From: Alphaproteobacteria bacterium
Lineage (GTDB): Bacteria; Pseudomonadota; Alphaproteobacteria; SMXS01
DNA length: 52,355 bases
Assembly (NCBI GenBank): GCA_030836535.1
Contig: JAURPT010000064.1
Location: forward strand, 1-52,355
Reading direction: 5' to 3'
The notes beneath the pieces were generated by a model, which was not told the origin of the DNA, ran no database searches, and saw only the letters and a list, made by a program, of their open reading frames with translations. Each line of letters opens with the position of its first letter. Position 1 is the first letter of the stretch. Positions 1 to 52,355 of this stretch are shown here, one piece after another. The position numbers and the translations under genes were made by a program.

Positions 1-1
1 A

Positions 2-340
2 GACGAAATCTGCTCACTCTATGAAGTCGACGAATTCGACGATGCCCTGCAGGCCGTCCGTTCAGCAGGCACGATGGCAGCCCTGACACGGTCAGAAAAA
101 GGCTCGCTCTTGATGCGGGGTGATGAAATTCACCTGATCGACGCTGTACCAGGCGTAGACGTTGTCGACACCACCGGTGCCGGTGACTTGTATGCGGCAG
201 GTGTACTGGCCGGGCTGACCCAGGGGCGCGGGCTTGGTGAGGCGGGACATATGGGTGCCGTTGCGGCCGCTGAAGTGATCAGCCATATGGGCGCGCGGCC
301 CGAAGCTGATTTGAGAGAGATGGTGGCCGAGGCGCTTTAA
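2..340 (+). CDS. PfkB-family kinase, C-terminal part (adenosine kinase-like)
   Basis: The gene enters the window from the left, so the start is missing and only about 112 C-terminal residues are seen. They carry the PfkB signature DTTGAGD, whose Asp is the catalytic base and whose GAGD forms the anion hole for phosphate transfer, followed by a helical A-rich tail as in adenosine/ribokinase-like enzymes. An ATP-dependent sugar or nucleoside kinase is therefore secure; adenosine kinase is the most likely member in alphaproteobacteria but the substrate-binding N-terminal half is not visible. The gene converges on the HIT gene, with a palindromic repeat pair between them. Confidence 0.85.
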   Translation, partial: DEICSLYEVDEFDDALQAVRSAGTMAALTRSEKGSLLMRGDEIHLIDAVPGVDVVDTTGAGDLYAAGVLAGLTQGRGLGEAGHMGAVAAAEVISHMGARPEADLREMVAEAL

Positions 341-350
341 AAAACCGCAC

Positions 351-471
351 GCCCTTCGATACAATTTTGCGCTAACGCGCAAAATCACTCAGGACGAGCG
401 GTTTATTCGATCAGCCGTTCACACTGAGTGATCCTGAACAGCGTGAAGGATTGTATCGAAGTGTCGAACGG
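351..471. repeat. REP-like palindromic repeat, inverted pair 1
   Basis: Two copies of a unit of about 50-57 bases lie head to head: 351-401 read on the minus strand and 415-471 read on the plus strand. Both share conserved arms (CTGAGTGAT on one side, ATTGTATCGAAG on the other) around a central hairpin whose stem differs between copies. In the first copy the stem is 9 perfect pairs (364-372 with 377-385, loop TAAC). Two further copies lie at 5394-5449 and 5481-5535. The pair fills the gap between two convergent genes, a usual location for REP/BIME elements. It may act as a transcription end or as a passive mobile repeat; function is inferred only. Confidence 0.75.
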
Positions 472-482
472 CAGGCTGCAGC

Positions 483-896
483 CTAATCCATATTCGGCAT
501 GTCGATTTTGCCTTCCCAGTCGCGCATCAACATCGGGCCAACAAATTTACCCGCCAGAATATGTACGTGCAGGTGGGGTACTTCCTGGTGCGAATGGGGC
601 CCGTGGTTTGCCAGGAGGCGATAGCCCGGCTCTACCAAGCCCAAGGCCTCTGTCGTCTTGCCCACCGCGCGCCAGAAACCGGCAATTTCGTCTGCACTGG
701 CATTGGCCGTAAAGTCGGCCATGGAGATATATTTACCCTTGGGGATCACTAAAACATGAACCGGCGCCTGCGGGTTGATGTCATGAAAGGCCAGAGCGTG
801 GTCATCTTCATAGACCGTCTTGTTGGGGATATCCCCCCGCAGGATCATCGCGAAGATGTTGTTATCGTCGTAATTCTTGTAATCGGGCATTGCCAT
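483..896 (-). CDS. HIT-family (histidine triad) nucleotide-binding protein
   Basis: This 137-residue protein carries the histidine triad HLHVHIL at residues 108-114 and the upstream N-P-x-A-P-V-H-V-L-V-I-P-K block at about 41-53 typical of the HinT branch, which hydrolyses purine nucleoside phosphoramidates; His110 would be the nucleophile. A G-rich ribosome site precedes the ATG. It is the last gene of the leftward histidine cluster, 33 bases after hisE, an association common in alphaproteobacteria. Its physiological substrate is not known. Length and motifs are normal for the family. Confidence 0.9.
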   Translation of the reverse strand: MAMPDYKNYDDNNIFAMILRGDIPNKTVYEDDHALAFHDINPQAPVHVLVIPKGKYISMADFTANASADEIAGFWRAVGKTTEALGLVEPGYRLLANHGPHSHQEVPHLHVHILAGKFVGPMLMRDWEGKIDMPNMD

Positions 897-929
897 AGCT
901 GTTCCCCCTCATCCCTGGCCGACGGGGCA

Positions 930-1262
930 TCAACCCTTCGGACGGCTGTTTTTCTCGTCAATCCCTGAAATGCCTTCGCGCCGGGCCAGCTCATCGCGAA
1001 TATCATTCGGTGACAGGCCCAGCTCGGCCCACATGACCATCATGTGAAACAGCAGGTCTGCCGACTCGGCGATGACTTCCTTGTCATTGCGGCCAACGGC
1101 GGCAACCACGGTTTCTACCGCTTCTTCCCCGACTTTCTCCGCAATTTTGCGCAGGCCCTTTTTGTGCAGGCTGGCGACATAGCTTTTCTGCGGGTCCGCA
1201 GCCTGACGGCTGAGGATTGTGGCGAATACCTGGTCGATTATGTCTTTGTCGTTTTCACTCAT
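930..1262 (-). CDS. hisE: Phosphoribosyl-ATP pyrophosphatase HisE
   Basis: HisE removes pyrophosphate from phosphoribosyl-ATP, the second step of histidine synthesis. The 110-residue protein is a single all-helical MazG-like domain with the metal-binding motif EKVGEEAVE at residues 42-50 and a following LLFHMMVMWAELG helix. It is the monofunctional form: no HisI cyclohydrolase domain is attached and no hisI is visible in the window. It follows hisF with a gap of about 21 bases and probably belongs to the same leftward transcript. Confidence 0.93.
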   Translation of the reverse strand: MSENDKDIIDQVFATILSRQAADPQKSYVASLHKKGLRKIAEKVGEEAVETVVAAVGRNDKEVIAESADLLFHMMVMWAELGLSPNDIRDELARREGISGIDEKNSRPKG

Positions 1263-1283
1263 GACACATCCATGCTGGCGCGT

Positions 1284-2057
1284 TTAACTGCGCACCGCAA
1301 CCCCGGCGGCACGCATGTGGTCTTTTGTCTCGCTGATCGAATAGGTCCCGAAATGGAAGATCGACGCCGCCAGCACGGCTGTGGCACCGCCATCGCGAAT
1401 ACCTTCCACCATGTGGTCGAGCGTCCCGACCCCGCCAGAGGCAATCACCGGGATGCGCACGGCGTCAGCAATCGTCCGCGTCAGCTCAATGTCGAACCCG
1501 TCGCCTGTGCCGTCCCGGTCCATGGACGTCAGCAAAATCTCGCCGGCGCCCAGCTCTTCCATCTTCTTGGCGTGTTCAACCGCATCAATGCCCGTAGGCT
1601 CACGACCCCCATGGGTAAAGATTTCCCATTTGGGCTGGCCATCCGGGCCGGGCTCAACGGCTTTGGCATCGAGCGCGACAACAATGCATTGGGAACCGAA
1701 CTTCTCGGCAGCTTCGCGCACAAAGTCCGGGGTCTTCACGGCTGCCGTCATGATGGAGACCTTGTCGGCCCCGGCGAGCAGCAATTTTCGGACATCTTCA
1801 ATAGTGCGCACACCCCCACCAACAGTTAGCGGCATGAAGCATTCTTCTGCGGTGTGGCGAACAACATCGAAGATGATGTCCCGGTCTTCATGGCTGGCCG
1901 TAATGTCGAGGAAGCACAGCTCATCAGCACCAGCCTCATCATAGACCTTGGCCTGTTCCACCGGGTCACCCGCGTCACGCAGGTCCACGAAGTTCACGCC
2001 CTTAACGACACGACCATCCTTCACATCAAGGCAGGGAATGATACGGGCTTTCAGCAT
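1284..2057 (-). CDS. hisF: Imidazole glycerol phosphate synthase cyclase subunit HisF
   Basis: HisF is the (beta/alpha)8 barrel that uses ammonia delivered by HisH to convert PRFAR into imidazole glycerol phosphate and AICAR. The 257-residue protein begins [20 protein letters not shown]; catalytic Asp11 and Asp130 (in VVALDAK) are both present, as are the phosphate-binding loops GGGVRT and ASGGVG. Its ATG overlaps the hisA stop codon (TAATG), indicating translational coupling. HisA, HisF and HisH lie together, as expected for the pathway order. Confidence 0.96.
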
Positions 2058-2776
2058 TAGCGCAGCACCTCCAGGGCCTCTTGGGCGTCGAGCCGTCCGT
2101 CATAAATCGCACGGCCAGAGATCACCCCTTCAAATGTAACGTCTTGTGCCTTCAAGGCCTTGAGGTCTTCAACAGAGGCCACACCGCCAGAGGCAATCAC
2201 AGGGATAGATGTCGCCCGCGCCAAAGCCGCGGTTGAGGCAACATTCACGCCCTTCATGGCCCCGTCTCGTTCAATATCGGTGTAGATGATGGCGGCGACA
2301 CCCGCGTCTTCAGACTTGGCGGCCAGATCAATGGCAGTGAGCGAGGAAACCTCGGCCCAGCCTTCGACGGCGACCATGCCATCCCGCGCATCGATACCCA
2401 CGGCCACCTGGCCGGGGAACAATTTACACGCTTCGCGTACCAGATCCGGGTCATTAACCGCAATGGTCCCCAAAATCACGCGCTTGATGCCTTTATTGAG
2501 CCACATCTCAATGGTTGCAAGGTCACGGATCCCGCCGCCCAACTGAGCTGGCAGGTTGGTAGCCTCCAGGATCGCCTCAACCGCATCGCCATTCACCGGC
2601 TTGCCGGCAAAGGCACCATTAAGGTCTACGAGGTGTAACCATTCAAAACCCGAGGCCTCAAATTCTGCAGCCTGGTTAGCCGGGCTGTCATTGAACACGG
2701 TGGCTTTGTCCATATCGCCCTGATACAGGCGCACACACTGGCCGTCTTTCAAATCGATGGCAGGAAACAGGATCAT
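2057..2776 (-). CDS. hisA: ProFAR isomerase HisA
   Basis: HisA is the barrel-fold isomerase that turns ProFAR into PRFAR, the substrate of HisHF. The 239-residue sequence has the family start [14 protein letters not shown] with catalytic Asp8, a GGGIRD phosphate loop and the C-terminal ASGGVAS loop. It overlaps the end of hisH by 4 bases (ATGA) and abuts hisF, so hisH-hisA-hisF are probably translated in a coupled series. Nothing is unusual in length or motifs. Confidence 0.96.
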
Positions 2777-3456
2777 GCGGCACCTCCTGCCTGTGGCTGC
2801 CAGCGCAGGAAATTCGCAATCAGCTGCAGGCCAACTTTCTGGCTCTTCTCGGGGTGGAATTGCGTGCCTACCATATTGTCCCGCCCAATGGCGGCGACAA
2901 TGTCACCGGCATAATCAACAGTCGCCAAAACATGGGCATCATCTTCCGGCCGAACGCTGAAAGAATGCACAAAATAGGCATGTTCGCCGTGGTCCAGCCC
3001 GGCAAAGACCGGGTGGTCTGCCGCATTGGCGCTGATCTGCAGGTCATTCCAACCCATGTGGGGGATCTTCAAATTGTCATCAGCAGGCTCGATCATGGCC
3101 ACGGTGCCCGGCACCCAGCCAAAGCCTTTATGCGTGCCGTGCTCCAACCCGGTAGAGGCCATCAGCTGCATGCCAACACAGATGCCCAGGAACGGTTTGC
3201 CGTCTTGAATGACAGCCTGTTCCAACGCCTCGACCATACCGTCGATTGCCTGCAGGCCCGCCATGCAGTCACCAAAGGCACCAACACCAGGCAGCACGAC
3301 ACGATCTGCTGCCAAAACATCTGCCGGATTACTCGTGACCAGAATGCGCGCATTGCTGCCACCTTCTGCTGCCATGCGCTCAAACGCCTTTTCGGCTGAA
3401 CGCAGATTGCCGGAGCCATAGTCGATAATGGCCACCAGGTCGCGCTTATTGTTCAT
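2773..3456 (-). CDS. hisH: Imidazole glycerol phosphate synthase glutaminase subunit HisH
   Basis: HisH is the class I glutamine amidotransferase that feeds ammonia to HisF. Taking the internal ATG at 3456 gives 227 residues starting [17 protein letters not shown]; the catalytic triad is complete (Cys93 in LGICVGMQ, His201 and Glu203 in FHPEKS). The sequence GGGAAGAAG lies just ahead of this ATG and can serve as a ribosome site. However, the reading frame stays open upstream with no stop into a DUF2628 domain, so HisH may also be made as the C-terminal half of a 371-residue fusion. Confidence 0.9.
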
Positions 3457-3888
3457 GTCTTCTTCCCGAACAGGATTGTCTGCCGCCCCAGCGGCTTGTG
3501 CTGCAACAGCGGGGGCAGGCCGCAGCAGATATTCCATCGAGGCTTCTTCCGTGTTACCGCCAGAGGCAACACCAGCTTCTCTATAGCCTTTGCGAGCCAG
3601 CGCCGCCCGGCGCAGGTCATAGGCAAAGACACCCAAAGCCACGGAGAAAACACCACGAATGACGTGGTTCGTCATATCAGGCGCATTGACGCTGAGTGCC
3701 ACCAGCACCGCCACCGTCATCAGCACACCGAACAGCACAGCCTCGCGCCACAGGCGATACCACAGCAGCCAGAAAATGCTGAAGATCACCGCAGGCACAC
3801 AGAACCCTTCCCGGATAAACAAGGCCTCCGGGTCACGGTCCCCCGGGGCTAGGCCGGGGTGCTCATGGATCGTATATATGTGCATCAT
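2773..3888 (-). CDS. DUF2628 membrane protein in frame with HisH (possible fusion)
   Basis: The open frame of 371 codons starts [12 protein letters not shown] and its first ~144 residues look like DUF2628: a short soluble start, then hydrophobic segments at roughly residues 29-47, 51-68 and 77-90, then an Ala-rich linker. It then runs without a stop into the complete HisH domain. In related alphaproteobacteria a separate DUF2628 gene commonly sits beside hisH. Either the stop codon has been lost, giving a membrane-tethered glutaminase, or a base error hides it. The retained internal ATG and ribosome site would still allow free HisH. The function of DUF2628 is unknown. Confidence 0.6.
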
Positions 3889-3954
3889 CTGCCTGTTTGA
3901 ACTGCGAATTGGTGCGCCTCGAAAAGGCGCGCGGGAACAAGGAGCCTAGCGCCC

Positions 3955-4554
3955 CTAGAGCGTTCCGCCAAGCGTACCTTTTGTAGACGGCACAGCCCCT
4001 TCCTTGCGCGGGTCGATCTCGACCGCCTGGCGCAGGGCACGGGCCGTGCCTTTATAGCAGGCCTCAATAATATGGTGATTATTGGACCCATACAGGCATT
4101 CCACATGCAGCGTCGCGCCGAGCGACTGGGCCAGGGCGTAATACCATTCCTTGAACAGCTCGGAATCCATTTCACCCATGCGCTTTTGCGTCAGGTCGAC
4201 CTTCCACACCAGATAGGGGCGGTTTGACAGGTCGAGCGCCACGCGAGTGCAGGTTTCATCCATCGGGGTTTCGGCTGCGCCATAGCGGGTGATGCCTTCG
4301 CGCCCGCCAAGGGCCTGCGACAGGGCCTCACCCAAGGCGATGGCCGAATCTTCTGTCGTGTGGTGCTGGTCGACATGCAGGTCGCCCTGTACCGACAGGT
4401 TGATGTCGATAAGGGAATGGCGCGACAGCTGCTCGACCATATGGTCGAGAAAGCCGATACCGGTGGAAATGTTATACGACCCCGTACCGTCGAGGTTGAC
4501 CTCAACAGCAATGCTGGTTTCGTTAGTTTTGCGCTCAATTTTACCAGTACGCAT
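3955..4554 (-). CDS. hisB: Imidazoleglycerol-phosphate dehydratase HisB
   Basis: HisB dehydrates imidazole glycerol phosphate to imidazole acetol phosphate in histidine synthesis. The 199-residue, monofunctional protein (no phosphatase domain) has the two metal-binding histidine motifs HHTTED at 64-69 and HHIIEA at 160-165 and the early [17 protein letters not shown] block. It is the first clear biosynthetic gene of the leftward his cluster, 66 bases before the DUF2628-hisH frame. It would normally be divergent from hslV; here an extra gene has come between them. Confidence 0.96.
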
Positions 4555-4622
4555 GGATGGCCCTTTCAGCCGGAGTTTCCATGCGCCGCTCTATAGCAAG
4601 AAGGGCCTTGGCGGGGAAGGGG

Positions 4623-5294
4623 TTAGTGAGGAGGACAACGATAGTGCTCAATATAACATTCGATCGCGTAGCGCATATCCCGCCATTCCATTTTGACACC
4701 AGGGTGCCAATCCTGACCAAATATGTTGCGGCCGAGCTGCTGAAACTCCTCCTCGGGCAACCTAGAATTACGGCACCACCTTCCCATGGGCGGACCAGAA
4801 GGGCACAATGGTTGCCCGTTTGGTTCAAGACGGCTGAGATATTCGTGCACAAACAGATCATATTTCAGATCATTGTATCGGGACCAATACACTGGCTTGG
4901 TCTCTTCTGTGTGAGGTTCACAATCATTCACGTAGACATTCTCCAATACGTTTGCATACGCATAGATTTCTCCAGCCAATAAGACAAATAGGGTTAAAAA
5001 AATGACCAGAAAGCCGCCCTTTAAGCGCCTAGCTTCCAAGACCACTCTGACAGCATCCACTATCAGATATATGAGCAACAACACCCATACGGTTATCAGC
5101 ATATAGACCAAGGGAATTTGAAGCCCATACGCCCCACACCAGTAATCCTGAAAATCGTAGTCAGGCGTCAAAACAATGATGTAATTGGCTACCAATTGCA
5201 TGGTTGATGCCAAGATGATTGAGACAGGTACCACGGAAGACAGAAACGGTAGTTTTGCCCGTCTTTTCTTCGCTTTCTCGCAAATCCTGCCCAT
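4623..5294 (-). CDS. Orphan three-helix membrane protein of unknown function
   Basis: I do not recognise this 223-residue protein. It has a basic N-terminus (MGRICEKAKKRRAK), three hydrophobic segments at about residues 12-40, 57-82 and 92-113, and a C-terminal soluble part of about 100 residues with five cysteines and many charged and aromatic residues. With the basic N-terminus inside, the Cys-bearing tail would lie outside the cytoplasm, where disulfides are possible; this is inference. The DNA is visibly more AT-rich than its neighbours. It lies between hisB and hslV beside a repeat pair, suggesting later insertion into a conserved block. The ATG at 5294 is preferred over a TTG one codon upstream. 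Confidence 0.6.
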   Translation of the reverse strand: MGRICEKAKKRRAKLPFLSSVVPVSIILASTMQLVANYIIVLTPDYDFQDYWCGAYGLQIPLVYMLITVWVLLLIYLIVDAVRVVLEARRLKGGFLVIFLTLFVLLAGEIYAYANVLENVYVNDCEPHTEETKPVYWSRYNDLKYDLFVHEYLSRLEPNGQPLCPSGPPMGRWCRNSRLPEEEFQQLGRNIFGQDWHPGVKMEWRDMRYAIECYIEHYRCPPH

Positions 5295-5393
5295 CAAACC
5301 ATCCTTAACTATCTCTTTTCATACGGGGAATTTGGTACGCGCCATCAATCAAATTCGGCACACTTTTCCTAGTCTATCAATTCAGCTTACCTT

Positions 5394-5535
5394 CCGTTCA
5401 TGCCGAGTGATTTATCCCGCAGGGGTAAATTGTATCGAGGTACGGACACGGTGATGTCGAGACGGGCGATGCACCAATTCGTTCGCACCTCGATACAATT
5501 TTGTGCTGTCGCACAAAACCACTCGGCTCGAACGG
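5394..5535. repeat. REP-like palindromic repeat, inverted pair 2
   Basis: Copies at 5394-5449 (plus orientation) and 5481-5535 (minus orientation) match the pair near the window start. Shared arms are CCGTTC, GCCGAGTG and AATTGTATCGAGGT. The central hairpins are 5411-5418 with 5422-5429 (one G-U pair, loop GCA) and 5499-5506 with 5511-5518 (8 perfect pairs, loop TGTC). Stem sequences differ among copies yet pairing is kept, which points to selection on structure. The pair occupies most of the gap between the orphan membrane gene and hslV; the remaining bases of that gap (5295-5393 and 5536-5610) show no clear feature beyond the expected hslV promoter region. Confidence 0.75.
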
Positions 5536-5610
5536 TAATGAGTAGCTGACGATTAAGGTATTTCGCGTCACCCATTGCATCTGGGGCACATCATCCCTAA
5601 CTAGGGGCCT

Positions 5611-6159
5611 ATGAGTGAAAATCAGACATGGCACGCCACCACCATTATCTCGGTGCGCAAAAACAATGCTGTCGTCGTCGCAGGCGACGGGCAGGTTTCC
5701 ATGGGCGATACCATCGTCAAGGGCAATGCCCGCAAGGTGCGCACGCTGGGCAAGGATAGATCTATCATTGCCGGTTTTGCCGGTGCCACGGCAGACGCGT
5801 TTACGCTGTTCGAGCGGCTGGAAGAAAAGCTGGAACGCCACGGGCAGAACCTGACCCGCGCCTGTGTTGAGCTGGCCAAGGACTGGCGGACCGACCGCTA
5901 TTTGCGCAAGCTTGAAGCGCTGATGATTGTTGCTGACGCCGAGGTTTCCCTGCTGGTGACCGGCACCGGTGATGTGTTGGAGACACCGGACGGCATTATT
6001 ACCATTGGCTCTGGCGGCAATTATGCGCTGGCTGCGGCCCGCGCCCTGATCGACACCGACATGGATGCAGAATCTGTTGCCCGGAAGGCCATGGGCATCG
6101 CCGCCGACATTTGTGTTTATACCAATGAAAATATCGTCGTAGAAAAACTGGATACCTAG
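5611..6159 (+). CDS. hslV: ATP-dependent protease peptidase subunit HslV
   Basis: HslV is the proteasome-like threonine peptidase of the HslUV (ClpQY) complex in the cytoplasm. The 182-residue protein has the short leader MSENQTWHA removed before the paired threonines of TTIISV, the first of which becomes the N-terminal nucleophile. Core motifs [11 protein letters not shown] and [14 protein letters not shown] are present. It is followed by hslU after only 3 bases, so the two subunits are surely cotranscribed. Confidence 0.97.
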
Positions 6160-6162
6160 GTT

Positions 6163-7473
6163 ATGAGCGCCTTTTCCCCCCGCGAGATCGTCTCCGAACT
6201 CGACCGCTATATTATTGGCCAAAAGGACGCCAAACGCGCCGTAGCCATTGCCCTGCGCAATCGCTGGCGCCGCCAACAACTGCCAGATGATCTGCGCGAC
6301 AAAGTGCTGCCAAAGAACATCCTGATGATTGGCCCGACAGGCGTCGGCAAGACAGAGATTTCCCGCCGCCTTGCACGGCTGGCAGAAGCACCCTTCATGA
6401 AAATTGAGGCCACCAAGTTCACCGAGGTAGGCTATGTGGGCCGCGATGTGGAATCCATCATCCGAGATCTGGTGGAGTTTGCCATCATCATGATCCGCGA
6501 CAAAAAGCGCCAAAGCGTGCGCGCGCGTGCCGAGCTAGCCGCTGAAGAGCGGGTGCTCGATGCTTTGGTCGGCGACAATGCCCGCCCGGATACGCGCGAC
6601 AAGTTCCGCCAGATGCTGCGCGACGGCAAGCTGGACGACAAAGAGATTGTCCTGCAAATGGCCGACCATGGCGCGGGCGGCATGCCGTCTTTCGATATTC
6701 CCGGCATGCCCGGGGCGCAAATGGGCATGATCAATCTCGGCGACATGTTGGGCGGGGCCATGGGCAAACCGACCAAGGAAAAGCGCACCACGGTGGCCGA
6801 AGCCTATGACCCGCTGATCAACGAGGAAAGCGACAATCTGCTGGATGATGAAGACATCACGCAAGACGCTATCCGGTCAGTGGAACAGCACGGCATTGTC
6901 TTCCTCGATGAAATTGACAAGATCTGCGCGCGGTCTGACCGCACGGGCGGCGATGTATCCCGCGAAGGGGTGCAGCGCGACCTGTTGCCACTGATCGAGG
7001 GCACAACGGTTTCCACCAAGCACGGGTTGGTGAAGACAGATCACATTCTGTTCATTGCCTCTGGCGCGTTTTCGGTCGCCAAGCCGTCTGACCTGCTGCC
7101 GGAATTGCAGGGCCGCCTGCCGATCCGCGTAGAGCTGCGCGCCCTGACAGAAGAAGACTTCAAACGCATCTTAACCGAGCCGGAAGCCTCGCTGATCAAG
7201 CAATATAAGGCGCTGATGGCGACCGAAGATGTCACGCTCGACTTTACCGATTGCGGCATTGAGCGCCTGGCGCAAATCGCCACAGAGGTGAACACCAGTG
7301 TGGAAAATATCGGGGCCCGCCGCCTGCATACCATTATGGAGCAGGTGCTGGACGACATCAGCTTCGAGGCCACAGACAGGCCTGGCACCACCCTGACCCT
7401 CGATGCCGACTATGTGAATGAGCATATCGGCAATCTGGTCAAGGATGACGATCTGTCACGGCATATTCTCTAA
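6163..7473 (+). CDS. hslU: HslUV protease ATPase subunit HslU
   Basis: HslU is the AAA+ unfoldase that feeds substrates into HslV. The 436-residue sequence has Walker A GPTGVGKT at residues 57-64, Walker B VFLDEIDK near 246-253, a Gly/Met-rich intermediate (I) domain around residues 165-210, and the sensor/arginine-finger region [14 protein letters not shown]. The C-terminus ends in a hydrophobic tail (LSRHIL) used to dock into HslV. Typical length and arrangement for alphaproteobacteria. Confidence 0.97.
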
Positions 7474-7482
7474 GGGCTGTTG

Positions 7483-7986
7483 ATGGCCATGATCATTCGA
7501 CAAGCAATTGCGGATGATGCCCTGGCCATTGGTGCAATCTACAACCACTACATTGAAAATACCGTGGCAACCTTCCAGCTGGCGCCGCACTCGGATACCT
7601 ATTGGCAGGACTGGTTCACCCAGTTTGCAGGCAGCGGGCCACACCAATGTTTCGTGGCCGAAGAGAACGGGCAGGTGGTCGGCTTTGCCTATAGCCTGCC
7701 CTACAACACCAAGGGTGGCTATGACCAGACGGTGCTGACCAGCATTTATGTCGACGCCGAAATCCTGGAAAAAGCCCCGCGCCCTGGGTTAGGCACGGGG
7801 ATATATGAGGCACTGTTTAATGCCATTGACAGCATTCACAGAATTTACGCCTGGATCGCCCTACCCAATGAGGCTTCCATCAACCTGCACCATAAATTCT
7901 GCTTCAGGCAGGTCGCTACCTTGAGCGAGATTGGCTTCAAGCACGGTCGCTATATTGACGTCGCCGTGATGGAACGACCGGGCTGA
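7483..7986 (+). CDS. GNAT-family N-acetyltransferase (phosphinothricin acetyltransferase-like)
   Basis: The 167-residue protein belongs to the GNAT fold and resembles the Pat/Bar group: IRQAIADDALAIGAIYNHYIENTVATF at the start, a central SIYVDAE strand, and an acetyl-CoA loop at GLGTGIYEALF. The family N-acetylates small amines such as phosphinothricin, methionine sulfoximine or other amino acids; the substrate cannot be told here. An ATG at 7483 lies 6 bases after an AAGGG ribosome site; a TTG just upstream is also possible. It follows hslU by 9 bases and is probably cotranscribed. Confidence 0.8.
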   Translation: MAMIIRQAIADDALAIGAIYNHYIENTVATFQLAPHSDTYWQDWFTQFAGSGPHQCFVAEENGQVVGFAYSLPYNTKGGYDQTVLTSIYVDAEILEKAPRPGLGTGIYEALFNAIDSIHRIYAWIALPNEASINLHHKFCFRQVATLSEIGFKHGRYIDVAVMERPG

Positions 7987-7988
7987 TC

Positions 7989-8615
7989 CTATTCAGACCC
8001 GGTGGCTGGCGTTGCCATCTCGTCGATAATCTCTGGCTTGGTCATGGCGTCAGCCTCAGCCGGGGCCGGGGTATCCGTTTCAACAGGTGTTTCACCTGCT
8101 TCTACTGCCTCCACAACTTCTTCCGCCGTTTCAGCCGCCGCATCTATCATAGTCTCTGCAGCGTCTTCCACCGCCTGTTCTTCAGCTGGAGCGGTGTCAG
8201 CCACTTCTTCCATAGAAGGTTCTTCAACCGGTTCTACCGTCCAGGGGGCGGGTGCGACATTCAGCTCCAACAGACGCTGCAGCTCAGCGCGCTTGCGCAC
8301 AGCCTCGGTCAGCTCCATATATTTCTGGGACGACATGCCAGCCTTCTGCAGGCCGGGCAGCATGGCCTGGGCAGCCAGTTCTTCTTCTGTCAGCGGTGCG
8401 GGGGCCTCTTCAGCCGGTTGCTGCGCATCAGATTGATTCTGGCCGCTCATCTGGTCTGCCATGGCGCCAACGCCACCGGCGATATTGGCTGCGTGGTGTG
8501 CCGCCACATAGCCATGGGCCCCGCCAATCCCGGCGAAGCGATTAAGCGCCCCATAGCGCACGGTGCTTTGTCGGGCCTGCTCAGCCTGCTGTGCCTGGTA
8601 GGCGCAAGCATGCAA
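7989..8615 (-). pseudogene. C-terminal part of a frameshifted secreted protein gene
   Basis: This open frame of about 208 residues is the continuation of the gene at 8677-9276 in another frame. Translating upstream of its first possible start gives EERCLGLNFGTIAK..., which joins smoothly to the upstream protein if one C is removed from the C5 run on the coding strand (8707-8711). The fragment contains a helical Gln/Ala region, then a long acidic tail rich in Glu, Ala, Pro and Thr (about its last 110 residues), probably disordered. I do not recognise the family. A TTG would be its only near start, so independent expression is doubtful. Confidence 0.55.
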
Positions 8616-8676
8616 ATTGCCGCCAGCACAATAATTGGGCGCTCGGTTGCCCGCTACCTTGGCAATCGTGCCGAAA

Positions 8677-9276
8677 TTAAGACCCAGACAGCGCTCTTCG
8701 CGCGCCGGGGGCTTTGTCGTAGGAATCGATGTTCTGGTTCACGCGCTTAAGCGCCTTCAGCAGGACATCACCAATCGCTGTTGCACCCTTGCGAATTTCC
8801 TTGTGCTGGCGCTTGGCCTTGCGTTCCTTCAATTCTTCATTGCGCACATCAGCAACTAAAGCGGCCCATGATTCCGCATAGCAAAGCTGCGCCTTGCCAA
8901 CGGCTTCTTCAACCTTGGCCAGGTCTTCAGCTTCTTTGGTGAGGTGGTCACCATACGCTGCGAAGCGGGCGTTGGGGTCCGGGTGATCATCTTTCATCTG
9001 ATCCGCAAAGGCCATGGCATCACTAACATAGGCGGAATATTTCGCGACTTTGCTGGCGGTCGACGCCGCCTTGCCAAAACCACCGAAGCCACCAAAACCG
9101 CCAAAACTTCCGAGCGCGCCGGCTACTTTGCCTGCTGTCTCGATATTTTTGGCATTGTCACTTTGGTCAGCCACCAGGTCTTCCACCTGGTCTACCGGCT
9201 CATAACACTCTTTGTAGTAGCGTACCTTAAACGCATATGCCTCTGGTATGGAGAACGCGACCAATACCAGGCCCAA
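8677..9276 (-). pseudogene. N-terminal part of a frameshifted secreted protein gene
   Basis: About 199 residues: a signal-peptide-like start (hydrophobic stretch ending AYA, cleavage before FKVRYYKE), a glycine-rich GFGGFGGFG segment near residue 58-68, then charged helices with heptad-like spacing and a Lys-rich segment. The frame ends in a short unrelated tail after KAPGA; one fewer C in a C5 run would join it to the frame at 7989-8615, giving a protein of about 430 residues. No ATG begins the frame: TTG at 9276 is the only listed start, while an ATC four codons beyond GTT GCT... sits 4 bases after AAGG, as if ATG had mutated. Family unknown. Confidence 0.55.
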
Positions 9277-9379
9277 AACAGCAACTCGGATCTGACCTTA
9301 ACCCCTTTCTTTGTAGTGCGGAGAGTGTTGTCCGAGATGATCAAATGGTCAAGACACTGAAACCAAATACTTATCAGCT

Positions 9380-9976
9380 TTATCGGATACGTTTGAGCAC
9401 TACATAAAGCGCGCCGTCGCCCCCATGGTTAGGCCGGGCGGGGTGCCAGGCCAGCACGCGACGGGCATTGTCGCCCTGGGCCAACCATTGCGGCACCACA
9501 TGGCGCAGCACACCGGTACGACGCATGCGGTAGATATTATCCGGGTCGGGCACCTCTATGCCGCCTTTACCGGTGATCACCAAAACACAGCGTTTGCCGT
9601 CTGCCTGCGCATGTGCGAGGAATTTGTTAAGACGGCGGTGCGCCTGTTCCTGTGTCATACCGTGCAGGTCAACGCGCCCTTCAATAGGCAATTGCCCCTT
9701 TTTGAGCCGTCGGGCACGCGCGCCGTCCAGCGAGGTAGCGGCTGCCATACTTTGTGGCGTCGGGGCATATTTATCCCGCACACCAGAAGGTGTCAGGGCC
9801 GCGGGCGGGACGTCTTCCATCTTCTCACGCTTGCGGGAAGGTACCGGCTTATTGGGCGGTAGGGGTACATTACCGGCGCTTTTACCTTTGTCGAGCGGTG
9901 AAACATCGCGGCTGAAGGCCTGCCATAGCGCCTCATCATCCGATGATAGTCCACCTTTCTTCTTGCCGTTGCTCAT
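9380..9976 (-). CDS. Smr/MutS2-domain protein
   Basis: The 198-residue protein has a low-complexity basic N-terminal half and a C-terminal Smr domain starting near residue 98, with the motifs DLHGMTQEQAH and TGKGG that mark the family. Smr domains bind or nick nucleic acid; in many bacteria stand-alone Smr proteins act on RNA of stalled ribosomes or on branched DNA, but which applies here is not known. Its ATG overlaps the mltA stop (ATGA), so it is translationally coupled to MltA, the usual neighbour in alphaproteobacteria. Confidence 0.88.
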   Translation of the reverse strand: MSNGKKKGGLSSDDEALWQAFSRDVSPLDKGKSAGNVPLPPNKPVPSRKREKMEDVPPAALTPSGVRDKYAPTPQSMAAATSLDGARARRLKKGQLPIEGRVDLHGMTQEQAHRRLNKFLAHAQADGKRCVLVITGKGGIEVPDPDNIYRMRRTGVLRHVVPQWLAQGDNARRVLAWHPARPNHGGDGALYVVLKRIR

Positions 9977-11211
9977 AGGTCCAGACTTTCGGCCAACGCA
10001 ACGGGCAGCAAAATGAAATAGCGACCATCCTGTTTCATGCGGCCCGCCCGGCTGCCGGCCTCATCGCCTTCACCCCAGTAGAAGTCACCCCGCACGGCAC
10101 CCTTGATGGCACCACCCGTATCCTGAGCGACCATCAGTCTGCTGGAGATGTCCTGGTTGGCATCACCGTCCAGCTCCAGCCATAGCGGTGCACCCAGCGG
10201 CATGAAGCGCCGGTCGACAGCCAAAGATCGCCGTGCCGTCAACGGCACATTGAGCGCGCCAATGGCACCGACAGAGTCCTGCCGGTGGAAAAACACATAA
10301 GACGCGTTGCGGCGCAGCACGCCTGGCCCCTTGTCCGGATTGGCGGCGAACCACATTTTGATGCCCTGGGCACTGGCTTCATGCGGCCCCAACATATTTT
10401 CGCGGATCAGATAGCGCCCGACAGACGTATAGGGATGGCCATTCTTGCCATCGAAACCCATACGCAGCTTGCGGCCATCTTCCAACTGAATGATGCCAGA
10501 GCCCTGGATATGCAGGAAGAATGCCTCGACCGGGTCTTCCAGCCAGACCAGTGGCAGTGACGCCCCCGGCCAATTGCCCTGCTCAATATCGGCCCGGCTG
10601 TAATAAGGCGCCAGCTTGCCATCTTTAACCCGGCCATAAATCTGGCGGCCAGACAGCTCGGGCTCGAATATGCCGAGGTTAACGGACACGAGATCATCCG
10701 GGCGTGACATCAGGGGAACACCAAACCCGTCCTGCTGCTGCAGGCGACCCGGCAAAACCGGTACGTAATAGCCGGTAAAGAGGCCCGAGGTGTCTTCACC
10801 CATAGCAACGGCATGGGGCACAAAAGCTTCTTCAAAGAATTGGCGCGCCGCACCATCTGCAGCCCCTACAAAATTCGCCAACTCGCAAACCGGTTGCCAG
10901 TCACCAACTGTCCCGGCAAAGGCAGCACCATCCATTTTCTTGCCCGCGGGCATCTTCAACAGAGCGGCACAGGAGGCACGAAACGTTGCCAGCGCCTTGG
11001 TGTGGTCATCACCCGTCCAGCCGGTCAGGGCCGGCCACTCAACTGGTGACAGGTTGAAGTCTTCAACCGTTGCGGGCACAGGGGGCGGGGTTGGCGCAGG
11101 GGCCTGTGTTTCAGGTACAGGTGCAGAGGGCCCGAGCAACCACATGACCAACAGGCCAAAAAGGATGCCGGTAACAAATGTTGCCAACCCGTATAGTTTT
11201 TCCTGCAGCAC
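9973..11211 (-). CDS. mltA: Membrane-bound lytic murein transglycosylase A
   Basis: MltA cleaves the glycan strands of peptidoglycan, leaving 1,6-anhydro-muropeptides, in the periplasm. The 412-residue protein has one N-terminal hydrophobic helix (residues 7-27), a Pro-rich linker, the MltA domain, and the C-terminal 3D domain with AQDTGGAIKGAVRGDFYWG, whose aspartates are catalytic. The start appears to be GTG at 11211, behind an AGGGGA site. There is an uncleaved anchor rather than a lipobox. It follows the Tim44-like gene by 35 bases in a leftward envelope operon. Confidence 0.93.
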   Translation of the reverse strand: MLQEKLYGLATFVTGILFGLLVMWLLGPSAPVPETQAPAPTPPPVPATVEDFNLSPVEWPALTGWTGDDHTKALATFRASCAALLKMPAGKKMDGAAFAGTVGDWQPVCELANFVGAADGAARQFFEEAFVPHAVAMGEDTSGLFTGYYVPVLPGRLQQQDGFGVPLMSRPDDLVSVNLGIFEPELSGRQIYGRVKDGKLAPYYSRADIEQGNWPGASLPLVWLEDPVEAFFLHIQGSGIIQLEDGRKLRMGFDGKNGHPYTSVGRYLIRENMLGPHEASAQGIKMWFAANPDKGPGVLRRNASYVFFHRQDSVGAIGALNVPLTARRSLAVDRRFMPLGAPLWLELDGDANQDISSRLMVAQDTGGAIKGAVRGDFYWGEGDEAGSRAGRMKQDGRYFILLPVALAESLDL

Positions 11212-11246
11212 GTCTTTATTCCCCTGAGAGGGTGCCGAAAGCGGTT

Positions 11247-11903
11247 CTATTCTTCCCGCTGGGTTGCCACCAGTAACCAGTTGGGATCGCGACTTTTGAC
11301 GTCGCGGGCAAAGGTCCAGACATCGCGCACCACTTCAACATCCGACGGGTTCCCATCGATGATGCGGTCTTCACTGTCGCGCAGGGCACTGATGATTTCG
11401 GCTTCAAACCGCACAGTGATCTCTGCCATCCGGCCGTCAACGGCAGCCTCCACGATCTCGGTGGAAACGAGGTCAACCAATTTGGTTTCCATGGTCTGGC
11501 CGGCGGCCTCGCGATCATCAATCGCGGCCAGGAAACCATCGCGCACGTCATCACCCAACAGGGGCGACAGCGTTTCACGGTCACCCTGGGCAAAGGCCTC
11601 GATAATCATTTCATAGGCACCGCCCGCGCCACCAACAAAACCCTGTGGGTCAAAGCTGCGATCAGCCGCCATGATGGGCGCAACAATAGCCTTGAGAGCT
11701 GGGTCCGGATGCAGGTCGACAACGTCTGCGCTTTGCACCTGCTGTGCCGGTGTTTCCTGACGGTCTGCATTGCGCAGGGAAAGCTCACCAATATTGATGG
11801 GCTTGTCCGCGGGACCGGGTTCATTCCCCGTATGCCGACCCAAAACACTGTACAGCCGAAGGGCGATAAAGACCGCCACCATGGCAAGGATTATAATATC
11901 CAA
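11247..11903 (-). CDS. Tim44-like domain membrane protein
   Basis: This is a bacterial Tim44-domain protein (TimA type): one N-terminal membrane helix (DIIILAMVAVFIALRLYSVLG) followed by a linker and a Tim44/TIM44-like alpha+beta domain of about 150 residues. A TTG at 11903 is preferred as start because AAAGGGG stands at the right distance before it and because homologues begin at this point; the frame continues 21 codons upstream to an ATG at 11966 with no good ribosome site. Bacterial members are inner-membrane proteins of unclear role, thought to be forerunners of the mitochondrial Tim44 import factor. Confidence 0.85.
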   Translation of the reverse strand: MDIIILAMVAVFIALRLYSVLGRHTGNEPGPADKPINIGELSLRNADRQETPAQQVQSADVVDLHPDPALKAIVAPIMAADRSFDPQGFVGGAGGAYEMIIEAFAQGDRETLSPLLGDDVRDGFLAAIDDREAAGQTMETKLVDLVSTEIVEAAVDGRMAEITVRFEAEIISALRDSEDRIIDGNPSDVEVVRDVWTFARDVKSRDPNWLLVATQREE

Positions 11904-12063
11904 GGTTCGCCCCTTTAATGGCCCGCAAACAAACCGGCCCGACAAATGCGGCAATGGTTCATTCACGAATTGACATTTCGCCCGGTTATGCCCACCTAAA
12001 GGGGCAATGGCTCCGGGCCGCTTCGTCTGTCATACATAATTCCTCTTGGGGTAAAGAACAAGC

Positions 12064-12528
12064 ATGGGCTTACTGATCCTGCTCTTCATCATCGGTCTGC
12101 CGCTGATTGAAATCTACGGCTTTATTGCCGTAGGCAACCAGGTTGGTGCTCTGTCCACCATCGGGCTGACCGTGCTGACGGCCGCCATTGGCATGATGCT
12201 GGTGCGCGCCCAGGGTATGGGGGTTGTCCGCCGCGCAGAGCAGAACATGGCCCAGGGCGACACACCCATTCGTGAAGCGTTGGAAGGTGTGGCGCTGTTG
12301 CTGGCCGGTGTGTTCCTGTTGATCCCCGGTTTCTTTACCGATGCGCTGGGTGCTCTGCTTCTCATCCCCTTCGTGCGCAACTTGATTGGCCTGGCGATAT
12401 TAAGCCGCGTCTTCATTATGCGCAGCAAGCGGCAGGGTGGCGGCTTCACGGTCGAAGCCGAGTTTGAAGACATTACGCCCCGCAGCAATGACGGCGAACC
12501 ACCGACTTCGTTGCCCCCCAAGCATTAG
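12064..12528 (+). CDS. fxsA: FxsA-family membrane protein
   Basis: A 154-residue integral membrane protein with hydrophobic segments at roughly residues 2-20, 27-46 and 75-105 and the family features GLPLIEIYGFI and LLIPGFFTDALG. FxsA is known in E. coli for relieving exclusion of phage T7 by F plasmid when overproduced; its normal role is unknown. The C-terminus is charged and cytoplasmic in prediction. It is divergent from the Tim44-like gene, a conserved alphaproteobacterial pairing, and precedes secB by 64 bases on the same strand. Confidence 0.9.
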   Translation: MGLLILLFIIGLPLIEIYGFIAVGNQVGALSTIGLTVLTAAIGMMLVRAQGMGVVRRAEQNMAQGDTPIREALEGVALLLAGVFLLIPGFFTDALGALLLIPFVRNLIGLAILSRVFIMRSKRQGGGFTVEAEFEDITPRSNDGEPPTSLPPKH

Positions 12529-12592
12529 TCTTGTGCCGCAGCAAGCCCGCCACTAAAGTCCGCGCCAAGCTTCCCCAACCAGAAGGACAATC

Positions 12593-13072
12593 ATGAGCGA
12601 CGAACAAGCAACGACCGGGACCGAACAAGCCAACCCCCAGTTCAGCATGATTTCCCAATATGTGAAGGACCTGTCCTTAGAAAATCCGCGTGCGCCGGAA
12701 AGCCTGCAGAAGATGCAGGGCAACAACCCGGACATCAAGATCAGCGTCAACATCAACGCCCGCAAAATTGGTGAAGAAGGTTATGAAGTTGCCTTGATGC
12801 TCTCTGCCACGGCCAAGGTGGACAAGGAAACCATGTTCATTGCCGAGCTGAATTATGGAGCCTTGTTTGGCATTCGAAATGTAGCTGAAGACCAGTTGCA
12901 ACCCTTGTTGCTGGTGGAATGCCCACGCCTGATGTTCCCCTTTGCGCGCCGCATTTTTGCTGATGCCGTGCGGGATGGCGGTTTCCCGCCCGTGATGCTG
13001 GACCCCATCGACTTCCTGGCGCTGTATCAACAGCAGAAGGATGGTGCAGGCGACGGTGTGCTGCCCAACTAA
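12593..13072 (+). CDS. secB: Protein-export chaperone SecB
   Basis: SecB is the tetrameric cytoplasmic chaperone that keeps presecretory proteins unfolded and hands them to SecA. The 159-residue protein shows the family core QFSMISQYVKDLSLENP, the central strands KISVNINARK and YEVALMLSATAKV, and the conserved ECPRLMFPFARR segment near residue 105-118, ending in a flexible acidic/Gln tail. Its position opposite dnaQ near the origin matches other alphaproteobacteria. Confidence 0.96.
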   Translation: MSDEQATTGTEQANPQFSMISQYVKDLSLENPRAPESLQKMQGNNPDIKISVNINARKIGEEGYEVALMLSATAKVDKETMFIAELNYGALFGIRNVAEDQLQPLLLVECPRLMFPFARRIFADAVRDGGFPPVMLDPIDFLALYQQQKDGAGDGVLPN

Positions 13073-13084
13073 AACAAGATCAGC

Positions 13085-13777
13085 CTAGCGGGCGTCTTCC
13101 GGTTTGAACCAACGGGCATCCGTTACTTTTTCTTTTAGAAACTCTTCGTGCGCTGACATTTCTTCAGGCGTGGGCGCATGGGGACGTGGTGGTCGTACTT
13201 CCACCGTACGCACCGACCGGGTTTCAACCCGGCTTTCTGCCGCCAAAACCAGACCCGGCTGACGACCGCCAATGAGTTCCAGATAAACCTCTGCCAACAA
13301 TTCAGAATCGAGCAACGCGCCATGCAGATCGCGCGATGAATTGTCGACATCGAAGCGCCGACACAGGGCATCGAGGCTGTTTTGGGCTCCGGGGAATTTG
13401 CTGCGCGCCATGGCCAATGTATCGACCACGCGTTCATCACCAATCGGGGCCTGGCCCATACGACCCAGCTCGGCATTAATGAACCTCATGTCGAACGTCG
13501 CATTGTGCGCGACCAAATTAGCATCACCAACAAAGGCCAGAAAATCCTCCGCAATATCGGCAAAAACCGGGTAATCCGACAGAAATTCTTCTGAAAGGCC
13601 GTGGACCTCAAAAGCTCCCTGCGGCATGTCCCGCTCCGGGTTGATATACTGGTGATAGGTCTCGCCCGTGGGCACGTGGTTGACCAGCTCCAGGCAACCG
13701 ATTTCGACCACCCGGTCATCGCCTTCTGCATCAAACCCCGTGGTTTCGGTATCGAAGACTATTTCCCGGTCACTCAC
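13085..13777 (-). CDS. dnaQ: DNA polymerase III epsilon (proofreading) subunit
   Basis: DnaQ supplies the 3'-5' exonuclease of the replicative polymerase. The 230-residue protein has ExoI DTETTG near the start, an ExoII region HNATFDMRFINAEL and ExoIII with the HGALLDSELLAEVYLEL block (His and Asp of the active site). The C-terminal third carries the polymerase-alpha binding tail. The start is GTG (GTGAGTGACCGG). It lies downstream of coaE, 18 bases away, in the leftward ppsR-maf-aroE-coaE-dnaQ series beside the origin. Confidence 0.95.
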   Translation of the reverse strand: MSDREIVFDTETTGFDAEGDDRVVEIGCLELVNHVPTGETYHQYINPERDMPQGAFEVHGLSEEFLSDYPVFADIAEDFLAFVGDANLVAHNATFDMRFINAELGRMGQAPIGDERVVDTLAMARSKFPGAQNSLDALCRRFDVDNSSRDLHGALLDSELLAEVYLELIGGRQPGLVLAAESRVETRSVRTVEVRPPRPHAPTPEEMSAHEEFLKEKVTDARWFKPEDAR

Positions 13778-13795
13778 ACGCTATCCCCGTTTCTT

Positions 13796-14434
13796 CTATC
13801 GGCGAATACGCCGCTTCATCACCTTGGTTGGCCAGACCTGGCCGTCATAATCCTTCAGCGCCGACAGGATAGCACGGACATGCTGTCGGGCAACGGCCAT
13901 CCCGAGGCCAGAGGGTACAATAAAATGTGCGCGCTTTCTTTTTTCAGCATCAGGCATCTGCTGGGCGAGAATACCCTTGAGCTTTTCCGCCGTCATATCG
14001 GGCCGAGCCATCACCCGCTGCCACTGCAGCCGCGACGGGGCCGAAACAACGACCACGGCATCGACATAGTTATCGCCACCGGATTCAAACAAGAGCGGCA
14101 CGTCTAACACCACAACGGGCTCTCGCCGTTCGCAGGCCTTCTGCAGGAACTGACGCTGGATGCGCCCCATCATCGGATGAATGATGCGCTCAAGTTTGCG
14201 AAGTTCCTCCGGTTTGCCAAACACCCGCTGGCCCAGGGCCGGGCGGTCCAGCACACCGTCCACCACTACGCCGGGAAACGCCTTTTCAATTGCAGGCAGG
14301 GCACGGCCACCGGGCGCCTGCAATGTGTGAACTTCGGCATCAGAATCATAGACCGGCACGCCTTCGCTGCGGAACATGTTGGATGTGGCAGACTTGCCCA
14401 TGCCGATGGAGCCTGTCAGGCCGAGAATAATCAT
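13796..14434 (-). CDS. coaE: Dephospho-CoA kinase
   Basis: CoaE phosphorylates dephospho-CoA in the last step of coenzyme A synthesis. The 212-residue protein opens with the P-loop GLTGSIGMGKSA (residues 4-15) and has the family DSD and LDVPLLFE motifs. Its ATG overlaps the aroE stop (ATGA), so translation is coupled to AroE. Length and motifs are normal. Confidence 0.95.
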   Translation of the reverse strand: MIILGLTGSIGMGKSATSNMFRSEGVPVYDSDAEVHTLQAPGGRALPAIEKAFPGVVVDGVLDRPALGQRVFGKPEELRKLERIIHPMMGRIQRQFLQKACERREPVVVLDVPLLFESGGDNYVDAVVVVSAPSRLQWQRVMARPDMTAEKLKGILAQQMPDAEKRKRAHFIVPSGLGMAVARQHVRAILSALKDYDGQVWPTKVMKRRIRR

Positions 14435-15285
14435 GAGGACGCCTCCAGGTCGTCAACCACCAGCTGCCGCAGCGCATCATCCACTTCGGGTAGCGTGCCG
14501 AACCAGCCCGCAAAGGCCGGGGCCGCTTGATGCAACAACATGCCCAGCCCATCGACCACAGCGTTCCCCCTCGCACGGGCATGGGCCAACAAGTCTGTTT
14601 CGAGCGGGGCATAGACAATATCGGTCACGACAGCCTGCAATGGCAAAGCATCAAGCGAAAGGTCCAGTGCGGGCATGCCCTTCATGCCCAGGCTGGTCGT
14701 ATTTACCAGCAGATCAACCTCCATCAGCGCCGCCTCGCGCTCAGGCCACGGAACAACCAGAATGTCACCCTCATGAGCAAATTCCTCTGCGAGCTGGCTG
14801 GCCTTTGCCTCTGTTCGATTGCTGATGAGGATGGTTTCCACCCCCGCTTCCAACAACCCACACAGAATGGCTCGCGCCGCGCCACCCGCACCGAGCATCA
14901 TCACCCGCGCACCCTCGAAGACAAGATCCGGGCAGCCCTGACTCAGATTATTCATAAAGCCGGCCGCATCTGTATTGTCTGCCAGAACCCGGCCGTCATC
15001 GCCAAACACCAGCGTGTTTGACGCCCCGATGCGCCAGGCCAGGGGCGATACGTCGTCAGCAAAAGCAAGTGCTGCCTGTTTGTGGGGCACTGTCACATTC
15101 ACCCCGGCATAGCCCGCCTCGACAAGCGCGCGCATGTCCTGGTCGAAATTTTCCGGCTCAATGGCAATAGCCTCATAGGACCCGGACAGGCCGAGTGTTT
15201 TGATCCAATGATTGTGGATCATGGGCGAGCGGGAATGGCTGATCGGCCAACCGACAACCCCGGCTTTGGTGAATTTTTGCGCCAC
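14431..15285 (-). CDS. aroE: Shikimate dehydrogenase
   Basis: AroE reduces 3-dehydroshikimate to shikimate with NADPH in aromatic amino acid synthesis. The 284-residue enzyme has the substrate-binding SRSPMIHN, the catalytic Lys in NVTVPHK, NTDAAGF, and the Rossmann glycine loop MLGAGGAARA followed by SNRTEAKA, which indicates NADPH preference. The start is GTG at 15285 with AGGGAAGAGG upstream. It lies 18 to 23 bases after maf, depending on where maf ends. Confidence 0.95.
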   Translation of the reverse strand: MAQKFTKAGVVGWPISHSRSPMIHNHWIKTLGLSGSYEAIAIEPENFDQDMRALVEAGYAGVNVTVPHKQAALAFADDVSPLAWRIGASNTLVFGDDGRVLADNTDAAGFMNNLSQGCPDLVFEGARVMMLGAGGAARAILCGLLEAGVETILISNRTEAKASQLAEEFAHEGDILVVPWPEREAALMEVDLLVNTTSLGMKGMPALDLSLDALPLQAVVTDIVYAPLETDLLAHARARGNAVVDGLGMLLHQAAPAFAGWFGTLPEVDDALRQLVVDDLEASS

Positions 15286-15308
15286 TGCCTCTTCCCTTTG
15301 TCTTCAGC

Positions 15309-15896
15309 TCATCGGGCCTTGTTCCCGCAAAAATGCCAAGAGCGGCAGCAAAGGCAAGCCCAGAATAGAAAAAAGTCGCCCTCTACGAGGTCGAACAACT
15401 GCGCGCCACGGCCTTCCAGCTGATAGGCACCAACACTTTCCAACACCACGGGGCCAGCCGTTTCCAGATAGGTAGCAATGAAGCTTTCATCGAGCACCCG
15501 CATACGCAATTGCGGCGCTGAAAGATGTTGCCAGACAATATCATCACCTACTGCAATAGAGGCTGCGGTCAATAATTCATGGCGTTTGCCGGACAGAGAT
15601 TGCAAGTGCCTGCGCGCCTCGACCATGTCATGCGGCTTGTTGTAATTTTGACCGTCGCAAACAAGGATCTGGTCTGCACCATTGACCAGGGCATTTGGAT
15701 ATTGTGTAGAAACGGCCCGCGCCTCGGCTTGCGCCAATGCCATGGCAATATCATCCATTAGCAACCCATCAATTTGTCCTTCCCGCTTGATGACATCCTC
15801 GTCAACGCCCGAGGCGATAGCCTCGGCTGAAATTCCAGCATTCTTGAGCATGCGGGCACGAGACCGACTGGCCGAGGCAAGAATTAACCGGCTCAT
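15309..15896 (-). CDS. maf: Maf-family nucleotide pyrophosphatase, C-terminus frameshifted
   Basis: Maf proteins hydrolyse non-canonical or modified nucleoside triphosphates. The ATG at 15896 overlaps the ppsR stop (ATGA) and gives MSRLILASASRSRARML, the family start; a longer frame upstream is not needed. Residues up to VEGDFF are normal, but the last ~22 residues as read are foreign, Cys/Trp-rich. In the next frame the expected ending ILGLPLLPLLAFLREQG is found intact, closing at 15304. One missing T in the T6 run at 15371-15376 explains this. It is either a sequencing error or a true C-terminal mutation. The conserved catalytic part is otherwise present. Confidence 0.85.
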   Translation of the reverse strand: MSRLILASASRSRARMLKNAGISAEAIASGVDEDVIKREGQIDGLLMDDIAMALAQAEARAVSTQYPNALVNGADQILVCDGQNYNKPHDMVEARRHLQSLSGKRHELLTAASIAVGDDIVWQHLSAPQLRMRVLDESFIATYLETAGPVVLESVGAYQLEGRGAQLFDLVEGDFFLFWACLCCRSWHFCGNKAR

Positions 15897-16729
15897 AAGA
15901 TAATATCCTCTTCTGCCAGGCGGGCCTGGTGTTTCTGATAGAGATTGTAAATCGCTGCCGCTGTTTCCTCGATCGACCGGCGGGTCACATCGATCACTGG
16001 CCACCCCTGCCGGTTGAACAGGCGGCGCGCCTCTGTCACTTCATCTTCCACCGCCAGAGGGTCTGCATAGATGGAGTCTCCCGGGTCGGCCATGCTGCGC
16101 AGACGCGACTGCCGCACATGGACCAAACGATCTGCCGTTGTCGACAGGCCCACGACCAGCACTTTGGTGAGCCCCTCCAGTTCCGGCGGCAGCGGCATGT
16201 TGGGGACAATGGGAATATTGGCCACTTTAAGGCCCCGATTGGCCAGATACATACAGGTCGGGGTTTTCGATGTGCGCGAAACACCCAGCAACACAATGTC
16301 GGCCAGGTGCAGATCGTCGGTCCGCGAGCCGTCATCATGCACCAGCGTGTACTGGATAGCATCAATCCGGGCGAAATAATCTGCATCCATCTGGTGCTGT
16401 TGGCCCGGCAGGCCAACAGCCTCACTACCGAGATATTGGCCCAAAACCTTGAAAGTAGAATCCAGTACCGCCTGGCAGGGAACATCCAGTTTCGCACAGC
16501 CTGCCTCAAGCCGCCGGCGCAATTCAGGTGAAACAAGGGTAAAGAGTACCAGGCCCGGATTTGCTTCAATATCGGCAAGGACCTTATCGACGCGGCGTTC
16601 GCTGCGGACCATATTGTGCAGATATTGTTCGCTCTCCGTACCTTCAAATTGCGACAGAACTGCCGAGGTCACGGCGTTGAGTGTTTCCCCCGTCGCGTCT
16701 GAGACAAGATGCAAAATATGTGCAGCCAT
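15893..16729 (-). CDS. ppsR: Pyruvate phosphate dikinase regulatory protein (PSRP, DUF299)
   Basis: This 278-residue protein belongs to the bifunctional kinase/phosphorylase family that uses ADP to inactivate, and phosphate to reactivate, pyruvate phosphate dikinase or PEP synthetase. The P-loop-like motif LLGVSRTSKTPT lies near residue 148-159, and the C-terminal block GWPVIDVTRRSIEETAAAI is characteristic. It is the first gene on the left of the presumed oriC and is transcribed away from it, translationally coupled to maf. Its target enzyme is not in the window. Confidence 0.92.
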   Translation of the reverse strand: MAAHILHLVSDATGETLNAVTSAVLSQFEGTESEQYLHNMVRSERRVDKVLADIEANPGLVLFTLVSPELRRRLEAGCAKLDVPCQAVLDSTFKVLGQYLGSEAVGLPGQQHQMDADYFARIDAIQYTLVHDDGSRTDDLHLADIVLLGVSRTSKTPTCMYLANRGLKVANIPIVPNMPLPPELEGLTKVLVVGLSTTADRLVHVRQSRLRSMADPGDSIYADPLAVEDEVTEARRLFNRQGWPVIDVTRRSIEETAAAIYNLYQKHQARLAEEDIIL

Positions 16730-17020
16730 GAGTGCCTAAGTCCTTTGGTCACATGTCGAACTTTATGTGCACAGATGGGGACAAATAACAAGCAATCAGA
16801 CCCTCCCTGTGAGGATCGGGGATAACAACCTCTGTTCGTGCCCATGGGGATGAATCGCCTTTCAAAGGGTGAGTCCTGTGTATGGTGTTTTCCAAATATG
16901 ATAGTAAAGAAACTTATCCCCGTAATTCATCTGTTTCTTCCACAGGCTGACCGCGAATATGAGCAGTTTGTCCCGGTTTTTTGTGACTCTGATGTGACAA
17001 TCCACTATTTACCAACTCGT

Positions 17021-17029
17021 TGTGGATAA
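17021..17029 (-). promoter_or_regulatory. Perfect DnaA box
   Basis: TGTGGATAA on the plus strand reads TTATCCACA on the minus strand, the exact high-affinity consensus for the initiator DnaA. It lies in the middle of the presumed origin, about 90 bases from the hemE start. Two weaker TTATCCCCG boxes are nearby. Confidence 0.8.
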
Positions 17030-17082
17030 GTGTTGTGCAAAATGGCTGTCCCCAATTTCCACACGGTATAACAACAACCACT

Positions 17083-17099
17083 ATTCCTTATTAAGGAAT
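17083..17099. promoter_or_regulatory. Palindrome and near-CtrA motif at the hemE promoter
   Basis: ATTCCTTATTAAGGAAT is an 8-base perfect inverted repeat around one central base, about 20 bases before the hemE start codon. It overlaps a TTAA-N7-TTAT sequence (17091-17105), one base from the CtrA consensus TTAA-N7-TTAA. A dimeric regulator could control hemE or origin firing here. It might instead be a simple AT-rich hairpin; no partner protein is implied by the sequence. Confidence 0.4.
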
Positions 17100-17118
17100 C
17101 ATTATTATAGGAAGCCCT

Positions 17119-18180
17119 GTGAACACGCCCGTAAACCAGACCAATCCCTCGTCAAAACGAATGCTTGCAGCTCTGCAAGGTCATGTCACTGATCGACCCC
17201 CATTCTGGTTCATGCGGCAGGCTGGACGGTATTTGCCTGAATATCGTGAAGTCCGGTCCCAGGCAGGGAACTTTCTCGATCTTTGCTACAATTCAAGCCT
17301 GGCAACAGAAGTAACCCTTCAACCCATCCGGCGTTTTGGCATGGATGCTGCTATTTTGTTTGCAGACATCCTGTTGGTCTGTGATGCCCTGGGCCAGGAC
17401 CTATCTTACCAGGAGGGGGAAGGACCAGTCTTGGACGCTATTCGCTCAGCAGAAGACCTGACCAAGCTGAACACGAATAATTGCGATGCGACCCTGGCCC
17501 CCGTCTATGACACGGTGTCGCGTCTGTCGCAGGACCTACCCAAAGAAACAACGCTGATCGGCTTTGCAGGTGCCCCCTGGACGGTTGCGGCCTATATGGT
17601 CGAAGGGCGTGGTTCCAAGGATTTTGCTGAACCGAGACTGTTTGCCTTGCGCGACCCGGATGGTTTCCAGCAGCTGATCGATATTCTGGTCGAGGTAACG
17701 ACAGAGTATCTGTCGAAGCAGGTACAGGCCGGGGCAGAGGCTGTGCAGCTGTTCGACAGTTGGTCGGGTCAGGTCCCTGCCGCCGGCTTTGAGGCGTGGT
17801 GTGTTGAGCCCGTGCGGAAGATCACGGCTGCCTTGAAAGAAAAACACCCGGGTCTGCCGGTGATCGGTTTCCCGCGCGGTGCCGGGCCGCAATTGACAAC
17901 CTATATGGCCAAAACCGGTGTTGATGCTGTCAGCCTCGACCAATCCATGCCTGTCGACTGGGTGGCGCAATATGTACAACCAACCGGCACGGTACAGGGA
18001 AATCTTGACCCCTTGGCTGTTGTTGCCGGCGGGGATGCCATGATCGACCAGGCGCGCGGGATCGTAGAAGCTCTGCATACGGGGCCCTTTGTGTTTAATC
18101 TGGGGCATGGGCTTGTGCCGCAGACACCACCAGACCATGTTGAGGCACTGTCAACCTGGCTGCGTGAGGGTGCACAGTAG
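17119..18180 (+). CDS. hemE: Uroporphyrinogen decarboxylase
   Basis: HemE removes four carboxyl groups from uroporphyrinogen III to give coproporphyrinogen III. The 353-residue protein has the N-terminal signature PPFWFMRQAGRYLPEYR, and the second signature around GFAGAPWTVAAYMVEG. The start is GTG behind TAGGAAG; the protein is slightly extended at the N-terminus with a Thr/Ser/Asn-rich segment. It is the first gene to the right of oriC and heads a heme cluster with hemH and hemJ. Confidence 0.96.
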   Translation: MNTPVNQTNPSSKRMLAALQGHVTDRPPFWFMRQAGRYLPEYREVRSQAGNFLDLCYNSSLATEVTLQPIRRFGMDAAILFADILLVCDALGQDLSYQEGEGPVLDAIRSAEDLTKLNTNNCDATLAPVYDTVSRLSQDLPKETTLIGFAGAPWTVAAYMVEGRGSKDFAEPRLFALRDPDGFQQLIDILVEVTTEYLSKQVQAGAEAVQLFDSWSGQVPAAGFEAWCVEPVRKITAALKEKHPGLPVIGFPRGAGPQLTTYMAKTGVDAVSLDQSMPVDWVAQYVQPTGTVQGNLDPLAVVAGGDAMIDQARGIVEALHTGPFVFNLGHGLVPQTPPDHVEALSTWLREGAQ

Positions 18181-18206
18181 AAACGATCACTGGGAATAAG
18201 GTTTCC

Positions 18207-19247
18207 ATGGCGAAAACAAAACGAGCAGTGGTGATCTTCAATCTGGGTGGTCCGGACAGCCAGGCCGCCGTGCAACCCTTTCTGTTCAACCTGTTTTATG
18301 ACCGGGCTATCATTAACGTGCCCAACCCCATGCGGTGGATGATTGCCAAATTGATATCCTCTCGTCGGGTAAAAGAAGCCTCTGCTATATACGAAGAACT
18401 TGGGGGCGGGTCGCCCATTGTGCCGCAGACACAGGCACAGGCTGACGCGCTGGCCAACACACTTAACGCGCGTGATCCTGATGCGGCACATAAAGTATTT
18501 ATCGCCATGCGCTATTGGCACCCTTTTGTGGAGGAAGCTGCCGAAGCGGTGCAGGCCTGGGGGGCAGAGGAAGTTGTCCTGCTGCCGCTTTATCCGCAGT
18601 TCTCTATCACCACGACTCAGACCGGCTTTAAGGAATGGGATCGCCTGTCTGCAAAGATGAAAGTGGATATACCCAGTCGCCGGTTATGTTGCTATCCGAC
18701 CGAAGGTGGTTGGGTCGAGGCTCAGGCGACCTTGATCAGGGCGGCGCTGGAACAAGGTAACAGCGATGATGCTTCGATACCCCTGCGCGTGCTCTTTTCT
18801 GCTCATGGTCTGCCAAAACGCACTGTTGCACAGGGCGATCCCTACCCGGATCAGGTAGAGATGGGTGCACAAGCCATTGTCGATACATTGCAGGTTGAAG
18901 GGTTGGATTGGCAGGTCTGTTACCAGAGCAGGGTTGGCCCACTGGAATGGATTGGTCCATCGATTGATGAGGCGCTGGAAAAAGCAGCTACCGATAAAGT
19001 GGGTGTTGTTGTTGTGCCCATCGCCTTTGTCTCCGAACATTCTGAGACATTAGTGGAATTGGATATCGAATATCGCGACCGGGCAAAGGAGTTATCGCTG
19101 CCTGCCTATTACCGCGTTCCCACAGTAGGGGTAGAACCAAGCTTTATTGGTGGTCTGGCAGACATGGTGTTGCAGGATAGAGGCGCGTGCAACAGCGAAG
19201 CTGGTCGTCGGGTCTGCAATAACGACTGTTCAGCCTGTCCGCTGTAG
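18207..19247 (+). CDS. hemH: Ferrochelatase
   Basis: HemH inserts ferrous iron into protoporphyrin IX. The 346-residue protein has the catalytic-histidine motif SAHGLPKRTV and the C-terminal VVPIAFVSEHSETLVELDIEYR signature region. The last 20 residues contain four cysteines spaced C-x8-C-x3-C-x2-C; [2Fe-2S] clusters bound by C-terminal cysteines are known in Caulobacter and mammalian ferrochelatases, so a cluster is likely here too. It follows hemE by 26 bases and should be cotranscribed with it. Confidence 0.95.
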   Translation: MAKTKRAVVIFNLGGPDSQAAVQPFLFNLFYDRAIINVPNPMRWMIAKLISSRRVKEASAIYEELGGGSPIVPQTQAQADALANTLNARDPDAAHKVFIAMRYWHPFVEEAAEAVQAWGAEEVVLLPLYPQFSITTTQTGFKEWDRLSAKMKVDIPSRRLCCYPTEGGWVEAQATLIRAALEQGNSDDASIPLRVLFSAHGLPKRTVAQGDPYPDQVEMGAQAIVDTLQVEGLDWQVCYQSRVGPLEWIGPSIDEALEKAATDKVGVVVVPIAFVSEHSETLVELDIEYRDRAKELSLPAYYRVPTVGVEPSFIGGLADMVLQDRGACNSEAGRRVCNNDCSACPL

Positions 19248-19270
19248 TTTGAAGCGAAGAAGGAGCGAGA

Positions 19271-19720
19271 ATGTCTGATCTACTCGGAGAGTATCGCCAG
19301 GTATTGCTGGCGTTGCACATCATTTCCTTCATTGCCTGGATGGCCGGCATGCTCTACCTGCCGCGCTTGTTCGTCTATCACACCACAGCAGATGCCGGGT
19401 CTGAGATGTCAGAGACGTTCAAGATCATGGAACGGCGCTTGCTCAAGGCCATCATGGCCCCCGCTATGATCGCCACCTGGTTGTTTGGTCTTTTACTGTT
19501 CGCTGCGGCAGATTTTTCTCAAATACAACAGTGGTGGATGTTGGTGAAACTGGTCTGTGTGATTGCACTCAGCGGGTTGCATGGCTTGTTTGCAGCATCG
19601 GTGCGGCGCTTTGCAGAGGATGAAAATACCAAAGACCAGAAGTTTTTCCGGATGATCAACGAGGCACCGACGCTGTTGATGATCGCGATTGTTTTCCTGG
19701 TCATGGTAGCGCCCTATTAG
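19271..19720 (+). CDS. hemJ: Protoporphyrinogen IX oxidase HemJ
   Basis: HemJ is the membrane oxidase converting protoporphyrinogen IX to protoporphyrin IX, the step before ferrochelatase. The 149-residue protein has four hydrophobic segments and the conserved early block LHIISFIAWMAGMLYLPRLFVYH with the two histidines thought to hold heme. It supplies the step missing between HemE and HemH in this cluster apart from HemF/HemN, and uses the HemJ rather than HemG/HemY type. The next gene, rho, lies 228 bases on. Confidence 0.92.
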   Translation: MSDLLGEYRQVLLALHIISFIAWMAGMLYLPRLFVYHTTADAGSEMSETFKIMERRLLKAIMAPAMIATWLFGLLLFAAADFSQIQQWWMLVKLVCVIALSGLHGLFAASVRRFAEDENTKDQKFFRMINEAPTLLMIAIVFLVMVAPY

Positions 19721-19889
19721 GGCGTTTATCTCTAAGCCGCCGAAATTGGTGGACAATTCAGGGTATTTTCTGCATCCTGAGATCGTTCGGTGCGGCTGAG
19801 TCCGCTTCGGGCGTCATCGGCCCCACGGGTTTCTCGACATCTTCAGACAATTTTGCCCACCCGTGCGGAATGCACCACGCTGACAGGCG

Positions 19890-19948
19890 TTAACTCTTCC
19901 GTATCTGCGTCCGTCCCCCTCATCACATCTCTTTTCTGGACCTATTCC
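19890..19948 (+). promoter_or_regulatory. C-rich, G-poor rho leader (possible rut/autoregulation site)
   Basis: The 59 bases before the rho ATG are rich in C and T and poor in G (TCCGTCCCCCTCATCACATC and similar), the composition bound by Rho itself. No purine-rich ribosome site lies next to the ATG. Rho genes are known to be autoregulated by termination in the leader. Here the role is inferred from composition only. Confidence 0.4.
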
Positions 19949-21205
19949 ATGAATCTTCAAGAATTAAAGGATAAATCCCCTACCGAACTGCTTGCTTTCG
20001 CCGAGGAAGTTGAGGTCGAAAATGCCTCTTCCATGCGCAAGCAGGAATTGATGTTTGCCATTCTCAAGCAAATGGCAGCAGAGGGATCAGAAATTTCAGG
20101 TGGTGGTGTTCTTGAAGTGTTGCAGGATGGTTTTGGTTTCCTGCGCTCACCAGAAGCCAATTACCTGCCCGGGCCCGATGATATTTATGTCAGCCCCAGC
20201 CAGATTCGTCGTTTTGGCCTGCGGACAGGCGACACGGTGCAGGGTGAAATTCGGGCGCCTAAAGACAATGAACGCTATTTCGCGCTGGTTAAAGTTGCCG
20301 AGATCAATTTCGAAGAACCCGAAGCCAGCCGCCACAAAATTAACTTTGATAATCTGACACCGCTCTACCCGGATGAGCGCCTGCATCTCGACCGCGACAA
20401 CCCGACGGTCAAAGACCTCAGCTCCCGGATCATCGAAGTGGTGTCACCCCTGGGTAAAGGCCAGCGTGCCCTGATTGTGGCCCCGCCGCGCACCGGTAAA
20501 ACCATGCTGCTGCAGAATGTGGCCCATGCCATTACCAGCAATCATCCCGAAGTGTTCCTGATCGTTCTGTTGATCGATGAACGCCCGGAAGAAGTGACCG
20601 ACATGGCCCGGTCTGTGAATGGTGAAGTAATCAGCTCGACGTTCGATGAACCAGCCAGCCGCCACGTTCAGGTTGCTGAAATGGTCATCGAGAAAGCCAA
20701 ACGCCTGGTGGAACACAAGCGGGATGTTGTCATCCTGCTCGACTCCATCACCCGCTTAGCCCGTGCCTATAACACGGTGGTGCCCAGCTCCGGCAAGGTG
20801 CTGACCGGTGGTGTGGATGCCAATGCATTGCAGCGGCCGAAGCGGTTCTTTGGTGCCGCGCGTAACATTGAAGAAGGCGGTTCACTAACCATCATTTCCA
20901 CGGCACTGATTGATACTGGCAGCCGCATGGATGAAGTGATCTTTGAAGAATTCAAGGGCACGGGTAACTCGGAAATTGTTCTCGACCGCAAGGTGGCCGA
21001 CAAACGTGTCTTCCCGTCCATCGATATTCTCAAGTCCGGCACCCGTAAGGAAGAGCTGCTGGTCGACAAAGGTACCCTGGCCAAGATGTGGGTCCTGCGC
21101 CGTATCCTCAACCCGATGGGTACGGTCGATGCCATTGAATTCCTGATCGGCAAGATCAAGGAAACCAAGAACAATGACGAGTTCTTCGACTCGATGAATA
21201 CCTAA
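19949..21205 (+). CDS. rho: Transcription termination factor Rho
   Basis: Rho is the hexameric RNA helicase that ends untranslated transcripts. From the ATG at 19949 the protein has 418 residues, the usual length: [20 protein letters not shown], the cold-shock-like RNA domain with GFGFLRSP and [19 protein letters not shown], Walker A PPRTGKT near residue 176-183, Walker [17 protein letters not shown], and the secondary RNA site region [11 protein letters not shown]. An open frame extends 53 codons upstream but has no family similarity and is leader. Rho stands alone on its strand, separated from mnmE by a leftward gene trio. Confidence 0.97.
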
Positions 21206-21213
21206 GCTAGCCC

Positions 21214-22188
21214 TTATGGCTCGATGATGATCGAGCCGGTGGTTTTGCGGTTCTCTGCGTCGATATGGACCTGCTGGATGTCATCCAGCTTGTAGGTGTG
21301 GTTGATCTCGATCTTCACGGCACCGCTGCGGATAATTTCAGCGAGCGCGGCAACGCCTTCGGTCATCTTGCCGGGCATGGCCAGTGTCGTTCCCAGGGTC
21401 ATGCGTGTCACAAACAGCGAGCCTTTTTGTGACAGGATGCCGAGATCAACGCCTGTCACCGGGCCAGAGGCATTCCCAAAACTGGCCAGCAGGCCCAAGG
21501 GCTGCAGGCAGTCGAGCGAGCCTTCAAAGGTGGCCTGACCGACAGAATCAAACACCACAGGCACGCCTCGGCCCTCTGTGATCTCCCGAACCCGTTCGGT
21601 GAAGTTTTCTTTCGTGTAAACAATGACATGGTCACAGCCATGCTCTTTGGAGAGTGTGGCTTTTTCGTCTGTACCCACCGTACCAATCACCGTTGCGCCA
21701 AGATGCTTGGCCCATTGGCACAGGATCAACCCCACGCCACCAGCGGCGGCATGAACCAGAATGGTCTCGCCCCCCTTTAGGGGAAAAGTCTGCGTGAGAA
21801 GGGCCCAGCTGGTGAGACCCTTGAGCATGGCCGCCGCAAAAGTGCGCTCACCAATGCCATCTGGCAGCTTTGTAACCATGGGGGCATCCAACAAACGCGC
21901 CTCGCAATAGGCACTGGGGCCACCGCCCATGGCGGCCACTTTGTCACCGACTGCAAAATCAGCTACGCCGTCGCCCACGGCTTCAATAATACCGGTTGCT
22001 TCCACGCCTAAGCCTGTCGGCAGCGGCAGCGGGTAAAGCCCGGTGCGGTGATAAGTGTCGATGAAGTTGAAGCCGATGGCCGTGTTGCGCATCAACACCT
22101 GGCCGGGGCCGGGCTCTGCGACCGGCAGGTCAACGACCTCCATGACCTCTGGTCCGCCATAGGACTGGACTTGTACTGCTTTGACCAT
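21214..22188 (-). CDS. Quinone oxidoreductase (zinc-independent MDR family)
   Basis: A 324-residue medium-chain dehydrogenase/reductase of the quinone oxidoreductase branch, beginning MVKAVQVQSYGGPEVMEVVDLP with AGGAG ahead of the ATG at 22188. The NADPH-binding loop is VHAAAGGVGLILCQWAK and no catalytic-zinc cysteines are present. Family members transfer single electrons from NADPH to quinones or reduce enones. It is downstream of ogt in a leftward stress-related trio (yyaL-ogt-qor). The true substrate is unknown. Confidence 0.88.
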   Translation of the reverse strand: MVKAVQVQSYGGPEVMEVVDLPVAEPGPGQVLMRNTAIGFNFIDTYHRTGLYPLPLPTGLGVEATGIIEAVGDGVADFAVGDKVAAMGGGPSAYCEARLLDAPMVTKLPDGIGERTFAAAMLKGLTSWALLTQTFPLKGGETILVHAAAGGVGLILCQWAKHLGATVIGTVGTDEKATLSKEHGCDHVIVYTKENFTERVREITEGRGVPVVFDSVGQATFEGSLDCLQPLGLLASFGNASGPVTGVDLGILSQKGSLFVTRMTLGTTLAMPGKMTEGVAALAEIIRSGAVKIEINHTYKLDDIQQVHIDAENRKTTGSIIIEP

Positions 22189-22228
22189 GAGAGTGCTCCT
22201 GCCACAGATGATGCGCGGCAGTGTATCC

Positions 22229-22678
22229 TTAGAGCAGGACCCCTTCCAGCCGTAACAGGGCGGTTTTGGTTTCAATGCCGCCTTCGCCGGAATAGCCGCC
22301 TAGTTTGCCATCGCTGCCCAATACACGGTGGCAGGGGATCAGGATCGGTAACGGATTATGCCCACAGGCGCGGCCAACGGCGCGCGGGCTGCTGCCAACC
22401 TGTTCGGCTAATTCGCCATAGGTCACGGTTTGCCCATAGGGGATTTGCCGCATCGCTGTCCAGATCTTGCGCTGAAAGTCTGTGCCATGGGGGATAAGCG
22501 GCAGGGTAAAGTCGGGGTCTTCACCGTCAAAATAGTCGTTCAGCAGGCCAATCGTCTTTTCAAGCAGTGGCGTTTGGGTCTGCTCGGACCCCCAGCCCCA
22601 GTCGAGCGCGACAATGGCACCGTCTTCTTCACTGATGGACAGATCACCCACCGGGCTATGCATGGAGAGTTGCGGCAT
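22229..22678 (-). CDS. ogt: Methylated-DNA-protein-cysteine methyltransferase
   Basis: This 149-residue suicide repair protein removes O6-alkyl groups from guanine. The acceptor cysteine is in the invariant PCHRV motif, followed by LGGYSGEGGIETKTALLRLEG; a helix-turn-helix with RACGHNP precedes it. It has only the transferase domains, without the Ada regulatory domain. It lies 3 bases after the yyaL-like gene's stop, so the two are likely cotranscribed. Confidence 0.95.
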   Translation of the reverse strand: MPQLSMHSPVGDLSISEEDGAIVALDWGWGSEQTQTPLLEKTIGLLNDYFDGEDPDFTLPLIPHGTDFQRKIWTAMRQIPYGQTVTYGELAEQVGSSPRAVGRACGHNPLPILIPCHRVLGSDGKLGGYSGEGGIETKTALLRLEGVLL

Positions 22679-22681
22679 ATT

Positions 22682-24724
22682 TTAGTCTGCAAGCGCCTCT
22701 GCCAGTGCCTTGGCGTCGGTCAACGGGAGCGAACAGGTTTGCCCGCGGCAAACATAGGCGGTGGCCACGCCACCTTCGGCTGTCTTGCCGTGGGCCGGGT
22801 GTGATTCCGGTACAGACTGTCCCGCATCAATCACCTGAAGCAGCCGCCCGGGCAGGGATGTCTCATGCACCACATCCAGCAGCGCTTTGGTTGCTGTGTC
22901 ATCTCGGCGCACAATGACGATCTGGTGGGCGCGGTTGATCGCATCGTAATTGTTCAGGAAGGCGGCTGCGCCAATCGGGCTGCTGGCGACCGTGCTGGAA
23001 AGGGAGCCCAACAAGGCGGTCAGTTTTTCCTGGCAAGTGACGTCGCCGGTCAGCAGGTAAAGTCGGTGCAGGACATCAACCATCAGGCCGTTGCCGGCAG
23101 GGGTGGCGTTATCCATCACAGTTTTGGTGCGTACGATCAGGGCTTCGGCATCGTTGGCGGTAAAGAAATAGCCACCTTCTTCGAGGTCCCAAAACTGGGC
23201 GTCGAGCGCGTCGACCCAGGCGCGGGCCTGTGCCAACAGGGCGTCATTGCCTGTTGCTTCAAACAGGGTCAGGGCGGCGCGGGCCATATTGGCGTAATCG
23301 TCCAGGTTGCCTTCGTGCTGGGCACGCCCCAGGCGGAACGTATGGAACAGCCGAGCGTGTCCCTCGCCATCCTGTCGCTGCATATCATTGCAGACAGCGT
23401 CATAGGCTCTTTGGGCCGCCTCAAGCCAGTCCGGCTGGTCAAACACAGCGGAAAGGCGCACAAGCGTGTGGATCATCAACCCGTTCCAGTCTGCCAGGAC
23501 TTTGTCATCCCAGCCGGGGCGAATGCGGCCATCACGAACGCGGCGCAAAATCCGCCGCATGGGTTCCAGCCGGGCTTCTTCCATTTCGTCGGGCGGGTTG
23601 GGCAGGTGCAGGCGGTTCAGGATGTTTGCACCAGATCCGCCTTCTTCCCAATTGCCGTGCTCGCGGGCGCCATAGGTTTGGCAGAAGTAATCCGCCTCGG
23701 TGCCGAGATAGTCGGCAATTTCATCGGTCGACCAGATATAGAACTTGCCTTCCTGGCCTTCACTGTCGGCATCAAGGGTAGCAGCGAAGGCGCCGTTTTC
23801 AGCAATCATCTCGCGCTGCAGCCACTCAACCGTCTCAAAGATGCGGCGACGCAATAGCGGGTCTTTATTGCGCTGCCACACAAGCATCAGCATCTCAAGG
23901 ATCTGCGCATTGTCATACAGCATCTTCTCGAAATGCGGGGCGAACCAGTCTGCATCCACTGAATACCGTGCGAAACCACCGCCGAGGTGGTCATAAATCC
24001 CACCCTCACTCATGCGCTCGAGCGTAATCTCGACAGCCTTACCAAAGTCTGGCTTGCCGCCGTGCAAGCGCGCGCGCCACAGCATCTCGAAGATCGGGAC
24101 ATTGGGGAATTTCGGCGCACCGCCAAAGCCGCCTTTATCCATATCCATATGCTGCAATATCTGTTCAGCTGACTGCATCAGTGCATCCATGGGCAGGAAA
24201 CTGTCATTGGCGGTACTGCGTGAAGACTGGTTCAAGTGGTCCAACAAGGCGACACGGTTCTGCTCGACGGTGTCCGGGTCTTCCTTGAAGGCCTTGGAGA
24301 GTTGCTCTAACACCCGGGGGAACCCTGGGCGACCATATCGATCATCTGGTGGAAAATAAGTTCCGCCCCAGAAGGGCTCACCATCGGGCGTCAGGAACAT
24401 GGTCAGTGGCCAGCCGCCTTGTTGGCCCAGCGCTCCCAGGGCACTTTGGTAGATGGAATCAATATCGGGGCGTTCTTCCCGGTCGACCTTGATATTGATG
24501 AAATGCTCATTCATCAGGGCTGCGATGTCATCATTCTCAAAGCTTTCATGGGCCATCACATGGCACCAATGGCAGGCAGCATACCCAACTGACAGGAGAA
24601 TGGGCTTACCGCTTTCTTTGGCGGCCGCCAGTGCTTCTGGCCCCCAGGGGCGCCAATGGACGGGGTTGTCCGCATGTTGCAACAGGTAGGGGCTTGTTTC
24701 TTGGCCGAGAAGGTTTTCGCTCAT
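22682..24724 (-). CDS. Thioredoxin-domain protein of the YyaL/Spata20 (DUF255) family
   Basis: A 680-residue protein with an N-terminal thioredoxin-like domain (start [21 protein letters not shown], CxxC-type ACHWCHVM near residue 49-56, [20 protein letters not shown]) and a large alpha/alpha barrel resembling N-acylglucosamine 2-epimerases, with [14 protein letters not shown]. The family is widespread from bacteria to the mammalian testis protein SPATA20; its biochemical role is not established. Length is normal. It heads a leftward group with ogt and the quinone oxidoreductase. Confidence 0.9.
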
Positions 24725-24880
24725 GGGGGCGCTTTCGGGAATGATTGCGTCGCAGGTTGGAATTGGTCCAATATGCCACCTCTTGCAGGCGGATGCAGCG
24801 AGAATTCACCGCCTTGATCGCCAATGTGGACCAACACGCATATGGGCCCTAGATAACTAATGAAAACAAGAGGTTAAAAT

Positions 24881-25252
24881 ATGTCCGAGGCGCCGGATAA
24901 TTTCTATGATTGCCATGTCTTCTGCTGCGTGAACGAGCGGAAGGCCGGTCATCCCCGTGGCTGTTGTGCCGACGGGGGTGGTGTAGAGCTGCGGGACTAT
25001 ATGAAAAAGAAGGGCAAGGCCCTGCGTATTCGCAAGCTTCGGGTTAATCAGGCCGGGTGCCTCGACCGGTGTGAGCTTGGCCCGACCATGGTGATCTATC
25101 CCGGTGGCACCTGGTACCACTACCGGACAGAGGCAGATGTGGATGAAATCCTCGAGCGTCATGTCCAGAATGGCGAGATTGTTGAGCGGCTTTTGCTGAC
25201 GCCCGAGCTGACATCGTTACCGCTGCACCTGCAGGACGACGCTACAGAATGA
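24881..25252 (+). CDS. Thioredoxin-like [2Fe-2S] ferredoxin
   Basis: The 123-residue protein is a Shethna-type, thioredoxin-fold ferredoxin: an N-terminal CHVFCCVNER, a second cysteine region GCCADGG and CLDRCELGP near residue 60-69, giving the cysteines that hold a [2Fe-2S] cluster. The family is found in many proteobacteria but its partner reductase is often unknown. Its stop overlaps the mnmE start by 4 bases (ATGA), so it is translationally coupled to the tRNA-modification GTPase, which is suggestive but not proof of a shared function. Confidence 0.87.
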   Translation: MSEAPDNFYDCHVFCCVNERKAGHPRGCCADGGGVELRDYMKKKGKALRIRKLRVNQAGCLDRCELGPTMVIYPGGTWYHYRTEADVDEILERHVQNGEIVERLLLTPELTSLPLHLQDDATE

Positions 25253-26568
25253 CGATCTACGCCCTTTCGTCTGGCCAGGGTGTTGCGGGCATCGCCGTTG
25301 TGCGCGTGTCTGGGTCGGCAGCGAGCCTTGTCATAGAGGCGCTGACGGGTAAAGCCTTGCCTGGGTCGCGGCGGGCCAGTGTACGCGCCCTGTATGGCGA
25401 AGATCGGGAACACCCGATTGATCGGGGCATGGTGATCTGGATGCCCGGACCGGGCTCGTTCACGGGCGAGGATATGGCCGAATTACATATCCATGGCGGG
25501 ATTGCCGTGGTGGATGCCGTTTTGACCGCCATTGGCAATATTGAGGGCTGCCGCTTGGCGGAGCCGGGAGAGTTCACCCGGCGCGCTTTTGATAGTGGCC
25601 GCTTGGACCTGACGGAAGCCGAAGGTATTGCCGATCTGATCTCGGCAGAAACTGAAGTACAACGCCAACAGGCCGTTCGCCAGATGGATGGGGCACTCGG
25701 CGCGCTTTACGAGGGTTGGCGGCATGATCTGGTCCAGGCGCTGGCTTATCTTGAAGCAGATTTGGACTTTGCTGATGAAGAACTACCCGAAGACCTGTTT
25801 GGGCCTATGATCCCCAAGGTGGTGGCACTGCGTGAAACAATTGCAGAGCACCTGGATGATGACCACAGAGGCGAGCGGCTGCGAGATGGCTACCAGGTTG
25901 TTCTTGTGGGCCCACCAAATGCAGGAAAGTCTAGTCTTATCAATGCATTATCTAAAAGAGAGGTCGCTATTGTCTCGGACATTGCCGGGACAACGCGTGA
26001 CCTGATCGAGGTCCATCTGAACCTGGCGGGCTATCCAGTGACGTTGGTCGATACGGCTGGCCTGCGCGACGGTGGTGACGTGATTGAGCAGGAAGGCGTG
26101 CGCCGCGCCAGAGAGCGGGCAGCGCGGGCAGACCTGACCCTGCGGCTGTGTGATGTCTCCGTAATGGGTGGTAACAGCTTTTGTGAGAGCAGGGCTGAAG
26201 ACCTGTGCCTCGTGACTAAAATGGACACGGTGGACGGCAAAACAGACTTGCCCCATGGAGCTATCGGGCTTTCAGTTAAGACAGGTGCTGGTATGGATCA
26301 GTTGCTGGCTGCTCTGGAAGAACGCGTTGTGGGTGCCATGCAGGTGCAGGATCAGCCCGGTATTACCCGACTGCGGCACCGCGAGGCCTTAAAGCAGTGC
26401 CAGGCGCATTTGGTAAGGGCGCTGGCAGGCGCTGAAATGGACCAGGATTCTGAACTGGTGGCAGAAGATCTACGTCTTGCAGCCCGTGCCTTGGGGCGCA
26501 TTACGGGGCGGGTGGATGTGGAAGACCTGCTGGATGTGATCTTTACAGACTTCTGTATCGGCAAGTAG
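25249..26568 (+). CDS. mnmE: tRNA modification GTPase MnmE
   Basis: MnmE works with MnmG to add the cmnm5 or related group to U34 of certain tRNAs. The 439-residue protein has the N-terminal folate-binding domain (TIYALSSGQG..., RVSGSAAS), the inserted G domain with G1 GPPNAGKS, G2 TTRD, G3 DTAG and a G4 in the form TKMD rather than NKxD, and the C-terminal active Cys motif FCIGK at the very end. It is followed, after a parS site, by mnmG. Confidence 0.96.
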   Translation: MTIYALSSGQGVAGIAVVRVSGSAASLVIEALTGKALPGSRRASVRALYGEDREHPIDRGMVIWMPGPGSFTGEDMAELHIHGGIAVVDAVLTAIGNIEGCRLAEPGEFTRRAFDSGRLDLTEAEGIADLISAETEVQRQQAVRQMDGALGALYEGWRHDLVQALAYLEADLDFADEELPEDLFGPMIPKVVALRETIAEHLDDDHRGERLRDGYQVVLVGPPNAGKSSLINALSKREVAIVSDIAGTTRDLIEVHLNLAGYPVTLVDTAGLRDGGDVIEQEGVRRARERAARADLTLRLCDVSVMGGNSFCESRAEDLCLVTKMDTVDGKTDLPHGAIGLSVKTGAGMDQLLAALEERVVGAMQVQDQPGITRLRHREALKQCQAHLVRALAGAEMDQDSELVAEDLRLAARALGRITGRVDVEDLLDVIFTDFCIGK

Positions 26569-26586
26569 CAGACGCGTTTACCTCGA

Positions 26587-26602
26587 TGTTTCACGTGAAA
26601 CA
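26587..26602. promoter_or_regulatory. parS centromere site 1
   Basis: TGTTTCACGTGAAACA is a perfect 16-base palindrome identical to the ParB-binding parS consensus. It lies in the gap between mnmE and mnmG, about 9.6 kb from oriC and 3.4 kb before parB. ParB loads here, spreads and lets ParA separate the sister origins. Confidence 0.95.
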
Positions 26603-26662
26603 TTGATGAAACACACCCGCAGCCTTTGACTCTTGACAGGTGCCACACTATTTTACGCGCCC

Positions 26663-28558
26663 ATGACCCAGGATACGCACATATATGATGTCATCGTTAT
26701 TGGCGGTGGCCATGCCGGCTGCGAGGCAGCGGTGGCTTCTGCGCGCCTGGGCGCGGATACATTGCTGGTGACCCACAAGCAGGCCACCATTGGCGAAATG
26801 TCGTGTAACCCAGCCATTGGCGGGTTGGGTAAGGGCCAACTTGTGCGGGAAATCGATGCCTTGGATGGCGTGATGGGTCGTGTTGCGGATCAGGCAGGCA
26901 TTCAGTATCGCCTCTTGAACCGGCGTAAAGGCCCTGCTGTTCGCGGTCCGCGTGCCCAGGCAGACCGCAAGCTTTACCGCCAGGCCATGCAGGGTGAACT
27001 GGCGGGGACGGAAAACCTCACCATTCTGGAAGCGTCTGTTGAAGACTTGCTGTTGGACGGCCGAAATGATACGCAATTAGTGTCGGGCGTTGTGCTCGCA
27101 GATGGGTCCGAGATCAAAGCCGGACGGGTTGTTTTGACGACGGGCACATTCCTGCGCGGCATCATGCATGTGGGTGAACAACAGACAGAAGGCGGCCGCG
27201 TAGGCGAAAAACCGAGTGTCGGGCTAAGCGATACGTTGGCTAAACTGGCCTTTCCCTTGGGTCGGCTGAAAACGGGCACACCCGCGCGCCTTGATGGGCG
27301 AACCATTGATTGGGCAAGTCTCGAGGTGCAGCCGGGCGACGATGTACCCACGCCGTTTTCCTTCCTGACGAACGAGATCACAATCCCGCAGGTGGATTGT
27401 CACCTGACCTATACATCGCTTGAAACCCATAGAATCATTGAACAAAACTTGGGTCGTGCACCAATTTATTCGGGCCAGATTGAATCCAGCGGGCCGCGCT
27501 ATTGCCCGTCGATTGAAGACAAGGTCGTTCGTTTTGCCGACAAGTCGCGGCATCTGATCTTCCTGGAGCCAGAAGGGTTGGGTGATCATACGATCTACCC
27601 GAATGGCATTTCTACGTCGCTACCGGCGGAAATTCAGGATGCCTTCATCCGCACCATTGCAGGGTTGGAGCATGTCACCATTCTGCAGCCGGGTTATGCG
27701 GTGGAGTATGACTTTGTCGACCCGCGTGCCCTCAAGCCGACGTTAGAGACCCATAAGGTGACCGGCTTGTATTTCGCGGGGCAGATCAATGGCACAACGG
27801 GCTATGAAGAGGCGGCAGCCCAGGGCCTGATGGCCGGGTTTAACGCGGCACTGGCTGCTGCTGGGTCCGAGCCGTTCATTCTGGACCGCGCTGAATCCTA
27901 TATCGGTGTAATGATTGATGACCTGATCACACGGGGGACGCGGGAGCCCTACCGGATGTTTACGTCGCGCGCAGAATATCGCCTACGCCTGCGGGCAGAC
28001 AATGCCGACCAGCGCCTGACACCAAGGGGTCTGGAGATCGGCTGTATCGGCACGATCCGTCGTGACGCCTGGCTCGCCAAGGCTGAAGAATTGGCCAGTG
28101 CCCGGGATTTTGTCCAGAAAGCCACCCTGACACCTTCGGAAGGGGTCTCTAAGGGCCTGAAAATGAGACAGGATGGCAAGCGTCGGACGGTGCATGACTT
28201 GTTGGGTTTTCCCGACAATGATATAGCGCGGCTGGCTGGTATCTGGCCGGAACTGTCTGGTTTCTCTGCCCCTGTGCAGGAACAATTGGAAATCGATGCC
28301 CATTATGCTGGTTATATGGATCGGCAGGAGGCCGATATTGTCGCTTTCCGCAAGGATGAGGCGCTGCGCTTGCCGGAAGACCTGGATTTTGATGCCGTTG
28401 GCGGGCTTTCCGCGGAAATGCTTGAAAAACTACGGGAGGCGCGCCCGGCAACGCTGGGGGCGGCTGGGCGTATTGCCGGCGTAACACCTGCGGCGCTCAC
28501 GGCTCTGCTCAGCTATGTAAAGAAGGGCGGGCAACAATCCCGGCGTACAAGCGCTTGA
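26663..28558 (+). CDS. mnmG: tRNA uridine-5-carboxymethylaminomethyl modification enzyme MnmG
   Basis: MnmG is the FAD- and NADH-dependent partner of MnmE in wobble-uridine modification. From the ATG at 26663 it has 631 residues: FAD-binding [12 protein letters not shown], the [20 protein letters not shown] block, [11 protein letters not shown], and a C-terminal helical domain for MnmE and tRNA. An 11-codon upstream extension to 26633 has no family support. It overlaps rsmG by the TTGA of the next start. Confidence 0.96.
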
Positions 28559-29184
28559 GCGCCCGGTTAAAACCCCAACAGTTCCAACAGCAAACCAATG
28601 TTTCACGTGAAACATTGCAGGTGCTGGAGACCTATGAGGGCCTGTTGCGCAAGTGGCAGAAGTCCATCAACTTGGTCAGTAAATCGACGCTGGAAGACAT
28701 CTGGCAACGGCATTTCCTCGATTCAGCACAATTGGCACCTATTCTTCGCCAATTTGCGCCCGAAGATGCGCAATGCGTCGATATGGGGGCTGGGGCTGGC
28801 TTTCCGGGACTGGTGTTGGCGGCGATGGGGTGTGGCCAGTGGACACTGATAGAAAGTGACAGCCGCAAGGGTGTTTTTCTGTCTGAGGTGGTTCGCCAGT
28901 GCGGAATCTCTGCTACAATTCGAGTCGAAAGAGTCGAGGGGGTTTCCGACATGCAGGCAGATATTGTGACAGCGCGGGCATTCGCCTCGCTCGACAAACT
29001 GCTGGCCTATGCGACACCATTGATGAAGCCGGGTGCTGTATGCCTGTTTCCCAAGGGTAGGCGTTTTGCGGAAGAGGTCGCCATCGCCCGCGATGAAGGT
29101 TGGCAGTTCGACCTGCATGAATTTGCCAGCAACTCTGATGATGAAGGAAAAATCCTTTTATTAGAAGGGGTTGTTCGTGCCTGA
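28555..29184 (+). CDS. rsmG: 16S rRNA (guanine527-N7)-methyltransferase RsmG
   Basis: RsmG (GidB) methylates G527 of 16S rRNA; loss gives low-level streptomycin resistance in other bacteria. The 209-residue protein has the SAM-binding [13 protein letters not shown] and the early [17 protein letters not shown] segment. The start appears to be TTG at 28555, overlapping the mnmG stop. The six codons for NVSRET contain the second parS site, so this stretch serves both protein and segregation. It overlaps the parA start. Confidence 0.94.
28599..28614. promoter_or_regulatory. parS centromere site 2, inside rsmG
   Basis: A second perfect TGTTTCACGTGAAACA lies 2.0 kb from the first and within the rsmG coding sequence, where it encodes part of NVSRET. 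Such an embedded site is also known in other alphaproteobacteria. Confidence 0.95.
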
Positions 29185-29986
29185 GAACAAGGGAAAATCC
29201 CCTAAGATTATCGCTGTGGTGAACCAGAAAGGTGGTGTCGGTAAAACGACGACGGCCATCAATCTGGCGACGGCGCTTGCTGCAACCAACCACAAGACAT
29301 TGCTGTTGGACCTAGACCCACAGGGTAATGCGAGTACCGGCTTCGGTGTCGGCCAGCAGGAGCGTTCGGATAGTATTTATGACGTCATCATGGGTCAGGC
29401 GGGTTTGGATGACGTGGTGATCGAAACAGACGTTCCGCAACTCTATCTGGCACCGGCTAATGTCGACCTCGCAGGGGCAGAATTGGAACTGGTGGATGGG
29501 GGCCGACGATCGCACCGGCTGCAGGATGCGCTGTTGGCTTATTGCGGTGAAGACCAGGCCTATGATTATGTGCTCATCGACTGTCCTCCGTCGCTGAACC
29601 TGCTGACTATCAACGCGTTAACGGCGTCAGATTCTGTGCTGGTACCATTGCAGTGCGAGTTTTTTGCGCTCGAGGGCCTCTCGCTGCTATTGCGGACGGT
29701 TGAGCGCGTTCGAAATAGTCTGAACCCGTCGCTGAGCATGGAGGGTGTTGTACTGACCATGTATGATGGTCGTAATAATCTGGCCCAGCAGGTGCAGGAT
29801 GATGTGCGGGACTATTTAGGTGATGACGTCTTCCAGACGGTTATTCCCCGGAATATCCGACTTTCGGAAGCGCCAGGCTATGGCATGCCCGCGTTGATGT
29901 TTGACCATCGCTGTACGGGCAGCCAGGCCTATATATCGCTCGCGGCTGAATTGATCAGGAAAAACAAAAGGTTACAGGCCGCATAA
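29177..29986 (+). CDS. parA: Chromosome partitioning ATPase ParA
   Basis: ParA is the Walker-type ATPase that pulls ParB-parS complexes apart. From GTG at 29177 (AGAAGGGG 6 bases upstream) it has 269 residues, with the deviant Walker A KGGVGKTTT near residues 18-26, DLDPQGNAS, and the Walker B region YVLIDCPPSLNLL. A TTG two codons earlier is an alternative start. It overlaps the end of rsmG and precedes parB by about 26 bases. Confidence 0.96.
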   Translation: MPENKGKSPKIIAVVNQKGGVGKTTTAINLATALAATNHKTLLLDLDPQGNASTGFGVGQQERSDSIYDVIMGQAGLDDVVIETDVPQLYLAPANVDLAGAELELVDGGRRSHRLQDALLAYCGEDQAYDYVLIDCPPSLNLLTINALTASDSVLVPLQCEFFALEGLSLLLRTVERVRNSLNPSLSMEGVVLTMYDGRNNLAQQVQDDVRDYLGDDVFQTVIPRNIRLSEAPGYGMPALMFDHRCTGSQAYISLAAELIRKNKRLQAA

Positions 29987-30015
29987 ATGGCGGCAGTGAA
30001 TAAGGTAGTTGCGTG

Positions 30016-30921
30016 ATGGCAAATAAGAAGGACAATAAGGCGACACCGCGCAAAGGTAAGCGCCCCAGCGGCCTGGGCCGAGGCCTGTCAGCACTGCTGC
30101 AGGATGAAGCAGCAGCAGACAAGGCACCGGAGCCCCGCAAGGGTACGCGTGACGTGCCCATTGAAAACCTTCGGCCTAACACCTTCCAGCCACGTCACTA
30201 TTTTGAAGATGAAGCGTTGAAGGAACTCGCCGCTTCTATTCGTGAACATGGGATCATGCAGCCCATTCTGGTGCGGCCTGACCCAGAAAATGACGAAAGC
30301 TTCCAGATCATTGCTGGTGAACGGCGCTGGCGGGCTGCGCAGAAGGCGCAGCTTCATGAAGTGCCGGTCGTTGTTCGCTCTTTATCCGACCTTGAGGCGC
30401 TGGAGCTGGCCCTCATTGAAAACATCCAGCGTCAGGACCTGTCGCCCATCGAAGAAGCGAAGGGTTTTCGACGACTAATCGATGAGTTCGGCCATACACA
30501 GGAAGAAATTGCCAAGACTGTCGGCAAAAGCCGCCCGCATGTAACCAATCTGATGCGCCTGTTGGGTTTGCCTGATGCGGTGCAGGAGATGATCAACACC
30601 GGCAGCCTGAGTGCTGGCCACGCTCGGGCGTTGATCACGACGAAGGACCCCGTGGCGCTCGCCAAGCGAATTGTGGCCGAGGGCCTGTCTGTTCGTGCCG
30701 CAGAAGCCCTGGCAGCAGAACACAGCGCGGCCAAGAAGCCCTCTGCTAAGGCATTGAAACCAAAGAAGGGTGCGGACACGCGAGCCCTGGAAGAAAAAGT
30801 CAGTCATCAGCTTGGTCTGAAGGTTTCCGTCGACCATAAGGGGACCAAAGGCGGCAAGTTGGTGATCAACTACAAATCGCTCGACCAGCTGGACGACCTG
30901 ATCGACAAGCTAACACATTAA
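30016..30921 (+). CDS. parB: Chromosome partitioning protein ParB
   Basis: ParB binds parS as a CTP-dependent clamp. The 301-residue protein has a basic N-terminal tail with GLGRGLSALL, the ParB/Srx nucleotide-binding box II GERRWRAAQKA, the helix-turn-helix TQEEIAKTVGKSRPHVTNLMRLL, and a C-terminal dimerisation domain. The ATG at 30016 directly follows an in-frame GTG at 30013. Its two target sites lie upstream in the same gene cluster. It converges on holA with only 14 bases between stops. Confidence 0.96.
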   Translation: MANKKDNKATPRKGKRPSGLGRGLSALLQDEAAADKAPEPRKGTRDVPIENLRPNTFQPRHYFEDEALKELAASIREHGIMQPILVRPDPENDESFQIIAGERRWRAAQKAQLHEVPVVVRSLSDLEALELALIENIQRQDLSPIEEAKGFRRLIDEFGHTQEEIAKTVGKSRPHVTNLMRLLGLPDAVQEMINTGSLSAGHARALITTKDPVALAKRIVAEGLSVRAAEALAAEHSAAKKPSAKALKPKKGADTRALEEKVSHQLGLKVSVDHKGTKGGKLVINYKSLDQLDDLIDKLTH

Positions 30922-30935
30922 TAGGTTAACCGCGG

Positions 30936-31964
30936 TTAGGCGGCCTGTCTGGCAGCCCCGGCCAGGCGCATCATCGCCCGTGTGCAGATGGCTTCAGCCG
31001 GCATGCCTGTGCTTTTACACTGTTGTTCGGCTTCGTTGATGATGCGGATGGCTTCAATCAGCCGCCCGGCGGACCAACGGTTCAACAATCTACGCATTTC
31101 GTTTGCTTCACGGCTGAAAGCGGGTGGTTTCAATGATTTGAAACCCGCGTCCATACTGCTGCCATTGTTTGCGATGGCGGCTACCAGATGCAGGCGCTGC
31201 AGGCGCCGGGCGACAAGGCGCAAAAGACCGACAGGGTTGTCGCCTTCATCATAGGCTTTATTGAGGGCCTTGATCAGGGCAGGGAACTGGCCATTCAGGG
31301 CCGCACTGCCAGCTTCGTCAAACGCGCGGGCGGCTGAATCCCCGATCATGGCAGCAACGTCATCCAAGGAAATGGGGCTGTCATCGTTTCCCTTATACAG
31401 AACCAGCTTGTCGAGTTCCTGCCGGGACACCATACGGTCATTGCCGAGATTATCTGTCAGGTACGAGCGGGCTTCATGGTCCAGCTGGTAACCGGCCTTG
31501 GTGACGATGGCGTCAATCAGACTGTCGCGCGTCTCCGCACTGTCGCTATAACAGGCAAGAGCAAAGGCGGCGTCATGTCCTTCAAACAATTTGCGCAGGC
31601 TGCCTTTGGCGCTCAATTCACCTGCTGTGATGATGACAAAGCCATCGCCTGGCAATTCCTCCAAAAACGCCTTGAAGATTTTGCTGTGCCGGTCGGTGGC
31701 CCCGGTAATGCGGATGGCGCGCCTGCCCCCCATCATGGAAATCGCGGCCGCCTCATCGGCCAGTCTGGCAAGGTCGTCAGCCAGTGCGCTGATCTCCATG
31801 TCGCAAACGCGGAACGGGTCTGAAGGGTCTTCGGCAATAGCGGTCAGCAACAATTTTGCGCGCTCACGCACCAGGCCCTCGTCGGCGCCAAAGATCAGCC
31901 CGGCGCGTAATGGCCCCTGCGGGCTTTTCAGAAATCGGCTGAATTGTGAAGGTGCGTATTTCAT
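30936..31964 (-). CDS. holA: DNA polymerase III delta subunit
   Basis: HolA is the clamp-loader subunit that opens the beta ring. The 342-residue protein shows the family start MKYAPSQFSRFL and GLIFGADEGLVRERAKLL, the MMGGRRAIRI motif and the C-terminal helical collar domain. It is the last gene of a leftward series with leuS and lptE, 61 bases after lptE, the standard alphaproteobacterial order. Confidence 0.93.
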   Translation of the reverse strand: MKYAPSQFSRFLKSPQGPLRAGLIFGADEGLVRERAKLLLTAIAEDPSDPFRVCDMEISALADDLARLADEAAAISMMGGRRAIRITGATDRHSKIFKAFLEELPGDGFVIITAGELSAKGSLRKLFEGHDAAFALACYSDSAETRDSLIDAIVTKAGYQLDHEARSYLTDNLGNDRMVSRQELDKLVLYKGNDDSPISLDDVAAMIGDSAARAFDEAGSAALNGQFPALIKALNKAYDEGDNPVGLLRLVARRLQRLHLVAAIANNGSSMDAGFKSLKPPAFSREANEMRRLLNRWSAGRLIEAIRIINEAEQQCKSTGMPAEAICTRAMMRLAGAARQAA

Positions 31965-32025
31965 GGATCATTAGCTTGCCACAGGGCAGGTGGCAATTCC
32001 AATGATGCTGCATAAAAGCGTCAGT

Positions 32026-32523
32026 TTATTGGTCGCGCCCAAAGTAAATGGCGAGCCGATTACGAATTTCCAGCGCAATCTCACGGGCCAGACGATCCTG
32101 GGCTGCGCGTTCGGCCATCAGCGTCGCATAGTCGGATTGTACAATGTCAAAACCGGTATTGGCCCAGGTGCTGCCATCGATCAATACATCCTCGCTGCTT
32201 ATTTCCATCAGTCGAAACTGCGCCTGAAGCCTGTAATTGGCGCGCGTGGAAGAGGCGTCTCGCCGTAGGCCCACATCGTCTCGCTCTTCATTAAGCCGTA
32301 TTGAAAGCTGATACACAGGTTGGCTTGGTTCGCCCAAAGACGTAACGATATCAAGGAGTTCGTTGCGTACTTTTTGTCCAAGCCGCTGTTCAATCTCACC
32401 AATGGCGACAGTCGCCATCGCCTCGGTAACAGCCATATTCTCGGCATCGGCCCTGTACATAGGCTTGAAGCCACAACCGGCCAACACCAGCGTTACCATG
32501 GATATCAAGATCAGCTTTTTCAT
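32026..32523 (-). CDS. lptE: LPS-assembly lipoprotein LptE
   Basis: LptE is the outer-membrane lipoprotein that plugs and supports LptD during lipopolysaccharide export. The 165-residue protein has a lipobox LVLAGC with the acylated Cys at residue 17, followed by GFKPMYR, the LptE hallmark, then the short alpha/beta domain. It follows leuS after 2 bases, as in other alphaproteobacteria. Confidence 0.9.
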   Translation of the reverse strand: MKKLILISMVTLVLAGCGFKPMYRADAENMAVTEAMATVAIGEIEQRLGQKVRNELLDIVTSLGEPSQPVYQLSIRLNEERDDVGLRRDASSTRANYRLQAQFRLMEISSEDVLIDGSTWANTGFDIVQSDYATLMAERAAQDRLAREIALEIRNRLAIYFGRDQ

Positions 32524-32525
32524 GC

Positions 32526-35093
32526 CTACACCACTATGTTAACGATGCGTCCGGGTACAACGATTACCTTGCGAATGTCTTTGCCATCAATCTGTGCCTG
32601 GACTTTTTCCTGCGCCAGGGCGAGTGCCTCGATATCTTCCTTGGCGACGTCCTTGGCGGTGTCGATGGTGGCGCGCACTTTGCCGTTCACCTGCACAGCG
32701 AGTGTGACGGTGTCTTCGACGATCAGGGCTTCATCTGCTTCAGGCCAGTTTGTGTCGCTCAAGGGCGTGTCGTGCCCCAACTGCGCCCATAATTCCTCCG
32801 CAATATGCGGCATCATCGGGCCGGTCAATTGAGCCAGGACCTCCAAGCCTTCGCGCATGGCCCACTTGTCAGACTCATCGTCACCTTTGAAGCTGGAAAG
32901 CGCATTGGTCAGTTCATAAATCTGGGCAACAGATGTATTGAACCGGAAGCTCTCCACCCCCTGGCTTACGCCTGTAATGGCTTTGTGGACAATGCGGCGC
33001 AGGGCCAGGGCATCATCGGTAAAACTCTCTGGTGCTGGTGTGTTGGCCGCGGGCAAGCGCTCCAGACGGTCCATGGTCAATCGCCAGATGCGCTGTGTAT
33101 GTCGCCAGGCGCCTTCAATGCCGCTTTCGGTCCATTCCAGATCACGGTCTGGCGGGCTGTCGGACAACATGTACCAACGCGCCGTATCTGCCCCGTATGT
33201 ATCGATGATACCGGCCGGGTCGACGGTGTTCTTCTTCGACTTTGACATCTTTTCAGACCGGCCGACCTTTACAGCCTGTCCGCCCGCGTCAACGAGGGTA
33301 TCGCCATCCGGGCGAATCTCTTCAGGGCTCAACCACTTACCATCGGTGTCCTGATAGGTCTCGTGGCAGACCATGCCCTGAGTGAACAGACCTTCGAACG
33401 GTTCCTTGAAGTCCACCAAGCCACATTTGTGCAAGGCGTGCGTGAAGAAACGTGAGTACAGCAAGTGCAACACGGCATGTTCAATACCGCCGATATACTG
33501 GTCTGCGGGCAACCACGCATTGGCGGCATTGCTGACGATCGGGTCATCCGACTGCGGGGCGGTATAGCGGATGGCATACCAGGAGGAATCGACGAAAGTA
33601 TCGAAAGTGTCTGTTTCGCGGGTTGCTGCTTTGCCGCAGCTTGGGCAGTCAACATGTTTCCAGGTCGGGTGACGGTCCAGCGGGTTGCCCGGGGTGTTGA
33701 ATTCAACGTCCTTGGGCAATTCTACCGGCAGGTTTTCGGCAGGCACAGGGACAGCCCCGCAATCATCACAATAAATGATGGGGATGGGGCACCCCCAATA
33801 ACGCTGGCGGGAAACACCCCAGTCACGCAGGCGGAAATTGATTGTCCGCTCACCATCTCCCTGGCTTGCCAATTTGTCGATGGCAGCTGTAATGCCTTCT
33901 TCAACACTCAAGCCATCCAGGAAGCCGGAATTGTGTAACGTGCCCGGGCCTGTATAGGCCTCATTTTCAATGGTAAAGTCTTCGCCAGCGTCTGCCGGGT
34001 AAACAACCGGAATGACGGAGAGGTCATATTTGCGGGCAAAGTCCAGGTCGCGCTGGTCATGAGCCGGGCACGCGAAAATGGCACCCGTGCCGTAGTCCAT
34101 CAGCACGAAGTTCGCGAGGAATACTTTCAGCTCATGCCCTTCAATAAAGGGATGACGCACTGTCAGGCCGGTATCGAAGCCTTGCTTCTCGGCCTTTTCA
34201 ATCGCCTCTTCACTGGTGCCCAGTTTCTGGCACTCTTCAATGAAGGCCTGTGCGTCCGGGTTCTGTGCGGCCACTTCCTTGGCCAACGGATGATCAACTG
34301 CAATCGCGCAGAAGCTGGCACCGAACAGGGTGTCCGGCCGTGTTGTGTATATCTCGATCCTGTCGTCAGACACGACGTCATTGTCGTTGATCTTGAAGAA
34401 GACGCGCGCGCCTTCGGACCGGCCAATCCAGTTTTGCTGCATGATCCGGACTTTTTCCGGCCAGCGGTTGAGCTTTTCCAGCTCATCCAACAGGTCATCT
34501 GCAAAATCGATAATCTTCAAGAACCACTGATTCAGCGTCCGGCGTTCTACGGGCGCGCCAGACCGCCAGCCTTTCCCGTCAATAACCTGTTCGTTGGCCA
34601 ACACCGTATGGTCAACCGGGTCCCAATTGACCAGGGACTGGCGTCGCTCAACGATGCCGGCATCCAGGAAGGACAAGAACAAAGCCTGTTCGTGTTTGTA
34701 ATAATCCGGGTCGCAGGTTGCGAATTCCCGGTCCCAGTCAACAGCAAGGCCCAGGGCTACCAGCTGTTCGCGCATGGCGGCAATATTGTCCCATGTCCAA
34801 TCGCCGGGGTGTACACCCCGTTCCATGGCGGCATTTTCTGCCGGCATACCGTGGGCGTCCCAACCCATGGGGTGCAGGACATTGAAACCCTTGGCGCGCT
34901 TGTAGCGGGCGATCACGTCGCCGAGCGTGTAATTGCGCACATGGCCCATATGGATGCGCCCGGATGGGTAGGGGAACATCGACAATACGTAGTACTTTTC
35001 ACCGTCTGCATCTTCATGCGCGGCAAAGGTTTTACTGTCGGACCAGCTTTGCTGCCATTTGGCTTCTGTTGTTTTGGCGTTGTAGCGTGTCAT
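32526..35093 (-). CDS. leuS: Leucyl-tRNA synthetase
   Basis: LeuRS charges tRNA-Leu. The 855-residue protein has the HIGH motif as HMGH at 48-51, followed by VRNYTLGD and HPMGWDAHG, the CP1 editing domain, a zinc-like CPSCG segment and KMSKS at about residue 615-619 in the expected KMSKSKKN context. The C-terminal domain ends [15 protein letters not shown]. Length is typical. It lies between the DUF3576 lipoprotein gene and lptE. Confidence 0.97.
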
Positions 35094-35181
35094 GCTTTTA
35101 ACTGCGGGTTCGGCCCCGGGCCAATGGGCGACAGGGGCAAAGAATTAGAATTACAGGTGGTTGGCGCAAACAGCCAAAGAC

Positions 35182-35634
35182 CTATTCGGTAACGTTGCGG
35201 ATACGAATCTGACGTGCCTGAGTCAGGATGGCGTCTTCCAGCGCCGCAACAGTTGACTGCTGTACGGGCATATCAACCCATTGGCTGTTCTGGTTGCGGG
35301 CCTGGCGGCTGACATCAACACTGAGTGCATCGGCGCGTAGGCGCGGGTCCAGAATAGCGACTCGAACTTTGGTGCGTTCGTTCTGTGCCCGGGGGTTGGT
35401 GTACCAGTCGGTCACAATCACACCACCAGTGGCATCTGTCGATTCAATGCTCATGAAGTCCAGCGTATCGATTGTGGCCTGCCACAGATATCCGTTCACC
35501 CTTAGAGTATCTGCATTTTCCAGGGATAGTGGCGTGTACCGAGCCAGTAGTTCGTCGCTGCTGCCGCCGCCGCAACTGGTCAGCATCAGGCAACCAACAA
35601 AGGTGCTTACAATCAATTTCATTTTCTGCGGCAT
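35182..35634 (-). CDS. DUF3576 lipoprotein
   Basis: A 150-residue putative lipoprotein: signal sequence with lipobox LMLTSC and then GGGSSDE, followed by the DUF3576 domain with NGYLWQATIDTLDFM and GGVIVTDWY. The family is nearly confined to alphaproteobacteria and stands before leuS in many of them; no function is known. It is expected to be attached to the outer membrane or face the periplasm. Confidence 0.88.
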   Translation of the reverse strand: MPQKMKLIVSTFVGCLMLTSCGGGSSDELLARYTPLSLENADTLRVNGYLWQATIDTLDFMSIESTDATGGVIVTDWYTNPRAQNERTKVRVAILDPRLRADALSVDVSRQARNQNSQWVDMPVQQSTVAALEDAILTQARQIRIRNVTE

Positions 35635-35951
35635 TGTCCCGGCCTCTTCTCAACGTGCTGCGCACATTTTATCGCCCCGTTCAGCGGGGCGCGTGATAAG
35701 CGGCTACCATAGTCTTATCGGGTCCGCTTGAGAACCTATAATTAGGCCCTGAAGTCGCAGAATCCAGCGGGCCAGATCCACAAGTTTCTTGATTCAGCGG
35801 CAGAAATATAGCGTAATAGGGACTTGGAATGACAGAGTCGCCATTTGGTCACCCAATTTTCCCGCTGGCTGCCGCCAGTTCAGGATGTTGGCATGGGCTG
35901 GTGGGGGCTTTTTCGCGCGGTAAATTGTTCACCGCGAATTGAGGTAAGAAA
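35635..35951. other. Intergenic region between divergent lipoprotein and barrel-protein genes
   Basis: This 317-base gap holds no gene that I can support. It must contain promoters for both flanking genes. One hairpin is clear: CGCCCCG at 35673-35679 pairs with CGGGGCG at 35685-35691 (loop of 5), without a T-run, so it is not a convincing terminator. No confident -35/-10 pair was found. Confidence 0.5.
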
Positions 35952-35954
35952 TTG

Positions 35955-37055
35955 ATGCTGCAAGGCGTGCAGACAGAAATCGCTTCAAGGCGTACCACAT
36001 GGGGCAAAAGGGCTATTGGTCTCGTGTCGTCCTTGTGCCTTGGCCTATTTGTCGCCAACACGGCTCATGCAGAGGACTCTATCCGTCTTGTGGATAGTTC
36101 TGACCTTCAATTCTATACGCACACACCTGCTGCAGCACAGCCGCAAGAACCCGTCGCAGGGGTTACCCTGAACATTGACGAGGGCCTGCTTGGTGGTTCT
36201 GTTGAAGAAGAAGACAAGTCGGTCATTCAGCTGTCTGCCCCAAGGGCGACACCAACGGGTTTTTCGCTCGGCATGGAAATTTCACTGGATGATCCTGACA
36301 AGGTGACCCTGCAGGACCGTGATCGGATTTACCTTGAAGGGTCTTTTGGCCAAATGGCAGGTTTCGAGCAGTTGGAAGTTCAGTCTGGCACCGGGCTGTT
36401 GCCCAGTGTGCTTGACGGGGATGCCACGGCCAATGCGTTGTCATTCCTTCGCCGTGCTTCTGCGCTTAATGTTGATGCGTTGGAGCTGACAGCACTGACG
36501 ACCCAGCCCGGGACCATGGTGCCACAATATGCCGGCGTTTCGCTGGGGTTCAGCACGGGCGAGCGTCTGTTGACCGACCCGAGCCAGCGCGGATTTGAAA
36601 TTGCGCTTACCTCTATGGTCATGATGCAGGCAGCCTCAGAAAACCATACGACCTTTATGGAAGCAGCGGGTATTACGCGCGAAGACCGGGTTTATAATGT
36701 CGGTCTGAATGTTGGCTATCGCGGCTTCACCTTTGTGGCGTCATTCCTGCGTGGTGAGAACGACATCAACGCGACGTATGAAAGCTATGATGTTGGTCTG
36801 CAGTACGACTTTGGTTCCTGGGCAACCACACTGGCTGTGGGTGGCTATTTCGGGTCGGACTCACCCTTATCCTATGCCAATATCCTGGATATCGACCGGA
36901 TTTACAGCGTTGAAATCGGGGCCAGTTACGCGATTCGCCCATGGATGACGGTGCAGGGTCGGTTCCAGTTCTTTGATTATCGCACGCTGCTTGGTACATC
37001 TGGCCTTGATGGCTATGGCGGTACTTTCTTCCTGGGCACCAGCCTGGGCTTCTAG
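35955..37055 (+). CDS. Putative outer-membrane beta-barrel (porin-like) protein
   Basis: A 366-residue protein with a long basic leader and signal peptide ending in HAEDS (hydrophobic core IGLVSSLCLGLFVANTAHA), an N-terminal Pro/Glu-rich linker region, and a C-terminal half made of alternating-residue strands (GFTFVASFLRG, YDVGLQYDFG, WATTLAVGGYFG, YSVEIGASYAI). The sequence ends in LGTSLGF, with the C-terminal Phe recognised by the BAM assembly machinery. This suggests a porin of the Gram-negative porin-like type; substrate unknown. An ATG at 35955 follows GAGGTAAG; a TTG just before is also possible. Confidence 0.7.
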   Translation: MLQGVQTEIASRRTTWGKRAIGLVSSLCLGLFVANTAHAEDSIRLVDSSDLQFYTHTPAAAQPQEPVAGVTLNIDEGLLGGSVEEEDKSVIQLSAPRATPTGFSLGMEISLDDPDKVTLQDRDRIYLEGSFGQMAGFEQLEVQSGTGLLPSVLDGDATANALSFLRRASALNVDALELTALTTQPGTMVPQYAGVSLGFSTGERLLTDPSQRGFEIALTSMVMMQAASENHTTFMEAAGITREDRVYNVGLNVGYRGFTFVASFLRGENDINATYESYDVGLQYDFGSWATTLAVGGYFGSDSPLSYANILDIDRIYSVEIGASYAIRPWMTVQGRFQFFDYRTLLGTSGLDGYGGTFFLGTSLGF

Positions 37056-37684
37056 CCTGCCTGTTCGGCCAGAGCGCCGATTGCTGCCAATCCTGAAAAC
37101 CCGGCCCCGTTCAACCGGCCGACATTGCTGGCATCTATGCCACCAAGTGCGAGTATCGGTATGTCTGAACGCTGCACCATTTGAGCTGCTCTTGGGGTGC
37201 CAAGGAAAGCTGACCCCGGATGGCTGGCTGTTGCGAAAATGGGAGAAAGCAAGGCGGCATCCAGCATTGTACGTTCGGCCCTGACAAGGGCTGTATATGA
37301 GTGGGCTGCCCCCGTCCAGAGGAAGCGTGGATATTGGCGGCGCAAGGCGGGGGCCCGATGCACCATATATTCGGGCAGGTGGACACCGGCGGCTCCTACC
37401 CGTTGCGCCAGCTCGGCATCTGCGCCAATTAACAGGATGATACCATTCTTGCCGCAGACTGCCGACAAGTCTGCAGCCAGTGCCCGGCGTTCAGCCAGAT
37501 CATAGTCGCGCAGGACAACGCCAGCGCCTGACGGCAGGCTCTCAATGACCGCTACCGGGTCTGGTATCCGTTGTTGGTCTGTCATAAACAATAGCGGTGG
37601 CACGCGGTTCTTGCCCCTCGGGGCGGAACGACGATGCCATTGTGTCGCGTGTTGCCACAGTTTTTGTGTTGATAGGCTGGTCAT
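37052..37684 (-). CDS. Thiamine phosphate synthase-like protein (ThiE/TenI fold)
   Basis: A 210-residue protein of the ThiE/TenI family: LLFMTDQQRIPDP, VVLRDYDLAERRALA, GVHLPEYMVHRAP, SPIFATASHPG and LGTPRAAQM are family blocks, including the phosphate-binding ALGGI near the end. ThiE joins the pyrimidine and thiazole halves of thiamine. However, no other thiamine gene is nearby and the first ~28 residues are unlike ThiE, so a thiazole tautomerase (TenI-like) or another role is possible. It overlaps the barrel gene's stop by 4 bases, converging on it. Confidence 0.78.
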   Translation of the reverse strand: MTSLSTQKLWQHATQWHRRSAPRGKNRVPPLLFMTDQQRIPDPVAVIESLPSGAGVVLRDYDLAERRALAADLSAVCGKNGIILLIGADAELAQRVGAAGVHLPEYMVHRAPALRRQYPRFLWTGAAHSYTALVRAERTMLDAALLSPIFATASHPGSAFLGTPRAAQMVQRSDIPILALGGIDASNVGRLNGAGFSGLAAIGALAEQAG

Positions 37685-37734
37685 CTGCCCATGAAGCTAA
37701 TATATGGGTGCCAGACCCGGCCAGAGGAAAACGC

Positions 37735-38427
37735 ATGCCCCTCGCTCTTTCAGATGACATGACCATTGCTGAACGCCTTGCTGTCGTACGCGACGCTGTT
37801 GCCAGTGCTGCAAAGGCCGGGGGCCGCCCGGCGGAAAGCGTCATGCTTGTTGCGGTTTCCAAAACCCAACCGGCAGAGGCGATTGAAGAAGCCATAGCAG
37901 CGGGTCAGGTGGATTTTGGTGAAAACCGGGTGCAGGAAGCAGCAGACAAATGGCCTGCCCTCAAGGAACAATACCCCCATGTCCGCCTGCACCTGTTGGG
38001 GAACCTGCAAAGCAACAAATTGCGCCAGGCGCTGGGTCTGTTCGATGTATTCCATACGCTCGACCGCCCTAAATTGGCCAGGGCGATGGCGCGCCTGCGT
38101 GATGATGAAGGTGTGGTTCTTCCGTTCTGCTTTATTCAGGTTAATTCCGGCGAGGAAGACCAAAAAGCGGGTATTGGCCCGCGTGAGGTCGATTCGTTTC
38201 TAAAAGAGTGTCGTGAAGACCATGCCCTCACGATTGAAGGGCTTATGTGCATCCCCCCGGTAGATGAGGACCCGGCACTGCATTTTGCGCTACTATGCAA
38301 ATTTGCTGAGCGTCATGACCTCGCCAGCCTTAGCATGGGCATGAGTGGTGACTTTGAGCTCGCGGCAGAAATGGGCGCAACCCATGTGCGGGTCGGCACG
38401 GCGATCTTTGGCGCGCGCCGGTTCTAG
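37735..38427 (+). CDS. YggS-family PLP homeostasis protein
   Basis: The 230-residue protein is the YggS/PLPBP single-domain barrel that binds pyridoxal phosphate and buffers its level. Motifs: VAVSKTQPAE with the PLP lysine near residue 42, DFGENRVQEA, and the C-terminal SMGMSGDFELAAEMGATHVRVG. The ATG at 37735 is chosen because AGAGGA lies before it and because the family begins here; an open frame extends farther upstream without similarity. It is divergent from the ThiE-like gene. Confidence 0.92.
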   Translation: MPLALSDDMTIAERLAVVRDAVASAAKAGGRPAESVMLVAVSKTQPAEAIEEAIAAGQVDFGENRVQEAADKWPALKEQYPHVRLHLLGNLQSNKLRQALGLFDVFHTLDRPKLARAMARLRDDEGVVLPFCFIQVNSGEEDQKAGIGPREVDSFLKECREDHALTIEGLMCIPPVDEDPALHFALLCKFAERHDLASLSMGMSGDFELAAEMGATHVRVGTAIFGARRF

Positions 38428-38936
38428 CTGCCCTCCGGCAATAGCTCCATTACGGTTTGGGGCCCGCAATTCTTCAATATCTTAAGCAAATCATCCTGCG
38501 CCAATGCCACGCAGCCTTCCGTCGGGCTGTAGTCCGGTCGGGAAATATGCATAAAGATGGCACTGCCTTTGCCGGGTACGATTGGGTCGTCATTGTAACC
38601 AAGCACAACAATCACGTCATAGAGGGCGTCATCGCGCCACAATGTTTCCGCGCTGGCTTCAACGGGTAGGGTGACTTGTTGGTTATAGTTCAGGTGGGCG
38701 GGGTCGTCGCACCAGCCGTCATGTGCTGCAATAGCTGAGACCGGCAGGTTGGTTTGCGGTAGGCTTAGCTTGTCTGCGCGAAAGAGCACACGGCGAAGGG
38801 CGTAGGTGCCTTGTGGGCTGATGCCGTCTCCCTCGCCGCCTTTTTCTGTCAGGCCGCCTCGGCCCAACGCGCAGCGAATGCGGGTGTCACCTGCCTGCAG
38901 CCAGCCATCGGCGGTGACAACTAGGCGACCTAGCAT
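38424..38936 (-). CDS. L,D-transpeptidase (YkuD domain)
   Basis: A 170-residue YkuD-domain protein with the active-site block FMHISRPDYSPTEGCVAL, where His and Cys are catalytic. Such enzymes crosslink peptidoglycan at meso-DAP residues or attach proteins to it. There is no visible signal peptide: the protein begins MLGRLVVTADGWLQAG, so either it is exported in an unusual way, a start further upstream is missed, or it is a cytoplasmic homologue of the kind seen in alphaproteobacteria. It overlaps the yggS stop by 4 bases, converging. Confidence 0.85.
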   Translation of the reverse strand: MLGRLVVTADGWLQAGDTRIRCALGRGGLTEKGGEGDGISPQGTYALRRVLFRADKLSLPQTNLPVSAIAAHDGWCDDPAHLNYNQQVTLPVEASAETLWRDDALYDVIVVLGYNDDPIVPGKGSAIFMHISRPDYSPTEGCVALAQDDLLKILKNCGPQTVMELLPEGS

Positions 38937-38941
38937 AGGGC

Positions 38942-40126
38942 TTAAAGTTCCTCGTCTGGCGGATTGGCGATGCCGACATGTTCGGCGGGCGCACTATTAT
39001 TGACGGTCAGGTAATGGCCGCTGCGGCGTGCTTTGGTTGCCAGATACATTTCGTTATGGGCATTGGACGGGAATTCATGCGCAACGCGCTTTTCTACATT
39101 GATGCCTTGCTCAACCAACGAGGCCACCTTGTCGGGGTTATTGGTCATCAGATGCACCCGATCCACCCCTAGCTGCCGTAACATTTCGGCAGCCGGGAGG
39201 AAAACACGCTCATCCGGGTCAAAGCCAATGCGTTCATTGGCCTCGATTGTGTCGAAGCCTTCGTCCTGCAGATAATAGGCGCGCATCTTGTTCATCAGGC
39301 CGATGCCACGACCCTCCTGCGACAGGTATAGTAGAATACCGGACCCCAAACGCCCAATCTGTTCGATGGCACCGCGCAATTGCTCGCCGCAGTCGCATTT
39401 CATGGACCCCAGAAGGTCGCCGGTGAAGCATTCTGAATGCAGGCGGATGAGAACGGGGCCATGAACGTCCGGCTCACCGATCACAATGGCCAAATGTTCA
39501 ACACCACCATCTTCGGGGCGGAACGCGATTACCTGCGTGTTTTCTGCGCCGTGCAGCGGGACACGAGAACGCGATACTTGCCGTAATGATACGGCGGCCG
39601 CAATTTCAAACAGGTCCGCATCAGACGCATGGAGGGTCAGAATTGAATCCTGCCCGGGTTCATCATTGCTTTGCGCGGCCACCACAGCAGGCAGCAGCTG
39701 GGCCAGCTTGCACAGTTTGATACAACTATCGATCGCTGCATTGCCCGGGGTGATAAGATGCGGCGGCGGACCACGAAATGGGTTCTGCAAATCTTTGGTG
39801 GGGTCGGCAAGGTCGCGAATGGCGCGAATTTTCATGTCCTGGATAGGCAGGCACAGGCTCGGTGACCCCATTGGCGCCATGTGAAGGACGGCACCACGGT
39901 TGACGGTTATGGCAAGGAAGGGGTCATCATCCACCAATTGGCGCAATCGTTCCAGATTACTGACATCCAATTGTTCACTCGCAAGGCACAGGAAGGCACC
40001 ATCATCACTGACAACACGCACAAGTTCGCCCCGCCGCAAAGCATAGATTGCCTGCTGCACGCGCTGGGTCAGCGCCCGGCGTTCTTCGGGGTGTTCAACT
40101 AAATGTGTGGTCGTCAGTTCTTGCAT
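38942..40126 (-). CDS. ribA: GTP cyclohydrolase II with an extra N-terminal domain
   Basis: RibA opens GTP in the first step of riboflavin synthesis. The C-terminal ~200 residues have the zinc site C-x10-C-x-C within HSECFTGDLLGSMKCDCGEQ and the LSQEGRGIGLMNKMRAY catalytic segment. The first ~185 residues recall a degenerate DHBP synthase (RibB): PTKDLQN.., GPPPHLITPGNAA.., but I do not see the acidic metal-binding motif of RibB, so it is probably inactive. A 394-residue form like this occurs in some alphaproteobacteria. It is divergent from the CenR-like gene. Confidence 0.9.
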   Translation of the reverse strand: MQELTTTHLVEHPEERRALTQRVQQAIYALRRGELVRVVSDDGAFLCLASEQLDVSNLERLRQLVDDDPFLAITVNRGAVLHMAPMGSPSLCLPIQDMKIRAIRDLADPTKDLQNPFRGPPPHLITPGNAAIDSCIKLCKLAQLLPAVVAAQSNDEPGQDSILTLHASDADLFEIAAAVSLRQVSRSRVPLHGAENTQVIAFRPEDGGVEHLAIVIGEPDVHGPVLIRLHSECFTGDLLGSMKCDCGEQLRGAIEQIGRLGSGILLYLSQEGRGIGLMNKMRAYYLQDEGFDTIEANERIGFDPDERVFLPAAEMLRQLGVDRVHLMTNNPDKVASLVEQGINVEKRVAHEFPSNAHNEMYLATKARRSGHYLTVNNSAPAEHVGIANPPDEEL

Positions 40127-40238
40127 CGGCCTTATATACGCTTAGAGAAAGCGATATAACAATGAAGAAACTGTAAGATTTCGGACTGTATGGGCGTCAT
40201 ATTGGTCTGAATCTGTATTCCTGAGGGAGAATCTGTGG

Positions 40239-40928
40239 ATGAGTGCCAAAAAGCACATTCTGCTGGTTGATGATGATGATGATCTGCGCGGCGCGCTTGC
40301 AGAGCAGCTACGCCTGACTGATGAGTTCGACACGTCGGAGTCGGCTTGGGGTTCCGATGCCGTAGACAAGGCCAAGGAAACGGATTGTGACCTTGTCCTT
40401 CTTGATATTGGACTGCCGGACCTGGATGGTCGGGAAGTGTGCCGGTTGATGCGTAAAAATGGCGTCAAGGTGCCCATTATCCTGCTGACAGCTGCCAGTA
40501 CTGATTCTGATACCATCCTGGGGCTGGAGTCGGGTGCCAATGATTATGTCTCAAAGCCATTCAATACCGGGGTGTTGTTGGCCCGCATGCGCGCCCAGCT
40601 ACGCCAGTTTGAACAGAGTGAAGATGCCGTCTTCCGCATTGGTCCCTATGTTTTCCAGCCTTCCAGCAAGCAATTGACGGATGAGGAACGTGACGGTGAG
40701 AAAATCCGCCTGACAGAAAAAGAGACAGATATCCTGAAATACCTATATCGGGCGACGGAGCCTGTTAGCCGCGATGTGCTGCTCAATGAGGTGTGGGGCT
40801 ATAATGCTGCGGTGACGACCCACACGCTGGAAACACACATATATCGCCTGCGCCAGAAAATTGAACGCGATCCATCCAATGCTGACCTGCTGGTGACAGA
40901 AAGCGGTGGCTATTGGCTGAACAAATAG
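40239..40928 (+). CDS. OmpR-family response regulator, CenR-like
   Basis: The 229-residue regulator has a receiver domain (acidic cluster DDDDD near residue 11-15, phosphoacceptor Asp56 in LVLLDIGLPD, Lys in SKPF) and a C-terminal winged helix with LTEKETDILKYLYR and THTLETHIYRLRQKIERDP. No histidine kinase is adjacent, so it is an orphan. Its position near the origin between ribA and lolA/ftsK genes and its sequence fit CenR, the essential envelope regulator of Caulobacter; this is inferred, not tested. The ATG at 40239 follows GAGGGAGAA. Confidence 0.85.
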   Translation: MSAKKHILLVDDDDDLRGALAEQLRLTDEFDTSESAWGSDAVDKAKETDCDLVLLDIGLPDLDGREVCRLMRKNGVKVPIILLTAASTDSDTILGLESGANDYVSKPFNTGVLLARMRAQLRQFEQSEDAVFRIGPYVFQPSSKQLTDEERDGEKIRLTEKETDILKYLYRATEPVSRDVLLNEVWGYNAAVTTHTLETHIYRLRQKIERDPSNADLLVTESGGYWLNK

Positions 40929-40939
40929 CCAGCGCTGAT

Positions 40940-41764
40940 ATGAAAAGCCCGGTCGTTTGCTTTTGGGGGACGCGTGGCTCTGCCCCCTGCCCGGAGCCAA
41001 GCCACGCCAAATATGGTGGCCACACGTCTTGTATAGACGTCATATATGGTGACCATCACATTGTCTTTGATGCCGGTACTGGTCTGCAGGCGCTGGATCG
41101 AAGTCTGGCAGGTGTCGGCCATATCGACCTGCTGCTCAGCCATACGCATTTTGACCATGTCTGCGGGTTCCCGCATTTCAAGGCGTTGTTTAACCCGAAT
41201 TTTTCCTGCCATATCCGGGCGGGTCACCTGCCGGAAGGTGAATATATCGAGGCGATCATGGCAGGGTTGATGGAGCCGCCCTATTTTCCCATGCCCATGT
41301 CCTTCTTTAACGCGCAGCTGTCCTTCACCGATTTTCGGGTTGGCGAGCGCTTTATATTGGGCAGTGATATCCGTGTCGGTACGATTGCGCTGAACCATAC
41401 CAACGGAGCGACGGGTTACAGGCTTGATGGGCCCGGCCTGTCCGTCTGCTACATCACGGATATTGAGCATGATGGCTTGGTGCCGGACCCGGACCTGGCC
41501 ACTTTTGTTTCTCAGGCTGACTTGTTGATCTACGACTGTTCCTATACCGACGAGGAATATGACGCTTTTGCAAAGGGGCGCGGTCACTCCACCTGGCAGG
41601 CGGGGATGCGATTGGCCAAAGCCGGTTCAGTTGGCAATTTTGCCATATTCCATCACGACCCGGCCCATGACGATATTGCCATGGATGCTATTGCAGCGGA
41701 GGCTACGGCGGAGATGAGCAATTGTTTCGTTGCCAGGGATGGCCTGGTCTGGCAGCCAGCCTAG
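40940..41764 (+). CDS. MBL-fold metallo-hydrolase
   Basis: A 274-residue metallo-beta-lactamase-fold hydrolase with FWGTRGSAP near the start, the zinc motif HTHFDHVCGF and downstream metal ligands His and Asp (GHSTWQAG, HHDP). This branch, with the FWGTRGS start, includes phosphodiesterases of the RNase Z/cyclic nucleotide type, but the substrate cannot be told. The start at 40940 is chosen from the family pattern; a TTG at 40913 would overlap the regulator gene. It follows the CenR-like gene by 11 bases and may be cotranscribed. Confidence 0.82.
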   Translation: MKSPVVCFWGTRGSAPCPEPSHAKYGGHTSCIDVIYGDHHIVFDAGTGLQALDRSLAGVGHIDLLLSHTHFDHVCGFPHFKALFNPNFSCHIRAGHLPEGEYIEAIMAGLMEPPYFPMPMSFFNAQLSFTDFRVGERFILGSDIRVGTIALNHTNGATGYRLDGPGLSVCYITDIEHDGLVPDPDLATFVSQADLLIYDCSYTDEEYDAFAKGRGHSTWQAGMRLAKAGSVGNFAIFHHDPAHDDIAMDAIAAEATAEMSNCFVARDGLVWQPA

Positions 41765-42570
41765 ATGTTCAGATCAACCGTAATGGGCGCGTGATCCGAC
41801 GGCTTTTCCCAGTCGCGGGCCTCTTCTAGAATTTGCATGGCCCGTACGCTTTTCTTCAAGGGCTCTGTTACCCAGACATGGTCAAGCCGTCGGCCGCGAT
41901 TATTCGTGCGCCAGTTTTTGGAGCGGTAGCTCCACCAGCTGAACAGCTTCTCTGGTTCTGGCACCACTTCGCGCACGGCATCTACCCAGGCGATGCTGCT
42001 CTGCAGAGTGGCGAGTTTTTCCACCTCGACAGGTGTGTGGGATACCACCTTCAAAAGTTGCTTGTGTGACCAGACATCATGCTCCGAGGGGGCAATGTTC
42101 AAATCGCCAACCAGAATTTTGGGGTGGTTTGGGTCGTGGCTGGTCTTGAACCAGTTTGTGACATCATCCAGGAACTGCATCTTGTGGGCGAATTTGTCGT
42201 TTTCTTCCGGATCGGGCGCGTCACCACCGGCGGGAATATAGAAGTTATGAACTTCCAGCGGTTCGCCGCCACCAATTGCATAGCGTGTCATCAGGTGGCG
42301 GGCTTCATCCTTGTCGCACCAGTTTCTGCGTTCGCTGTTAACGAGCGGTACACGGGAAAGCGTCGCAACGCCATGATAGCCCTTTTGCCCCGCAACCGCC
42401 TGGTGTTCATAACCCATGGCCGTGAATGCATCGGCCGGGAACAGGGGGTCATCGACCTTGATTTCCTGCAGGCACAGAATGTCCGGTTTATGCTCGGCGA
42501 CAAATTGTTCCACCAAACCGATGCGCAGGCGTACAGAGTTGATGTTCCAGGTCGTGATGCGAAGGGTCAT
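41761..42570 (-). CDS. xth: Exodeoxyribonuclease III
   Basis: The 269-residue enzyme is an AP endonuclease/3' repair exonuclease of the Xth family: TWNINSVRLR, ILCLQEIKVD with the metal-binding Glu, LVGDLNIAPSEHDVW with Asp and Asn of the active site, RRLDHVWV and the final SDHAPITVDL. The ATG at 42570 is the family start; 19 upstream codons lack similarity. It overlaps the MBL gene's stop (convergent). Confidence 0.95.
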   Translation of the reverse strand: MTLRITTWNINSVRLRIGLVEQFVAEHKPDILCLQEIKVDDPLFPADAFTAMGYEHQAVAGQKGYHGVATLSRVPLVNSERRNWCDKDEARHLMTRYAIGGGEPLEVHNFYIPAGGDAPDPEENDKFAHKMQFLDDVTNWFKTSHDPNHPKILVGDLNIAPSEHDVWSHKQLLKVVSHTPVEVEKLATLQSSIAWVDAVREVVPEPEKLFSWWSYRSKNWRTNNRGRRLDHVWVTEPLKKSVRAMQILEEARDWEKPSDHAPITVDLNI

Positions 42571-42584
42571 GGTCCTGTCTCGGT

Positions 42585-43190
42585 CTAAAAGATATTGAGT
42601 GTCTGGCCGGTAATGGCGATGGGCCAATGCCCGGTTTCATAAAGGGCGAACTTCAGGGCGCAGGGGTGATCTTCTTCTTCACCGGCGGCAATCACGAGGG
42701 CTGCATTGTAGCAGGCCTGCAAGGCCGCGCCGGCGCAGGCCTCGATAATCTCGTCATCGTCGACACCCCACATATTGGCGACATTGGCTGCGGCTTCAAA
42801 AATGACAGGGGTGGCGCTTGTGGTAATAGCATCCAACGCTTGGCCGAGATCTTCTTCTCCCAGGAACAGAAGAGCCTCCTGTGTCAAGTGCGCCCGCAGG
42901 GTTTCTTCGGCTTCCCAGCTTTCGCTGTTGATCTCCGGGTTCTCGGCGGTACTTGCGGCGGTCTCCCAATCGGTGACGCCGGAAACCCAGACACCCGGAA
43001 AGCCGAGCTGGGCGACATAGTCTTCTGCAATGATCCGGATATCGTCACTCAGCGGTTGGCCGAGCCGGTGAAACCAGTCGGCTTGTTCAATGACAACACG
43101 CAACTGTGCCAGCGCCATGATGATCCACTCCTGATCTTCATCGCGCTCAATGTCATCTTCTGGTGATGTGTAAGTGTCTGGTTCTTTCAC
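42585..43190 (-). CDS. Acidic protein of unknown function
   Basis: I do not recognise this 201-residue protein. It is strongly acidic, with Glu/Asp-rich N-terminus (SPEDDIERDEDQEW) and mainly helical, with Ala-rich segments such as ACAGAALQACYNAALVIAAG. The GTG at 43190 is chosen because AGGAG lies before it; the open frame runs on to 43409 but that stretch overlaps the small-RNA-like region and its terminator and looks non-coding. The gene ends 14 bases before xth, so it may share its transcript. Confidence 0.7.
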   Translation of the reverse strand: MKEPDTYTSPEDDIERDEDQEWIIMALAQLRVVIEQADWFHRLGQPLSDDIRIIAEDYVAQLGFPGVWVSGVTDWETAASTAENPEINSESWEAEETLRAHLTQEALLFLGEEDLGQALDAITTSATPVIFEAAANVANMWGVDDDEIIEACAGAALQACYNAALVIAAGEEEDHPCALKFALYETGHWPIAITGQTLNIF

Positions 43191-43232
43191 GGGGCGCTCC
43201 TGCGACCCTTCTACCTTGACCTTGCGGCAATG

Positions 43233-43266
43233 AAAAGCCCGACCAAGGGGATGACTTGGCCGGGCT
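43233..43266 (-). terminator. Rho-independent terminator of the small-RNA candidate
   Basis: AGCCCGGCCAAG and CTTGGTCGGGCT (minus strand) pair over 12 positions with one C-A mismatch, loop of seven bases (TCATCCC), then TTTT at 43236-43233. The opposite strand lacks a T-run, so termination is for the minus strand. Confidence 0.75.
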
Positions 43267-43385
43267 GTAAGCGCTAATGGCGCTGGGTACGTGGAGGGGG
43301 GTCCAGTACCGTTGACAACTCGGTGCGGAACACTAAGGGAGGGGATGTGTTTCGTGCACCTCGGGCGTCGTCGTGCGCAGTATTT
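43233..43385 (-). ncRNA. Candidate small RNA with C-rich hairpin loops and intrinsic terminator
   Basis: On the minus strand this stretch of about 150 bases folds into four clear hairpins in order: (1) GGTGC/GCACC and AACAC/GTGTT stem, loop ATCCCCTCCCTTA (43322-43360); (2) GGTAC-TGGA/TCCA-GTACC, loop CCCCCC (43286-43310); (3) AGCGC/GCGCT, loop CATTA (43270-43284); (4) a 12-pair terminator stem followed by TTTT (43233-43266). A CTTGCA -35-like element lies upstream (43405-43410). The C-rich loops resemble the anti-Shine-Dalgarno loops of known alphaproteobacterial small RNAs. It lacks 6S, 4.5S and tmRNA hallmarks. Not a recognised family; prediction only. Confidence 0.5.
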
Positions 43386-43602
43386 GGTGTAATTGTATTT
43401 GGAATGCAAGCCCTGATCCGGCGCTTGGACGATGTTTTTTATAGCGTCTCTAAAATGGCCCTAATTACAATTTGTTATCAGCTATAAGATCGCTCAGTTT
43501 TTTAAGAAATTCTTCAAATAAACTTGACGATTCACCAAAGCTGTAGGTCATTTTACGAATCAAGTGATTCGTTTTTCTGTTTCGGGCCCTGGTTTTTGGC
43601 GC

Positions 43603-44334
43603 TTATCGCTTGCTGGGCGGGCGTCCCCGGCGCGGGCGGGGGTCCTTGAAATCCCACAGGGCGTCTTCCAACACCACATCGGTCTGCAGATTATTGAGCA
43701 CAACAATGGTGCGTCTGCCCCTTGGGTCAATCACTTCCCACCGTACCAGCCGCAACGGGTTCTTGTTGAAGACAAGCTCCATGGCCCCATCTTCTTCTTC
43801 TGCGTCTTCGGCGATACGAACGATGATTTGCCGACCGCGTTCAACAAAGTGAGAGATGGTGACGTCCTCACCAAATATTTCGCCACTGCGCACCAGGGGT
43901 CGTAGAGGAGTTCTCTTGATTGGCCATTTGGTCACCTGCTTCAGGTCGTAGTCGACAAGTGAAATGACTTTGCCGTCGCTGACCACCAGCAAAGGATTGG
44001 GGGGGTCATATTCAAAGCGCAGGCGGCCGGGGCGTTTGAGTGAAAAAGTCCCGTTGCTCACATTTCCATGTGGTGCAATCTGCATGAATTGGGCCTGGAA
44101 GTTTCCAAGGCTCTGCAGATAGGCCTCGACCTCCTCCAGCGTAATGCCGGGTGTTGAATTGTCGGGGATCGTGTTGGGGTCGACCCATTCCTGTGCAATG
44201 TCACTATTGACCAACAGGCTTTCGGGCGGCGCGCCCAGTCTGTCGTCGGCGTTTTCCTCGGCACTCGCCGTCGTTGTTGTAACCAGCAGGCTGGCGACAA
44301 AAAGTGTCCGGGTGAATTTTGAGATCGATGTCAT
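43603..44334 (-). CDS. lolA: Outer-membrane lipoprotein carrier LolA
   Basis: LolA is the periplasmic chaperone carrying lipoproteins from LolCDE to the outer membrane. The 243-residue precursor has a signal peptide (MTSISKFTRTLFVASLLVTTTTASA) followed by a long acidic/Pro linker and the half-barrel LolA domain with FKRPG-type SLKRPGRLRFEYDPP and LLVVSDGKVISLVDYDLKQVT. The C-terminus ends in a basic Arg/Pro tail (PRPRRGRPPSKR). The ATG at 44334 is preferred. It follows ftsK by 48 bases, as in other alphaproteobacteria. Confidence 0.9.
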   Translation of the reverse strand: MTSISKFTRTLFVASLLVTTTTASAEENADDRLGAPPESLLVNSDIAQEWVDPNTIPDNSTPGITLEEVEAYLQSLGNFQAQFMQIAPHGNVSNGTFSLKRPGRLRFEYDPPNPLLVVSDGKVISLVDYDLKQVTKWPIKRTPLRPLVRSGEIFGEDVTISHFVERGRQIIVRIAEDAEEEDGAMELVFNKNPLRLVRWEVIDPRGRRTIVVLNNLQTDVVLEDALWDFKDPRPRRGRPPSKR

Positions 44335-44382
44335 GGCGCCTACCATAAACAAAGAAGATGACTGGAACATGAATAATCGGGG

Positions 44383-46782
44383 CTATTGTTGCTGCCCACT
44401 ATGGTCGCTGACCAGCACCTCGCGTTTGCCGACATGGTTTGCGGGCCCAATCACGCCGTCTTTTTCCATCCGCTCTATCAGGCGGGCGGCGCGGTTGTAA
44501 CCAATCTGCAAATGTCGTTGGACAAAGCTGGTCGAGGCTTTGCCTTCACGGGCCACCAGGGCAACGGCCTGGTCGTACAGGGCATCACCGCTGCCGCCTT
44601 TTTCGTTTCCGCCACCGGCCATGTCGAGGATCGTATCAAACCCGCCTTCGGGTTCTTCTGTTACCTCGTTTACATAATCCGGTGCGGCAAGGGCTTTCAG
44701 GAAATTGACGACATCTTCCACTTCACTGTCGCCTACAAAGGGCCCGTGCACGCGGGTCAGCCTGCCGCCGCCCGCCAGGTACAGCATGTCACCCATACCC
44801 AGCAGCTGCTCGGCGCCCTGTTCACCCAAAATAGTGCGGCTGTCGATTTTGGACGTTACCTGGAAGCTGATGCGGGTGGGGAAATTGGCCTTGATCGTAC
44901 CGGTGATCACATCGACCGACGGGCGTTGCGTGGCCATGATCAGGTGAATGCCGGCGGCACGGGCCATTTGCGCCAAACGCTGGATCGATCCTTCCACATC
45001 TTTGCCGGCCACCATCATGAGATCGGCCATCTCGTCGACGATCACCACAATCAATGGCATGGGTGTCAGGTCGAGGAACTGTTCTTCAAAAATCGGTTCG
45101 CCTGACTCTGCATCGAACCCCGTCTGAACGGTGCGGGAGAGGGTCTCACCCTTGTCGGCTACTTCTTTCAGGCGGGTGTTATAGGCGGCCAAATTGCGCA
45201 CACCGAGCTGTGACATGGCCTTGTAGCGGTCTTCCATTTCCCGTACGGCCCATTTCAGGGACACGACAGCCTTGCGCGGATCCGTGACAACAGGGGTCAA
45301 CAGGTGCGGAATATCGTCATAAACCGACAGCTCCAGCATCTTCGGGTCGATCATGATGAAGCGGCATTGTTCCGGCGTCATCCGATACAGCAATGACAGG
45401 ATCATCGTATTCACGGCAACGGACTTGCCGGACCCGGTGGTCCCGGCAATCAACAAATGCGGCATGGTCGCCAGGTCTGCCAACACGGGTTGCCCGCCGA
45501 TATCCTTGCCCAGTGCCAGCGCCAGTTTGGATTTTGATTGTTCAAAATTCTGCGAGGCCAGCATTTCGCGTAAATACACTGTCTCTCGTTTGGTATTCGG
45601 TAGTTCAATACCAATAGCGTTGCGACCAGGCACAACGGCCACACGGACACTGATTGCACTCATGGAGCGGGCAATGTCATCGGCCAGGCCAATAACGCGG
45701 GCAGATTTGGTGCCCGGGGCCGGTTCCAGTTCATAGAGTGTCACAACCGGGCCGGGACGCACTTCTGTGATCTCGCCCTTGACGCCAAAATCTTCCAGGA
45801 CGGATTCAAGCAACCGGGCATTCTGCTCCAATGCCTCTTTGGAAACGGGACCGGCCAGTTCATCAGCATCTGGTTCTGCCAACAGGCCAAGGGGTGGCAG
45901 CAGGTCATCATCGCCCGGTGTCAGGTCCAGGCTGGGCTGCTTCTCGGCATCAAGCCGCCTGCCCTGCTTGAGTTTGGTCGGCTCCTTTTTGACCTTGGCC
46001 TTGCGGCTGGGCTTGCTCTTTTTGGCAGTGGTTTTGCTTTTGGCGGTTTTCTTGCGCGTCTTGGCCGGTTTGGTGCTGCCGCTTGCAGGTGTTTGGCGAG
46101 GACTGGCTTGGCGTGCTGCAACCCGTTCATAAATCCACATGCCTGACACAATCAGCGGTGTTGCCAATAACAGACCGACTCGGCCCCATTGCGCCCAGCC
46201 AATGCCGGTCGTTGGGACAAAAAGGACAAGGGCGACCCCCAGGAACAAAAGGCCGAACACCCAGGGTGCCGCGGCCAGTCCGGCGAGAGGGGTGTTGCTT
46301 GTCAGTAATGTGAGGCCATGCAGCAGTTCGGCGCCAACGAAGCCGCCCCAGCCTGCAGGGACGATCCAGTCATTGCCTTCCAGAAAAGCGGCGGCACAGA
46401 GCGACCAGACAATCAGTGCTGGCGGTAAAAGTGAAATATATAACCACACCCGGCCAATACCCTGGTGCGTGCCGATGCGCCACCCCCAGGTGAACAGCAC
46501 AAATACCAATGCGTAAGAGGCAACACCGATGGACTGCATCAGAATGTCGGCCACCCAGGCGCCGGGCAGGCCAACCATATTGGTTACCAGCCCACTGGTA
46601 TTGGTGTTGGCGCTTGGGTCTGTCGGGTTAAAAGTCAGCAGGGCCAACGCCAGTGCCGTACCCAGAAGAATTGCGCCAAAGCCACCCAGTTCCACGGCGC
46701 GCTTCTTGAGCACAAGAGACACGCTTTCGGGCAGAAAGGACATGCGGGCCTTGTTGGCGGCTGTGGTACTTTGCTCGGCCAT
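44383..46782 (-). CDS. ftsK: DNA translocase FtsK
   Basis: FtsK pumps DNA toward dif and coordinates chromosome segregation with division. The 799-residue protein has four to five N-terminal membrane helices (about residues 30-200), a Lys/Pro/Ser-rich linker (about 235-290), the motor with Walker A GTTGSGKSVAVN near residue 450 and Walker B LIVVIVDEMADLMM, the ATQRPSVDV motif, and a C-terminal gamma winged helix GKASTSFVQRHLQIGYNRAARLIERME for KOPS recognition. It is a normal alphaproteobacterial FtsK. It follows dapC after 9 bases. Confidence 0.96.
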   Translation of the reverse strand: MAEQSTTAANKARMSFLPESVSLVLKKRAVELGGFGAILLGTALALALLTFNPTDPSANTNTSGLVTNMVGLPGAWVADILMQSIGVASYALVFVLFTWGWRIGTHQGIGRVWLYISLLPPALIVWSLCAAAFLEGNDWIVPAGWGGFVGAELLHGLTLLTSNTPLAGLAAAPWVFGLLFLGVALVLFVPTTGIGWAQWGRVGLLLATPLIVSGMWIYERVAARQASPRQTPASGSTKPAKTRKKTAKSKTTAKKSKPSRKAKVKKEPTKLKQGRRLDAEKQPSLDLTPGDDDLLPPLGLLAEPDADELAGPVSKEALEQNARLLESVLEDFGVKGEITEVRPGPVVTLYELEPAPGTKSARVIGLADDIARSMSAISVRVAVVPGRNAIGIELPNTKRETVYLREMLASQNFEQSKSKLALALGKDIGGQPVLADLATMPHLLIAGTTGSGKSVAVNTMILSLLYRMTPEQCRFIMIDPKMLELSVYDDIPHLLTPVVTDPRKAVVSLKWAVREMEDRYKAMSQLGVRNLAAYNTRLKEVADKGETLSRTVQTGFDAESGEPIFEEQFLDLTPMPLIVVIVDEMADLMMVAGKDVEGSIQRLAQMARAAGIHLIMATQRPSVDVITGTIKANFPTRISFQVTSKIDSRTILGEQGAEQLLGMGDMLYLAGGGRLTRVHGPFVGDSEVEDVVNFLKALAAPDYVNEVTEEPEGGFDTILDMAGGGNEKGGSGDALYDQAVALVAREGKASTSFVQRHLQIGYNRAARLIERMEKDGVIGPANHVGKREVLVSDHSGQQQ

Positions 46783-46791
46783 GGTCGGATT

Positions 46792-47991
46792 CTACAACGT
46801 CTTGGCGATAAGGGACAGGGCCTCGCGTGTTACAGCGGCAGACTGTACCAAGGCGACACGAATATAGGCCGCGCCGGGGTTGAATCCGTGTTCGTCGTCG
46901 CGGGCGAGATACTTGCCGGGTAAAACGCGTACCCCGGCTTCGGTCCAGAGTGTTTTGGCGGCGTCTTCCCCGTTGCCCACATCCAGCCACAGGAAAAACC
47001 CGCCTTCGGGCCTGAAATAGCCAAAGCGTCCTTCCAGGCACGCATCGGCGATATCGAATTTCTCGCGGTACATGGCACGGTTTTCTTCGACATGGGCATC
47101 ATCTGCCCAGGCAGCGGCAGCAGCATCGAAGACGGGAATGGGCAATGTGCTACCCCCGTAAGAGCGCAATTCCTTATAGGCTTTGATCAGCACCGGGTCG
47201 CCCGCCACCAGGCCGGAACGCAGGCCGGGCAGGTTGGACCGCTTTGACAAAGAGTGGAAGGACAGCACATTGTCATAGGGTCCGCGCTGACCCTGTTCTG
47301 GTGCCATGTTGGCGCACACTTCCAATACCCCCAGCGGTGGCTCGTCGGCGTAAATCTCGCCGTAACATTCATCGGCAATCAACACGATATCATGCGCCCG
47401 GCAGCAACGAATGAGCCGCACCAGATAGTCTCGCGATGCGGTCGTGCCCTGCGGGTTTACCGGGGTGCATAGATAAATGATGGCAGTTTGTGCCAGCTGT
47501 TCTTCCGGCAGACTTGTGAAGTCCGGCATAAAGCCGTTTTCTGCGGTAGCGGAAACATACACCGCTTTGGCCCTGGCGCTGACAGCGGCTGCCGCATAGG
47601 TCTGGTAAAATGGGTTGGGCATCAGCACCAGCGGTTGGGCGCCATTCTTTTCGGCTGGTGTGGCGACAAAGGCTGCATTGAACAGGCCTTCACGGGTGCC
47701 AGCGAGCGGTAACAGGTGCTGTGCTGGGTCGAGCTCACTCAGTCTGTAGCGGCGCTTTAACCAGCCTGTGGCTGCTGCCTGCCATGCTGCTGTGCCGACG
47801 ATGGGCGGATATTTGGCATAGCCTTCCTGCGCCTGCTGCAGAATATCCAGCACGAATTGCGGCATAGGGTGGTTGGGTGCGCCGATCGTCAGGCTCAACG
47901 GGTCGTCCCGGCCTGCGGGCAAGGGGTCCAACAGGGCGCGAAGCTGGTCCCATGTATGGCCGGGCAGGTCTTCAAGTCTTGGGTTCAACAC
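46792..47991 (-). CDS. dapC: Succinyldiaminopimelate aminotransferase-like protein (DapC)
   Basis: A 399-residue class I aminotransferase of the DapC type in lysine/DAP synthesis. It begins near LNPRLEDLPGHTWDQLRALL with a GTG at 47991 (TTG at 47988 also possible) and has PNPFYQTY, ADECYGEIY and the PLP-lysine motif SLSKRSNLPGLRSGLV. A longer frame upstream to 48447 lacks similarity. The enzyme transfers an amino group to N-succinyl-2-amino-6-ketopimelate. It ends 9 bases before ftsK, so the two are likely cotranscribed, an arrangement seen in relatives. Confidence 0.85.
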   Translation of the reverse strand: MLNPRLEDLPGHTWDQLRALLDPLPAGRDDPLSLTIGAPNHPMPQFVLDILQQAQEGYAKYPPIVGTAAWQAAATGWLKRRYRLSELDPAQHLLPLAGTREGLFNAAFVATPAEKNGAQPLVLMPNPFYQTYAAAAVSARAKAVYVSATAENGFMPDFTSLPEEQLAQTAIIYLCTPVNPQGTTASRDYLVRLIRCCRAHDIVLIADECYGEIYADEPPLGVLEVCANMAPEQGQRGPYDNVLSFHSLSKRSNLPGLRSGLVAGDPVLIKAYKELRSYGGSTLPIPVFDAAAAAWADDAHVEENRAMYREKFDIADACLEGRFGYFRPEGGFFLWLDVGNGEDAAKTLWTEAGVRVLPGKYLARDDEHGFNPGAAYIRVALVQSAAVTREALSLIAKTL

Positions 47992-48099
47992 GCTGAGGGG
48001 TGCTCTTACATTCTTTGGAGATAGAACAAATAGGAAACAGGTCACTGTAACGACGGCGGGGAATCCCGACAAGGGCTTTGCTGGACAGAACCGTCGGCT

Positions 48100-48127
48100 A
48101 AAAAAAGAGGCGGCCGAAGCCGCCTCT
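48100..48127 (-). terminator. Rho-independent terminator of amt
   Basis: On the minus strand AGAGGCGGC-TTCG-GCCGCCTCT is a perfect GC-rich stem with a UUCG tetraloop, followed by seven Ts (48106-48100). It lies 23 bases after the stop of the amt gene, ending that transcript before dapC. Confidence 0.93.
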
Positions 48128-48149
48128 CTGTCGTCGTGTGTCCTAAGAC

Positions 48150-49373
48150 CTAGCGCAGATCGTCTTCCGGATAGGCGCTGATCTTGTGCAGGGCCAGGTC
48201 GGCACCGCGGAATTCGTCTTCTTCGTTCATCCGCAGGCCCATGGTGACCGAGATCACCTTGTAGAGAACCAGGCCAACAACCAGCGCGAAGATGATACCG
48301 ATCAGGCTGCCAACCAGCTGACCCATGAAGGTTACACCACCCAGGCCGCCGAGCGCTTCGGTGCCGAAGATGCCAGCAGCCAGGCCGCCCCAAAGACCGC
48401 AGATACCATGTAGCGGCCATACGCCAAGCACGTCGTCGATCTTCCACTTGTTGTGGCAGAGGTTAAAGAAGATGACAAAGACGGCGCCAGCGACACCACC
48501 AACAATCAGCGACCCAACAGGGTGCATGATGTCAGAGCCGGCGCAGACCGCCACAAGCCCGGCCAGTGCACCGTTGTGCACAAAGCCCGGGTCGTTCTTG
48601 CCAACAATGAAGGCCACCAGAACACCACCGGCCATGGCCATCAGCGAGTTCATGGCAACAAGACCATTAATGCCGTCGACGGCGGCTGCGCTCATCACGT
48701 TAAAGCCGAACCAACCAACACAAAGGATCCAGGAACCCAGTGCCAGGAACGGAATGTTTGACGGCGGAATGCCAACAACCGAGCCGTCTGACTTGAAGTG
48801 ACCCATACGCGGGCCAAGCACCAAAACAGCGCCCAGGGCAATCCAGCCACCAACGCCGTGCACTACGATGGAGCCGGCAAAGTCGTGCAGCGGGGCGCCA
48901 AAGCTGGCTTCAATCCAGTCCTGTACGCCGTAATTGCCGTTCCAGATAATGCCTTCAAAGAACGGATAGGCCAGGCCAACGATTACGGCCGTGGCCAACA
49001 TCTGTGGCTTGAAGCGCGTGCGTTCAGCAATCCCGCCAGAGATAATGGCGGGCACAGCAGCCGCAAAAGTCATCAGGAAGAAGAAGTGTACCAGCTTGTA
49101 GCCGCTGTCGAAGGTTTCACCCAGGCTACCGCCACCGCTTAGCTCGGTCGCGCTGGTTAGAAAGGTAATGCCATAGGCAACGGCAAAACCAACAAAGAAG
49201 TAAGAAACGGTCGACACGCAGAAGTCGACCAGAATTTTCATGAGGGCGTTAACCTGGTTCTTCTTGCGAACCGTGCCAACTTCAAGAAATGCAAAACCGG
49301 CATGCATGGCAAAAACCAAGATTGCACCGATCAATACAAAAAAGACGTCCGTACCCTGTTGGGTGGCTTCCAT
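48150..49373 (-). CDS. Ammonium transporter (Amt), no signal peptide
   Basis: A 407-residue, eleven-helix Amt/Rh channel. It starts at MEATQQGTDVFFVLIGAILVFAMHAGFAFLEVG (first helix without a cleaved signal) and has the twin-His pore pair (GSIVVHGVGGWIALG and LHGICGLWGG). AGCGGGAG-like GGGAGAAAG precedes the ATG at 49373. It has its own sigma54-type promoter and terminator, so it is a separate transcript from glnK-amtB. The C-terminal tail is short with an EDEFRG block. Confidence 0.92.
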   Translation of the reverse strand: MEATQQGTDVFFVLIGAILVFAMHAGFAFLEVGTVRKKNQVNALMKILVDFCVSTVSYFFVGFAVAYGITFLTSATELSGGGSLGETFDSGYKLVHFFFLMTFAAAVPAIISGGIAERTRFKPQMLATAVIVGLAYPFFEGIIWNGNYGVQDWIEASFGAPLHDFAGSIVVHGVGGWIALGAVLVLGPRMGHFKSDGSVVGIPPSNIPFLALGSWILCVGWFGFNVMSAAAVDGINGLVAMNSLMAMAGGVLVAFIVGKNDPGFVHNGALAGLVAVCAGSDIMHPVGSLIVGGVAGAVFVIFFNLCHNKWKIDDVLGVWPLHGICGLWGGLAAGIFGTEALGGLGGVTFMGQLVGSLIGIIFALVVGLVLYKVISVTMGLRMNEEDEFRGADLALHKISAYPEDDLR

Positions 49374-49438
49374 GGGCTTTCTCCCGATATCTCTCCCAGC
49401 AGGCGCCCCGTCACAGGGCACCAATTAGACCAGGAGTA

Positions 49439-49455
49439 TACAATTTTTGTGCCAA
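49439..49455 (-). promoter_or_regulatory. Sigma54-type promoter of amt
   Basis: TTGGCACAAAAATTGTA fits the -24/-12 consensus: GG at -24, ten bases, then GT where GC is usual. It lies about 66 bases before the amt start. Sigma54 with NtrC is the normal control of ammonium transporters under nitrogen limitation. Confidence 0.7.
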
Positions 49456-49559
49456 TTGCAGGAGATGTTGCAATTTACCACTGGATTCAAGCTGTTGGAG
49501 AATTTTGAGGCAGAAAAAACAAAAATATCGATTTTGAACTAGTGCCTAATAAATAAGCT

Positions 49560-49629
49560 GAGCCTGCACAGTGTGGTGAAACATTATGCAGGCTCTAACT
49601 TCCCCTAAGGGAACCGGCTGGGAGGCCGG
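49560..49629 (-). other. Three hairpins after amtB (3' UTR, possible terminator)
   Basis: Within the 303-base gap between the two transporter genes the minus strand has three stem-loops: GAGCCTGCA/TGCAGGCTC (49560-49595), TTCCC/GGGAA (49600-49613) and CCGGC/GCCGG with loop CTCCCA (49614-49629). An unpaired C-rich run lies next to the last. T-runs are weak, so termination is uncertain. The rest of the gap holds the amt promoter and a leader hairpin near 49403-49422. Confidence 0.4.
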
Positions 49630-49676
49630 GGGAGGGGATTGGCGGGCAGAACCTGGGTTCAACCCGCCTGTTTGGA

Positions 49677-51002
49677 TTACATGATCTGCGAACCCTTGCC
49701 GAACTCGGGATATGCTTCCATACCCAGTTCTGCATAGTCGCCGCCGGCCAGTTCGTCTTCTTCGCTCATCCGGATGCCCATGGTGAACTTCAGGATGTAC
49801 CAGACGACTGCACTTACGACGAATACGAAGGCGCCGATTGCAACAACACCGATGGCCTGAGCCGTGAAGGTGACGTCGCCATTGGTGAGCGGCACAGCCA
49901 TCGTGCCCCAGATACCGGCTACAAGGTGAACAGAGATAGCACCGACAACGTCGTCGATCTTCAGGCGATCAAGCAACGGTACGGCGAAGACAACCAGTAC
50001 ACCACCAACGGCACCGATCAGTGCGGCAGAACCCATGGTTGGGGTCAGCGGCTCAGCGGTAATGGATACCAGGCCAGCCAGTGCGCCGTTCAGGGCCATG
50101 GTCAGGTCAACCTTCTTGTACACAATCTTGGTCACCAGGATAGCGGCGACCACACCACCGGCTGCTGCAGCATTGGTGTTGGCAAAGATGTTGGCGATAG
50201 CAGCTACGTCAGCAGCAGAACCCATGGCCAGCTGTGAGGCGCCGTTAAAGCCGAACCAACCCAGCCACAGAATGAATGTGCCAAGCGTTGCCAGCGGCAG
50301 GGAGGAACCAGGCAGAGCCAGAGGCTTGCCGTCTTCGCTGTACTTGCCAAGGCGCGGACCAAGGATGATGGCTCCGGCCAGTGCTGCCCAGCCACCTGTG
50401 GAGTGAACAAGGGTTGAACCAGCAAAGTCAGAGAAGCCCAGACCGTCGAGCCAGCCTGCACCCCATTCCCAGGAACCCTGGATCGGGTAGATGATGCCGG
50501 TCAGGATCACGACAAAGATAAAGAACGGGAACAGCTTGATGCGTTCGGCCAGTGTGCCGGAAACGATCGAAGCAGCGGTTGCAACAAATACCATCTGGAA
50601 GAACCAGTCAGAAGTTGCGGAATAACCGCCGGAGAAGTCACCAGCTTCAATGCCGGAATCGTCCGGGCCCCAGATTGAGAAGGTGCCCATAAAGCCTGTG
50701 CCTTCAGCTACACCGCTATACATCAGGTTATAACCGATGAGGAAGTACATCAGGCCGGCAATGGAATAGAGGCCGACATTCTTCACACACATGGTGGCAA
50801 CGTTCTTGGAGCGGACAAGGCCAGCTTCCAGCATGCAGAAGCCAGCGGCCATCCACATTACCAGGAAGCCACCGATCAGGAACAGAAGGGAGTTAAAGAT
50901 ATATTGTGATTCGTCAGACACGGCAGCGAAGGCTGGTGTCGACAGTGCGGTAGCGCCAAGTGCTACTGCTGCGAGGCCCATCAGGGTGCTTTTCTTTTTC
51001 AT
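49677..51002 (-). CDS. amtB: Ammonium transporter AmtB with signal peptide
   Basis: A 441-residue Amt channel with a cleavable signal peptide (KKKSTLMGLAAVALGATALSTPAFA) in front of the eleven-helix domain. The twin-His pore pair appears as TLVHSTGGWAALA and ISVHLVAGIWG. AGGAG precedes the ATG at 51002. It lies 28 bases after glnK, the classic operon that lets PII close the channel when nitrogen is plentiful. It differs from the other transporter in its signal peptide and in a longer C-terminal tail. Confidence 0.95.
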   Translation of the reverse strand: MKKKSTLMGLAAVALGATALSTPAFAAVSDESQYIFNSLLFLIGGFLVMWMAAGFCMLEAGLVRSKNVATMCVKNVGLYSIAGLMYFLIGYNLMYSGVAEGTGFMGTFSIWGPDDSGIEAGDFSGGYSATSDWFFQMVFVATAASIVSGTLAERIKLFPFFIFVVILTGIIYPIQGSWEWGAGWLDGLGFSDFAGSTLVHSTGGWAALAGAIILGPRLGKYSEDGKPLALPGSSLPLATLGTFILWLGWFGFNGASQLAMGSAADVAAIANIFANTNAAAAGGVVAAILVTKIVYKKVDLTMALNGALAGLVSITAEPLTPTMGSAALIGAVGGVLVVFAVPLLDRLKIDDVVGAISVHLVAGIWGTMAVPLTNGDVTFTAQAIGVVAIGAFVFVVSAVVWYILKFTMGIRMSEEDELAGGDYAELGMEAYPEFGKGSQIM

Positions 51003-51030
51003 GTTTATGTCTCCTTTAGACAGGGGCGCC

Positions 51031-51369
51031 TTACAGGGCGCCTTCACCCGTTTCACCGGTACGAATGCGCATGGCCGCTTCAAGCGACAGCACAAAGATT
51101 TTGCCGTCGCCGATATTGTCGGTCTTGGCAGCGGCTGCGACTGCTTCAACAACCTGCTCGGCAATGCTGTCCGAGACAGCCATTTCCAGCTTCAGCTTGG
51201 GCAGCATGCTGACTTCGTATTCAGCACCGCGGTAAATTTCGGTATGACCCTTCTGACGACCGAAGCCTTTAACTTCGCTAACCGTCATCCCGGCAACATC
51301 AATGCTCGAGAGGGCGTCACGGACATCCTGTAATTTGGATGGCTTGATGATCGCTGTGATCAGTTTCAT
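51031..51369 (-). CDS. glnK: Nitrogen regulatory protein PII (GlnK)
   Basis: The 112-residue PII trimer subunit reads ATP/ADP and 2-oxoglutarate. The T-loop holds the uridylylated Tyr51 in YRGAEYEV, and the B-loop TDNIGDGKIFV and the C-terminal AMRIRTGETGEGAL are intact. Its linkage to amtB identifies it as GlnK rather than the glnA-linked GlnB. A sigma54-type promoter lies about 80 bases upstream. Confidence 0.95.
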   Translation of the reverse strand: MKLITAIIKPSKLQDVRDALSSIDVAGMTVSEVKGFGRQKGHTEIYRGAEYEVSMLPKLKLEMAVSDSIAEQVVEAVAAAAKTDNIGDGKIFVLSLEAAMRIRTGETGEGAL

Positions 51370-51450
51370 GGGAATTCCCTCGTGTTATTGTCCCAGCACG
51401 GGCCATCTGCTCACGCGGCGTCGCGCTCACCTGGCCTTGGCTACCTGTTA

Positions 51451-51467
51451 ATCAATTACCGTGCCAA
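51451..51467 (-). promoter_or_regulatory. Sigma54-type promoter of glnK-amtB
   Basis: TTGGCACGGTAATTGAT has GG at -24, ten bases, then GA at -12 (usual GC). A start of transcription near 51440 would leave a leader of about 70 bases. An imperfect NtrC-like site may lie at 51563-51579. The rest of the 352-base gap to ubiH is AT-rich, with palindromes CATCAA-TATG-TTGATG (near 51580) and GTTGATCAAC (near 51690), and shows no gene. Confidence 0.72.
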
Positions 51468-51721
51468 CTTGATAGAAACTTCCTTACCCCGTTGATTCAA
51501 TGGGACTAATTAATTTCAAAACTGAATCTGAACGGGTGAGGCGCGACAAAAATTATTGAATATGCACAATATTTAACCATCAATATGTTGATGTATAAAA
51601 ATTAGTCATTTTCGATTAATGCGGCTTTACTGGGCATTGCAACCGGCAGCGCACCCCCCTACATTGGGCCCAGAACAGGTTATTGAACACGTTGATCAAC
51701 ACGCTGTTGCAGGATGCATTT

Positions 51722-52355
51722 ATGTATGACGTAGCCATTATCGGCGGGGGCCTTGCGGGCCTGTCCATGGCACTACCGCTGGGTCAGGCAGGGCTTAAAG
51801 TTGCTGTGATCGACCGGGAAAACCCGGCCGATGCCCTTGAGGCCGACTACGATGGCCGCGCCATTGCGGTGGCCCATGCCTCTTGGTGTTTCTTCAACGC
51901 CGTTGGTGCCTGGGAATATATGGAAGACCACGCCCAGCCGATGAAGGATATTCTGATCACCGATGGGGCCTCACCCGTGTTCCTTGAATTTGAACATGGC
52001 GCCGTCAGTGATGACCCGTTCGGTTATATGGTTGAAATGCGCCACCTGCGCGGGGCGCTGGCACAGGCTGTGGCCAGGTGCGATGCCATCACGCTGCATA
52101 CCGAAACGCTGGTGGACCGGGTCGAGATGGAAACCGGCAAGGCCATTGTGCATCTCGCAGCAGACGCACCTTTGGAAGCCCGGCTGGCGATCGGCGCCGA
52201 TGGCAGGCGGTCGCCCCTGCGCGAAGCCGCCGGCATTGGCACCATTAATGCCGACTATGACCAACTGGCCATTGTCACCACGATCGAGCATGAGCTGGAC
52301 CACAATGGCACGGCCTATGAGCATTTCCTGCCATCCGGCCCCTTTGCCATGTTAC
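51722..52355 (+). CDS. UbiH/COQ6-type FAD monooxygenase (N-terminal part)
   Basis: The gene runs off the right edge; about 211 residues are seen. They begin MYDVAIIGGGLAGLSMALPLG with the FAD dinucleotide motif GGGLAGL and continue to the second FAD motif IGADGRRSPLRE, a pattern of the ubiquinone hydroxylases UbiH/UbiF/COQ6. These hydroxylate the quinone ring. Which position is modified cannot be told. It is divergent from glnK, its usual alphaproteobacterial neighbour. Confidence 0.88.
   Translation, partial: MYDVAIIGGGLAGLSMALPLGQAGLKVAVIDRENPADALEADYDGRAIAVAHASWCFFNAVGAWEYMEDHAQPMKDILITDGASPVFLEFEHGAVSDDPFGYMVEMRHLRGALAQAVARCDAITLHTETLVDRVEMETGKAIVHLAADAPLEARLAIGADGRRSPLREAAGIGTINADYDQLAIVTTIEHELDHNGTAYEHFLPSGPFAML

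Follow-up and report, generated by a model that had tools for sequence, protein, structure and literature searches.

The small RNA locus

The window, by which we mean the whole 52,355-nucleotide stretch analysed here, has the gene order FtsK-LolA-RNA-DUF-XthA, and this order is seen wherever the contig allows (10 genomes, three genera). The interval between lolA and the DUF gene is occupied by a genuine small regulatory RNA gene (Table 1). Its 3' end is the T-run of the terminator, and its 5' end is approximate. The original prediction had put a candidate RNA between lolA and an unknown gene, and both neighbours agree with that placement: the upstream gene is a recognizable lolA, and the downstream protein has no Pfam or NCBIfam match. 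In many families relatives of this ~200-aa protein separate the RNA from xthA (e.g. L075, L077 and L090); they have in common a C-terminal stretch of roughly G.WP.G..G.T..IF.

Table 1. Coordinates of the small RNA gene, its hairpins, upstream boxes and neighbouring genes in the window.
Feature	Position	Strand	Description and basis
sRNA, concluded to be a RusT-locus orthologue	43233..43380	-	~146-148 nt; fold and matches to covariance models R1 (43232-43380), R2 (43233-43380) and R3
SL1	43314..43372	-	C-rich loop ATCCCCTCCCTTA; CCCCTCCC at 43337-43344
SL2	43286..43310	-	Loop CCCCCC; ACCCCCCTCC at 43293-43302; counterpart of the target-pairing SL2 of RusT
SL3	43270..43284	-	Small GCGC hairpin (GCGCCATTAGCGC) before the terminator; counterpart of the Hfq-binding SL3 of RusT
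SL4	43233..43266	-	Intrinsic terminator, 12-bp stem, CATCCCC loop, TTTT tail; terminator scan and pair counts
-10-like box CCAAAT, within CCAAATACT	43382..43387	-	Alignment of upstream regions
-35-like box TTGCAT	43404..43409	-	Distance from TTG to CCA[AC]ATAC constant in f1 relatives
lolA, upstream neighbour	43603..44370	-	Pfam PF03548, E 2.1e-27
Uncharacterised protein (~200 aa), downstream neighbour	42585..43190	-	Relatives follow the sRNA in many families
xthA-type exonuclease III, next gene downstream	41761..42570	-	Pfam PF03372, E 2.3e-31; same place in relatives
Second inverted repeat in the lolA-RNA gap, followed by TTTT	43555..43572	+	Terminator-like for plus-strand transcription

The minus strand from about 43380 to 43233 is predicted to fold into four hairpins in series, as originally proposed. 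The minimum free energy is -62 kcal/mol for 178 nt, compared with a mean of -40.05 (sd 3.56) for shuffled sequences, giving a z of -6.17, and none of 200 dinucleotide shuffles folds as well. The two predicted C-rich loops are those of SL1 and SL2, whose C-runs have an unpaired probability of ~1 in the window fold, and a terminator scan recovers SL4 with its TTTT tail. The C-run is absent from SL3. The gene is present in a single copy in its own genome.

The claim that coding potential is missing is correct in part. A 274-aa reading frame with a TTG start is open through the sRNA in the window, and it is the comparison with relatives that speaks for a non-coding product: because none of the frames stays open across all of them, and one- and two-base indels break the frame among them, a non-coding RNA still fits best.

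Conservation and covariation

The sRNA is present in all ten genomes examined from the window's order (three genera), with loop letters that are nearly invariant and stems that change in step. Six base pairs have changes on both sides, a number reached by none of 500 shuffles, and the conservation and compensatory stem changes that the original prediction proposed to look for in the gap downstream of lolA are thereby clearly observed. The CCCCTCCCTT of SL1 is invariant in nine of nine aligned f1 sequences.

A covariance model from the window's order (R1) reaches into a distant genus with very many species (f5): 22 of 60 genomes of that genus's order are matched, some of them weakly. The reciprocal model R2 was built from the distant family alone, without any relative of the window, and recovers the window RNA at 31.2 bits and other members of the window's order at 26.6-46.9 bits (46.9 bits for L037); the link therefore holds in both directions. 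Covariation is seen directly within the distant family, where a plain MAFFT alignment of nineteen sequences, made without structure, has two-sided changes at 22 of 43 pairs; none of 500 shuffles reaches this, and slid controls give 6 to 11. A structure-fitted alignment of 29 diverse members, which leans towards its own structure, has changes on both sides at 38 of 43 pairs and pairing in 94% of cells. For SL3 every cell is paired, and two pairs are invariant in all 29 sequences.

A third model (R3) matches 52 of 385 genomes sampled from the class at E <= 0.01, a proportion that probably falls short of the true one, given the strict filters applied. All ten matches from a draw across the phylum fall in the Alphaproteobacteria, the number of other classes in that draw not being given. 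Three weak matches (L121, L123 and L184) lack the matching architecture and synteny, and we regard them as false. Most members keep C-runs in their hairpin loops, and their stems covary strongly. Among 78 members there are 205 C-runs of at least 4 nt, 173 of them in loops; this corresponds to 2.2 loop C-runs per sequence as against 0.62 in shuffles, an excess that is partly expected because the models themselves contain C-runs. The location of C-runs in loops holds for the distant members too.

Relationship to RusT

No Rfam 15 family matches the window at its gathering score, and relaxed thresholds yield only sub-threshold look-alikes, with nothing convincing in the relatives. The sRNA can still be likened to a named RNA by its locus and architecture, and the original view that no named family fits is not sustained. 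RusT (CCNA_R0199) of Caulobacter crescentus is a 118 nt RNA encoded between lolA and xth (PMC11005374). It has four stem-loops: a conserved cytosine in the SL2 loop mediates pairing with targets, SL3 binds Hfq and SL4 terminates transcription. RusT has its own promoter, to which NtrX binds, and is repressed by NtrX; iron starvation induces it via NtrYX, and it represses many outer-membrane transporters (PMC11005374). Homologues have been described in the Caulobacteraceae only (PMC11005374).

The window RNA likewise has lolA upstream and xth downstream, all on one strand, and its four stem-loops end in an intrinsic terminator, with SL3 placed directly before this terminator and conserved cytosines exposed in SL2. 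It differs from RusT in its length (~146 nt versus 118 nt), in the DUF gene that stands between it and xthA, and in its C-rich SL1 loop, a second conserved C-rich loop being unreported for SL1 of RusT. Because the locus and the four-hairpin plan match, we conclude, from locus, strand order and architecture, that the window RNA is a RusT-locus orthologue. Its spread through the class appears to be new, since Rfam 15 has no model for it and the published homologues are confined to the Caulobacteraceae.

Gene order among relatives

The sequences flanking 81 matched loci were searched with profiles of the neighbouring proteins. By our count 44 loci have lolA upstream and 38 have xthA downstream, and one or other of them adjoins the RNA in 52 of the 81, representing 26 families and always on the strand of the RNA. 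This adjacency is observed directly and is support independent of the model score; it is present also for matches with doubtful scores, such as L182 and L183.

The same arrangement invites the reading that the RNA is a 5' leader (attenuator) of the DUF and xthA genes, in which the terminator blocks read-through unless a signal or ligand refolds the leader. In most families the RNA does share the strand of the DUF gene or xthA and precedes it by some tens to a few hundred bases, and the terminator in the window ends ~43 nt before the next start. However, the consensus structures show no alternative anti-terminator pairing, the conserved parts are the loops and not a ligand pocket, and RusT at the lolA-xth locus is a proven trans-acting RNA. 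The f5 genomes are also informative here, in that the downstream gene is convergent in all 20 loci where a gene was found and yet the RNA and its terminator are fully kept; a pure leader role is therefore ruled out in f5, and for the RNA as a whole we regard it as very unlikely.

In the f5 loci (L042, L043, L054-L069 and others) the RNA is mostly outside the lolA-xthA gap, and a few species keep lolA upstream. An aminotransferase gene is often upstream of the RNA in this genus, and the convergent downstream gene is alkB-like and often less than 20 nt away.

Comparison with other small RNAs

The best sub-threshold Rfam match is sX13 of Xanthomonas (RF02232), at 20.5 bits (E 0.11) and far below its gathering score of 50. 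It too has compact stem-loops whose loops carry C-runs, and its targets are mRNAs with G-runs near the start (PMC3771888); it differs in that an unstructured 5' end precedes its three stem-loops, in being Hfq-independent and in being gammaproteobacterial. GsrN of Caulobacter has a six-cytosine run in its 5' loop that pairs with G-tracts, but it has a sigma-EcfG promoter, is linked to the general stress locus in most species, activates katG and is not found at lolA-xthA (PMC5869019); the window RNA is at lolA-xthA and is preceded by TTG-N20-CCAAATAC. StsR of Rhodobacter, at 72 nt, was also considered and dropped.

A parallel in loop design within the Alphaproteobacteria is offered by the rhizobial cuckoo RNAs (SmelA075 and SmelA099), which have three to four hairpins with C-rich anti-Shine-Dalgarno loops (PMC3927594), and the window RNA with its several C-rich hairpins could be one of this type, lowering the translation of many mRNAs. 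Cuckoo RNAs carry CCUCCUCCC in every hairpin, whereas this motif is in none of the loops of the window RNA, which hold CCCCTCCC or CCCCCC, or lack a C-run altogether in SL3. Cuckoo RNAs are furthermore multi-copy, with broken synteny and no fixed locus (PMC3927594), in contrast to the single copy and constant locus seen here. Membership of this group is accordingly even less probable than a leader role, and the RusT-locus assignment is preferred.

The promoter region

A promoter-like TTG(N20)CCAAATAC is immediately upstream of the sRNA in the window, and TTGAA-N16/17-CCATCT-like sites are found upstream of distant members. The position of the first element is constant: 62 of the 78 members have TTG[AC][ACT] at 25-36 nt before the RNA edge, compared with 1-16 for other 12-nt bins. 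Because of this box at a fixed upstream position the sRNA very probably has its own promoter, as judged from the upstream sequences.

This bears on the possibility that the RNA is a stable product cut from the 3' UTR of the lolA mRNA, with no promoter of its own. Such an origin would be compatible with the co-oriented lolA that precedes the RNA in most families, but would not account for the box at a fixed distance, nor for the f5 and f126 RNAs, which follow other genes yet keep the upstream box; RusT, moreover, has its own NtrX-bound promoter. Processing from lolA is the least probable of the alternatives weighed here, and transcription as an independent gene remains the reading we favor.

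The TTGAA-N17-CCATCT sequence resembles a heat-shock (RpoH) promoter, although upstream regions of groES in the same genomes fail to separate RpoH from sigma-70, and the RusT paper points to NtrX; an RpoH assignment was set aside. A conserved element near AAAATAGGCAAAA precedes the -35 box in genera g2 and g3 (L007-L013 and L037) and is a possible regulator site. A similar element is not obvious in the window.

Proposed function and distribution

The reading that we favor, and hold to be quite likely, is that the locus encodes an independent trans-acting sRNA, orthologous by locus to RusT, with its own promoter and an intrinsic terminator. Transcription would start at the promoter in the gap that separates lolA from the DUF-xthA genes and stop at SL4, and the RNA would expose C-runs in SL1, SL2 and the terminator loop. 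The C-runs, above all those of SL1 and SL2, would most likely pair with G-rich stretches near translation starts, and pairing would most likely lower the translation and stability of the target mRNAs. Pairing of this kind has been reported for sX13 and, by way of SL2, for RusT. By analogy with RusT, SL3 is the most likely landing site for Hfq, and the window sRNA is probably Hfq-assisted. Gene structure, conservation, covariation, promoter position and synteny are direct observations at this locus; pairing through SL2, a need for Hfq, repression of outer-membrane transporters and NtrYX-mediated induction by iron starvation are properties that would be transferred from RusT by orthology.

Perfect 9-nt complements of the loops were sought before ATG in ten genomes, where there are 24 sites, only about double the 11 for the reversed pattern. 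This search gave no conserved targets in the ten genomes, and no known gene is shared among them save nrdR in two close species. In the window's own genome AGGGAGGGG, which is perfectly complementary to the SL1 loop, stands before mraW/rsmH (L159 and L167, contig C76). As a target mraW/rsmH is attractive in that genome, but the site is absent in nine of nine relatives of the order and the candidate was rejected.

On a larger scale it is likely that RusT, far from being peculiar to Caulobacter, is ancient and vertically inherited throughout the Alphaproteobacteria, that it has a constant position after lolA and two or sometimes three loops with C-runs, and that in the f5 genus (possibly Sphingomonas) the gene has moved intact to another site. 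The C-rich loop of SL1, absent from the description of RusT, would then act as a second seed and broaden the range of targets. An sRNA described from one family would thus become known across a class, at a fixed locus, with conserved pairing loops and a clear structure model, and its function would therefore be testable in many culturable Alphaproteobacteria; annotators would gain an RNA family that is missing from Rfam 15.

Among the variants at the same locus, we note a shorter sub-type of ~110-125 nt in several families (L087, L095, L096, L098, L099, L101, L110, L114 and L119), close in length to the 118-nt RusT. Its SL1 is without a long C-run, the SL2 loop usually contains CCCCT, the arms of SL3 are often GGCTCC..GGAGC-like, and the terminator loop contains about six Cs.
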